In this document: positions 1 through 35,096 of the stretch, one piece after another
Layout of the letters: every line of letters begins with the position of its first letter
Position numbering within the stretch: position 1 is the first letter of the stretch
DNA from: Candidatus Shapirobacteria bacterium
Lineage (GTDB): Bacteria > Patescibacteriota > Microgenomatia > UBA12405
Direction: 5' to 3'
Length of the DNA: 35,096 nucleotides
Assembly (NCBI GenBank): GCA_018062705.1
Contig: JAGORQ010000010.1
Location: 1 to 35,096, forward strand
Program-made: the position numbers and the translations under genes
The notes under the pieces: model-generated
Databases searched by the model: none
What the model saw: only the letters and a program-made list of their open reading frames with translations
Told to the model about the DNA's origin: nothing

Positions 1-2
1 CC

Positions 3-488
3 GTAGTTGCTGGGGGTAATGTCCGACACGACTACTACCAATCTCTAACTACCCCTTTTATATCGATTATTCTCGGTTTTGGTCTTTACTATCTCACCAA
101 TTTTGTTTTTAAATCAAAAATAGTTGGTAGTCTAATTGCCTTGACTATTTTTTGTTCTGCCTTGGCAGTCTCCTGGGGAACAGTAAAAAATTATTATAAA
201 ATTAACCGTGAAGACATTATTTTTTCAGGAAAAATAGTCAATGATATCCTGCCAAAAAACGCCTTGGTGATCGCTCCATTTAATGGCGATACCGCCTTCC
301 TCTACCAAACTAACCGTTCCGGTTGGCCTACCGAAGTTTACAATATCTCCAATCTTCAAAAACAGCACCCCAACAATCCTATCTATCTTCTATCGCTAAA
401 CAACGATCAATATCGTCACGAAATGGAGAAAGAAGGTAAAATAATCTACACTGATAACTCGTTAGAAATTGTTAATCTGACACCATGA
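3..488 (+). CDS. C-terminal part of a GT39/ArnT-like membrane glycosyltransferase (5' end outside window)
   Basis: The reading frame is open from the window edge, so the start lies upstream; the first ATG in frame (141) is internal. The visible part begins with GGNVRHDYYQ, which resembles the H-x-YY region found after transmembrane helices in polyprenyl-phosphate-dependent mannosyl/arabinosyl transferases (GT39/ArnT/PMT). Two hydrophobic segments follow (about residues 19-33 and 41-56 of the visible part), then a soluble tail of about 100 residues. It overlaps the next gene by ATGA, so it is probably the first visible gene of the polysaccharide operon. Family assignment rests on a short C-terminal piece and is moderate. 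Confidence 0.65.
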   Translation, partial: VVAGGNVRHDYYQSLTTPFISIILGFGLYYLTNFVFKSKIVGSLIALTIFCSALAVSWGTVKNYYKINREDIIFSGKIVNDILPKNALVIAPFNGDTAFLYQTNRSGWPTEVYNISNLQKQHPNNPIYLLSLNNDQYRHEMEKEGKIIYTDNSLEIVNLTP

Positions 489-1696
489 CAACCAAACGGA
501 AAATTTTAATGATTACCCCCTACATTCCCCGACTTCATCAGTCTGGTGGTCAAAGACATTCATTTTTTACCATTAAATACCTGTCTCAAACCAACGACAT
601 CACCCTTATCTGCTATAGTCGAAACGAAGACGGATTGGAAGAGTTAAAAAAATATTGCCACAAAGTAATTATTGTTAAGCGTGGTTCAACTTGGAGCCTG
701 CAGAATATACTCCATTGCGGTTTTAGCCTATATCCATTTTTACTCATCAACTACATCAATTCTGACTTTCGCAAAGCAATTGAAACTGAAATAAATACGG
801 GTAGTTACGATTTAATTCACTGTGACTGTTTGTATCCCATGCCCAATATTCCCAAGGTTGATATACCACTCATTATGGTAGACGTCACGATTGAATATGC
901 CATCTACCAACACTATGTCGAGGGACTGACAGGGTGGAAAAAACTTATCGCCCCAATCCTTTGGATTGACGTCCTTAAGCTGAAATATTGGGAAACTAAA
1001 TACTGGAAAGAAACACATACTGTAATGATGTTCAGTCAAGAAGATCGCGATTTTGTGACTAAGTCAACCAATCGTCATGATATTCATGTTTTTGAAGACG
1101 CCGTCGACCCGGAATATTTTAACCAACCAGCCAAGACTGTAAAAACCGACTACCCATCCATACTTTTTGGAATTTCCAACATGAAATGGATGCAAAATAG
1201 AGAATCAGCAGACATAATCTTAAAAGAATATTGGCCAAAAATTAAACAAAAATACCCCACAGCCAAACTTTATATAGTTGGGCGTAATGCCCCAGAATCT
1301 TTTGGAAAGCACAGCTCAACTGATATCATCGTTACCGAAGCCGATACGTCTGGCAATCACGATCCTCAGTACTACTATGAACATTGTTGGCTACTTTTAG
1401 CCCCTATGGGGAGTGGAGGCGGCACCCGAAATAAATTCCTCGAGGGAATGACCTACGGTTTGCCAGTAATTACCAATCCTGAAGGGGGGATGGGTAATAT
1501 AAAAATAAAAAATTACCACCACGCTATTGTCTGTCCCAAAGACGAAATTCTCAAAAATGTTTACAAACTATTTGACGACCATAATTTTCGTCAAAAAATG
1601 GGTCAAGCAGCAAAAAAATTGATCCAAACAAATTACTCTTTCGACCAAAGTGTTGATAAATTAAATCAGATTTATGACCAAATCACCCATACTTAG
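485..1696 (+). CDS. Family 4 (GT-B) glycosyltransferase
   Basis: A 403-residue protein of normal GT4 length, predicted to transfer a sugar from a nucleotide donor to a growing surface glycan at the cytoplasmic membrane face. The N-terminus KILMITPYIPRLHQSGGQRH is the typical first strand and glycine loop of GT-B enzymes. The C-terminal half has the nucleotide-sugar fold, with YIVGRNAP and then GSGGGTRNKFLEGMTYGLPV (about residues 310-330), which replaces the usual E-x7-E pocket. It starts by a 4-base overlap with the preceding gene and overlaps the next by 23 bases, indicating one transcript. Donor and acceptor cannot be read from the sequence. Confidence 0.88.
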   Translation: MTTKRKILMITPYIPRLHQSGGQRHSFFTIKYLSQTNDITLICYSRNEDGLEELKKYCHKVIIVKRGSTWSLQNILHCGFSLYPFLLINYINSDFRKAIETEINTGSYDLIHCDCLYPMPNIPKVDIPLIMVDVTIEYAIYQHYVEGLTGWKKLIAPILWIDVLKLKYWETKYWKETHTVMMFSQEDRDFVTKSTNRHDIHVFEDAVDPEYFNQPAKTVKTDYPSILFGISNMKWMQNRESADIILKEYWPKIKQKYPTAKLYIVGRNAPESFGKHSSTDIIVTEADTSGNHDPQYYYEHCWLLLAPMGSGGGTRNKFLEGMTYGLPVITNPEGGMGNIKIKNYHHAIVCPKDEILKNVYKLFDDHNFRQKMGQAAKKLIQTNYSFDQSVDKLNQIYDQITHT

Positions 1697-2606
1697 TGTT
1701 GTCATCCTCTACTACAATTCTGGCCATTACCTAGAGCAATGTCTAGACACCTTAAATAAGTCGGATTTAAAAAACTATCGAATCGAAACTATTATAGTAA
1801 ATAATGGTGCCACAGATAACATCGTCAAAAATCTCGAAAAAAAATACCCACACCTGCCAAATATAAATCCTAAATTTGTCTATTCACCTACAAACCTTGG
1901 TTTTTCTGGTGGTAATAATTTTGGTCTAAAATTTATCAGCACCAATACTAAATATATCCTTTTTTGTAACGACGATATGGAATTTTTCCCAGATACAATT
2001 TCCCAAATGATTGATTTTATGGAATCCGATAACAATGTTGATGCAGCTACTGGTTATGTTACCTTAGCCAGTACCGGCAAGTTGGCCAACGAAACCCATC
2101 GCGGCTTCCCCACTCCTTGGAACACTTTTTGGCATTTTTTTGGACTAGGAATTCCCAAACTTTTTCCTCAGACAAAACTCTTCCATGGATATCTTGGCGA
2201 CTACAAAGAATATAAAGAAGTTCAACAGCTCGAGTGTTGTCAAGGTTGTTTTTTGATGGTCAAAAAATTGGTTGGTGAGACAATTGGCTGGTGGAGTGAG
2301 AAATATTTTTTCCTCGGTGAAGACCTAGACTTTTGTTACCAACTCAAAAAACATAATTTCAAACTTTTCTTTAATCCATCTGCCAAAATAATTCATTACC
2401 ACGGAGTTAGTTCCGGTCTTCAAAAAACTAAGTCAACCGCCACTCGAGCCTCTAAAGTTCGCTCAGCTCTCGCTTCAACCGCCGCCATGCGCACTTTTTA
2501 TGAGCAAAATTTAATGTCAGACTACCCAGTAGTCTTACACCCTGTAATCAATTTAGGTATCACCCTTCTCCAGGTTTATCGTGTCTTCAAAGCCAAATAT
2601 TTATGA
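1674..2606 (+). CDS. Family 2 (GT-A) glycosyltransferase, rhamnosyltransferase-like
   Basis: A 310-residue inverting GT2 enzyme. The N-terminus LSVVILYYNSGHYLEQCLDT, the NNGATDN loop, NLGFSGGNNFG and the metal-binding region FCNDDMEF (about residue 100) match the WbbL-like group of GT2 proteins. The later GEDLDFCYQLKK (about residue 217) is the usual acceptor-side ED motif. No transmembrane anchor is obvious. It overlaps both neighbours (23 bases upstream, 4 bases downstream), so it is co-translated with the GT4 genes. The sugar transferred is unknown; rhamnose is suggested only by family resemblance. Confidence 0.88.
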   Translation: MTKSPILSVVILYYNSGHYLEQCLDTLNKSDLKNYRIETIIVNNGATDNIVKNLEKKYPHLPNINPKFVYSPTNLGFSGGNNFGLKFISTNTKYILFCNDDMEFFPDTISQMIDFMESDNNVDAATGYVTLASTGKLANETHRGFPTPWNTFWHFFGLGIPKLFPQTKLFHGYLGDYKEYKEVQQLECCQGCFLMVKKLVGETIGWWSEKYFFLGEDLDFCYQLKKHNFKLFFNPSAKIIHYHGVSSGLQKTKSTATRASKVRSALASTAAMRTFYEQNLMSDYPVVLHPVINLGITLLQVYRVFKAKYL

Positions 2607-3709
2607 AAAAACACATTGTCATCGACGCTCGACTATACGGTCCCAAACACACAGGTATTGGTCGTTACACCAAGAATCTTTTGTTGGCGTTGATCAACAC
2701 ACCCGACTTTAAAAAATACAATTTTACCCTTCTGGTGTATCCAGATTTAGTCAATGAAATTGTCGCCGATCTCAAAGACAATTACCGATATGTCCCTACC
2801 CCACTCAAACATTATTCAATAGCTGAACAACTTTTTTTGCCTATCTTAATTACAAAATTAAAACCCGATTTAGTTCATTTTACACACCTAGATAAACCTG
2901 TTTTTTACTTTGGCAAATCAGTTGTTACTGTTCACGATTTAATCCGTCATCTCTCCAAAGGTGGCGCCACCACTACCAAATCACCGCTTCTATATTGGCC
3001 AAAATATTTGGGTTACTTACTAATGACTAGAATAATTTTTTTAACTAGCTCTATAATCGTCCCCAGTAATTATTGGCGCGACTATCTCATCAAAAATTTT
3101 AGGATATTACCAGCAAAAATAACCACCACCTACGAAGCCGTCGACCCATCCTTTTTTCCTATTCTTAAATCATACGTCTTAAATCCTAAATCTTATCTTC
3201 TTTATACCGGTAATCTCTATCCCCACAAAAATATCGACATTGTTCTCAAAGCCCTCAGAAAACTGCCTCAGATAAAATTAAAAATTATTTGCGCCCGATC
3301 AGTTTTTAGTTTACGCATCGACAAGTTAATTTCTAAATACAAAGTTTCCAACCAAGTTGAATTTTTGGGTTATCTGCCTGATGCCGAATTTGCAAAACTA
3401 TATTCCCAAGCCCTGGCTCTAGTTCACCCGTCTTTTATTGAAGGTTTTTCACTAACTGGCTTAGAAGCCATGGCCCTAAATTGTCCGGTTATTGCTTCAA
3501 ATTCCACCTGTTTACCAGAAATTTATCAAGACTCAGTACTTTACTTTAATCCCAACAAATCAACTGAACTTGTTGACCTGATTAGGCTTCTCCAAAAAAG
3601 CCCTCAAATGCGTCAAAAACTTATCATCAAAGGTCAAACCCAAGTCAAAAAATATTCTTGGTCGAAGACCGCTTTTGAAACCATATCTTTTTATACACTC
3701 CAATTATAA
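2603..3709 (+). CDS. Family 4 (GT-B) glycosyltransferase
   Basis: A 368-residue GT4 enzyme. The N-terminus VIDARLYGPKHTGIGRYTKN is the classic opening of mannosyltransferase-like GT4 proteins. The donor domain has YTGNLYPHKNI (about residue 203) and EGFSLTGLEAM (about residue 276), which keeps the E-x7-E motif. Its start overlaps the previous stop by 4 bases. Between the domains, residues LKSYVLNPKSY are encoded by an AT-rich repeat-like stretch (about 3164-3196), similar in character to repeats elsewhere in the window and probably a tolerated loop insertion. With a GDP-mannose synthase gene downstream, mannose is a reasonable but unproven donor. Confidence 0.88.
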   Translation: MKKHIVIDARLYGPKHTGIGRYTKNLLLALINTPDFKKYNFTLLVYPDLVNEIVADLKDNYRYVPTPLKHYSIAEQLFLPILITKLKPDLVHFTHLDKPVFYFGKSVVTVHDLIRHLSKGGATTTKSPLLYWPKYLGYLLMTRIIFLTSSIIVPSNYWRDYLIKNFRILPAKITTTYEAVDPSFFPILKSYVLNPKSYLLYTGNLYPHKNIDIVLKALRKLPQIKLKIICARSVFSLRIDKLISKYKVSNQVEFLGYLPDAEFAKLYSQALALVHPSFIEGFSLTGLEAMALNCPVIASNSTCLPEIYQDSVLYFNPNKSTELVDLIRLLQKSPQMRQKLIIKGQTQVKKYSWSKTAFETISFYTLQL

Positions 3710-3710
3710 A

Positions 3711-4880
3711 GTGATCATAAAAAACTGGTTTTTAATACTTTCAGTTTTTCTTTTTAGCTATATAGCTTTTACTAAAATCCCGCTAATTAAGAGCCTAAAT
3801 TACAATCAGGACGAAATTGACTATACTGGCAATGCCATACTTTGGTCCGAATACAAATTCAATTACAATCAAGGTGTTTGGTCACTTCCTTGGGCGTACG
3901 ATCAACCCCACCTTTACCATTATGTAGTTGGATTTTTTTTTAATCGTGAAAAATTAATTGCCCTAGGTTACAACGACCGCTTTAACGACAACTTGCAATT
4001 TATGGTCAAATGGAATCAAGAATGTCTAGGTAATTTCTACACCAACCAGGAGCCACGTTGCTTAATAATCAGTAAAATCAGAAACATTACATTTATTTTT
4101 TATATACTATGCTTTATTTTTATAGCGCATATTTCCTATAAAATTTTTGGTAAATTAGGAATATTGTGTAGTCTACTACTATTTAATTTCAACCACAACA
4201 TTGATTACAATTTAGTAACCGCTGTGTCCGACAGTCTACTTTTATTATTGATACTGATCTCCATATCACTTTTGCTTACTAGTGGTTCAAATCAATTAGT
4301 CACACAAGCAATTATTTCCGGATTGGCTTTGTCAACAAAAATTAACGGTGGTATTTTACTTGCCGTATTAAACATTTATCTATTTACTCAAAAATCCCTC
4401 CCTAAGTTTAAAATAATATTGCTTATTAATATTATTCCCTGGTTAATTTTTATCATATTAAACCCATACCTTTGGCAAAACACGTTTAACAACTTGTACA
4501 ACATAATTAGTTACCGATTTATTGTTAATTACGAATTCGCTAGTACTAGTCTGCAAAAAGGCCCAAAAAATAATTACATCTTTGACAAAATTTACTACAA
4601 TTCACAAAGAATACTAAGTTTCGATAACCCTTCTAACTTGTCTGCGTTGATTTATTTGGCTTGTCTTGTTTTAACTATTTACACGTTATTTTCCTTAAAT
4701 AATAAACTTTCAATACTTCATCAAAATTCTTTAATGATTTTTACCACTATTCAACTAATAACCTTAAGTTATATTACTGTGCATTGGGGTAGATATTTTA
4801 TCCCCGCCCAGGTCGGACTGTATTTAAATATAATTACGCTTCTTTCAATTTATAAACAGAGATTTCAACTTACTATATGA
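3711..4880 (+). CDS. Multi-pass membrane glycosyltransferase, GT39/ArnT-like
   Basis: About 390 residues with roughly eight to ten hydrophobic segments. It has an early acidic motif after the first helix (NYNQDEIDYTGNAI, the usual place of the catalytic Asp/Asp-Glu of GT39/GT-C enzymes), then a long extracytoplasmic loop with Trp and His residues. Such enzymes use polyprenyl-phosphate sugars outside the membrane. I chose GTG 3711, one base after the upstream stop; an alternative TTG at 3675 overlaps the previous gene by 35 bases and adds 12 residues. The stop overlaps the next gene's ATG by 4 bases. The family call is moderate because GT-C proteins diverge fast. Confidence 0.75.
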   Translation: MIIKNWFLILSVFLFSYIAFTKIPLIKSLNYNQDEIDYTGNAILWSEYKFNYNQGVWSLPWAYDQPHLYHYVVGFFFNREKLIALGYNDRFNDNLQFMVKWNQECLGNFYTNQEPRCLIISKIRNITFIFYILCFIFIAHISYKIFGKLGILCSLLLFNFNHNIDYNLVTAVSDSLLLLLILISISLLLTSGSNQLVTQAIISGLALSTKINGGILLAVLNIYLFTQKSLPKFKIILLINIIPWLIFIILNPYLWQNTFNNLYNIISYRFIVNYEFASTSLQKGPKNNYIFDKIYYNSQRILSFDNPSNLSALIYLACLVLTIYTLFSLNNKLSILHQNSLMIFTTIQLITLSYITVHWGRYFIPAQVGLYLNIITLLSIYKQRFQLTI

Positions 4881-5962
4881 AAGTAGCGATTTTTTATGAT
4901 TGGCTCAACCAATGGGGTGGCGCTGAACGGGTATTGCTCAACATTCTTAAAATCTATCCTAACGCCGATTTATACACCTTAGTTTACGACCCACAAAAAA
5001 CCTCTTGGCTTCCAAAAAAACAAAAAGTATTTACCTCTTTTATAAACTATTTACCCTTCTCAAAACTTAATCCCATTTTTTACACACCGATTTATGACAT
5101 CGCTCTCGAGAAATTTGATTTTTCCGGTTACGATTTAGTTATTTCTGCCACCTCAGTTGAGGGACACTGCCTTCTCACTCCGCCCCAAACGCTCTTCGTC
5201 TGTTTTTTTCACAATATTAACCGTCATCTATACTCGACCCCAAAAAAATATTTTCTTCTCCAACCACTATTAAAAATTTATCGCCATATCGACAAAATTT
5301 ACTCCCGCCGTCCCGATCTAGTGCTCTGCAACTCTAAAACTGTTTCTAATCGTATTCAAAAACATTATCAAATTAATCCAGCCATTATTAATCCCGGCAT
5401 TAATACAGGTTTTTTCTGCCCCTCTAAGCACATAGCACTAAGCACTAAGTACTTTCTAATTGTCTCCCGCCTCGTTCCCCACAAAAAAATCGATCTGGCC
5501 ATCAAAGCTTGTTTGGCCTTAAATCAAAAACTAATTATCGTTGGTACTGGCCGTGATCTTTATCGACTCAAAAAAATATCAAACAATAATCCATTAATTC
5601 AATTTGTTGGTCAAGTTAAAGATTCGACTCTAGTCAATTATTACCAAAATTGCCAAGCGCTTATTTGCCCTCAACTTGAGGATTTTGGCATTACCCCATT
5701 GGAGGCTCAAGCCTGTGGCAAACCGGTTATTGCTTATGGTAGGGGAGGCAACCTCGAAACAATTTCCCAAAAAACAGGGGTCTTTTTTCACCACCAGACA
5801 ACCCTCTCTCTCGTCGACGCTCTAAAAAAATTTAATACCAAAAAATTCAATTCTCAAGATTGTCGCCATCAAGCTGAAAAATTTTCGGAAGCCAGGTTTA
5901 TGCTAAACTTTAAAAAAACAATTGACCAACAATGGGCAAAGCATCAAAACAAATTATATTAA
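4877..5962 (+). CDS. Family 4 (GT-B) glycosyltransferase
   Basis: A 361-residue GT4 protein. The start KVAIFYDWLNQWGGAERVL is typical of mannosyltransferase-like GT4 enzymes, with YFLIVSRLVPHKKIDLAI (about residue 190) opening the donor domain and EDFGITPLEAQACGKPV (about residue 263) holding the E-x7-E catalytic motif. It is co-translationally coupled to its neighbours (4-base overlap upstream, 31-base overlap downstream with manC). Residues SKHIALSTK just before the donor domain are encoded by a short repeat (5425-5455) that recurs in glyS, so this loop looks like a repeat insertion. The acceptor is unknown. Confidence 0.9.
   Translation: MKVAIFYDWLNQWGGAERVLLNILKIYPNADLYTLVYDPQKTSWLPKKQKVFTSFINYLPFSKLNPIFYTPIYDIALEKFDFSGYDLVISATSVEGHCLLTPPQTLFVCFFHNINRHLYSTPKKYFLLQPLLKIYRHIDKIYSRRPDLVLCNSKTVSNRIQKHYQINPAIINPGINTGFFCPSKHIALSTKYFLIVSRLVPHKKIDLAIKACLALNQKLIIVGTGRDLYRLKKISNNNPLIQFVGQVKDSTLVNYYQNCQALICPQLEDFGITPLEAQACGKPVIAYGRGGNLETISQKTGVFFHHQTTLSLVDALKKFNTKKFNSQDCRHQAEKFSEARFMLNFKKTIDQQWAKHQNKLY
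5425..5455 (+). repeat. Short dispersed repeat, coding LSTKY in frame (copy 1)
   Basis: This AT-rich stretch contains ACTAAGCACTAAGTACT (5437-5453), which is repeated exactly at 12187-12203 inside glyS. Internally it is built from CACTAAG/CACATAG units. In both genes it is read in the same frame, giving LSTKY in a linker region. The two proteins are unrelated, so shared ancestry of the protein segment is unlikely and insertion of a short mobile or slippage-derived repeat is the simpler reading. Confidence 0.6.
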
Positions 5963-7005
5963 TTCTTTGCGGTGGCACCGGACCTCGACTTTGGCCACTT
6001 TCCCGAGCATCACACCCCAAACAATTTTTGTCGTTTTTTAATCATCGGAGTTTACTTCAAGACACCCTTAATCGAGCCCAAGGAATTGTTCCACCCAAAC
6101 AAATTTTTCTAATCACCAATCGTCGCTACCTTCAAAAAATAAAATCAACTTGTCATGGGTTGATACCCTCAAACAACATAATAGTCGAACCCGAAAAAAA
6201 GAATACCGCTATGGCAATTATTTACGCCACTAGCATCATCAGCAAAAAATTTCCTCAATGCACCGTTACCTCACTCCCCTCTGACCATTTAATCACCAAC
6301 ATCCCTAAGTTCCGAAATAACCTAAAGAAAGCCCATCAATTAGCCGTTAATTCCAATAAAATTGTATTGATTGGTACCAAAACCAATAACTACAACCCCT
6401 CTTATGGTCATGTGGTCATCAATAAAAACCTAACCGTCGCTCAGTTTGTCGAAAAACCAAGCCTTGATATTTTTAACTCACTTTCCCAAGAAAAACTTTA
6501 TTGGAATAACGGTATGTACACCTTCTCTCCCGAAACACTCGAGTCAGAGTTATTACTTCACCAACCGCTATATTTTAATTTATACAAACAACTTAAACTT
6601 GTTACTAAACCACAAAAAATTGCCTCAAGTATATTTAGCAACTCGGAAAACCTAAGTATCGATGTGGCCATTTCTGAAAAATCGGCTAATCTATTATTGG
6701 TTCCAGCTACTTTTAATTGGTCCGATATTGGGGAATGGAAAACATTATTCGAACAGCTCCCTAAAAAAGAGTTTGGGCATGCCTCAATACCCGACACTAA
6801 TTTTATTTCAATAAATTCCCAGAATTGTCTTGTTAGTGGCTCAAAAAACAAATTGATTGGTTTGGTAAACGTCTCTGATTTAGCTATAATAGACACCAAG
6901 GATGGTTTACTAGTTTGCCACCTATCAAATTCAGATCACGTTCGCGATTTGGTAGCTCAAATTACCGCCAACCCCAAAACCGCCAAATATTTCCTCAAAA
7001 AATGA
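5932..7005 (+). CDS. manC: Mannose-1-phosphate guanylyltransferase
   Basis: It makes GDP-mannose from mannose-1-phosphate and GTP in the cytosol, supplying the neighbouring glycosyltransferases. The pyrophosphorylase signature is CGGTGPRLWPLSRASHPKQF (about residues 13-32; the usual glycine-rich G-x-R-L-W-P motif with a Pro in the loop). It is followed by LPSDHLI (about residue 114), VEKPS, YWNNGMYTFSPE and the NWSDIGEWKTL motif near residue 263. At 357 residues it is the single-domain form and lacks the C-terminal cupin isomerase domain of the bifunctional ManC/AlgA type. It overlaps the previous gene by 31 bases and the next by 4. Confidence 0.92.
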   Translation: MGKASKQIILILCGGTGPRLWPLSRASHPKQFLSFFNHRSLLQDTLNRAQGIVPPKQIFLITNRRYLQKIKSTCHGLIPSNNIIVEPEKKNTAMAIIYATSIISKKFPQCTVTSLPSDHLITNIPKFRNNLKKAHQLAVNSNKIVLIGTKTNNYNPSYGHVVINKNLTVAQFVEKPSLDIFNSLSQEKLYWNNGMYTFSPETLESELLLHQPLYFNLYKQLKLVTKPQKIASSIFSNSENLSIDVAISEKSANLLLVPATFNWSDIGEWKTLFEQLPKKEFGHASIPDTNFISINSQNCLVSGSKNKLIGLVNVSDLAIIDTKDGLLVCHLSNSDHVRDLVAQITANPKTAKYFLKK

Positions 7006-7688
7006 TCAATCACCACACACCTAAAAGATTTCTCCGCCAACGTATCTGGATTTTTACAGTAGCCAAACGAACAATCGATATTGTCTTGGCAATCATTAGC
7101 CTTATAATTTTTTCCCCACTACTGATTGTTGTTGCGCTTATTATTAAATTAACCTCAGAAGGTCCAGTACTTTTAAAACAAAGAAGAGTGGGCAACAATG
7201 GTGAATTTATTATGTACAAGTTTCGATCCATGTATAACGGTTACAAATACAAAAACGATATGGATGCCTTTCTTCGCGACAATTACCCTGAACTGTGGAA
7301 GCAATACATCAGAGATGGCTGGAAACTTCCAATGAATATAGATCCTCGAATTACTCCAATCGGCAAATTTATCAGAACTACGTCAATCGATGAAATGGCC
7401 CAATTTATCAATGTACTTCAAGGAGATATGAGTATAGTTGGACCCAGAGCCTATCGTAAAGAAGAATTGGAAGAATATGAAAAACAATTTCCTAAGTCTA
7501 AAGAAAACATTGACATTATTCGAAGTGCCAAACCAGGAATTACCGGACTCTGGCAAACATCAGGCAGAAACGATATGAATTTTGAACAAAGAGCTGAGCT
7601 TGACGCCAAGTACATAAAAAACCGTTCGCTTCGTCAAGAAATTGGCATTATTCTCAAAACCCCCTTCGCCATGCTGTCCCGCTGGTAA
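7002..7688 (+). CDS. Polyprenyl-phosphate sugar-1-phosphate transferase (priming enzyme)
   Basis: The bacterial sugar transferase family loads the first sugar-1-phosphate onto undecaprenyl phosphate, starting glycan assembly at the membrane. Seen: an N-terminal hydrophobic hairpin (about residues 22-47), then GPVLLKQRRVGNNGEF and YKFRSM. These are followed by DPRITPIGKFIRTTSIDEMA, NVLQGDMSIVGPRAY and KPGITGLWQTSGRND, which are the diagnostic motifs in order. I start at ATG 7002, which overlaps the manC stop as ATGA and gives 228 residues. The longer frame from 6915 would add 29 residues with no conserved content. The short form resembles the WcaJ/PglC catalytic core without extra transmembrane segments. 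Confidence 0.93.
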   Translation: MINHHTPKRFLRQRIWIFTVAKRTIDIVLAIISLIIFSPLLIVVALIIKLTSEGPVLLKQRRVGNNGEFIMYKFRSMYNGYKYKNDMDAFLRDNYPELWKQYIRDGWKLPMNIDPRITPIGKFIRTTSIDEMAQFINVLQGDMSIVGPRAYRKEELEEYEKQFPKSKENIDIIRSAKPGITGLWQTSGRNDMNFEQRAELDAKYIKNRSLRQEIGIILKTPFAMLSRW

Positions 7689-7716
7689 TTTATCACTTTT
7701 TTAGTTAGACTTAAAA

Positions 7717-9681
7717 ATGACCGAAACAATAATCAATTTGACCACGAACCCATCAGTTGATAACCCACCTATTACCCCCCCTCTCAAATCAAATAAAAAA
7801 TCTAAGTTCCTCACATTTTTGATAAATTTCTTATCAATAGTTGTTATCTTAGGCACTATCACCGCAGTTTCTGGTTTTTTCCTAGTTTATTTACCTGCCA
7901 AAAATTTCTCCATTCAAGTTTTAGAACTCAAAAATTCAATTGACCCAATTAAAACCGCCATCAACGACAAAGATCTCAAAGCTCTCAAAGTTCAATTAGA
8001 CAACCTCCGTAGCAAAATTAAATTAGTCGGCAATCGCTATCAATATTTTGCCTTTGCCCAAACACTACCAATTGCCCGAGATTACTACCAAGACGGATTA
8101 ACTTTCCAAAAAATGGCCAACGATGCCCTTGATACTGGTGATATCTTAATTAAAGCTATCGAGCCATATCAGGATTTTCTTGGCTTTAAAGGATCAAGTA
8201 CTGATAGTGGTAAAACCACTGAGGATCGAATCACTTTTTTGACACAATCAATTGAAGGTCTTTTGCCCCACCTCGATTCTATTGAAAAAAAGATAGTAGA
8301 TATTGACACTGCACTCAACACCATAAACATTGATCGATATCCAGAAAATTACAAAGATATTGCAATCCGACAAGAATTTAATAAGGCCAAAGAAACCCTC
8401 GCCGAAGTTCGTAAATTAGTTACCGACGGCAAACCTATTTTGACCAAAACTTCTTGGTTGCTCGGCAAAGACAAGCCTCGCAATTATCTGATTGTATTCC
8501 AAAACGATGGTGAACTTCGACCAAGCGGTGGTTTTTGGACTGCCTACGCCTCAATCAAGATGGATAAAGGTAAGGTGATTCCTGGTGGTGCTTCAAATAT
8601 CTATGATATTGACGACAAACTTGCCAGCACTATTCCCGCCCCTCGAATTATCAAAAGTTACCACATCAACGTACCTTACCTCAATCTTCGCGACAGTAAT
8701 TTATCACCAGATTTTCCAACCGATGCGAAAATTTTCTTGAGCAAATATTATCAAGCCATGGGCCAAAAAGACAAATTCGATGCTGTTATCGCCATCGACA
8801 CACAAGTTTTAATTGACATGGTCAAAACCATGGGTAAATTAGATACCCGTGTCGGCACATTTACTACCGAACCTGATAAACGTTGTGACGGTTGCCCCAA
8901 AATAATTTACGATCTTGAATGGATTTCTGGTCGTCCCCGAAATTATATCGAGAAGAATCGAAAAGATTTTCTAGCCCCACTGATGCATGCACTACTGGCC
9001 AACGCTATGGGTTCTGACAAAACCAAGTTACCAATTTTAGGTGAAGCATTTTTCAGCAATTTGATGGAAAAACACATCATGGTTTTCTTCCCAGACACCG
9101 ACATGCAGACCGCCGCCGAAAAAGCCAATATTGCTGGTAAAATTGTTGCTGTCGACAACAGTACAGATTATTTCCATCTCAATGATGCTAACTTCGCTTC
9201 AGCCAAAAGCAATATCTTTATCCGCCAAAAAATTAAACATGAAATAAATGTTAAAAACACCGTTGTCGAACATAAAGTGACCGTCACCTACACCAACCCC
9301 AGCCCAGGCTCCAACTGTAATTTAGAAAAAGGCGATCTTTGCTTAAATGCACCAACTTACCGCAACTTGTTCCGATTTTACGTCCCCACAGGCTCTAAAC
9401 TAATCAAGATGACCGGCACCGAAGTTGATCCGGTCCAATACGAAGAACTTGATAAACAGGTTTTTGAAGGGTTCTATGGTAACAAATATCCACTTTATGC
9501 CAAAAACAGTCTTAAGACGTCCGTTCAATATACCAGTAGTGTACCAGCCTCCAAAAACTACACCTTATTGCTTCAAAAGCAACCTGGCACCAAACCCATG
9601 GACTACGAAATTTGGGTTAATGGCAAAAAAGACCAATCTTTTGCTTGGTCAACCGACAAAACCATAAAATTAAGTTTTTAA
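7717..9681 (+). CDS. DUF4012 domain protein, membrane anchored
   Basis: A 654-residue protein with a short cytoplasmic N-terminus, one strong transmembrane helix (about residues 30-58) and a large extracytoplasmic part. It matches DUF4012 by FQNDGELRPSGGFWTAYASI (about residues 262-281) in the middle of the domain. The region before it (about 60-240) is helical and charged, and the C-terminal part is beta-rich. DUF4012 proteins occur in Gram-positives and commonly in Microgenomates next to polysaccharide genes; their function is not established. The gene follows the sugar transferase by 28 bases and its stop overlaps the recO start (TAATG). Confidence 0.85.
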   Translation: MTETIINLTTNPSVDNPPITPPLKSNKKSKFLTFLINFLSIVVILGTITAVSGFFLVYLPAKNFSIQVLELKNSIDPIKTAINDKDLKALKVQLDNLRSKIKLVGNRYQYFAFAQTLPIARDYYQDGLTFQKMANDALDTGDILIKAIEPYQDFLGFKGSSTDSGKTTEDRITFLTQSIEGLLPHLDSIEKKIVDIDTALNTINIDRYPENYKDIAIRQEFNKAKETLAEVRKLVTDGKPILTKTSWLLGKDKPRNYLIVFQNDGELRPSGGFWTAYASIKMDKGKVIPGGASNIYDIDDKLASTIPAPRIIKSYHINVPYLNLRDSNLSPDFPTDAKIFLSKYYQAMGQKDKFDAVIAIDTQVLIDMVKTMGKLDTRVGTFTTEPDKRCDGCPKIIYDLEWISGRPRNYIEKNRKDFLAPLMHALLANAMGSDKTKLPILGEAFFSNLMEKHIMVFFPDTDMQTAAEKANIAGKIVAVDNSTDYFHLNDANFASAKSNIFIRQKIKHEINVKNTVVEHKVTVTYTNPSPGSNCNLEKGDLCLNAPTYRNLFRFYVPTGSKLIKMTGTEVDPVQYEELDKQVFEGFYGNKYPLYAKNSLKTSVQYTSSVPASKNYTLLLQKQPGTKPMDYEIWVNGKKDQSFAWSTDKTIKLSF

Positions 9682-10241
9682 TGAATCGGCATCGCGCCGG
9701 AACAGGCATTGTACTCAAAAAAACCGGGCTAAACGAAGCGGATTACCTCCTAACTCTTTTAACTGAAGATTATGGCAAGATTACTTGTCTTGCCAAAGGT
9801 GTAAAAAATATTAAAAGTCACCGTCTAGGTAGCTTGCAAATAGGTAACGTTATCAAATACAGCACCTATTCCAAAAATAATTACTCATGGTTGTCAGAGT
9901 CAATCACCATTTTTCCTTTTCTCCAAACCGAAAAATCACTGACTCAGCTCAACCTGCTTTTTTATATTTTAGAGATTATTAATTTATTTATAGCTGAAGA
10001 TCAAAACATTGACGGCATCTACCCAGTAGTTGAGAAACTGATTAAAGCTATTAGTCTCAATCGTTTTGGTGATTTGATCACCCAAGAAATTGCCCTCATT
10101 GACACTCTTGGTTTTGGTACACCACCAGAAATTCACTCGGCTCACGAATCAAACGATCTCCCCGCCACCCAAAAACTAATTAAACAATATCTCGAATCTA
10201 TCATCGAAAAACCATTACAAAGCTCTAAATTATTTAAATAA
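9681..10241 (+). CDS. recO: DNA repair protein RecO (short form)
   Basis: RecO helps load RecA on SSB-coated DNA with RecR. The N-terminal OB-fold is recognisable: GIVLKKTGLNEADYLLTLLT, then DYGKITCLAKGVKN and a Ser-Leu-Gly element before the helical C-terminal domain. I start at ATG 9681, overlapping the previous stop. At 186 residues it is shorter than the roughly 240 of typical RecO and has no C-terminal Cys zinc site, as seen in reduced genomes. Its last 19 codons (10185-10241) are duplicated in diverged form at 10896-10952, on the far side of a small cassette; see the findings. Confidence 0.85.
   Translation: MNRHRAGTGIVLKKTGLNEADYLLTLLTEDYGKITCLAKGVKNIKSHRLGSLQIGNVIKYSTYSKNNYSWLSESITIFPFLQTEKSLTQLNLLFYILEIINLFIAEDQNIDGIYPVVEKLIKAISLNRFGDLITQEIALIDTLGFGTPPEIHSAHESNDLPATQKLIKQYLESIIEKPLQSSKLFK
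10185..10241 (+). repeat. recO 3' end, left copy of a direct repeat flanking a cassette
   Basis: These 57 bases encode QYLESIIEKPLQSSKLFK plus stop. Extended by three bases on the right, 48 of 60 positions match the copy at 10896. Most differences are silent or conservative, so both copies were under selection as the end of a RecO protein at some time. This copy is the one now joined to the complete gene. Confidence 0.75.
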
Positions 10242-10254
10242 TCGCAAAATTTGA

Positions 10255-10260
10255 TATACT
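10255..10260 (+). promoter_or_regulatory. Possible -10 element for the folded RNA
   Basis: TATACT lies 13 bases after the recO stop, on the strand of the folded element at 10322. A second option is TTGACA at 10270-10275 with a weak -10 (CTAACT) 17 bases later. Either would give a transcript running into the folded element and antisense to the 3' end of the nuclease-like ORF. There is no direct evidence of transcription. Confidence 0.3.
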
Positions 10261-10321
10261 ATTACAGTATTGACAATTTGTAGTAAAAGTATCTAACTTA
10301 ATAATTAAAATAAATGTAATT

Positions 10322-10429
10322 TTTTGCGGGGCTGAAATGCAGAAAGGCTCTACTGCGGAGCGTGAGTAGGTCCGAAAGGATATCGAAAATGCTACGATGA
10401 AGGCAGGTCGCCCTTCCAGCTCCACAAAA
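10322..10429 (+). ncRNA. Strongly folded RNA-like element of unknown family
   Basis: A closing stem pairs 10322-10334 (TTTTGCGGGGCTG) with 10417-10429 (CAGCTCCACAAAA), 12 of 13 pairs including one G-U. Inside are four hairpins: CTACT/AGTAG with a 10-base loop, GTCC-GAAA-GGAT with a GNRA tetraloop, ATCG/CGAT with a 9-base loop, and GAAGG/CCTTC with an 8-base loop abutting the closing stem. The GAAA loop favours the plus strand. It overlaps the last 38 bases of the minus-strand ORF. It lacks the AGCAG loop of SRP RNA, the T-loop of tRNA/tmRNA, and a tag reading frame. I do not recognise the family. Confidence 0.5.
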
Positions 10430-10865
10430 GTCTATATTTGTCCAAATAACTTTCTTTACCTACTCTCAACCTAAAAGCAGTCACTATAAAATTCGTTTCG
10501 TCTTGTCCTTCATCAAAGTTTGATTCACAGGTTTCCAATGAACATAGATACATCACTTCTTGGATAATTTTCGTAAAAACATAATTTCCTTTTTTACCAG
10601 ATCTATTTTTATAAATACTATCCGGATATTTTACTAAATGCACCACATTTCTCAACAAAAAATCAAATTCCTCGGCTGGTTTTTTGTCATACATATGTTT
10701 CATTGACTTCGCCGACCAATACACTTTCTGCGATTTTAAATTAAGAGACTTTTTAACAGCCTTTGTTATTGTACATAAAAACAGAATTCTGTCCGAAACC
10801 ATTGCGTTCTCACCAGTATCTTTTATAAACAACTTAAAAAATTTTATCGCCCCGCAATTTTCCAC
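10392..10865 (-). CDS. Small protein resembling BECR-fold (barnase/EndoU/ColicinE5/RelE) nucleases
   Basis: 157 residues, the only minus-strand gene in this part of the window. Conserved-looking stretches are VYWSAKSMKHMYDKKPAEEF (about 48-67), KYPDSIYKN, YVFTKII, NFIVTAFRL and the C-terminal LLWSWKGDLPSS. This pattern (a K-H motif, P-D-x-I-Y, F-x-K, V-T-A-F-R, then W-x-W) recalls phage-type BECR toxin nucleases, from memory and not verified by search. The start is GTG 10865, preceded by an AGGAG Shine-Dalgarno on the minus strand (10876-10880), which is unusual for this window and hints at foreign origin. Its 3' end is inside the folded element at 10322-10429. No antitoxin-like protein gene is adjacent. 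Confidence 0.65.
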   Translation of the reverse strand: MENCGAIKFFKLFIKDTGENAMVSDRILFLCTITKAVKKSLNLKSQKVYWSAKSMKHMYDKKPAEEFDFLLRNVVHLVKYPDSIYKNRSGKKGNYVFTKIIQEVMYLCSLETCESNFDEGQDETNFIVTAFRLRVGKESYLDKYRLLWSWKGDLPSS

Positions 10866-10895
10866 ATAAAAATAATACTCCTATATTTATTACAA

Positions 10896-10952
10896 AACTA
10901 TCTCAAATCAATCATCAAAAAACCTCTCCAAAGTTCCAAGTTGTTTAAATAA
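10896..10952 (+). pseudogene. Remnant of a recO 3' end, right copy of the direct repeat
   Basis: Read in frame this gives NYLKSIIKKPLQSSKLFK then TAA, against QYLESIIEKPLQSSKLFK at the end of the intact recO: 15 of 18 residues are identical, with synonymous differences at most codons. The frame stays open upstream to about 10863, but no RecO sequence is recognisable there beyond a few residues. The glyS promoter follows directly, so this copy probably marks the original recO-glyS junction. Confidence 0.75.
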
Positions 10953-10954
10953 TC

Positions 10955-10963
10955 TGTTATAAT
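10955..10963 (+). promoter_or_regulatory. Extended -10 promoter of glyS
   Basis: TGTTATAAT is an extended -10 box. The same nine bases occur before the MurE-like gene (15871), rplU (32231) and the tRNA gene (34397). Transcription from here would start near 10970, just before the T-box leader. Confidence 0.65.
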
Positions 10964-10969
10964 TCTCTA

Positions 10970-11080
10970 TCAAAGTAGGGGATTGGCTCCCTACTTCCAA
11001 ATAGGTAAAAGTGAAAAATGAGGGTGGAACCGTCCTGAGTTTATCGAAGGACCCCTTAAAATTATATAATTTTAAGGACT
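10970..11080 (+). promoter_or_regulatory. Ultrashort glycine T-box riboswitch leader of glyS
   Basis: The T-box sequence AGGGTGGAACCG is at 11021-11032; TGGA fits the U-C-C-A end of tRNA-Gly. Upstream, a single perfect 8-bp stem (AAGTAGGG 10973-10980, CCCTACTT 10989-10996) carries loop GATTGGCT with a GGC glycine codon at 10985-10987, a plausible specifier. The long Stem I and stems II/III of classic T-boxes are absent. A 24-base perfect palindrome (11054-11077) buries the AAGGA ribosome binding site (11074-11078) before ATG 11081, and there is no U-run, so control is probably translational. AGGG 11021-11024 could pair with CCCT 11053-11056 and open that hairpin. Confidence 0.75.
11032..11052 (+). 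repeat. REP-like palindromic repeat, copy in the T-box leader
   Basis: GTCCTGAGTTTATCGAAGGAC forms a hairpin with stem GTCCT/AGGAC. A second copy with the same ends (GTCCT-AG and TCGAAGGAC) lies at 30236-30257 inside ileS. Palindromes of the form CCTTCGA-N-CTCAGG are, from general knowledge, widespread dispersed repeats in bacterial genomes. Here it sits between the T-box motif and the hairpin over the ribosome binding site. Confidence 0.65.
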
Positions 11081-12400
11081 ATGACTGATAAAAACCAAAA
11101 CGAACTGACTGCCAAAATCGTCTCCCTCTGCAAACGCCGAGGAATTATTTTTCAAAACTCAGAAATTTACGGCGGAGTTCAAGGGTTCTATGATTACGGA
11201 CCAATTGGCGCACTAATGAAGAAAAACTGGAAAGACTTGTGGATCAGAGACAATGTTACTCGTCGTCCCGATGTGGTGATGATCGATGGCACAATTATTA
11301 CCCACCCAAAAGTTTGGGAAGCCAGTGGCCACGTCAAAAATTTCGGTGACGAACTGGTTGAATGCAAAAAATGTCACCAGCGTTTTCGTCCTGATCTTAT
11401 CGACAATGCCACCAAATGTCCTGAATGTGGTGGCGAATTTACTGAGCCAAAAAAATTCAATATCCTCTTCCACACCGAAATTGGTGTAGTCGAGGGTGAA
11501 AAAGTTCATGCCTATCTTCGCGGTGAAGCCTGTCAAACTATTTATCTCGATTTTAAAAACATTATCGATTCTTGCCGAGTCAAAATACCTTTTGGTATTG
11601 CCCAAATCGGAAAAGCTTTTAGAAACGAAATTACTCCCAAAAATTTTCTCTATCGAACCCGCGAATTTGAGCAATGGGATATTCAATATTTTGTCCACCA
11701 AAGTGAAATGGATAAATGGTACGAATATTGGAAACAACAACGGATGGTATGGTACCAAGCACTTTTCAACAACAAAGATTCACTCCGGTTTCGCCAACAC
11801 GAACCAGATGAATTAATTTTCTATGCCAAAAAGGCATTTGATATCGAATACAATGCCCCCTGGGGTTGGGCCGAAATGGAAGGTATTCACTGGCGTTCCG
11901 ATTATGATTTAACCCAACACTCCAAATTTAGTGGCCAAGATTTAACATATTTAGATCCAGTTACTCATGAACGCTATTTACCTTGGATTGTCGAAACTTC
12001 AGGTGGGGTCGACCGGTCATTTTTCTTTTTACTACTTGATGCCTACCGAGAAGACAAATTGGAAAATGGCGATATTCGCACTTGGCTAAAAATTAACCCA
12101 AAAGTTTCTGCCTATAAATTAGCAATTTTTCCACTAGCTTCCAACAAACCAGAGCTTATTGAGAAGGCGAAATCTCTGCACTTAGAACTAAGCACTAAGT
12201 ACTCTGTAGATTATGACGACAGCAGTAGTATAGGTAAAAAATATCGTCGTCAGGATGAAATTGGTACACCCTACTGTGTTGTTATCGATTACCAAACTCT
12301 TGAAGATGACACAGTTTCAATTCGTGACCGTGACACCATGGAGCAAATTCGTCTCAAGTCTGCCGAAGTTGACAACTGGATTGCTTCCAAGTTAAAGTAA
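11081..12400 (+). CDS. glyS: Glycyl-tRNA synthetase, class II homodimeric type
   Basis: It charges tRNA-Gly. The N-terminus has CKRRGIIFQNSEIYGGVQGF and YDYGPIGALMKKNWKDLW (motif 1), followed by a zinc-binding insert CKKCHQRF...CPECGGEF (about residues 91-115). Next come FGIAQIGKAFRNEITPKNFL and the catalytic class II core, with WIVETSGGVDRSFFFLLLDA as motif 3. The C-terminal anticodon-binding domain includes YDDSSSIGKKYRRQDEIGTP. At 439 residues it is the compact alpha2 form. Residues LHLELSTKYS near 366 are encoded by a dispersed repeat. It is preceded by a T-box leader matching glycine and has a weak, hairpin-covered AAGGA site two bases before ATG. Confidence 0.96.
   Translation: MTDKNQNELTAKIVSLCKRRGIIFQNSEIYGGVQGFYDYGPIGALMKKNWKDLWIRDNVTRRPDVVMIDGTIITHPKVWEASGHVKNFGDELVECKKCHQRFRPDLIDNATKCPECGGEFTEPKKFNILFHTEIGVVEGEKVHAYLRGEACQTIYLDFKNIIDSCRVKIPFGIAQIGKAFRNEITPKNFLYRTREFEQWDIQYFVHQSEMDKWYEYWKQQRMVWYQALFNNKDSLRFRQHEPDELIFYAKKAFDIEYNAPWGWAEMEGIHWRSDYDLTQHSKFSGQDLTYLDPVTHERYLPWIVETSGGVDRSFFFLLLDAYREDKLENGDIRTWLKINPKVSAYKLAIFPLASNKPELIEKAKSLHLELSTKYSVDYDDSSSIGKKYRRQDEIGTPYCVVIDYQTLEDDTVSIRDRDTMEQIRLKSAEVDNWIASKLK
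12178..12206 (+). repeat. Short dispersed repeat, coding LSTKY in frame (copy 2)
   Basis: It contains the 17 bases ACTAAGCACTAAGTACT (12187-12203), identical to 5437-5453. It encodes HLELSTKYS in a helix-linker region of the GlyRS anticodon-binding domain. A weaker relative, CTAAGCACCAAGTTAGT, occurs at about 16606-16622 in the MurE-like gene, where it also reads LSTKL. Confidence 0.6.
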
Positions 12401-12403
12401 CTT

Positions 12404-13039
12404 ATGAAGAAAAAAATAACCTTGATGATTGCCGTCGCTTTATTATTATCGGGTTGTGGGGCAAAAACCACCCCAAAAACAACCACGGCTCCAACTTCAA
12501 AACCAAAAACAGTCGATATGGCAGTTGCCGACAGACCTTATGTTAGTTTAATTCCCACCGCCGACGGACACTGGTTAACCTTAAAAATTTCCAAAATTCC
12601 CTCTTTTGTTAACACTATTGAGTATGAGCTTCTTTACAACGCTGCCGACGGCACCAACGAAATTGAAAAAGGCGTTAGTGGCACAGTCAAAGAGTCAGAA
12701 ATTACCGCCAATGTAGAGCGCAAGCTGTTGCTCGGTACAGAAAGTTGCACTTCCGGCTGTAAATACGCCTATGATAACGGTGTTTATGGCGGGACACTTA
12801 CACTCAATTTTTACACCAAAGATGGTCAAGTTTCCAATTATGAAACACCTTTTGCTTTGGCATCATCTGCAAAACTCAAAAAGGATGGTCAAATTAAACT
12901 CGACACCGAAGATTTTGCTATCAAAACTACTGGTCTCACTGGAAGTGATTTTTTTGTCATGCTCAAGAATTACACTGAAGTTTACTCACTATTCACCAGT
13001 GGCAAATCTCCACTCGCCAAGGACTATCCCCAAAAATAA
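12404..13039 (+). CDS. Predicted lipoprotein of unknown function
   Basis: 211 residues. The N-terminus MKKKITLMIAVALLLSGC is a clear lipoprotein signal with lipobox LSGC and the lipidated cysteine at residue 18, so it should be anchored outside the cytoplasmic membrane. A Thr/Pro/Lys-rich linker (about 20-37) leads into a beta-rich domain of about 170 residues with a C-x3-C pair (CTSGC, about residue 112). No family is recognised. It lies 3 bases after glyS and its stop overlaps the rsmH start, so it belongs to the same run as the dcw cluster. Confidence 0.8.
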   Translation: MKKKITLMIAVALLLSGCGAKTTPKTTTAPTSKPKTVDMAVADRPYVSLIPTADGHWLTLKISKIPSFVNTIEYELLYNAADGTNEIEKGVSGTVKESEITANVERKLLLGTESCTSGCKYAYDNGVYGGTLTLNFYTKDGQVSNYETPFALASSAKLKKDGQIKLDTEDFAIKTTGLTGSDFFVMLKNYTEVYSLFTSGKSPLAKDYPQK

Positions 13040-13908
13040 TGGACTATCATTTACCGGTATTGTTGGTAGAAACTTGCGATTCCCTCAATATTCAGTCGGG
13101 GAAAATTTATCTCGATGTCACCTTGGGTCATGGTGGTCACACACTCGAAATTCTTCGTCGCGGGGGAATTGTTTATGGTATCGACCAAGATCCAGAAAAC
13201 TTAGCCATTGTTAGCTCAAGAATTAATCACGAAATACCCAATTTTAATCAAAATTTTCACCCAATCCACGGTAATTTTGCCAATTTAACCTCCCTTAACC
13301 TTCCAACAGATATCGCCGGTTTACTTGCTGATCTGGGATTAAATTCCACCCAGCAAAAATCAACTGGCCGAGGCTTCTCTTTCAACGACTCCGAGTCACT
13401 CGATATGAGGCTTGACCCACAAACCCAAACAGAAACCGCCGAAAACATTATTAATACCTACTCTTACGACGAGTTGGTTAATATTTTTTCTAAGATTTCT
13501 CAAGAAAATCTAGCCGAGCCCATAGTTCGTCAAATAATTTTTGCCAGACAAAATAAACCCATAAAAACCGGAATGGAGTTGGCTAATATTATTGGAAACG
13601 TTTATCAACAAAAAAACATTCGTACTTCTATCAATCCCGCTACTAAAATTTTTATGGCACTGAGAATAGTTGTTAACCAAGAATTTTTCAACTTGAATTC
13701 ACTTTTGAATTTTTCACTAACTCTTCCCAGTCAGGCCTCAATTGCCATCATTAGTTTTCACTCTGGGGAAGACCGACTAGTCAAGCTCTTTACCAGGCAA
13801 AATTCAACTCAGATAATCGCTTCAAAACCCATTACTCCGACAAATAAAGAAATAAGGGATAACCCTTTGTCACGCTCAGCCGTGCTTAGATCATATAAAA
13901 TAATTTAG
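13039..13908 (+). CDS. rsmH: 16S rRNA (cytosine(1402)-N4)-methyltransferase
   Basis: It methylates C1402 in the ribosomal P site using S-adenosylmethionine. Diagnostic segments in order: YHLPVLLVETCDSLNI at the start, LDVTLGHGGHTLEIL (SAM motif I), YGIDQDPENL, LLADLGLNSTQ, GRGFSFNDSESLDMRLDP, and the C-terminal SFHSGEDRLVKLF. Its 289 residues are near the family norm of about 300. As in most bacteria it opens the dcw cluster; mraZ is not present upstream. ATG 13039 overlaps the lipoprotein stop (TAATG) and its own stop overlaps the ftsL-like GTG. Confidence 0.96.
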   Translation: MDYHLPVLLVETCDSLNIQSGKIYLDVTLGHGGHTLEILRRGGIVYGIDQDPENLAIVSSRINHEIPNFNQNFHPIHGNFANLTSLNLPTDIAGLLADLGLNSTQQKSTGRGFSFNDSESLDMRLDPQTQTETAENIINTYSYDELVNIFSKISQENLAEPIVRQIIFARQNKPIKTGMELANIIGNVYQQKNIRTSINPATKIFMALRIVVNQEFFNLNSLLNFSLTLPSQASIAIISFHSGEDRLVKLFTRQNSTQIIASKPITPTNKEIRDNPLSRSAVLRSYKII

Positions 13909-14162
13909 TGAACCAAAGACTTATTATTACTATCACCCTAACTGTTCTCATCGCACAGTTAATTTTTTCATTTTATTACTCAAGTCTGTCGGTTAGTTTA
14001 AACCAAAAATATCAATCAATTTCCCTGGAATATCAAATTCTCCGCAACCTAAATGACCAGCTAAAAACCCAAATGGCGATTGCCACTTCACTCTCAAAAC
14101 TAGCCAGTGAATCCGCCAGCCTAAAACCAATCGATCAGGTTATCGATTTAAGTCAGCCATAA
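13908..14162 (+). CDS. ftsL: FtsL-like cell division protein
   Basis: 84 residues with a short N-terminus, one transmembrane helix (about 5-27) and an extracytoplasmic coiled-coil-like segment rich in Leu, Gln and Asn (about 32-75), the FtsL/DivIC architecture. FtsL sequences diverge strongly, so the call relies on size, topology and position between rsmH and a penicillin-binding protein. The start is GTG 13908, overlapping the rsmH stop (TAGTG). Confidence 0.75.
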   Translation: MNQRLIITITLTVLIAQLIFSFYYSSLSVSLNQKYQSISLEYQILRNLNDQLKTQMAIATSLSKLASESASLKPIDQVIDLSQP

Positions 14163-15772
14163 ATACTCAACGAAGTAAATCAGTTCTGTTTAGTCTTATT
14201 TTTTTCTTCCTGGTAGTTTTGGGGCGCTTATTTTACTGGCAAATTATCCAAGGACCATCACTTTACCTAAAAGCCATCTCTCAAACTTTAAAGCCAGAAA
14301 AAGTTAATCCAATCCGAGGCACAATCTATGATTCAAACAACTATCCTCTGGCTTTTAGTAGTCGATACTTCCAATTGTCTCTTTACAAACCCAACTTAAA
14401 AAAAGATTTGACTAATATTATCAACGAAATCAATTCAACCCACCCAAACCTAAGTCAAAAGGATCAAAATCTACTTTCAAAATTTAAGGATAATTCCGAT
14501 CAAAAATGGATCACACTTAGCGATCTTTTTAGTTATACCGACACTAAAAACCTAACCGATCCCGGCATAAGTTATGTTGAAATCGACAAGCGGTTATACC
14601 CCGAAGAAAACCTGGCTCGCAGTCTTCTAGGTTACCTCACCACCAACAATGATGGTACTACCCGAGGCATTAGTGGTTTGGAAAGTTTCTACCAAAAACA
14701 ATTAGCGGGAAAAACAGGTTATCTTTGGTCAACTAAAGACGCTACTGGGAAAACCATCATCAATAAACGAAGCTGGCAAGACTCTGTCCAAAACGGCATC
14801 GATCTTCACACTTCCATCAACCGATCTATCCAACACTTGGTCGAAAAAACTTTAAAAGAGGGGGTGATTAATTTTCAAGCTGATTCTGGCTCAATTTCTC
14901 TAATGGAACCAAACACCGGTCAAATAATCGCTATGGCAAACTTTCAAAACATAGCCACTGCTAGTGCTACCAAAATCATCCCTATCGCCGATTTGTTTGA
15001 ACCTGGCTCGATTTTTAAACCACTTGTGGTCACCATGGCGCTAGACTCCAACTCAATTAATACTGATTTTGTGTGCACCAAATGCAATTCGTCTCGCACT
15101 ATTGGTCAATACACTATAACCAATTGGGATAATGAGCTTCACCCCAACTCCAGCCTCCAAGACATTATTAAAAATTCCGACAACATCGGCATGAGCTATG
15201 TAATTGACCAGCTTGGCCTTAAATCATTTTTAAAGTATTTTTCCAAATTAAATCTAGACTCCAAATCAAATATTGATTTACCTGGAGAATCTTATCCATT
15301 ATCAAAAAATTATTGGCCAGACATTGACTTTGCCACCGCTTCATTTGGTCAGGGCTTTGCTGTCAACCAAATCCAAATGTTATCAGCTTTCAATTCACTT
15401 GCCACCGGTGGTACTTACCACCCACCCCGAATTGCCAAGTCAACCAAAATAGACAGTTCAATAATTTTCAAAACTGAGACGGTAAATAAAATAAAAGATA
15501 TATTACAGTATTCAGTTGAAAATGGGGCGGTAGCCAAACTCCGGCCAAAAGGATTAAAAGTTTGTGCTAAAAGTGGTACAGCCCAAGTATCCGTCCAAGG
15601 TTCCTATGTTGAGTCTGGCACCATCGCCTCGTATATTGGTTTTTCCCCCTGTCTTAACCCCAAATTTACCATGATAGTAACTATCAACAACCCCAAATCG
15701 TCACCCTGGGGTTCGTCAACTGCAGCTCCAATTTGGTACGATTTAGCGGAAAAAATCAGTTATCTATTATAA
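14159..15772 (+). CDS. ftsI: Penicillin-binding protein, FtsI/PBP2-like transpeptidase
   Basis: It crosslinks septal peptidoglycan. The transpeptidase residues are all present: SxxK as SIFK in EPGSIFKPLVV, SxN as SDN in KNSDNIGMSYV, and KSGTAQV in place of KTG. The N-terminal dimerisation region includes PIRGTIYDSNNYPLA. The first standard start is TTG 14219, but that cuts through the transmembrane helix. The frame is open upstream, giving INTQRSKSVLFSLIFFFLVV from ATA 14159, which overlaps the ftsL stop (CATAAAT). No ATG, GTG or TTG lies between the upstream stop (14108) and 14219, so I extend to 14159 as the likely, non-standard start. CTG 14186 is another possibility. Confidence 0.85.
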   Translation: MNTQRSKSVLFSLIFFFLVVLGRLFYWQIIQGPSLYLKAISQTLKPEKVNPIRGTIYDSNNYPLAFSSRYFQLSLYKPNLKKDLTNIINEINSTHPNLSQKDQNLLSKFKDNSDQKWITLSDLFSYTDTKNLTDPGISYVEIDKRLYPEENLARSLLGYLTTNNDGTTRGISGLESFYQKQLAGKTGYLWSTKDATGKTIINKRSWQDSVQNGIDLHTSINRSIQHLVEKTLKEGVINFQADSGSISLMEPNTGQIIAMANFQNIATASATKIIPIADLFEPGSIFKPLVVTMALDSNSINTDFVCTKCNSSRTIGQYTITNWDNELHPNSSLQDIIKNSDNIGMSYVIDQLGLKSFLKYFSKLNLDSKSNIDLPGESYPLSKNYWPDIDFATASFGQGFAVNQIQMLSAFNSLATGGTYHPPRIAKSTKIDSSIIFKTETVNKIKDILQYSVENGAVAKLRPKGLKVCAKSGTAQVSVQGSYVESGTIASYIGFSPCLNPKFTMIVTINNPKSSPWGSSTAAPIWYDLAEKISYLL

Positions 15773-15814
15773 TTTAGTTAATTTTTTTTATAAAAAAATA
15801 GTAATTTTTCCTAT

Positions 15815-15840
15815 CTGAATAAGTTTATTATAATAATTTA
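15815..15840 (+). promoter_or_regulatory. Conserved intergenic motif, copy 1 (possible promoter or operator)
   Basis: It contains TGAATAAGTTTATTAT (15816-15831), repeated exactly at 31039 and 32145. The core AATAA-GT-TTATT is a near palindrome and runs into a TATAAT box. The surrounding gap (15773-15889) is AT-rich and otherwise holds only the downstream promoter at 15871. Confidence 0.5.
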
Positions 15841-15870
15841 TTGCCGAAATTATCGTTAATATTACATTTC

Positions 15871-15879
15871 TGTTATAAT
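15871..15879 (+). promoter_or_regulatory. Extended -10 promoter of the MurE-like gene
   Basis: TGTTATAAT, identical to the boxes before glyS, rplU and tRNA-Val. The expected start point is only a few bases before ATG 15890, so the transcript would have almost no leader. Confidence 0.6.
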
Positions 15880-15889
15880 AAGACACCTC

Positions 15890-17152
15890 ATGAAACCAAA
15901 ATTTATTATTCAAAAAATCAAAAATATTTTTTGGCATTTACCCAAAAGTATCTTCTGGAATTTTTATTACGGTTTTCCTTCAAAAAAACTTATTTTAATT
16001 GGGGTAACTGGCACCGACGGCAAAACTACTACCACCAATTTAATCTACAAAATACTAACCGAAGCTGGATTCAGCACTGGACTAATTAGTACTCTCGGTT
16101 GCACTATCGGCAACAAGACTATCAAAACCGGCCTTCACACCACCTCACCCGACCCTAAAGTAATTCAAAAACTTTTGAGAGAAATGGTTGACGGAGGAGT
16201 CACCCATTGTGTTCTCGAAGTTACCGCCCACGCCATCGACCAATTTCGTTTTTTTGGTTGCTATTTTGAAATTTCGGCCATCACCAACATTTCTCACGAA
16301 CACCTAGACGACTTCCCGACACTTGATGTCTATGCCAAAACAAAAGCCTTACTTTTTTCCAAATCTAAAATTGCCGTACTAAATGCCGATGATGGTTATT
16401 TTGGCTATATCAAGAAAAACATCACCGTCCCGATTATTACCTACTCAGTTAATTCATCTGCAGACTACCAAGCCAAAAATATAAAATTACAAACCGATTC
16501 ACTCGTATTTACCGTCAATCAAAAACTTTTTAAAACCGACAGCACCTATCACTACCAAATTTACAACATACTAATTGCCATTATTATCAGTCAGCATCTA
16601 AAACTAAGCACCAAGTTAGTTCAAAAAATTATCCTGCATTTTCCCGAAATAAAAGGTCGGCGTGAAATAATCAAAAACAACTTAAAAATTAGAACTATTG
16701 TTGATTTTGCCCACACTCCGGCAGCCCTAAAAGAAACCCTCACTTCATTAAAAATCAGCACCAAAGGTAAATTAATAGTCATCTTCGGTGCCACCGGAGG
16801 CCGAGATCAAACAAAACGACCGCTAATGGGCAAGGTGGTTTCGGAACTATCAGACCTGGCCTACATAACTAGTGACGACACTCGCGGTGAATCTGTCGAA
16901 AAAATTAACCAACAAATAATCTCTGGTATTAACCAATCAAGAATTAAATCCAATAAATTTTCTTATTTTGACATTCCTCATCGCCAAGATGCTTTCAATC
17001 TGGCTGTACTCCAATCTGGACCCGGCGACACGATTATAGCCTGCGGTAAAGGTCATGAAACCACTATCCTCCTGGGTAATACTGAGTATCCCTGGTCTGA
17101 GGCAGAAGCTTTTAGAAGTGCCTTTCGTAATCGTCTAAAATCAAATGACTAG
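15890..17152 (+). CDS. murE: MurE-like Mur ligase (stem-peptide amino acid ligase)
   Basis: The family adds the third residue of the peptidoglycan stem peptide with ATP. Seen: P-loop GVTGTDGKTTTTNLIY (about residues 38-53), HTTSPDP, EVTAHAIDQFRF and TNISHEHLDDFPTLDVYAKT. The C-terminal domain follows with GRREII, VDFAHTPAALKETL, FGATGGRDQTKRPLMG and CGKGHET. At 420 residues it is shorter than the usual 490 because the N-terminal UMAG-binding domain is reduced to about 35 residues. In place of the DNPR motif that marks diaminopimelate-specific MurE it has SDDTRGE, so the amino acid added is uncertain. It has its own promoter and overlaps the next gene by 8 bases. Confidence 0.85.
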   Translation: MKPKFIIQKIKNIFWHLPKSIFWNFYYGFPSKKLILIGVTGTDGKTTTTNLIYKILTEAGFSTGLISTLGCTIGNKTIKTGLHTTSPDPKVIQKLLREMVDGGVTHCVLEVTAHAIDQFRFFGCYFEISAITNISHEHLDDFPTLDVYAKTKALLFSKSKIAVLNADDGYFGYIKKNITVPIITYSVNSSADYQAKNIKLQTDSLVFTVNQKLFKTDSTYHYQIYNILIAIIISQHLKLSTKLVQKIILHFPEIKGRREIIKNNLKIRTIVDFAHTPAALKETLTSLKISTKGKLIVIFGATGGRDQTKRPLMGKVVSELSDLAYITSDDTRGESVEKINQQIISGINQSRIKSNKFSYFDIPHRQDAFNLAVLQSGPGDTIIACGKGHETTILLGNTEYPWSEAEAFRSAFRNRLKSND

Positions 17153-17732
17153 CTTTAATTTAAAAACCAACTCAGATATTGCGACAAACTATCAAAAAGG
17201 TTTACTACCTCAGCGCAACCTACCTGGAGCTTTTTATCAAGACACCAGTTGTCGGTCAAACCTAGCTAATTTTTTCCTTAGCTCCGAAAACCGCCGCATC
17301 CTTCGCAAAACCGAAAACTTTTCTTATGAAGTTACCCCTTTAAAAGACTTTTCCTACACCCCTCAGGTTCAAAAACAAATAAAAGACTGGATCAAACAAC
17401 TTGGTTGGGATTTTCCTATAAGCTCTGTAAAGACTATTTTTACCAAGCATATTTTCAATCAAGTATATGTCTGGAGATATCAAGAAAAAATAGTCGCCTT
17501 TGACGTCTGTTATTTAAATAGTGAACTGTGTCATACTGCTTATGTATTTTTCGATCCTAATTTTTCACGAACGGGTTTGCCAATTAGATTAGTTCTTCAG
17601 TGTGTTATCGACAGTCAAACCGCTGGGCAAAAGTATTGTTATTTGGGAAGATATACAGAAGGTTCATACAAACGCACCATGCCCGGTTTTGAATATTATC
17701 AAAACGGCGAATGGCTAAAATATTCTAAATAA
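17145..17732 (+). CDS. Arginyltransferase (ATE/Bpt)-like GNAT protein
   Basis: 195 residues. The C-terminal half follows the ATE C-terminal (GNAT) pattern: YVWRYQEKIVAFDVCYL, AYVFFDPNFSRTGLPIRLVL, then YCYLGRYTEGSYKRTMPGFE (about residues 163-182), the last matching the YYLGYY...YK segment of aminoacyl-tRNA protein transferases. The N-terminus has a Cys (CRSNLANF) and NRRILRKTENF, as in ATE/Bpt, but not the full CxxC cluster. Known members transfer Arg or Leu from tRNA to protein N-termini; FemX-type enzymes with a related fold act on peptidoglycan precursors. Its place between two Mur ligases makes a wall-related substrate plausible. That role is inference only. Confidence 0.6.
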   Translation: MTSFNLKTNSDIATNYQKGLLPQRNLPGAFYQDTSCRSNLANFFLSSENRRILRKTENFSYEVTPLKDFSYTPQVQKQIKDWIKQLGWDFPISSVKTIFTKHIFNQVYVWRYQEKIVAFDVCYLNSELCHTAYVFFDPNFSRTGLPIRLVLQCVIDSQTAGQKYCYLGRYTEGSYKRTMPGFEYYQNGEWLKYSK

Positions 17733-17735
17733 TTT

Positions 17736-19034
17736 ATGAAAATTCACATCTTAGCCATCGCCGGATCAATGACTACATCTTTAGCAATTGCTCTAAAAAA
17801 ACAAGGTCATCTAGTTAGTGGCACCGATCAAGAAAAAATATTTCCCCCATTTAGTACTCAATTATTAGGTGCAGATATTCCGATAAACTCCACAAAAATA
17901 GATAGTACTATTGACCTATGTATCATTGGTTCGGCCTATTCTAAATTCTCTCGTTGTGTTAATGAATTTGAAACTATCAAAAGTCTCAACATTCCCTACA
18001 TCTCTGCCACCGAATATCTGTCTCAAAATTTAGTTAAATCAGAATCAATAGTAGTTGCCGGCAGTTTTGGTAAAACTACCATCACCACCCTTCTCTCTTT
18101 TTTATTCACCAAATTAAAATTAAATCCTAACTATTTTTTTGGAGGCCAATCAGTTGACAATTTACCTTCATTGAATTTTTCTGACTCAAACTGGTCTGTG
18201 GTCGAAGGTGATGAGTCAATCAACGGACTCGACACCCAGGCTAAATTCTTCAGCTATCATCCTAAATATCTAATTCTGACTAGTGCCCAGTGGGAACACA
18301 AAGAATCATATTTAACTTTTCAAGATAATTTCAATGCTTTCAAAAAACTGGTCGAATTACTCCCCCAAGACGGTATTCTGGTTTACAACCCTCATGATAC
18401 TGAAATAAGTAATATCCTACCGTATTGTCAGGCGACTAAAACCCCTTACCAGTCTTTTGATTTTGATACCAATTTAATTGGCCATCATAACCATGAAAAT
18501 ATTTGTGCAACACTGACCTTAATCAAAGCCTTGAATCTAAATATTGATCAATCACTTAATTTTATAAAAGAATTTCACGGTGTCAGTCGGCGTCTTGAAA
18601 TTAAAAACAAGAATAAAAATATTATTATCGATGACTTTGCCCAATCAGCCAACAGAATTCTCCAGTCTCTAAATGCAGTCAAGTCCAGTTATCCACAAAA
18701 AAGTCTCAAGGTCTACTTCGAGCCTCATGCCTCATTTTTACAAAACAAATCTGCCATAAAAGATTACGCCACTACCTTTGATGGAGCTGAAGAAGTCGTC
18801 TTATCCCAAATCAAATTTAATTCAAACATTTCCAAAGCCGACCGAGTAACCGCCTCGACATACCGTGAAGTTATTGGCAAAAAATTAGTCTATCTACCCT
18901 CCAACGATGAAATCTTTAATCACTACATAAACACACTAAAACCTTCCGATATTCTCATTCATTTCAGTTCTGGCGGACTTGACGGACTCAACAACCTTGA
19001 CCGTATAATTGCTATACTAAATACATCCTTATGA
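17736..19034 (+). CDS. MurC/Mpl-type Mur ligase
   Basis: 432 residues with the three Mur domains: an N-terminal Rossmann domain (HILAIAGSMTTSLAIAL, GTDQEKIFPPFSTQL), an ATP domain with P-loop VVAGSFGKTTITTLL (about residues 107-121), and EGDESI...KFFSYHPKYLILTSAQWEHKESY. The C-terminal part has SRRLEIK, DDFAQSANRI and HFSSGGLDGL, the last resembling SNGGFGG of Mpl, the murein tripeptide ligase. The usual GTHGKTT is GSFGKTT, and the DDYAHHP-type His pair is replaced by Gln-Ser. It may be MurC, joining L-Ala to UDP-MurNAc, or a recycling ligase. As the only such gene here it probably does the MurC step. It overlaps mraY by ATGA. Confidence 0.75.
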   Translation: MKIHILAIAGSMTTSLAIALKKQGHLVSGTDQEKIFPPFSTQLLGADIPINSTKIDSTIDLCIIGSAYSKFSRCVNEFETIKSLNIPYISATEYLSQNLVKSESIVVAGSFGKTTITTLLSFLFTKLKLNPNYFFGGQSVDNLPSLNFSDSNWSVVEGDESINGLDTQAKFFSYHPKYLILTSAQWEHKESYLTFQDNFNAFKKLVELLPQDGILVYNPHDTEISNILPYCQATKTPYQSFDFDTNLIGHHNHENICATLTLIKALNLNIDQSLNFIKEFHGVSRRLEIKNKNKNIIIDDFAQSANRILQSLNAVKSSYPQKSLKVYFEPHASFLQNKSAIKDYATTFDGAEEVVLSQIKFNSNISKADRVTASTYREVIGKKLVYLPSNDEIFNHYINTLKPSDILIHFSSGGLDGLNNLDRIIAILNTSL

Positions 19035-20065
19035 TTCATCTTTATCTAGGCCTGCTTCTTTTCTCCTTCTTAACCACTTCAGTTTTAGTAGTGCCGTTTA
19101 TTAACCTACTTTACAAACTAAAATTTCAACGTCAAAAACAAAAAACTTTGGATTTTCAAAACAAACGAACACCAATTTTTGATCAATACCACGCTCAAAA
19201 AGCTGGCACTCCAGTTGGAGGGGGCTTGCTAATTATCACCACAGTTTGCCTGCTTTTCTTTTTTCTCTTCAATACCCTCAAACTGTCCAATATTTTTATA
19301 TCCAGCAACTTTAAAATTAATCAAGAAATAGGCATCATATTTTTTACATTTATCTCTTTTGGACTTTTGGGTTTATATGACGATGTCCTCAAGTTCTTCC
19401 AACTCGAAAAAACTGGTTTTTTTGGGTTGAGGATGAAGCACAAACTGATACTTCAAATTATATTGGCGTTGATAATTTCATGCCTCACTTATTTCAGACT
19501 GGGGATTAATTTTGTTTACATCCCTTTTGCTGGACCTGTCAGCCTAGGCTTATTTTCACTTCCTCTTTACACCACTGTTATCGTCGCCTTTGCTAATTTT
19601 TTTAATATCACCGACGGCCTAGATGGGTTAAGTACCGGACTTTTAATGATTTCACTATTTGCCTTTTGGTTTTTAGCTAGCAGCTCTCTTGATACACCCA
19701 TCACTCTTTTCCTGGCGCTTTGGATAGGTTCCCTGATTGCTTTTCTTTATTTTAATGTGTATCCAGCTCGTATCTGGTTAGGTGATGTTGGCTCACTCTC
19801 ATTTGGAGCAACATTTGCAGTAATCGCTGTACTTTTGGGTAAAATTGTCCCACTTCTAATCATTGGTGCGCCATTCATTGTTGAAGGTATGAGTAGTGCC
19901 ATCCAAATGTTTAGCAAAGCCTACCTCAAGAAAAAAATATTTCTGGCAGCCCCCATACACTTAACCCTACAAAAAATCGGCTGGGAAGAACCCAAAATCG
20001 TCGCCCGCGCCTGGCTAGCCGGAATTATTTTAGCAATTTTTGGATTATGGCTCGGATTAAGCTAA
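19031..20065 (+). CDS. mraY: Phospho-N-acetylmuramoyl-pentapeptide-transferase
   Basis: It forms lipid I on the inner membrane face from UDP-MurNAc-peptide and undecaprenyl phosphate. 344 residues with about ten hydrophobic segments. Motifs: HAQKAGTPVGGGLLI (about residues 54-68), GLYDDVLKFF with the catalytic Asp pair, FFNITDGLDGLSTG, RIWLGDVGSLSFG and APIHLTLQKIGWEE near the C-terminus. The last replaces the usual HHH of MraY with H-L-T, an odd loss in a catalytic-loop motif; the Asp residues are intact. It overlaps the previous gene by 4 bases and the next by 19. Confidence 0.93.
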   Translation: MIHLYLGLLLFSFLTTSVLVVPFINLLYKLKFQRQKQKTLDFQNKRTPIFDQYHAQKAGTPVGGGLLIITTVCLLFFFLFNTLKLSNIFISSNFKINQEIGIIFFTFISFGLLGLYDDVLKFFQLEKTGFFGLRMKHKLILQIILALIISCLTYFRLGINFVYIPFAGPVSLGLFSLPLYTTVIVAFANFFNITDGLDGLSTGLLMISLFAFWFLASSSLDTPITLFLALWIGSLIAFLYFNVYPARIWLGDVGSLSFGATFAVIAVLLGKIVPLLIIGAPFIVEGMSSAIQMFSKAYLKKKIFLAAPIHLTLQKIGWEEPKIVARAWLAGIILAIFGLWLGLS

Positions 20066-20664
20066 CAGAACTAAAAACAGAAATTCAAAAGTATTTAGGA
20101 ATTCCTTATTTTAAAAATACCGGAAAATATAAAAACTCCGGGGACAATGTCATGGTTGGTAAAGGTAATGCCCACGAAATTGCTTTAAAAACTGTTGAGA
20201 TGGCCAACTCAAAGAATATTAAACTGTTGGAGCTCGACGACCAGCAAATTTACAATTTTCAAAAAAAACACCACCTTGGAATCGATTGTTCTGGTCTTGT
20301 TTGCCACCTCGTCAATTTTTGTTTTGACAAAAACCTTAACCCTCGACGGACTTCAGCTGACATGCTCACCACTGCCCCCATCGCCTCACCAATTGATTTA
20401 TCACTAATCACCACTGGCGATCTTATCCGTCTCGACTCCGGCCACCATGTGTTGCTTGTGGTTGAAAAAACTAAAGAGTTGATTGTCTACATTCATAGTA
20501 GCGACAAAACCACTATTCGTGGCGTTCATTACGGCACAATAGAAATTAACAACCCCAAGGCAGATTTAGACAAACAAAACTGGTCCGACGTCACTAAAGA
20601 CGGTAAACCCTATTCCGATCTCTACCACCCCGCAAAAGGGGATGGGGTGTTTAGGGTAAATTAA
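20047..20664 (+). CDS. NlpC/P60-like cysteine peptidase domain protein
   Basis: 205 residues with the Cys-His core of the NlpC/P60 fold: HHLGIDCSGLVCHLVNF (catalytic Cys at about residue 80) and DSGHHVLLVVE (His at about residue 134). Members cut peptidoglycan stem peptides. No signal peptide or transmembrane helix is visible, so it would act in the cytosol or be exported another way; a role on precursors or a transferase-like relative is possible. It overlaps mraY by 19 bases, placing it in the wall operon. The start ATG 20047 is the only good candidate. Confidence 0.75.
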   Translation: MARIKLTELKTEIQKYLGIPYFKNTGKYKNSGDNVMVGKGNAHEIALKTVEMANSKNIKLLELDDQQIYNFQKKHHLGIDCSGLVCHLVNFCFDKNLNPRRTSADMLTTAPIASPIDLSLITTGDLIRLDSGHHVLLVVEKTKELIVYIHSSDKTTIRGVHYGTIEINNPKADLDKQNWSDVTKDGKPYSDLYHPAKGDGVFRVN

Positions 20665-20835
20665 CTATTTCTCCTCCACTAACTCACTGTATTTTAACGG
20701 CTCAAGTGATTGCACCTCCACTTCGGTACCACACTCCTGACATTCCAAAATATCTCCCACCACCATTCCTTCTGGTTTGGCTATTTCTGTTGAACAATCA
20801 GGGCAAATTATTTTGTTTGTAGCTATAGAATCCAT
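20665..20835 (-). CDS. LysW-like zinc-ribbon carrier protein
   Basis: A 56-residue minus-strand gene in the gap after the peptidase gene. It reads MDSIATNKIICPDCSTEIAK, then a glycine/acid-rich turn with GDILECQECGTEVEVQSLE and PLKYSELVEEK. The two C-x2-C pairs and the GDILEC...ECG...EVEVQSLEPL pattern match LysW/AmCP, which carries alpha-aminoadipate or glutamate during lysine/arginine biosynthesis. The usual EDWGE tail, whose last Glu is the attachment point, is missing; it ends EEK. It may be a modified carrier or only a zinc ribbon. It is divergently paired with the PLP enzyme gene and shares a palindromic promoter with it. Confidence 0.75.
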   Translation of the reverse strand: MDSIATNKIICPDCSTEIAKPEGMVVGDILECQECGTEVEVQSLEPLKYSELVEEK

Positions 20836-20848
20836 TTTTAGTCAAAAA

Positions 20849-20858
20849 ATTATATAAT
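20849..20858. promoter_or_regulatory. Palindromic bidirectional -10 region
   Basis: ATTATATAAT gives TATAAT on the plus strand (20853-20858), 11 bases before ATG 20870, and TATAAT on the minus strand (20849-20854), 13 bases before the LysW-like ATG at 20835. Both would yield leaderless or nearly leaderless mRNAs, and the two polymerases would compete for one site, linking expression of the two genes. Confidence 0.5.
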
Positions 20859-20869
20859 TAACTAATTAT

Positions 20870-21652
20870 ATGACACCTTTAGTTCAATTTGGAGACGTAT
20901 ATCTCAAACACGAAGACCAAAATCTCACCGGTTCTGCCAAAGACCGCGCCATCGAACTTCAAATAGACAACTTAATAAGCCAAGGTTACAAATCTGCAGT
21001 TATTTCTTCTACTGGTAACGCCGCTATTTCCGCTCAATACTTTTGTCATCTCAAAAAAATCCCTCTTACAATTTTTGTCTCACCCAATATTAACCCCCAC
21101 AAGCTTCTCACTATAAAAAATAAAAATAATTCAAAAATTTTTAAAAGTAATCAACCAATATCCGACGCTTTCAAATTCGCGAAAACAAATAATGCCTATC
21201 TACTCCGCCAATCCACTGATCCAATTGCTTTGTTAGGCTACCAAAAAATTAGTCAGGAATTAATTGCCCAACTCCCCAAAATTACCAGTATTTTTATCCC
21301 AGTTGGTAGTGGCACAACCTTGCTGGGAATTTCCCAATCTCTTCCCCAATCAGTTAAAATTTTTGCAGTTCAACCCGCATCACATTGTCCTATCGCCTCA
21401 TATTTTGACAAAAATTTTCAATCCGAAAATAGCACAGTCACTGACGCTCTTTCAGTTAAACTTCTACCCCTTAAAAAGAGAGTAATTGATGCCTGTTTTT
21501 CTGGAGTCGTCATCCAAAACCAAAATATAATTCAACAAGATATCCCCACATCTCCCGAGGGTAACTTGGCCTACGCCGGTTTTCTCAAGGTTAAAAATTC
21601 TCAACCAGTAGGGGATTACCCTGTTATTCTTTTAACCGGAGCTGTTCGCTAA
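20870..21652 (+). CDS. PLP-dependent enzyme, fold type II (threonine synthase/cysteine synthase-like)
   Basis: 260 residues, short for this family (about 300-400). The PLP lysine is in KHEDQNLTGSAKDRAIELQI (Lys at about residue 25 in the S-x-KDR motif), followed by the phosphate/substrate loop SSTGNAAISAQYF (about residue 46). PVGSGTTLLGISQ (about residue 143) is the glycine-rich PLP-phosphate loop. TSPEGNLAYAGF near the C-terminus is also typical. Candidate reactions include threonine synthase, cysteine synthase or 2,3-diaminopropionate synthase type chemistry; the sequence does not decide. It starts from a divergent promoter shared with the LysW-like gene and its stop overlaps the ATP-grasp start. 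Confidence 0.8.
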   Translation: MTPLVQFGDVYLKHEDQNLTGSAKDRAIELQIDNLISQGYKSAVISSTGNAAISAQYFCHLKKIPLTIFVSPNINPHKLLTIKNKNNSKIFKSNQPISDAFKFAKTNNAYLLRQSTDPIALLGYQKISQELIAQLPKITSIFIPVGSGTTLLGISQSLPQSVKIFAVQPASHCPIASYFDKNFQSENSTVTDALSVKLLPLKKRVIDACFSGVVIQNQNIIQQDIPTSPEGNLAYAGFLKVKNSQPVGDYPVILLTGAVR

Positions 21653-22767
21653 TGTTACCCATATTTGAACTGTTAAATCAAAGTAAATATTATTTTTACT
21701 TTTTAGTTGTCGATGAGTTTTTAGATATCAAGTTGCCGGAATTAAATAATTTATATTCGATTTCACCTCAGTCATTAAACATAACTTTAAGAGAAAAAAA
21801 TTCAGGATTACTGTTGTCACACCCAACTACTCAAAAATTCATCAATGACACCACTCCCACTGGTTTCACCCCTGTCATTATTCCCTTCAAGCCATCATCA
21901 AAATTAGAAATTATTTGCCACAATAATAAATGGATTTTGGCCGCCAATCAGGCCACCCTCAATCGCTATTTTGAAGACAAAATAAAATTTACCGACCTTT
22001 GTTATCAAAACGGTTTACCTCAAATACCCAACCTAGTTGGACCCTTATCGTCAGAACTATATTCACTCGCCGAAAGTAAATTTGGCTTAGAATTGGTAGC
22101 TCAAACTCATTTTGGTTGGGCCGGCAACAGTACCCATTTAGCCAAGTCGTTTTCTCAAATAAGCCAATTAATCGAACCAAATACCGTCGTCAAACTCTCC
22201 CCCTTATTAACCGGCTATTCACTTTTGAATAATTGCTGTCTCACTTCAGCTGGCTTAATTCAAAGTCCACCAGCCCTCCAATATACTGGCTTACCTGAAT
22301 TTACCCAAAATCCTTTTGCCACTGTTGGTCGCCAATGGCCTTGTTTGGCCCCTACTGAGATTCAACAACAGGTCCGACATGTTACCGAAAAATTTTCCAC
22401 CATCCTTCAGTCACAAAAATTCCGCGGCTTTTTTGGGCTTGATTTTTTTGTTAACAACAACCAAGTTTATTTGCTCGAATGCAACCCCCGACTCACGGCC
22501 TCTTTTGCTTTTTACACAGAAATTGAAATGAAGCACCAACTCAATCCATTATTTTTGCTCCATCTGATCCAATTTCTCGACCTAGATTATTCAATTAATA
22601 TTAATCAAGAAGCTTCCCGTTTTTACCTACCCGATTTTATTGGCTCAGAACTAACTCAAAAAAATTCCACTGGTACCACCATAAAAAAATTCCACAACTT
22701 TACCCCTTTTACTCATACTTTTGATCCTGTCATTATCGACCCCACAATTTCTGCCAAATTTTTATGA
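21652..22767 (+). CDS. ATP-grasp ligase of unknown specificity
   Basis: 371 residues. The ATP-grasp core is visible in NQATLNRYFEDKIKFTDLCY (about residues 102-121), the start of the nucleotide-binding subdomain. FRGFFGLDFFVNNNQVYLLE then CNPRLTAS (about residues 257-284) carries the Mg-binding E-x-N-P-R motif. These enzymes join a carboxylate to an amine or thiol through an acyl phosphate. Its stop overlaps ftsW and its start overlaps the PLP gene stop, so it is part of the wall operon. It occupies a place where a Mur ligase or Ddl might be expected but resembles neither closely. A dipeptide or amino acid ligation for the wall is inference. Confidence 0.78.
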   Translation: MLPIFELLNQSKYYFYFLVVDEFLDIKLPELNNLYSISPQSLNITLREKNSGLLLSHPTTQKFINDTTPTGFTPVIIPFKPSSKLEIICHNNKWILAANQATLNRYFEDKIKFTDLCYQNGLPQIPNLVGPLSSELYSLAESKFGLELVAQTHFGWAGNSTHLAKSFSQISQLIEPNTVVKLSPLLTGYSLLNNCCLTSAGLIQSPPALQYTGLPEFTQNPFATVGRQWPCLAPTEIQQQVRHVTEKFSTILQSQKFRGFFGLDFFVNNNQVYLLECNPRLTASFAFYTEIEMKHQLNPLFLLHLIQFLDLDYSININQEASRFYLPDFIGSELTQKNSTGTTIKKFHNFTPFTHTFDPVIIDPTISAKFL

Positions 22768-23909
22768 GTCCACGCCCGCCTTCCAAAATTTCCTTGATTG
22801 GTATTATCCTCAGTTTACTTTTTATTGGGATAATTTTTATTGCGATCTCCTCACAAAATGATGCCCAAACAACCACCGGTGATCAATACTTTTTTATCAA
22901 AAAACAACTGGTTTGGTTACTAATCGGTTCAGTTGCTTTTATCGTCGGCTCAAAATTAAAACTATCAGCACTTACAAAATACATTAATTTATTTTATTTT
23001 GGTTCAATTTTTTTATTATTACTGGTAATGATTCCCCAGTTTGGTTCAAGCGCCTTAGGCGCCAGCCGTTGGCTAAACCTTGGTATCATCGGAATCCAAC
23101 CATCGGAAATTTACAAATTTATAGCAATTATTTTTTTTGCTAACCTTTTCAGTAAACCTGACAAAAGAACTATTAAAAAACTATTAATCTACTTATTGCC
23201 AGCTCTATTTTTAATTCTACTTGAACCAAATTTTAGTACCGTAGTTTTAATCTCAACAATAATTTTAACTATGTATTATCTGTCTGGTGGCGAAATACTT
23301 CCGATTTTTACCATCAGTTTTTTGGCAGTTATTATTGGGTTAGTACTAGTCGTCATTACCCCATACCGGCTTGCGAGACTTTCGACCCTACTTAATCGGG
23401 ATAAAACCGAAATTGCCAGTTACCATTCAAATCAAATGCTTTTAACCTTAGCCTCAGGTGGACTGTTTGGCAAAGGGTTTGCCAACTCTGATCAAAAATA
23501 TCGTTATTTACCAAAAATTTCTACAGATTCTATACTGGCTGTTGTCGGTGAAGAGGTTGGGTTTGTTGGAATTTTCACTATTATAGTTCTGTTCATTCTT
23601 TTGATCTTAGCTATTTTTTCAATTAGTCACAAAACCCCCTCGCTTTTTCATCAACTCATCTGCCAAGGTATAGCTGTTTGGATAGGTTCACAAGCTTTAA
23701 TAAACATTGCCGCCGTCTCCGCTCTTATCCCTCTAACTGGTGTTACCTTGCCCCTAATTTCCTACGGCGGTTCATCACTCACTTCACTTCTTTTCGGGCT
23801 TGGTTTAGTCCGAAATGTCCAAAACCAATCTAAATTGCTATACTCAAATGTACATGCCCCAATCAAAAACAGCCATTCTCACCGGCAACCACCACACGCC
23901 CGCCATTGA
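22764..23909 (+). CDS. ftsW: SEDS-family glycan polymerase FtsW
   Basis: It polymerises lipid II at the septum with the partner PBP. 381 residues with about ten hydrophobic segments. Family motifs: GASRWLNLGIIGIQPSEIYK (about residues 98-117), LEPNFSTVVLI with the acidic residue of the DxG-like motif, GGLFGKGFANSDQKYRYLPK, TDSILAVVGEEVGFVG, and PLTGVTLPLISYGGSSLTSL near the end. FtsW rather than RodA is chosen because it lies directly before murG and the fts genes. A second SEDS gene lies at 31069. It overlaps the ATP-grasp gene by ATGA. Confidence 0.9.
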   Translation: MSPRPPSKISLIGIILSLLFIGIIFIAISSQNDAQTTTGDQYFFIKKQLVWLLIGSVAFIVGSKLKLSALTKYINLFYFGSIFLLLLVMIPQFGSSALGASRWLNLGIIGIQPSEIYKFIAIIFFANLFSKPDKRTIKKLLIYLLPALFLILLEPNFSTVVLISTIILTMYYLSGGEILPIFTISFLAVIIGLVLVVITPYRLARLSTLLNRDKTEIASYHSNQMLLTLASGGLFGKGFANSDQKYRYLPKISTDSILAVVGEEVGFVGIFTIIVLFILLILAIFSISHKTPSLFHQLICQGIAVWIGSQALINIAAVSALIPLTGVTLPLISYGGSSLTSLLFGLGLVRNVQNQSKLLYSNVHAPIKNSHSHRQPPHARH

Positions 23910-24927
23910 ATTAATTCACCAACTAGAAACCGATAATGATTTTTACTGGAAAATTATTTACATTTCAAAACTATCTTCCCAAGAAACGCATCTAACCAAA
24001 ACCATCATTCCCCACCGGCAAATTTTATTTTACAACCTAAATTCCGGAAAATTTGACCGTCGTCAAATTCTACCCACAATTGCTGGAATCCCCCTTACTA
24101 TTTTGGCAATCTTTTATTCCTTATATCTACTTCTAAGACACCAGCCAAACGTCGTTATATCTTTTGGCGGATACAGCTCCCTGCCAGTTATTATTGCATC
24201 ATGGTTTTTACGAATACCATCAATCACCCACGAACAAACACTAACCAACAGTCTTACTACCCGCCTCAGTAGTTTTTTTGCTACCAAGATTGCCTTATCG
24301 TTTCAGAATCCCGCTCAAATAAAACAATTACCCAAAAATAAAACTATCATCACCGGCAACCTCCTCCGCCACGATATTTATCAAAATAATTTACCTTCGT
24401 TTTTAAATTCTAAATTTTTAAATTCTAAATTTCCCCTAATCTACATTACCGGTGGCAATCAAGGCTCTCATGTTATTAATTTGACAATAAAAAAGCTTTT
24501 GCCGAAGTTGAAAAACTATTTTATTATTCACCAATTAGGTCCACTCGACTATACCAATAACATCAAAACAGATAATTATATCCCTTTAGAATATGTTAGC
24601 TCTGTTGATATTGGTTGGATTTTTAAGCACGCTACCATTATTATTTCCCGAGCTGGTGCCAATACTTGTCAAGAAATATCCGTTTTCAATATCCCATCAA
24701 TACTTATCCCTCTACCTTATAGTCAGCAAAACGAACAATATAAAAATGCTCTCTGGCTTAAATCTCTTCAACCTGACCGAACCGTAATAATTAAACAGTC
24801 TAAACTAACCGCCAAAAAACTCTTATCCACTATCCAAAAGTTAGCCGCCACCAACTTTTCCCACCACCAAAAAACTGTCGATTCCAATCATAAATTCATT
24901 AACCTAGTTCATGAATTGGTTAAGTAA
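23854..24927 (+). CDS. murG: MurG-like UDP-GlcNAc:lipid I transferase
   Basis: It makes lipid II on the cytoplasmic membrane face. The C-terminal GT28 domain is clear: GNLLRHDI, YITGGNQGSHVINLTIKKLL (about residues 191-210), IISRAGANTCQEISVF and PSILIPLPYSQQNEQYKNA. The N-terminal glycine-rich loop, normally GGGTGGH, is degraded to AILTGNHHTPAIELI. I start at ATG 23854; the frame extends to 23815 but overlaps ftsW by 95 bases, and ATG 23848 is also possible. Residues FLNSKFLNSKF at the domain junction are encoded by an AT-rich tandem repeat (24400-24432). It overlaps the next gene by 17 bases. Confidence 0.85.
   Translation: MPQSKTAILTGNHHTPAIELIHQLETDNDFYWKIIYISKLSSQETHLTKTIIPHRQILFYNLNSGKFDRRQILPTIAGIPLTILAIFYSLYLLLRHQPNVVISFGGYSSLPVIIASWFLRIPSITHEQTLTNSLTTRLSSFFATKIALSFQNPAQIKQLPKNKTIITGNLLRHDIYQNNLPSFLNSKFLNSKFPLIYITGGNQGSHVINLTIKKLLPKLKNYFIIHQLGPLDYTNNIKTDNYIPLEYVSSVDIGWIFKHATIIISRAGANTCQEISVFNIPSILIPLPYSQQNEQYKNALWLKSLQPDRTVIIKQSKLTAKKLLSTIQKLAATNFSHHQKTVDSNHKFINLVHELVK
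24400..24432 (+). repeat. AT-rich tandem repeat inside murG
   Basis: Two 16-17-base units containing TTTTTAAATTCTAAAT follow each other and encode FLNSK twice in frame. The same unit recurs before ileS (28198-28232). It sits just before the GGNQGS loop, between the two domains, where length changes are tolerated. Confidence 0.65.
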
Positions 24928-25264
24928 AATTCTTATTATCTTCAGCTTTTTAAAACTGAACCCGCCTAGCCTCGACCCGTCATCTCCCAAAAATAATAAT
25001 TATCAGCAGTACCAAGAATCATTAATTCATGCTAACTTAGACATCAATAATCTGCAGTATTATGACTATCGACATGAGTTGGAATTTAACCTAAAAACAG
25101 ATAATGGCTCTACCACTCGGGTTATCTTTGACACTTCCCAGGACCCACTGATTCAAGTTAGTGCCTTACAAAAAATCATCAAAGTCGCTAATATTAAAGG
25201 TAAGGAGATTCGCCTTGTCGACCTTAGCTCTCCACATCCATATGCAACACTCAAAAATAATTAA
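24911..25264 (+). CDS. ftsQ: Short FtsQ/DivIB-like division protein
   Basis: 117 residues: an N-terminal hydrophobic segment (about 2-14), then an extracytoplasmic domain ending RVIFDTSQDPLIQVSALQKI, GKEIRLVDLSSPHPYATL. That end resembles the C-terminus of FtsQ/DivIB proteins (a dose of Lys/Arg, then I-x-L-I-D-L-R...P-Y-V). Typical FtsQ is over 230 residues and has a POTRA domain; here only the last beta domain remains. The order murG-ftsQ-ftsA-ftsZ supports the call. It overlaps murG by 17 bases and ftsA by 23. Confidence 0.65.
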   Translation: MNWLSKILIIFSFLKLNPPSLDPSSPKNNNYQQYQESLIHANLDINNLQYYDYRHELEFNLKTDNGSTTRVIFDTSQDPLIQVSALQKIIKVANIKGKEIRLVDLSSPHPYATLKNN

Positions 25265-26489
25265 TGCCATTGATATAGGTACAACCAAAGTAACTACAAT
25301 TGTGGGTCAGTACTTTGAAATTGAAGACCGGTTCAATATAGTGGCTGTTTCCTCCGCTCCGGCACTTGGTTTTCGTAAAGGTCAAATAATCAACCTTGAT
25401 CAAGCCGCCAAAACTATATCACAAAGCCTAGAATCTGCCGAAAGAATGGCTGGATTTGAAATACGTAATGCAGTTATTTCCATAAGCGCCCCCTACATCG
25501 AATCAACAAATTCTCACGGGGTAGTGGCCATCAGTTCCCCAAACGGCGAGATAACCTCTGTCGATGTGGCCAGAGTTATTGACGCGGCCAAAGCTGTCTC
25601 TCTGCCGGCAGGTAAAGAAATAATTCACGTAATTCCCCGACGTTTTATTGTTGATGGACAAGAAGGGATTGTTGATCCAGTCGGTATGAACGGAGTTAGA
25701 CTTGAACTTGAATCACACATAATTTTGGCATCAACCCCTGGCTTGAAGAACCTGTACAAGTGCCTTGAGGAGATTGGCATCAAAGTTGATCAACTAACTT
25801 ATTCCGGATTGCCCTGTGCCCTAGCTTCACTAACTGACACCGAAAAAGAACTAGGTGTAGCCTTAGTTGATATTGGAGGTAGTATAACCACTCTCACTAT
25901 TTTTACCGAAGGTTCCCCTATTTTTTCAGTAGTTATTCCTATTGGAGCCAACAACATTACCAATGATTTAGCCATCGGCCTACGACTGTCTCTCGATGAT
26001 GCCGACAAAGTTAAGTTGAAGCTTAGTAAAAGTTACGATTCCAAAAAATATGATGACGAAGTTGACCTATCAACATTCGGTATTCTTTCAGAAGAAAAAC
26101 ATAAAATCTCCATTCAGACTGCTGTTAACGGCATTATCAAACCTCGAATTGAGGAAATTTTCAACTTAATCTATCAACAAATTGAAAATAGTGGTTATAG
26201 TAACAACATTCCGGCGGGACTAGTTATTACCGGTGGAGGCTCACAAACCGTCAATCTCAAAGAAATTTGTAGCAAAATAATCCCTCTACCTTTGCGCATT
26301 GCTTCTCCACCAAAATTGGGTGGAATTGTTGATGAAATCATGAACCCTGGCTACACTAGTTCGGTTGGATTACTAATGTATTCACTGGCAGAAGGTGTAG
26401 GTAAACAGGCATCAAACTCAAAAACAAAAGTGAATTTTTCTGGATTTTTTGGTAAAATTCGCTCCCTCATCGAACCCCTCTTGCCATAA
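25242..26489 (+). CDS. ftsA: Cell division protein FtsA
   Basis: An actin-like ATPase that tethers FtsZ to the membrane. ATP-binding motifs: NAIDIGTTKVTTIVG near the N-terminus, GVALVDIGGSITTLTIF (about residue 205) and GLVITGGGSQTVNLKE (about residue 325). The 1C domain region includes SISAPYIESTNSHGVVAIS. The C-terminus ends in SGFFGKIRSLIEPLLP, a plausible amphipathic membrane-targeting helix. I start at ATG 25242 (415 residues); the longer frame from 25161 has an N-terminus that only mirrors the ftsQ-like gene. Confidence 0.95.
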   Translation: MQHSKIINAIDIGTTKVTTIVGQYFEIEDRFNIVAVSSAPALGFRKGQIINLDQAAKTISQSLESAERMAGFEIRNAVISISAPYIESTNSHGVVAISSPNGEITSVDVARVIDAAKAVSLPAGKEIIHVIPRRFIVDGQEGIVDPVGMNGVRLELESHIILASTPGLKNLYKCLEEIGIKVDQLTYSGLPCALASLTDTEKELGVALVDIGGSITTLTIFTEGSPIFSVVIPIGANNITNDLAIGLRLSLDDADKVKLKLSKSYDSKKYDDEVDLSTFGILSEEKHKISIQTAVNGIIKPRIEEIFNLIYQQIENSGYSNNIPAGLVITGGGSQTVNLKEICSKIIPLPLRIASPPKLGGIVDEIMNPGYTSSVGLLMYSLAEGVGKQASNSKTKVNFSGFFGKIRSLIEPLLP

Positions 26490-26510
26490 TTATTTCCGTC
26501 CCTTTTCTCT

Positions 26511-26518
26511 TGTATAAT
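26511..26518 (+). promoter_or_regulatory. Extended -10 promoter of ftsZ
   Basis: TGTATAAT lies 22 bases after the ftsA stop and about 60 bases before the ftsZ ATG. ftsZ can therefore be expressed apart from the upstream wall genes. Confidence 0.5.
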
Positions 26519-26533
26519 AGTCAGTAGTATTTT

Positions 26534-26570
26534 TAATTAGTAATTAGTAATTAGTAATTCGTAATTTGAA
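26534..26570 (+). repeat. TTAGTAA tandem repeat in the ftsZ leader
   Basis: About four imperfect copies of AATTAGT/AATTCGT lie between the promoter and ATG 26581. The same AATTAGTAATTAGT array lies before rplU (32186-32220). Such arrays in a 5' leader without a Shine-Dalgarno may keep it unstructured; no function is shown. Confidence 0.65.
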
Positions 26571-26580
26571 ATTATTTTAA

Positions 26581-27738
26581 ATGGGTTTAATCAAGTCACT
26601 TTCTGGTCAATTTGCTCGAATAAAAGTTCTCGGTGTCGGTGGTGGCGGTAATAATGCCATAAATTCCATGATATCCGAGGGTGATATCGATGGTGTTGAT
26701 TTTATTGCCATCAATACCGACTCCCAAGCTCTATTAAATTCTCTGGCTCCTATCAAAATTCAAATTGGCGAAAAAAGCACCAAAGGTTTGGGGGCCGGTG
26801 GCAACCCTCAAATCGGCCAACAGTCAGCCGATGAGTCACGCGACAAAATTCGTGAAGTCCTAGAAGGTACCGACATGCTGTTTATTACCGGTGGCATGGG
26901 TGGGGGAACCTGTACCGGTGCAGCCCCAGTTATCGCCGAAATTGCCAAAAAAGAACTCGGCATTCTGACTATTGCCGTAATTACCAAACCTTTCTTATTT
27001 GAAGGCACCAGGCGAATGACTAATGCCGAGGAGGGGATTACCCGGCTCAAGGAAAATGTTGACACCCTCATCGTTATTCCCAACCAAAAGGTTCTCGAAG
27101 TAGTTAATGACAAAGTCACCCTAGTTGAAGCCTTCAAAATTGCCGATTCAGTTCTCAATCGTGGCACCAAAGCCATTGCTGATCTAATTACCATTCCTGG
27201 TTTAATCAATCTCGATTTTGCTGACATAAAATCGGTCATGAGCAACGCCGGTTCAGCCCTCATGGGTGTCGGCGAGGCCGAAGGTGAAGGCAAGGCCCAA
27301 CGTGCGATTGCTGCCGCCATCGAATCGCCATTAGTTGAAGTCACCCTCGACGGCGCCAGAGGCGTACTTATCAACATCACCGGTGGACCTGATATCACCA
27401 TGGCAGAAATCGAAGATGCCGCCAAAATTATTACCGAACATGCCGCCCCCGACGCCAACATTATTTTTGGTGCCACTATTGACAAAACATTCAAAGATAA
27501 AATCAAAATTACTGTTATTGCCACCGGTTTTGACGCCAATCGGCAACGTTTTTATATCAACCAAAAAAAGACCTCTAACACTTCTCCTATTCAAAACAAC
27601 CAGCCTGTAAACAATCAAATTATCGAAAGTCCCATCAGTCCAAATCTCAAAAACCTCGTGGCCGAATCCGACATTCCTGTCGGCCTCGACCTCCAAGATG
27701 AGTTTGACATCCCCGCCTTTTTGAGAAAAAATAAATAA
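26581..27738 (+). CDS. ftsZ: Cell division GTPase FtsZ
   Basis: A tubulin homologue forming the division ring. Motifs: VLGVGGGGNNAINSM near residue 16, NTDSQALLNS, ITGGMGGGTCTGAAPVIAEI (about residues 98-117, the tubulin signature), RMTNAEEGI and the T7 synergy loop NLDFADIKSVM (about residue 210). A variable linker (about 325-370) leads to the conserved C-terminal peptide DIPAFLRKNK, which binds FtsA. Length (385) is normal. It ends the dcw cluster. Long antisense frames across it reflect its codon pattern. Confidence 0.98.
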   Translation: MGLIKSLSGQFARIKVLGVGGGGNNAINSMISEGDIDGVDFIAINTDSQALLNSLAPIKIQIGEKSTKGLGAGGNPQIGQQSADESRDKIREVLEGTDMLFITGGMGGGTCTGAAPVIAEIAKKELGILTIAVITKPFLFEGTRRMTNAEEGITRLKENVDTLIVIPNQKVLEVVNDKVTLVEAFKIADSVLNRGTKAIADLITIPGLINLDFADIKSVMSNAGSALMGVGEAEGEGKAQRAIAAAIESPLVEVTLDGARGVLINITGGPDITMAEIEDAAKIITEHAAPDANIIFGATIDKTFKDKIKITVIATGFDANRQRFYINQKKTSNTSPIQNNQPVNNQIIESPISPNLKNLVAESDIPVGLDLQDEFDIPAFLRKNK

Positions 27739-27755
27739 CATGCTACTATAAGCCC

Positions 27756-28070
27756 ATGCCAGGCCAAGTACCTTTCATTGAAATAACTACCACCTACCGC
27801 AACATTCCTTATGAAACAACACCGGTAGGTAAATTTGAAAACTTTGGTGGTCCAGTATCCTCTCCACTTTGGATCGTTAAAGGAGATTTTGATAAACATC
27901 GGCCACCAATTCTAAAATTTAAACCGAACATCCTGACACCAGAAACGGACTTACAACAACATCTAATGGAGGGGTGTAAGGGAATTTTGCTTCCAACCAA
28001 TGGTAGAGTAAAATTAGTACCAATCGATACAGGACCAATTATTGATTACGTTATTGTTAGAAATTTCTAA
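27756..28070 (+). CDS. Hypothetical protein of 104 residues
   Basis: I do not recognise this protein. It has no signal peptide or membrane helix. The sequence is rich in Pro, Ile and Gly (PFIEITTTYRNIPYETTPVG, GCKGILLPTNGRVKLVPIDT), suggesting a small beta-strand protein. A TACTATAAG -10-like box lies just before ATG 27756, so a leaderless transcript is likely. A strong terminator follows 80 bases after the stop. It sits alone between ftsZ and ileS. Confidence 0.5.
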   Translation: MPGQVPFIEITTTYRNIPYETTPVGKFENFGGPVSSPLWIVKGDFDKHRPPILKFKPNILTPETDLQQHLMEGCKGILLPTNGRVKLVPIDTGPIIDYVIVRNF

Positions 28071-28113
28071 ACATGATTCCAGCTTTTTTGAAGTTTAAAA
28101 TTATTATTACCTA

Positions 28114-28144
28114 GCCAGACGCCGATTAGTTTCGGTTATCTGGC
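28114..28144 (+). other. Strong hairpin downstream of the small hypothetical gene
   Basis: GCCAGA (28114-28119) pairs with TCTGGC (28139-28144), and inside it GCCGA pairs with TCGGT, giving about 11 pairs around a TTAGT-type loop. With the terminator 7 bases later it could be the 3' structured end of the small gene's mRNA or a small RNA. Confidence 0.4.
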
Positions 28145-28150
28145 CCATCA

Positions 28151-28178
28151 AAATCCTTCTTACGAAGGATTTTTTTAT
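28151..28178 (+). terminator. Rho-independent terminator
   Basis: AAATCCTTC-TTAC-GAAGGATTT forms a perfect 9-bp stem with a four-base loop, followed by a run of seven T. It ends transcription from the ftsZ/hypothetical region before ileS and is the only clear intrinsic terminator in the window. Confidence 0.88.
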
Positions 28179-28184
28179 TTGTTT

Positions 28185-28190
28185 TATAAT
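28185..28190 (+). promoter_or_regulatory. -10 promoter element of ileS
   Basis: TATAAT lies just after the terminator and about 48 bases before ATG 28238. The leader between them consists mostly of AT-rich repeat. Confidence 0.5.
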
Positions 28191-28197
28191 AATATTA

Positions 28198-28232
28198 GTT
28201 TTTAAATTCTAAATTTTAAATTTTTAAATTTG
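28198..28232 (+). repeat. AT-rich repeat in the ileS leader
   Basis: TTTTTAAATTCTAAATTTT followed by more TTAAATTT units; the unit matches the tandem repeat inside murG (24400-24432). It forms nearly the whole 5' leader of ileS and no Shine-Dalgarno is visible. Confidence 0.6.
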
Positions 28233-28237
28233 TTTTT

Positions 28238-31009
28238 ATGTATTTTCCAGAATTACCCAACCAACCCAACTTCCCCGAACTCGAAACCACCATCTTAAAC
28301 TGGTGGTACCAAAACGACATTGTCTCCAAATACCTCCATCAAAATGACCAGTCTGATAAAACCTTCTCCTTTATCGATGGCCCTATCACTGCCAACGGTC
28401 CAATGGGGGTCCACCATGCTCGTGGTCGCACCCTCAAAGATGTATTTCAAAGATTCAAAAACGCCCAAGGGTTCGCCCAAAGATTTCAAATGGGCTTTGA
28501 CTGTCAAGGATTATGGGTCGAAGTTGAAGTTGAAAAAGACCAAGGCTTTAATTCCAAAAAAGACATCCAAGACTTTGGTCTAGACAAGTTTACTAGTGCT
28601 TGTATCTCTCGGGTGGACAAATATGCTGGTATTCAAACTGAACAATCAAAACGTCTAGGGATGTTTGCCGATTGGGACAACTCTTATTTTACCAATTCTG
28701 TCGACAACAATTTATACATTTGGCATTTTCTCAAACTTGTCAATCAAAAAGGTTGGCTCACTAAACGTAAAAGCGCCACCACCTGGTGTCCTCGCTGCGA
28801 GACTGGTTTGTCTCAACACGAAGAAGCCGACGGCTACAAAGATATTACCGACACCTCGGTCTATTTAAAATTTAAATTATCAAGCCGTCAAAACGAATAT
28901 GTCTTGGCCTGGACTACCACACCTTGGACCTTATCTGCCAACGTCCTACTAGCCATCAACACCAATTTCGAATATGTTAAAGCCAAGTATGAAAATAGCT
29001 ATCTTTATTTGGCCAAAGATTCGGCTATTCGCTTAGGATTAACCGATTTTGAAACTATTGATGCCAAGTCACTTCTAAATCAACCGTACGATTCGCTTTA
29101 TAGTATCCCGGCTCAAAAAGATGTCAAACATTATATAACGGAATGGGAAATGGTTGACCCGGTTGAAGGAACCGGTGTCGTCCACATTGCCCCTGGTTGC
29201 GGTCAAGAAGATTTTGAACTCGGAAAAAAACTTAATAGCGACATGGTGGCACCTCTCGATGAACGAGGACATTTCCTTGATGGTTTTGGCGAATTATCAG
29301 GCCTATATGCTCACAAAGTTGCTCCGCTAGTTTTTGAGTATTTAGAAAAAAATAGCCTACTTTTTAAAACCGAAACAATTACTCACCGCTACCCTCATTG
29401 TTGGCGCTGCAAAACTAAATGTCTATTTCGTCTTGAAGATAGTTGGTACATCAAGTCTGACGAAATCAGACCCAAAATGAAAGATGCTGCCAAAAAAGTT
29501 AACTGGCATCCCAAATATGTAGGCCGTCGAATGCAGAATTGGCTAGACTCCATGGAAGACTGGATGATTAGCCGTAAACGATTTTACGGTTTAGCTCTAC
29601 CTTTTTATGAATGTACTTGTGGAGAACTAACAGTTGTTGGTTGCAAAGAAGAGCTCAAAAATTTTGCTGTTGACCCAAAATTGGTCGACGAAACACCCTC
29701 ACTCCATCGTCCTTGGATTGATAAAATAGAAATAAAATGCCCTAAGTGTGGTAAAAATGTCAAGCGAGTCACTGATGTTGGCGACTGTTGGCTCGACGCC
29801 GGCGTCGTCCCTTTTTCAACTCTAAAATACTTAAAAGACAAAAAATATTGGCAAAAATGGTTTCCGTCTGATCTAGTTTTAGAGATGATTGAGCAAGTTC
29901 GATTGTGGTTTTATTCCATGCTCTTTTTCAGTGTCACTTTTGAAGACACTTTCCCTTATAAAAATGTAGTTGCTCATGCCGAAGTTCGCGATGAAAAAGG
30001 TGAGCGTATGAGCAAAACCAAGAAAAACGGCATCCCTTATGACGAGGCGGTTTCCAAAATGGGTGCCGACCCAATGCGTTGGTTGTACTGTCAACAAAAA
30101 CCACACACCAATGTCAATTTTGGTTACACAATTGCTGACCAAGTCAAGCGTGATTTTTTCCTAATATTATGGAATTCTTACCGTTTCTACACCCAGCATG
30201 CGAATTTAGAAGGTTGGCAACCAACCGATAAATTTGTCCTTAGCGCAGTCGAAGGACTACCAGTCCTCGACCGTTGGCTACTTTCCCGTCTTAACTCAAC
30301 AGTTAATGAAGTAACCAAATCGGTCGAAAAATACCACACCTCCAAGGTCACTCAAGTGGTTGAGAAGTTTGTTAGCGACCTGTCCACTTGGTATATCCGA
30401 CGCAGTCGCGACCGTTCCGACAATTTTGAAATATTGCACCACACTTTTGATGTCTTATCCAGATTATTGGCGCCATTTACACCATTTACGGCTGACATCC
30501 TCTACCAAAATCTTCATGGTTTTGAATTAGGTCAGGCCACCGACTCTATCCATCTTCAAACTTGGCCCACTACTGATGACACAAAAATCAACAAACCCCT
30601 CGAAGAACAAATGGAGCTGGTCCGCAAAGCTTGTCAAGAAATCCACGCTCTGCGTCAAAAGGCAGGCGTAAAAATCCGCCAACCTTTGGCTTCAGCTACT
30701 GTCAGTGACAAATTGACCGAAGAACTTATTGCCCTAATTATGGAGGAAACTAATGTCAAGAAAATTGAGGTAGATAAACAATATTCGCTTGATACCACCT
30801 TGACGCCAGAACTTGTTTCCGAAGGTGAATATCGAGATTTTGTCCGTAGCATTCAAGTTCTTCGTCGTGAGGCCGGTCTCGAAGTCAAAGACACTATTAT
30901 CATTACAGCACCAAGTTGGCCAAAAAGTTTTGAAACCGAGATTAAAAATAAAACCTTAGCCAAAGAAATTATTACCGGGGACACCCTAATGGTCAAAAAA
31001 TCAATTTAA
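28238..31009 (+). CDS. ileS: Isoleucyl-tRNA synthetase
   Basis: A class I enzyme charging tRNA-Ile with proofreading. Motifs: the HIGH region as NGPMGVHHARGRT (about residues 53-65), the CP1 editing domain with AWTTTPWTLSANVLLAIN and GTGVVHIAPGCGQEDFELGK, NWLDSMEDWMISRKRFYG, and the KMSKS loop as GERMSKTKKNG (about residue 588). Cys pairs (CPRC, CWRC, CPKC) may bind zinc. It has 923 residues, somewhat short for IleRS. A palindromic repeat (30236-30257) is inserted in frame and encodes FVLSAVEG between the catalytic core and the anticodon-binding domain. It has its own promoter after a terminator. Confidence 0.96.
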   Translation: MYFPELPNQPNFPELETTILNWWYQNDIVSKYLHQNDQSDKTFSFIDGPITANGPMGVHHARGRTLKDVFQRFKNAQGFAQRFQMGFDCQGLWVEVEVEKDQGFNSKKDIQDFGLDKFTSACISRVDKYAGIQTEQSKRLGMFADWDNSYFTNSVDNNLYIWHFLKLVNQKGWLTKRKSATTWCPRCETGLSQHEEADGYKDITDTSVYLKFKLSSRQNEYVLAWTTTPWTLSANVLLAINTNFEYVKAKYENSYLYLAKDSAIRLGLTDFETIDAKSLLNQPYDSLYSIPAQKDVKHYITEWEMVDPVEGTGVVHIAPGCGQEDFELGKKLNSDMVAPLDERGHFLDGFGELSGLYAHKVAPLVFEYLEKNSLLFKTETITHRYPHCWRCKTKCLFRLEDSWYIKSDEIRPKMKDAAKKVNWHPKYVGRRMQNWLDSMEDWMISRKRFYGLALPFYECTCGELTVVGCKEELKNFAVDPKLVDETPSLHRPWIDKIEIKCPKCGKNVKRVTDVGDCWLDAGVVPFSTLKYLKDKKYWQKWFPSDLVLEMIEQVRLWFYSMLFFSVTFEDTFPYKNVVAHAEVRDEKGERMSKTKKNGIPYDEAVSKMGADPMRWLYCQQKPHTNVNFGYTIADQVKRDFFLILWNSYRFYTQHANLEGWQPTDKFVLSAVEGLPVLDRWLLSRLNSTVNEVTKSVEKYHTSKVTQVVEKFVSDLSTWYIRRSRDRSDNFEILHHTFDVLSRLLAPFTPFTADILYQNLHGFELGQATDSIHLQTWPTTDDTKINKPLEEQMELVRKACQEIHALRQKAGVKIRQPLASATVSDKLTEELIALIMEETNVKKIEVDKQYSLDTTLTPELVSEGEYRDFVRSIQVLRREAGLEVKDTIIITAPSWPKSFETEIKNKTLAKEIITGDTLMVKKSI
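30236..30257 (+). repeat. REP-like palindromic repeat inserted in frame in ileS
   Basis: A 22-base hairpin beginning GTCCTTAGC and ending GTCGAAGGAC, the same family as 11032-11052. It reads as VLSAVEG in the IleRS protein between TDKF and LPVLDRW. The flanking protein sequence joins well without it, which suggests insertion into an existing loop. Confidence 0.65.
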
Positions 31010-31038
31010 TTTTAAAAAAATATCTTTTATATCAAATC

Positions 31039-31060
31039 TGAATAAGTTTATTATAGAATT
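31039..31060 (+). promoter_or_regulatory. Conserved intergenic motif, copy 2 (promoter of rodA)
   Basis: TGAATAAGTTTATTAT (31039-31054) runs into TATAGA, a fair -10 box whose start point would fall at or just before the rodA GTG at 31069. It is the only promoter candidate in the 59-base gap between ileS and rodA. Confidence 0.5.
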
Positions 31061-31068
31061 TTTTTAAT

Positions 31069-32070
31069 GTGCTAAAAAATCGGTTTATTCTTCCAACATT
31101 AATATGCATAGGCCTATTAATGGCCATCAACATACTAATGGTTAGCTCACTGGCACCATCGTCTGTCATCAAGCAGATAGTCGCCTGGGCAATCGGTATT
31201 GGACTTTTTTTTATCGGTAGTCAAATAAATCCAGAACAAATCAAATCGTCAAAAACTGTCTTATTCATCTTGTCGTGTTTAATGCTTTTGACTCCGATAC
31301 TCCTCAACAACATTACTCGAGGTTCTCGTCGCTGGATCGACGTTGGACCTCTTTCATTCCAACCATCTGAAATAGTCAAACCTCTCCTTTTGCTCTACAT
31401 AATTCATAGTAATGTCCCTTATCTTATTGCCATTCCTGTGGCTATAATTATGATGCAACCCGATTTGGGCAGTGCTATTTCAGTAATGTTTCTCTTGGCT
31501 CCAGTTGTTTTATATAATCAAAAATTATTTAAAATTGGACTGATTGTCCTAGCTATTGGCACGGCTTTATCACCAGTTATATGGAATAAAGTGCTCCACG
31601 ACTATCAAAAACACCGAATATTAAACTTTATTGCCCCTCAGTCAGACCCTCTCGGTAAAGGTTACAACGTCTTGCAAGCAAAAATAGCTATCGGGTCTGG
31701 CGGTTTTTTTGGTAAAGGTTATCGACAGGGGACTCAGAGCCAATTATTATTTTTACCTGAAAAACACACAGATTTTATGTTTTCCGCCATCGGTGAAGAA
31801 TTGGGATTAATTGGTATCTGCACAATTATTTTTTGCTACTTTCTGTTGATCAAAACGCTAATCACCAAAGCCTACACCACCACCTCAAACCGGGCTTTAT
31901 TTTTATTTACTTTAGGTATTGCGCTCCAAATTTGGCTTCAGTCTTTTGTCAATATCGGCATGAATGTAGGCTTACTTCCCGTTACCGGCATACCGCTCCC
32001 ATTTTTATCTGTCGGTGGTTCCTCCATTATGACCCTTCTATTTTCACTCGGGATTATCTTTTCCTCATAA
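31069..32070 (+). CDS. rodA: SEDS-family glycan polymerase RodA
   Basis: The second SEDS protein in the window, 333 residues with about nine hydrophobic segments. Motifs: GSRRWIDVGPLSFQPSEIVK (about residues 85-104), MMQPDLGSAISVMFL with the catalytic-site Asp, GKGYNVLQAKIAIGSGGFFG, EKHTDFMFSAIGEELGLIG and PVTGIPLPFLSVGGSSIMTL. The DPLGKGYNVLQ and PEKHTDF motifs favour RodA, the side-wall elongation type, over FtsW. The start is GTG 31069, about 11 bases after a -10-like box, so translation is probably leaderless. Confidence 0.9.
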   Translation: MLKNRFILPTLICIGLLMAINILMVSSLAPSSVIKQIVAWAIGIGLFFIGSQINPEQIKSSKTVLFILSCLMLLTPILLNNITRGSRRWIDVGPLSFQPSEIVKPLLLLYIIHSNVPYLIAIPVAIIMMQPDLGSAISVMFLLAPVVLYNQKLFKIGLIVLAIGTALSPVIWNKVLHDYQKHRILNFIAPQSDPLGKGYNVLQAKIAIGSGGFFGKGYRQGTQSQLLFLPEKHTDFMFSAIGEELGLIGICTIIFCYFLLIKTLITKAYTTTSNRALFLFTLGIALQIWLQSFVNIGMNVGLLPVTGIPLPFLSVGGSSIMTLLFSLGIIFSS

Positions 32071-32143
32071 CATTCCCAATCCACCCCAAAAAACACATCT
32101 TTTCATTGAATATTCATTCTAAAAAAAATTATCCCCTTCCTAT

Positions 32144-32170
32144 TTGAATAAGTTTATTATGATAATAAAT
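32144..32170 (+). promoter_or_regulatory. Conserved intergenic motif, copy 3
   Basis: TGAATAAGTTTATTAT (32145-32160) is followed by GATAATAAAT, giving a TATGAT box. It lies about 90 bases before the rplU start and upstream of a second promoter at 32231, the same two-part arrangement as before the MurE-like gene. Confidence 0.5.
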
Positions 32171-32185
32171 TATCCATTTTTGTGT

Positions 32186-32220
32186 TTAATTAGTAATTGG
32201 TAATTAGTAATTAGTAATTT
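32186..32220 (+). repeat. TTAGTAA tandem repeat upstream of rplU
   Basis: About four copies of AATTAGT/AATTGGT, closely matching the array in the ftsZ leader (26534-26570). It lies between the conserved motif and the rplU promoter. Confidence 0.65.
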
Positions 32221-32230
32221 TTCATTAATC

Positions 32231-32239
32231 TGTTATAAT
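32231..32239 (+). promoter_or_regulatory. Extended -10 promoter of rplU
   Basis: TGTTATAAT ends 8 bases before ATG 32248, so the mRNA would start at or one to two bases before the start codon. Confidence 0.65.
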
Positions 32240-32247
32240 TCCCAAGT

Positions 32248-32562
32248 ATGAAATACGCCGTAATTGCCATCTCTGGCTCACAATTCAAAATCAAAGAAGA
32301 CGATGTTCTCACTATTGACCTTCAAGACGTCAAGGAGGGCGACAAACTCTCTACTGACCAAGTTTTATTGACCGTCAATGACGACAAAGTCGAAGTTGGC
32401 ACACCTACGGTCAAAGGTGCTAAAGTTGAATATCAAGTTGTCAAAAATTATCAAGGCGACAAGCTTGACATTTTTACATACAAAGCCAAATCACGTTACC
32501 GCCGTCACCTTGGCTACCGCGCCCAGCTGACAGACATTAAAATCACCAAGATTACACTTTAA
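32248..32562 (+). CDS. rplU: 50S ribosomal protein L21
   Basis: 104 residues, normal length. MKYAVIAISGSQFKIKEDDV is the L21 N-terminus (YAVI-x-x-G-x-Q-x-x-V pattern), with VEVGTPTVKGAKVEYQVV in the middle and YKAKSRYRRHLGYRAQLTDI at the end, the basic rRNA-binding K-x-R-Y-x-R-x-x-G-x-R segment. It is paired with rpmA as in most bacteria. The preceding promoter suggests a leaderless transcript. Confidence 0.97.
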   Translation: MKYAVIAISGSQFKIKEDDVLTIDLQDVKEGDKLSTDQVLLTVNDDKVEVGTPTVKGAKVEYQVVKNYQGDKLDIFTYKAKSRYRRHLGYRAQLTDIKITKITL

Positions 32563-32584
32563 TTTTTATATAAAAAAATAGTTT

Positions 32585-32648
32585 TTAATTTAAAATTCAA
32601 TCATTTAAAAATTGATTGAAAATTGAAAATTGAAAATTGAAAATTAAT
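32585..32648 (+). repeat. AAAATTG tandem repeat between rplU and rpmA
   Basis: Several copies of GAAAATT in tandem just before ATG 32650, preceded by related TTAAAATTCAAT sequence. It leaves no room for a Shine-Dalgarno. The repeat unit differs from those at 26534 and 28198 but is of the same low-complexity type. Confidence 0.6.
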
Positions 32649-32649
32649 T

Positions 32650-32901
32650 ATGGCACATACAAAGTCACAAGGGAAAACTAATCAAAAATCTAATCGTCCC
32701 GGGCAAAGACGGGGTGTTAAATTATTTGGTGACCAAAAAGTAGCTGTCGGTCAAATTATCGTCCGTCAAGTTGGTTCCAAATATAAAGCTGGCGAAGGCA
32801 CCAAGTTTGGTAAAGATTTCACTGTTTACGCTATCCGTCCAGGAATTGTAAAGTTTTTCACAAAACTCGGTCGCAAAGTCGTTGCTGTCATGAAGGCTTA
32901 A
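32650..32901 (+). CDS. rpmA: 50S ribosomal protein L27
   Basis: 83 residues. MAHTKSQGKTNQKSNRPGQR is the flexible N-terminal arm that reaches the peptidyl transferase centre, without the cleaved prepeptide found in Firmicutes. RRGVKLFGDQKVAVGQIIVR and GSKYKAGEGTKFGKDFTVYA give the beta core. It is somewhat divergent from typical L27 (FGGQ becomes FGDQ, RQRGT becomes RQVGS). It follows rplU as expected. Confidence 0.95.
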   Translation: MAHTKSQGKTNQKSNRPGQRRGVKLFGDQKVAVGQIIVRQVGSKYKAGEGTKFGKDFTVYAIRPGIVKFFTKLGRKVVAVMKA

Positions 32902-32928
32902 GAATACTCCCTTTTTCACAGGCAGTTT

Positions 32929-32950
32929 TCATGGTAATCTGATTACATGA
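32929..32950. promoter_or_regulatory. Imperfect palindrome over the parB start
   Basis: GTAATC-T-GATTAC (32934-32946) is flanked by TCAT and ATGA arms, with one extra G breaking full symmetry. It covers the start codon (32947) and a possible -10 box TAATCT (32935-32940). It could be an autoregulatory operator on a leaderless promoter. It does not resemble the known GC-rich parS site. Confidence 0.35.
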
Positions 32951-33789
32951 AAGATGTCACTCAAATTCCCACCAACCAGCTCGAACCAAACCCGCTCCAA
33001 CCTCGAGGAGTCATCAGTCCTGACTCTGTTTCCGAACTAATCGAATCAATTCGTGAGCACGGCATTCTTGAACCTTTAATAGTTGCTCAAACACCTGCTG
33101 GTTATCAAATAATTGCCGGCGAACGACGATGGCGGGCTGCTAGAATACTCAAACTTCCCTACGTACCAGCAATTATCAAAAAGACCAATCCTCAGCAAAT
33201 GCTGGAGATGGCTATTGTCGAAAACGTTCAACGCAAAGATCTTAATCCAATTGAAAGAGCCAAGGCATTTTTGCGTCTCAAAGAAGAATTCAACTTTGAT
33301 CATAATCAAATTGCTCAAAAGGTTAGCAAAAGTGTTCCTTTTGTCATCAACTGTCTAAAACTTTTGACCTTACCAGATGCCCTCAAAGATGGCTTGCTCT
33401 CCGGACTAATAACCGAAGGCCATGCACGAGCTCTCAGTAGCATTACCGACACTAGGTTAATGATAGAGGCTTACAAAGTGGTACTCAAAGAAAAAGCCTC
33501 TGTTCGTCGGGCTGAAGAAATCGCCCGGCGGATGAAGAAAAGAATCGAATCTGGCGATGTGCCCATCACCAAAGAAAACATCTCTTTGTTTCTCAAGTCA
33601 AAACTCGACGTAATTAGCACTGATTTTGCTACAGTTTTTGACGAAAAACTAACCAAGGTTAAAATAAATCAAACCAACGTGGTTACTCGAGTTACTTTTC
33701 AATTTAAAGGTCCGGTTGAAGGTCGTTTTGACAATCTCCAAAGACTTTATAAAACAATCTGTGGCAAGGATATTCCCAAGGGGGATTAA
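32947..33789 (+). CDS. parB: ParB/Spo0J-family DNA-binding protein
   Basis: 280 residues. The N-terminal CTPase/ParB domain begins QIPTNQLEPNPLQPRGVISP and contains IIAGERRWRAARIL (the GERRxRA box, about residues 56-69) and AIVENVQRKDLNPIERAKAF. The helix-turn-helix follows (FDHNQIAQKVSKSVPFVINC, about 118-137) and TEGHARALSSI. Members spread on DNA around parS for chromosome segregation; nucleoid-occlusion or other roles are possible since no parA is adjacent. Its stop overlaps the convergent lepB stop. Confidence 0.9.
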   Translation: MKDVTQIPTNQLEPNPLQPRGVISPDSVSELIESIREHGILEPLIVAQTPAGYQIIAGERRWRAARILKLPYVPAIIKKTNPQQMLEMAIVENVQRKDLNPIERAKAFLRLKEEFNFDHNQIAQKVSKSVPFVINCLKLLTLPDALKDGLLSGLITEGHARALSSITDTRLMIEAYKVVLKEKASVRRAEEIARRMKKRIESGDVPITKENISLFLKSKLDVISTDFATVFDEKLTKVKINQTNVVTRVTFQFKGPVEGRFDNLQRLYKTICGKDIPKGD

Positions 33790-34376
33790 AACCTAATCTT
33801 TGGCACCAAACCAATTGAAGTCGTCGGCCAATATTTTAAAAATGCTTTACCGATGATTAAATCTTTATTGATTGGACCAAACTCCCTACCATCTCGCGAA
33901 TGGCTTCGGTTGTCACCAAAAGGCAAATACATTCCCTCTGGCACAATCTTCTCAACTCCCTCCTGACAAAAACTTCCTGCATCAGAGATATAATCTGCCG
34001 GCAACCACGTTTGATTCAGTAATTCTCCGTTTACATAAACCCTACCTTCTTTGACCATCACCCTATCACCTGGCACCCCAATAATCCGTTTAATATATTC
34101 ACATTGATCCTCAGCGCAAGGTTCACTCGGTGGAGCCTTAAACACTACCACATCACCATGTTGGGGTGTTCCCATTTGATACGACAATTTGTCAGTCAAC
34201 AAATACTCCCCATCCACAAAATTGGGCAACATTGAATTACCTTTAACTTGATTTGGTTGAGCTACAAATAAATAGAGCAAAACAAACACCGACAACGCCA
34301 ATACAATTGATTGCACAAATTCGAGAATAAAATTACCAATCGAAAAACCTGACTCCGATTTAAGATTTAACTTCAT
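33786..34376 (-). CDS. lepB: Signal peptidase I
   Basis: It cleaves signal peptides of exported proteins at the outer membrane face. 196 residues with one N-terminal transmembrane helix (about residues 16-40). Catalytic Ser is in VKGNSMLPNFVDGEYLL (about residue 48) and catalytic Lys in EYIKRIIGVPGDRV (about residue 90), with FGDNRSHSRDGREFGPI (box E, about residues 153-169) near the end. A Cys pair (CAEDQC) lies just before the Lys. It is transcribed against parB, with the two stop codons overlapping by 4 bases. Confidence 0.95.
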   Translation of the reverse strand: MKLNLKSESGFSIGNFILEFVQSIVLALSVFVLLYLFVAQPNQVKGNSMLPNFVDGEYLLTDKLSYQMGTPQHGDVVVFKAPPSEPCAEDQCEYIKRIIGVPGDRVMVKEGRVYVNGELLNQTWLPADYISDAGSFCQEGVEKIVPEGMYLPFGDNRSHSRDGREFGPINKDLIIGKAFLKYWPTTSIGLVPKIRF

Positions 34377-34396
34377 AGGTACCAGTGTATCCTAAA

Positions 34397-34405
34397 TGTT
34401 ATAAT
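34397..34405 (+). promoter_or_regulatory. Extended -10 promoter of tRNA-Val
   Basis: TGTTATAAT ends 8 bases before the mature 5' end of the tRNA, the same box as at glyS, the MurE-like gene and rplU. Confidence 0.6.
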
Positions 34406-34413
34406 TTGTCACC

Positions 34414-34485
34414 GGTCGCTTAGCGCAGCGGTAGCGCACTTCATTCACATTGAAGGGGCCAGTGGTTCGAATCCACTAGCGACCA
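34414..34485 (+). tRNA. tRNA-Val (anticodon CAC)
   Basis: A complete cloverleaf of 72 bases: acceptor stem GGTCGCT with AGCGACC, D-arm with GCGC/GCGC pairing, anticodon stem CTTCA/TGAAG with loop TTCACAT (CAC, reading GUG), T-arm AGTGG-TTCGAAT-CCACT and discriminator A. The CCA end is not encoded. It overlaps the 3' end of the minus-strand gene by 10 bases. Confidence 0.93.
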
Positions 34486-35096
34486 CTCAAAAGTCTACTG
34501 GCAAAGTATTCATAACTCATCGCCATTTTATAATTGCCGTTCTTTAAGTTGCTCTCAACTCTATTTAGAAAATCTTCTACATCCAAATTATTCAAAGCCC
34601 AATAATTATCACTTCTCCTAAGTTCATACACCGCTTTTTGCCATTCTAACATCTTCAGCCACAATTCCACCTCAATCCTTTTGGCTCGGTTAAAATTGTC
34701 CGCCTGAAGCAAAACTAAATAGTCCATAATCCTTTTAGTTTTTACCGTCTCTTTTGTCTTCACTCTTACCTCAAACAATCTATCTATCGTGCCACTAACC
34801 TTTTCCTTTTGAGCTAAGGTCATCAATTTTGCGTCACTAAAACTAACCACTTCCCGTCTAATTAATTTCCACAGATTAAAACCATTACCTGTAATTATTT
34901 CTCCGTTGATTGAAGAAATGTTCATCGATACTAGTTGACCTGTTTTCACTTCATCCTCCACATAGTGCCAATTATCTTGATCATCCACAGCACCCCATAC
35001 CAAATGATAAGTTCCACTACCTGTACCCAGAAGTTTTACGACACAACTGTCAGCTGTCGGCTTAACCATCAGCCAACCATCCACATCAGCCAATTC
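34476..35096 (-). CDS. C-terminal part of an unknown protein (5' end outside window)
   Basis: The frame is open to the window edge and a GAA codon precedes the TTG at 35093, so the true start is beyond the window. At least 206 residues are visible. The first 60 or so are beta-rich (KLLGTGSGTYHLVWGAVDDQ, WHYVEDEVKTGQ), like a carbohydrate- or Ig-type domain; the rest is helical and charged (about residues 75-205). No transmembrane segment is visible here. It may be the tail of a larger extracytoplasmic protein, but I do not recognise it. Its last codons (GGT CGC TAG) are complementary to the tRNA-Val 3' end. Confidence 0.65.
   Translation of the reverse strand, partial: ELADVDGWLMVKPTADSCVVKLLGTGSGTYHLVWGAVDDQDNWHYVEDEVKTGQLVSMNISSINGEIITGNGFNLWKLIRREVVSFSDAKLMTLAQKEKVSGTIDRLFEVRVKTKETVKTKRIMDYLVLLQADNFNRAKRIEVELWLKMLEWQKAVYELRRSDNYWALNNLDVEDFLNRVESNLKNGNYKMAMSYEYFASRLLSGR

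What the first reader, a model, noticed from the sequence alone, without database searches (positions are those of the whole stretch)
10185..10952. recO 3' end duplicated in diverged form around a small cassette
The last 19 codons of intact recO (10185-10241) recur at 10896-10952 with 48 of 60 bases and 15 of 18 residues matching, in the same frame and ending at the same stop, mostly with silent differences. The 654 bp between carry a nuclease-like ORF and a folded RNA-like element but no recombinase. This looks like an element that targets the end of recO and supplies its own replacement tail, or a recombination with a relative that left the native tail as a scar before the glyS promoter.
Basis: partly seen in the sequence, partly recalled or inferred. 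Interest (0 to 1): 0.85.

Follow-up and report, generated by a model that had tools for sequence, protein, structure and literature searches.

The report
Mobile nuclease-RNA module beside displaced recO tail
Between the recO and glyS genes of a tiny-genome bacterium sits a small mobile module, a predicted RNA-cutting enzyme facing a highly conserved folded RNA whose gene overlaps it, and the odd second copy of the recO ending is most likely the original gene ending pushed aside when the module was imported.

Summary
A 61-nt recO 3' end recurs 711 nt downstream (80% identity, 15/18 residues, same stop). Its 12 differences keep the protein far better than decay in place would (P=0.00045).

The 650 bp between is more interesting than the repeat. 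It is a two-part module found in about 34 other loci, mainly Patescibacteria. One part is a PBECR3-type RNase (fold and H...T active site supported). The other is an opposing structured RNA: 27 of 32 base pairs covary, and about half have a recognisable own promoter. The 3' ends of the two genes overlap, so one DNA stretch encodes both the conserved protein end WSWKGDxPSS and an RNA hairpin. The RNA resembles Rfam's skipping-rope RNA. Independently, 9 of 12 phage skipping-rope loci also have a PBECR nuclease alongside.

The cassette does not specifically target recO or gene ends: 29 of 31 sites lack a tail repeat. The downstream tail keeps native context (glyS promoter, T-box-like leader) and shows decay at conserved Glu sites, so it is most likely the displaced native end, left by one-sided recombination. 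An unrelated 6.8-kb insertion in another Patescibacterium leaves the same scar. That the RNA restrains the nuclease is inferred, not shown.

The parts
9681..10241 (+). recO (186 aa), intact, with the functional (upstream) tail
   Evidence: Pfam RecO_N E=4.6e-15; matches recO of 91/96 genomes
10183..10243 (+). upstream copy of the 61-nt tail repeat; ends at the stop codon plus 2 nt
10270..10299 (+). sigma70-like promoter of the RNA (TTGACA ...)
   Evidence: pattern present upstream of 17/32 homologous RNAs, 0.75 expected
10320..10434 (+). structured RNA, skipping-rope-like, closed by a long P1 stem around three hairpins
   Evidence: R2 125.8 bits; 27/32 pairs with double changes over 37 sequences; Rfam RF02924 only 14.3 bits, below cut-off
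10392..10865 (-). PBECR3-type RNase gene (157 aa, GTG start), convergent with the RNA and overlapping its 3' hairpin (10392-10434)
   Evidence: 31-53% identity to 23 homologues, 22 of the 24 hit PF18812; profile E=3e-11; AlphaFold pLDDT 89.5; Foldseek TM 0.71-0.73 to phage MuF/polyvalent proteins
10894..10954 (+). downstream copy of the recO tail: probable displaced native tail (scar)
10955..11080 (+). native recO-glyS spacer: TATAAT promoter and T-box-like leader (GGGTGGAACC)
   Evidence: same elements precede glyS in relatives L013, L020, L024, L026
11081..12400 (+). glyS, glycyl-tRNA synthetase
   Evidence: Pfam anticodon and class II core domains; order recO-glyS conserved

Best explanation
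The interval is a mobile two-component module: a PBECR3-family RNase plus a structured, independently promoted RNA encoded convergently, with their 3' ends overlapping. It most likely works as a toxin with an RNA partner that restrains it (or that it processes), carried as a selfish or defence cassette. It arrived between recO and glyS by recombination with DNA of a close relative that already had the module next to recO. Homology in recO anchored the left side. The right side joined without matching homology inside the recipient's recO 3' end, so the recipient's own tail was pushed 711 nt downstream and is now decaying. Shown: the module, its conservation, RNA covariation, nuclease fold and active site, wide dispersal, and the native context of the downstream tail. 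Inferred: toxicity, RNA control, and the one-sided recombination.
For: Module: RNA plus overlapping convergent nuclease in L133, L134 and L137 and in nearly all of about 34 loci. Covariation 27/32 pairs, score 0.49 against 0.22 shuffled. Promoter 17/32 against 0.75 expected. PBECR3 in 22/24 members. [quoted passage not shown] 9/12 phage skipping-rope loci have a PBECR gene beside the RNA, against 1 in about 65 mostly chance-matched comparison contigs, that one being L123 itself. The viral pairs occur in both relative orientations, which argues for an RNA-protein rather than an antisense link. Import with displacement: coding-constrained divergence, native context of the downstream tail, and the same scar topology around an unrelated 6.8-kb insertion in G254, polarised by relatives. 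A published precedent for displaced 3' ends, proposed to arise by homology-facilitated illegitimate recombination, is PMC5361080. A recO-cassette-glyS arrangement exists in G534.
Against: No congeneric genome is held, so neither recO tail could be placed on a tree; gene-by-gene similarity ranks showed no clear breakpoint. No donor with an intact recO-cassette of the right type was found. In G346 the tail repeat predates the cassette. No experiment shows toxicity or RNA inhibition. The window RNA is far below the Rfam skipping-rope threshold, and the cross-hits of model R2 to viral RNAs are no better than chance hits.
Confidence: 0.62

Rival explanations
1. Site-specific integration at gene 3' ends by a recombinase acting in trans (for example the Xer-type recombinase), with the gene tail as attachment site; the cassette carries a diverged attP tail that restores recO.
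For: Repeats end at the stop codon at recO and at the ICMT-like gene; serial cargoes with tail copies at the ICMT-like locus; every tested genome has at least one tyrosine recombinase; dif modules are a precedent.
Against: 29/31 cassette loci lack a tail repeat; the recO and ICMT tails share no evident core; no recombinase is in the cassette or in the 6.8-kb cargo; the two recO tails are only 80% identical, with a longest common run of about 12 nt.
Confidence: 0.22
2. Tandem duplication of the recO end in this lineage, decayed in place, with the cassette inserted between the copies.
For: Gives a direct repeat in the same orientation.
Against: Differences are mainly synonymous; P=0.00045 for 3 or fewer amino-acid changes under neutral decay.
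Confidence: 0.06
3. The cassette is an old resident of the recO-glyS junction and the tail scar came from a later replacement of recO alone.
For: G534, with recO only 29% identical, has DUF4012-recO-cassette-glyS too.
Against: About 25 family relatives with a readable junction lack the cassette there, recO lying close to glyS or to other genes; the G534 relatives L191 and L192 have recO abutting glyS.
Confidence: 0.1
4. The RNA is an antisense (type I-like) regulator of the nuclease mRNA through the overlapping 3' ends rather than a partner of the protein.
For: The 3' ends overlap convergently in the Patescibacteria loci.
Against: In five phage loci the RNA is on the same strand as the nuclease, so no antisense pairing is possible; conserved loops and compensatory changes maintain an RNA fold.
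Confidence: 0.15

Closest known systems
skipping-rope RNA (Rfam RF02924)
   Same: Closing stem around three hairpins, GA(G/A) before hairpin 1, GATG before the last hairpin, last loop similar to AAUGUCGC; neighbouring PBECR nuclease
   Different: 14.3 bits against a cut-off of 36.7; invariant GAAAGGCTCTAC core; gene overlaps the nuclease gene; Patescibacteria rather than phage
PBECR3 (PF18812), phage BECR-fold RNases of PMC5512222
   Different: N-terminal extension and C-terminal LLWSWKGDxPSS end; chromosomal cassette; the window member itself is below Pfam detection
Type III toxin-antitoxin systems (ToxIN)
   Same: RNase gene paired with a structured RNA
   Different: Convergent and overlapping, single RNA, no short tandem repeats, different RNase family (own knowledge of ToxIN)
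Homology-facilitated illegitimate recombination scars (V. cholerae T6SS immunity arrays, PMC5361080)
   Same: New module inserted after a conserved anchor, old 3' end shifted downstream
   Different: Here only a 61-nt gene tail remains and the cargo is an RNA-nuclease module
Xer/dif (pdif) modules
   Same: Small gene pairs moved without their own recombinase
   Different: No dif-like flanks noticed; the repeat is a gene tail

Membership tests
skipping-rope RNA RF02924 | Covariance-model score above gathering cut-off | tested here: not met
   14.3 vs 36.7 bits; genome-wide no hit
skipping-rope RNA RF02924 | Same overall layout of stem and hairpins with conserved motifs | tested here: inconclusive
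   Alignment agrees at diagnostic motifs; phage-based model R1 hits homologue L133 at E=0.0013 but not the window; R2 gives chance-level cross-hits to phage RNAs
PBECR3 nuclease | Profile similarity | tested here: met
   22/24 aligned homologues at E<=0.01; window itself none alone, linked by iterated profile E=3e-11
PBECR3 nuclease | H in N-terminal helix and S/T in a late strand of a BECR fold | tested here: met
   Invariant H39 in helix 34-43, T111 in strand 104-114; fold matches phage MuF/polyvalent proteins
PBECR3 nuclease | RNase activity | not testable with these tools
   needs assay
Type III toxin-antitoxin | Tandem-repeat RNA upstream of the toxin on the same strand | tested here: not met
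   Single opposing RNA in Patescibacteria; one phage locus (L123) has two tandem RNAs
Type III toxin-antitoxin | RNA binds and inhibits toxin protein | not testable with these tools
   needs co-expression
Integrative element at gene 3' end | Encoded or nearby integrase | tested here: not met
   None in the interval; PF00589 hits of G000 lie on other contigs
Integrative element at gene 3' end | Same attachment core at several insertions | tested here: not met
   29/31 loci without tail repeat
Homology-facilitated illegitimate recombination scar | Homology on one side only, displaced native 3' end downstream of the insert | tested here: inconclusive
   Downstream tail is native by context; donor unknown; breakpoint not resolved
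Xer/dif module | dif-like sites flanking the module | not tested
   Only the tail repeat was found by the repeat search; no dif consensus scan was run

The most novel reading that the evidence does not exclude
Skipping-rope and related RNAs are the RNA half of a widespread toxin-like system with PBECR RNases, shared by phages and Patescibacteria. In the Patescibacteria one DNA stretch encodes both the end of the RNase and a hairpin of its cloverleaf-like RNA partner, possibly a decoy for an enzyme of the tRNA-cleaving kind.
Probability: 0.55. Interest if true: 0.88.

Novelty: new variant of a known kind. Interest (0 to 1): 0.78.

Why it matters
It gives an RNA class for which I found no published function a consistent protein partner and therefore a directly testable role (RNA control or decoy of a phage-type RNase). 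It also shows such a module moving through Patescibacteria, which have tiny genomes and few described mobile elements. The displaced-tail scars at recO and at the ICMT-like gene offer a simple, searchable footprint of how these bacteria import cargo.

Tried and rejected
Window ORF alone against Pfam, PHROGs, NCBIfam and PDB sequences: nothing significant. Single-sequence ORF scans of viral and genome contigs and of 96 genomes: no homologue; it was reached only through the RNA and the PBECR3 profile. DNA search of the cassette in relatives: chance-level matches only. Pattern scans 27 and 28 for the last RNA hairpin were almost all chance, except L123, which opened the case. OxyS hit rejected as chance (21 vs 75 bits). 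tmRNA/tRNA resemblance of the P1 ends considered: ARAGORN finds none there. Gene-affinity test for a recombination breakpoint: uninformative. Translated search for decayed tails at the other cassette sites: noise apart from the window and L172 in the output shown. Tail remnant in G534: nothing convincing. L129 matches to R2 judged chance. PDB fold search: only weak hits, best a toxin-antitoxin complex 7vd7 (E=0.045).

Full report
OBSERVATION. The repeat is real: 10183-10243 and 10894-10954, 61 nt, 80%. Flank alignment scores 38 against a shuffled maximum of 20. The 12 differences in the 57-nt coding part fall 4/0/8 on codon positions, and only 3 of 18 residues change. Random substitution would change about 7.9 residues (P of 3 or fewer = 0.00045). 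So the two tails most likely diverged as working recO ends, in different genomes, before they came to lie together.

WHICH TAIL IS NATIVE. In family relatives recO is often followed within 10-35 nt by a TATAAT box and glyS, or by a short T-box-like leader. The downstream copy has exactly that sequel (TCTGTTATAATTC, then leader and glyS), so it stands in the native place. It has E>K at two positions where about 30 relatives have E, and a few D or Q, never K. The upstream copy belongs to the intact gene. The downstream copy is therefore best read as the displaced, decaying native end. No congeneric genome is held, so this cannot be confirmed on a tree, and gene similarity ranks were uninformative.

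WHAT LIES BETWEEN. Rfam at relaxed threshold gave a sub-threshold skipping-rope RNA hit at 10327-10424 (14.3 bits, cut-off 36.7). A pattern of its last hairpin found phage contig L123, which has two genuine skipping-rope RNAs (58 and 49 bits) and an opposing PBECR3 nuclease gene (E=3e-20). A scan for bona fide skipping-rope RNA gave 12 phage loci, all above cut-off. Nine have a PBECR gene directly beside the RNA: four convergent, five on the same strand. Among the comparison contigs (4,842 ORFs, mostly chance pattern matches) only L123 has one. L140, L142 and L147 are the exceptions.

THE PATESCIBACTERIA FORM. A PF18812 scan of 380 genomes of the phylum gave three relevant loci (L133, L134, L137). 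Their nucleases align with the window ORF up to the shared end LLWSWKGDxPSS, and an RNA with the invariant core GAAAYGCAGAAAGGCTCTACTGCGG runs antisense over that end. A covariance model of four sequences found 12 genomes, and a pattern scan found 26 loci, nearly all Patescibacteria plus two Bacteroidetes MAGs (some loci are the same genome reached twice, and two of the 12 are weak). Nearly all have the opposing nuclease; the exceptions are the weakest RNA matches, such as L159 and L160. On 37 aligned matches (three of them on the opposite strand of true ones), 27 of 32 pairs have changes on both sides, 91.8% of cells pair (78.1% shuffled), and sliding the structure by one column lowers the covariation score from 0.49 to 0.11. 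The 5' half of the RNA lies outside the ORF, so coding cannot explain its conservation. A promoter-like pair of boxes precedes 17 of 32 RNAs (0.75 expected).

THE NUCLEASE. 22 of 24 aligned members hit PBECR3. The model is confident (pLDDT 89.5) and matches phage MuF/polyvalent proteins (TM 0.71-0.73). An invariant H39 in the helix 34-43 and T111 in a late strand match the PBECR active site described in PMC5512222. Toxicity is inferred from the family.

IS IT A GENE-END TARGETING ELEMENT? Thirty-one cassette loci with flanking DNA were tested for flanking repeats: only the window and L172 (G346) have a gene-tail repeat. About two thirds have no gene 3' end facing the RNA side. In G346 the repeat is the last 28-29 nt of an ICMT-like gene, but relative G374 has the same repeat pair around a different cargo (a methyltransferase gene), so it predates the cassette. 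In G254 the same gene has a diverged tail, then a 6.8-kb insert (P-type ATPase, lipoproteins, ABC transporter by inspection of the ORFs; no recombinase seen), then a native-type tail directly before its native neighbour: the same topology as recO, with unrelated cargo. So displaced tails appear to be a general mark of cargo import rather than a property of this cassette. Homology-facilitated illegitimate recombination is a known route to such scars (PMC5361080). A recombinase acting in trans remains possible.

A SECOND recO-glyS CASSETTE. G534, with recO only 29% identical to the window's, has DUF4012-recO-cassette-glyS, while its relatives L191 and L192 have recO abutting glyS. This shows that recO-cassette donors exist. 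With about 33 loci a coincidence is not excluded.

MECHANISM AND VERDICT. Shown: a conserved, dispersed RNA-nuclease module and a second recO end in native context. Inferred: toxin-like RNase, RNA partner as inhibitor, decoy or substrate, import by one-sided recombination. The phage pairs occur in both orientations, which favours RNA-protein action over antisense. The RNA is not a member of skipping-rope by the Rfam criterion, but its partner gene and layout make kinship likely. No open paper linking skipping-rope RNA to PBECR was found; the paper I remember as the original description of the motif is not held, so prior mention cannot be excluded.

Noticed in passing
L188 585-1887 (G534): Second genome with the RNA-nuclease cassette exactly between recO and glyS, with recO only 29% identical to the window's.
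   Followed up: partly
L246 1860-9382 (G254): ICMT-like gene tail present three times: at the gene, after a 6.8-kb insert (P-type ATPase, lipoproteins, ABC transporter) and, decayed, after the next gene; a cargo hot spot.
   Followed up: partly
L123 8065-8233: Two tandem skipping-rope RNAs opposing one PBECR3 nuclease on a phage contig.
   Followed up: no
window 10955-11080: T-box-like glyS leader (GGGGATTGGCTCCC ... GGGTGGAACC) that Rfam does not report even at E of 5.
   Followed up: no
alignment A6: Two nuclease homologues match PADLOC candidate defence family PDC-M04B (best E=8.8e-6).
   Followed up: no
L067 1501-1567: A skipping-rope RNA at the Rfam cut-off (36.7 bits) in a genome of the window's class, without a PBECR gene in its 3-kb locus.
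   Followed up: partly
L164 and L168: The Patescibacteria-type cassette in two contigs labelled Bacteroidetes MAGs: transfer between phyla or misbinned contigs.
   Followed up: no

Follow-up and report, generated by a model that had tools for sequence, protein, structure and literature searches.

What kind of element lies between recO and glyS in the 1.07-Mb genome of Candidatus Shapirobacteria, where a compact region capable of forming several hairpins runs opposite to the end of a nuclease-like gene? The window analyzed here is the whole 35,096-nt stretch of contig JAGORQ010000010.1, within which the element occupies 10321..10430 on the + strand and the convergent gene 10392..10865 on the - strand (157 aa, GTG start at 10865), leaving the last codons of the gene antisense to helices P3, P4 and P1 of the element. 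The original prediction, made from the sequence alone, described a structured RNA that no known family fits fully and offered a ribozyme, an antisense regulator and a recombination site as possible identities. Familiar structured RNAs were set aside as follows: ARAGORN finds nothing at the element; a full tmRNA is located elsewhere in the genome, although the closing stem of the element, P1, resembles tmRNA ends by eye; and the SRP RNA model RF00169 matched nothing in this genome, the motif here also differing from SRP. As a separate observation, SRP RNA was undetected by Rfam models in the genome family of the window (33 relatives), with no match at E <= 0.001 to RF00169 (32 genomes) or RF01854 (18 genomes).

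The single-sequence fold of the window element is not unusual (z = -1.52), and so homologues were used as the evidence for structure. One relative, L024, was found by scanning GTDB contigs with the convergent ORF, and carries an RNA 87% identical to the window copy with compensatory changes in its stems; a DNA similarity search with the RNA within the same family returned chance matches only. The Rfam model of skipping-rope RNA (RF02924), used by itself over 380 Patescibacteria genomes, yielded L033 (E = 0.018), which has the same neighbor gene. A covariance model built from the window, L024 and L033 (R1) then matched 14 further loci scattered over many families (E from 1e-6 to 1e-25), bringing the set to 17 RNA loci; the window element itself scores 130 bits against R1. 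Several other candidates were discarded. L029 just reaches the RF02924 threshold and looks like chance, lacking by eye both GATG and the P4 signature described below, while other weak RF02924 matches (L030-L032, L034-L037) fall mostly in coding DNA. Three matches to a viral pattern, GATGAAGG..CCTTCCA, were likewise read as chance, as was a terminal inverted repeat, TTGCGGGGC/GCCCCGCAA (10324/10849), that is not seen in L024 and whose right arm falls inside the 5' coding part of the ORF.

Comparison of the 17 Patescibacteria (CPR) copies confirms that the structured RNA is real and that they have its fold in common. Compensatory changes occur in 20 of 35 pairs, and 94.5% of alignment cells pair, against 84.3 +/- 0.8 in shuffles. 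Both sides have changed in 74 cells, compared with 25 +/- 4.4 in shuffled alignments (none of 500 shuffles reaches 74); fitting the alignment to the model biases these covariation counts in its favor, but controls with partners slid by 1-3 columns nonetheless gave far fewer, only 6-11 double-changed cells. Nor is the conservation explained solely by the C-terminal coding sequence on the opposite strand, since three helices essentially outside the ORF hold 35 double-changed cells where shuffles give 14 +/- 4 (0/500). The prediction of a multi-hairpin structured + strand RNA antisense to the end of the nuclease gene is borne out.

The element is enclosed, as predicted, by a closing stem, P1, whose 5' strand (10321..10334, +) pairs with 10417..10430; compensatory change is seen in 10 of its 14 pairs, and the window copy has one C·A mismatch. 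Four separate hairpins had been proposed inside this stem, but the alignment instead supports three arms: P2, P3 bearing P3a, and P4. P2 (10339..10356, stem 10339-10342/10353-10356) reads GCAG-AAAGGCTCTA-CTGC and carries a near-invariant loop sequence, AAAGGCTC, that canonical skipping-rope RNAs also possess. The P3 stem (10359-10363/10389-10393, arm 10359..10393) is topped by P3a (10370..10381, stem 10370-10373/10378-10381), which reads GTCC-GAAA-GGAT and is the GAAA-tetraloop hairpin of the original prediction; double changes occur in seven of the nine pairs of P3 and P3a together. A conserved ACGATG (10394..10399), of which GATG is also found in canonical skipping-rope RNAs, leads into P4 (10399..10416, stem 10399-10403/10412-10416), GAAGG-CAGGTCGC-CCTTC, in which 100% of cells are paired and from which the 3' strand of P1 continues with no linker. 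The GGC of the P2 loop (10346-10348) is able to pair with the GTC of the P4 loop (10407-10409), and this loop-loop pairing of GGC with GCC or GUC is kept in 17 of 17 copies, with one-sided change only; an alternative AUCG/CGAU pairing was not conserved among homologues.

Three features indicate that the RNA is most likely encoded on the + strand, an assignment we consider well supported from sequence: the alignment of 17 sequences contains 62 G·U cells but only 14 A·C cells; the end loops of the middle arm read on that strand as GAAA, GCAA, CUUG and similar; and sigma-70-like sites occur just upstream at 11 of 17 homologous sites (P <= 0.07 in a simple scan). In the window the candidate promoter, read from the sequence as TTGACA, an 18-nt spacer and TAACTT (10270..10299, +), is borderline in the same scan (P = 0.07) and absent from the list returned by a stricter consensus scan.

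Skipping-rope RNA was reportedly first described in 2017 as one of many RNAs found computationally, and to our knowledge it has no known function; neither a function nor a link to PBECR proteins was found in the open literature searched, a body of text to which the original 2017 description does not belong. In a permissive Rfam scan the window matches RF02924 at 10327-10424. Two independent copies, the window and L024, align with the model over its full length (1-80/80), and the P1, P2 and P4 architecture is present with its characteristic loops in both the full-length match and the alignments. Scores are 14.3 bits for the window, 20.1 for L024 and 19.9 for both L033 and L090, all below the gathering threshold of 36.7, and the element is therefore filed as a distant subfamily rather than as a member of RF02924 by Rfam's rule. 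A pattern scan of viral contigs provided more than 20 canonical skipping-rope RNAs that have in common AAAGGCTC in the loop of P2, the GATG, and GCCG in the loop of P4. R1, derived solely from Patescibacteria, matches canonical RNAs exclusively in 415 kb (10/10, best E 0.0023), and R2, a covariance model built from 19 of the canonical RNAs, in turn matches the Patescibacteria elements exclusively in 88 kb (8/8, best E 0.0009). To judge from these reciprocal matches, the element is a distant, diverged skipping-rope subfamily. The earlier statement that no known family fits fully therefore holds only in part.

Apart from the closing stem, the P2 hairpin with its loop and the GATG, the two groups resemble each other in a middle arm that is often GNRA-capped and in a GCCG-loop P4 hairpin stacked directly on P1. 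The Patescibacteria element differs in having an extra P3 helix beneath the tetraloop hairpin, in being convergent with, and usually overlapping, its partner gene, and in the lineage in which it occurs. According to Rfam, the skipping-rope family has a covarying pseudoknot (PMC7779021), which the putative loop-loop kissing here would fit.

The convergent ORF is predicted to encode a PBECR3-type RNase with a BECR fold (PBECR standing for phage Barnase-EndoU-ColicinE5/D-RelE-like), which agrees with its initial description as nuclease-like. Among its homologues, that at L117 matches PBECR3 (PF18812) with E = 1.9e-7 and 31.5 bits against a gathering score of 30, while those at L033 (E = 4e-5), L090 (8e-4) and L091 (5e-6) fall below that score, and the window protein had no PBECR3 match in a Pfam search. 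An AlphaFold2 model of the nuclease (pLDDT 81.5) has as its better structural neighbors almost exclusively BECR toxins and RNases, including CdiA toxins (a CdiA tRNase among them), BrnT, RelE, YoeB, HigB and colicin D, with modest Z scores of 4-6 (maximum 6.0). With Foldseek by itself no match had E below 0.001, and a sequence profile searched against the PDB returned nothing relevant. A His and a Thr (H38, T110) are invariant among homologues, in keeping with a BECR active site made of His plus Ser/Thr. We know of only predicted roles so far for solo PBECR nucleases. Iyer and colleagues proposed on the basis of prediction that PBECR domains are RNases (PMC5512222). The Patescibacteria branch differs from known PBECR3 proteins in being divergent, mostly under the Pfam cut-off, and in comprising solo nucleases with an RNA partner rather than domains within a polyvalent phage protein; as a query against phages and viral contigs, the Patescibacteria protein gave no match.

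RNA and PBECR genes show a tight genetic pairing in either orientation. A convergent PBECR-like gene accompanies the RNA at all 17 Patescibacteria loci. Its reading frame is disrupted at L024 and L094 beside an intact RNA, and the nuclease gene at L115 also looks broken. At L116 the gene stops just before the RNA, from which it follows that overlap is not required. The reverse search, with a protein profile over the same 373 genomes, gave strong matches in exactly the eight RNA-bearing genomes (8/8). On plasmids, where genes were found by tblastn with phage or plasmid PBECR proteins, each of the 12 loci read has an RNA match 3-133 nt downstream, strong in 11 (E <= 5.3e-7) and weak in Azospirillum (E 0.015); eight of these RNAs are co-directional with the gene and four convergent, and the gene ends before the RNA in all 12. 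The genera concerned are Bacillus, Brevibacillus, Priestia, Planococcus, Sporosarcina, Macrococcus, Fusobacterium, Streptococcus, Treponema and Azospirillum. Copy number tallies as well: two RNAs occur on each of two plasmids with two PBECR places, and on a 424-kb plasmid the single RNA lies at the single PBECR gene. In phages, PBECR3 lies directly upstream of four of 19 distinct skipping-rope RNAs (E from 8e-19 to 3e-22) and at no other place in about 450 kb; in prophages the gene is flanked by the lysin and the att site, where accessory genes are typically located. The remaining 15 RNAs have no adjoining PBECR3, and some are solitary in lytic phages or lie near tRNA clusters.

Individual plasmid and phage loci offer further observations. 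The Bacillus subtilis plasmid pTA1060 (L126 563-2001) carries a gene with a weak HTH match, a PBECR3 gene and a convergent skipping-rope RNA, and B. velezensis and Planococcus plasmids have a similar layout. The PBECR3 gene on Streptococcus thermophilus pCS17-A (L130 1423-1854) is annotated as dihydroorotate dehydrogenase. The phage contig of L053, whose RNA is PBECR3-associated, has a second skipping-rope RNA (G736:C1 3917-4001), and the skipping-rope RNA of Brevibacillus phage Jenst (L120 2452-2534, +) adjoins a cluster of six tRNA genes. At L064 and L084 the RNA lies antisense within very large phage ORFs (1600-1700 aa). L052 encodes a CptN type III toxin (994-1684, -; PDB 4rmo, E 7e-22); two 46-nt repeats precede the toxin gene, and a skipping-rope RNA follows directly behind it. 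Two S. suis-type prophages, L073 (811-1406, -) and L041 (250-725, -), have nearly the same RNA and 3' flank, but where PBECR3 would be expected L073 has another ORF, which by eye may be ToxN-like; the comparison also suggests by eye an upstream promoter-RNA-terminator layout.

Given a small putative RNase gene and a structured RNA that occur together whatever their relative orientation, both on plasmids and at accessory-gene sites of prophages, the simplest reading is a toxin held in check in trans by an RNA antitoxin. We propose, with a probability of roughly 60%, a two-component module in which a PBECR RNase toxin is neutralized by a tRNA-shaped RNA. The BECR nuclease would be the toxin or an abortive-infection effector, and the RNA, transcribed from what appears to be its own promoter, would adopt a compact, tRNA-like shape, bind the nuclease in trans and neutralize it, possibly as a tRNA decoy. 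P1 would correspond to the acceptor, P2 to the D-arm and P4 to the T-arm, stacked without a linker, and the P2 loop GGC would kiss the GCC or GUC of the P4 loop as D- and T-loops do. That the protein is an active nuclease, that the RNA binds it directly and inhibits it, and that it does so as a tRNA decoy are all inferences; tRNA is the target of several BECR toxins, as established for colicin D and certain CdiA proteins, which makes a decoy mechanism attractive.

This proposed module resembles type III toxin-antitoxin systems (ToxIN, CptIN, TenpIN) in pairing a small gene for a putative endoribonuclease with a structured RNA, also small, and in being carried by plasmids and prophages. It is unlike them in its predicted toxin fold, which is BECR and not ToxN, and in its RNA, which is single-copy and downstream or convergent, whereas type III RNAs are tandem repeats upstream of the toxin. 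The nuclease had no sequence match to ToxN, which is also absent from the list of structural neighbors, an absence that does not exclude a ToxN fold.

The strongest competing explanation, although an unlikely one, is that the RNA serves the nuclease as substrate, guide or cofactor and not as inhibitor. In its favor, the genetic pairing in both orientations applies equally, BECR proteins act on RNA, and solitary skipping-rope RNAs in lytic phages suit a target or a decoy. However, the loops are highly conserved and no guide-like variable segment is present, and PBECR also occurs inside polyvalent proteins, where no dedicated RNA has been described (PMC5512222). We consider it distinctly improbable that the + strand transcript acts in cis, pairing with the 3' end of the nuclease mRNA to lower expression in a type I-like manner. 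The overlap behind the earlier suggestion of an antisense regulator does exist: the window shows perfect complementarity over about 38 nt, most Patescibacteria copies overlap the gene, and the arrangement is convergent. Yet neither L116 nor any of the 12 plasmid loci overlaps, eight plasmid RNAs lie on the same strand as the gene, and covariation in helices outside the ORF keeps structure rather than complementarity; the pairing in both orientations itself argues against simple antisense control. More doubtful still is that the RNA is independent phage or plasmid cargo merely travelling beside toxin genes in accessory regions, as could be argued from the many phage RNAs that PBECR3 does not accompany, from the different ORF before nearly the same RNA at L073, and from CptN at L052; this fits poorly with near-perfect two-way pairing in Patescibacteria and plasmids, matching copy number, and an RNA that always directly follows the gene. 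Finally, a structured recombination or attachment site acting as DNA, or a self-cleaving ribozyme, is very improbable: the distribution is sporadic and mobile and the original prediction saw a loose resemblance to the hatchet ribozyme core, but no hatchet match appeared up to E = 10 with all Rfam families under permissive filters, nor any other ribozyme match, and the G·U excess, GNRA and similar stable + strand loops and promoter-like sequences all point to RNA.

Returning to the toxin and RNA-antitoxin module, the phage RNAs that lack PBECR3, some of them solitary, imply that the RNA may have another or a wider role; they may be counter-defence decoys or a sign of that wider role. The most general form of the proposal, which we hold to be evenly poised, is that skipping-rope RNAs would be tRNA-shaped antitoxins of PBECR-type RNases, constituting a toxin-antitoxin type with a toxin fold and an RNA of its own. 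Such a type would extend across Patescibacteria as well as the plasmids and prophages of Bacillota, Fusobacteriota and Spirochaetota, and lytic phages would keep just the RNA, as a decoy against host defence. In any case, the pairing of RNA and PBECR gene gives both the orphan skipping-rope RNA and the solo PBECR nucleases a testable function, and adds to the poorly studied Patescibacteria a candidate module of RNA antitoxin and toxin in which the predicted toxin fold is unusual.
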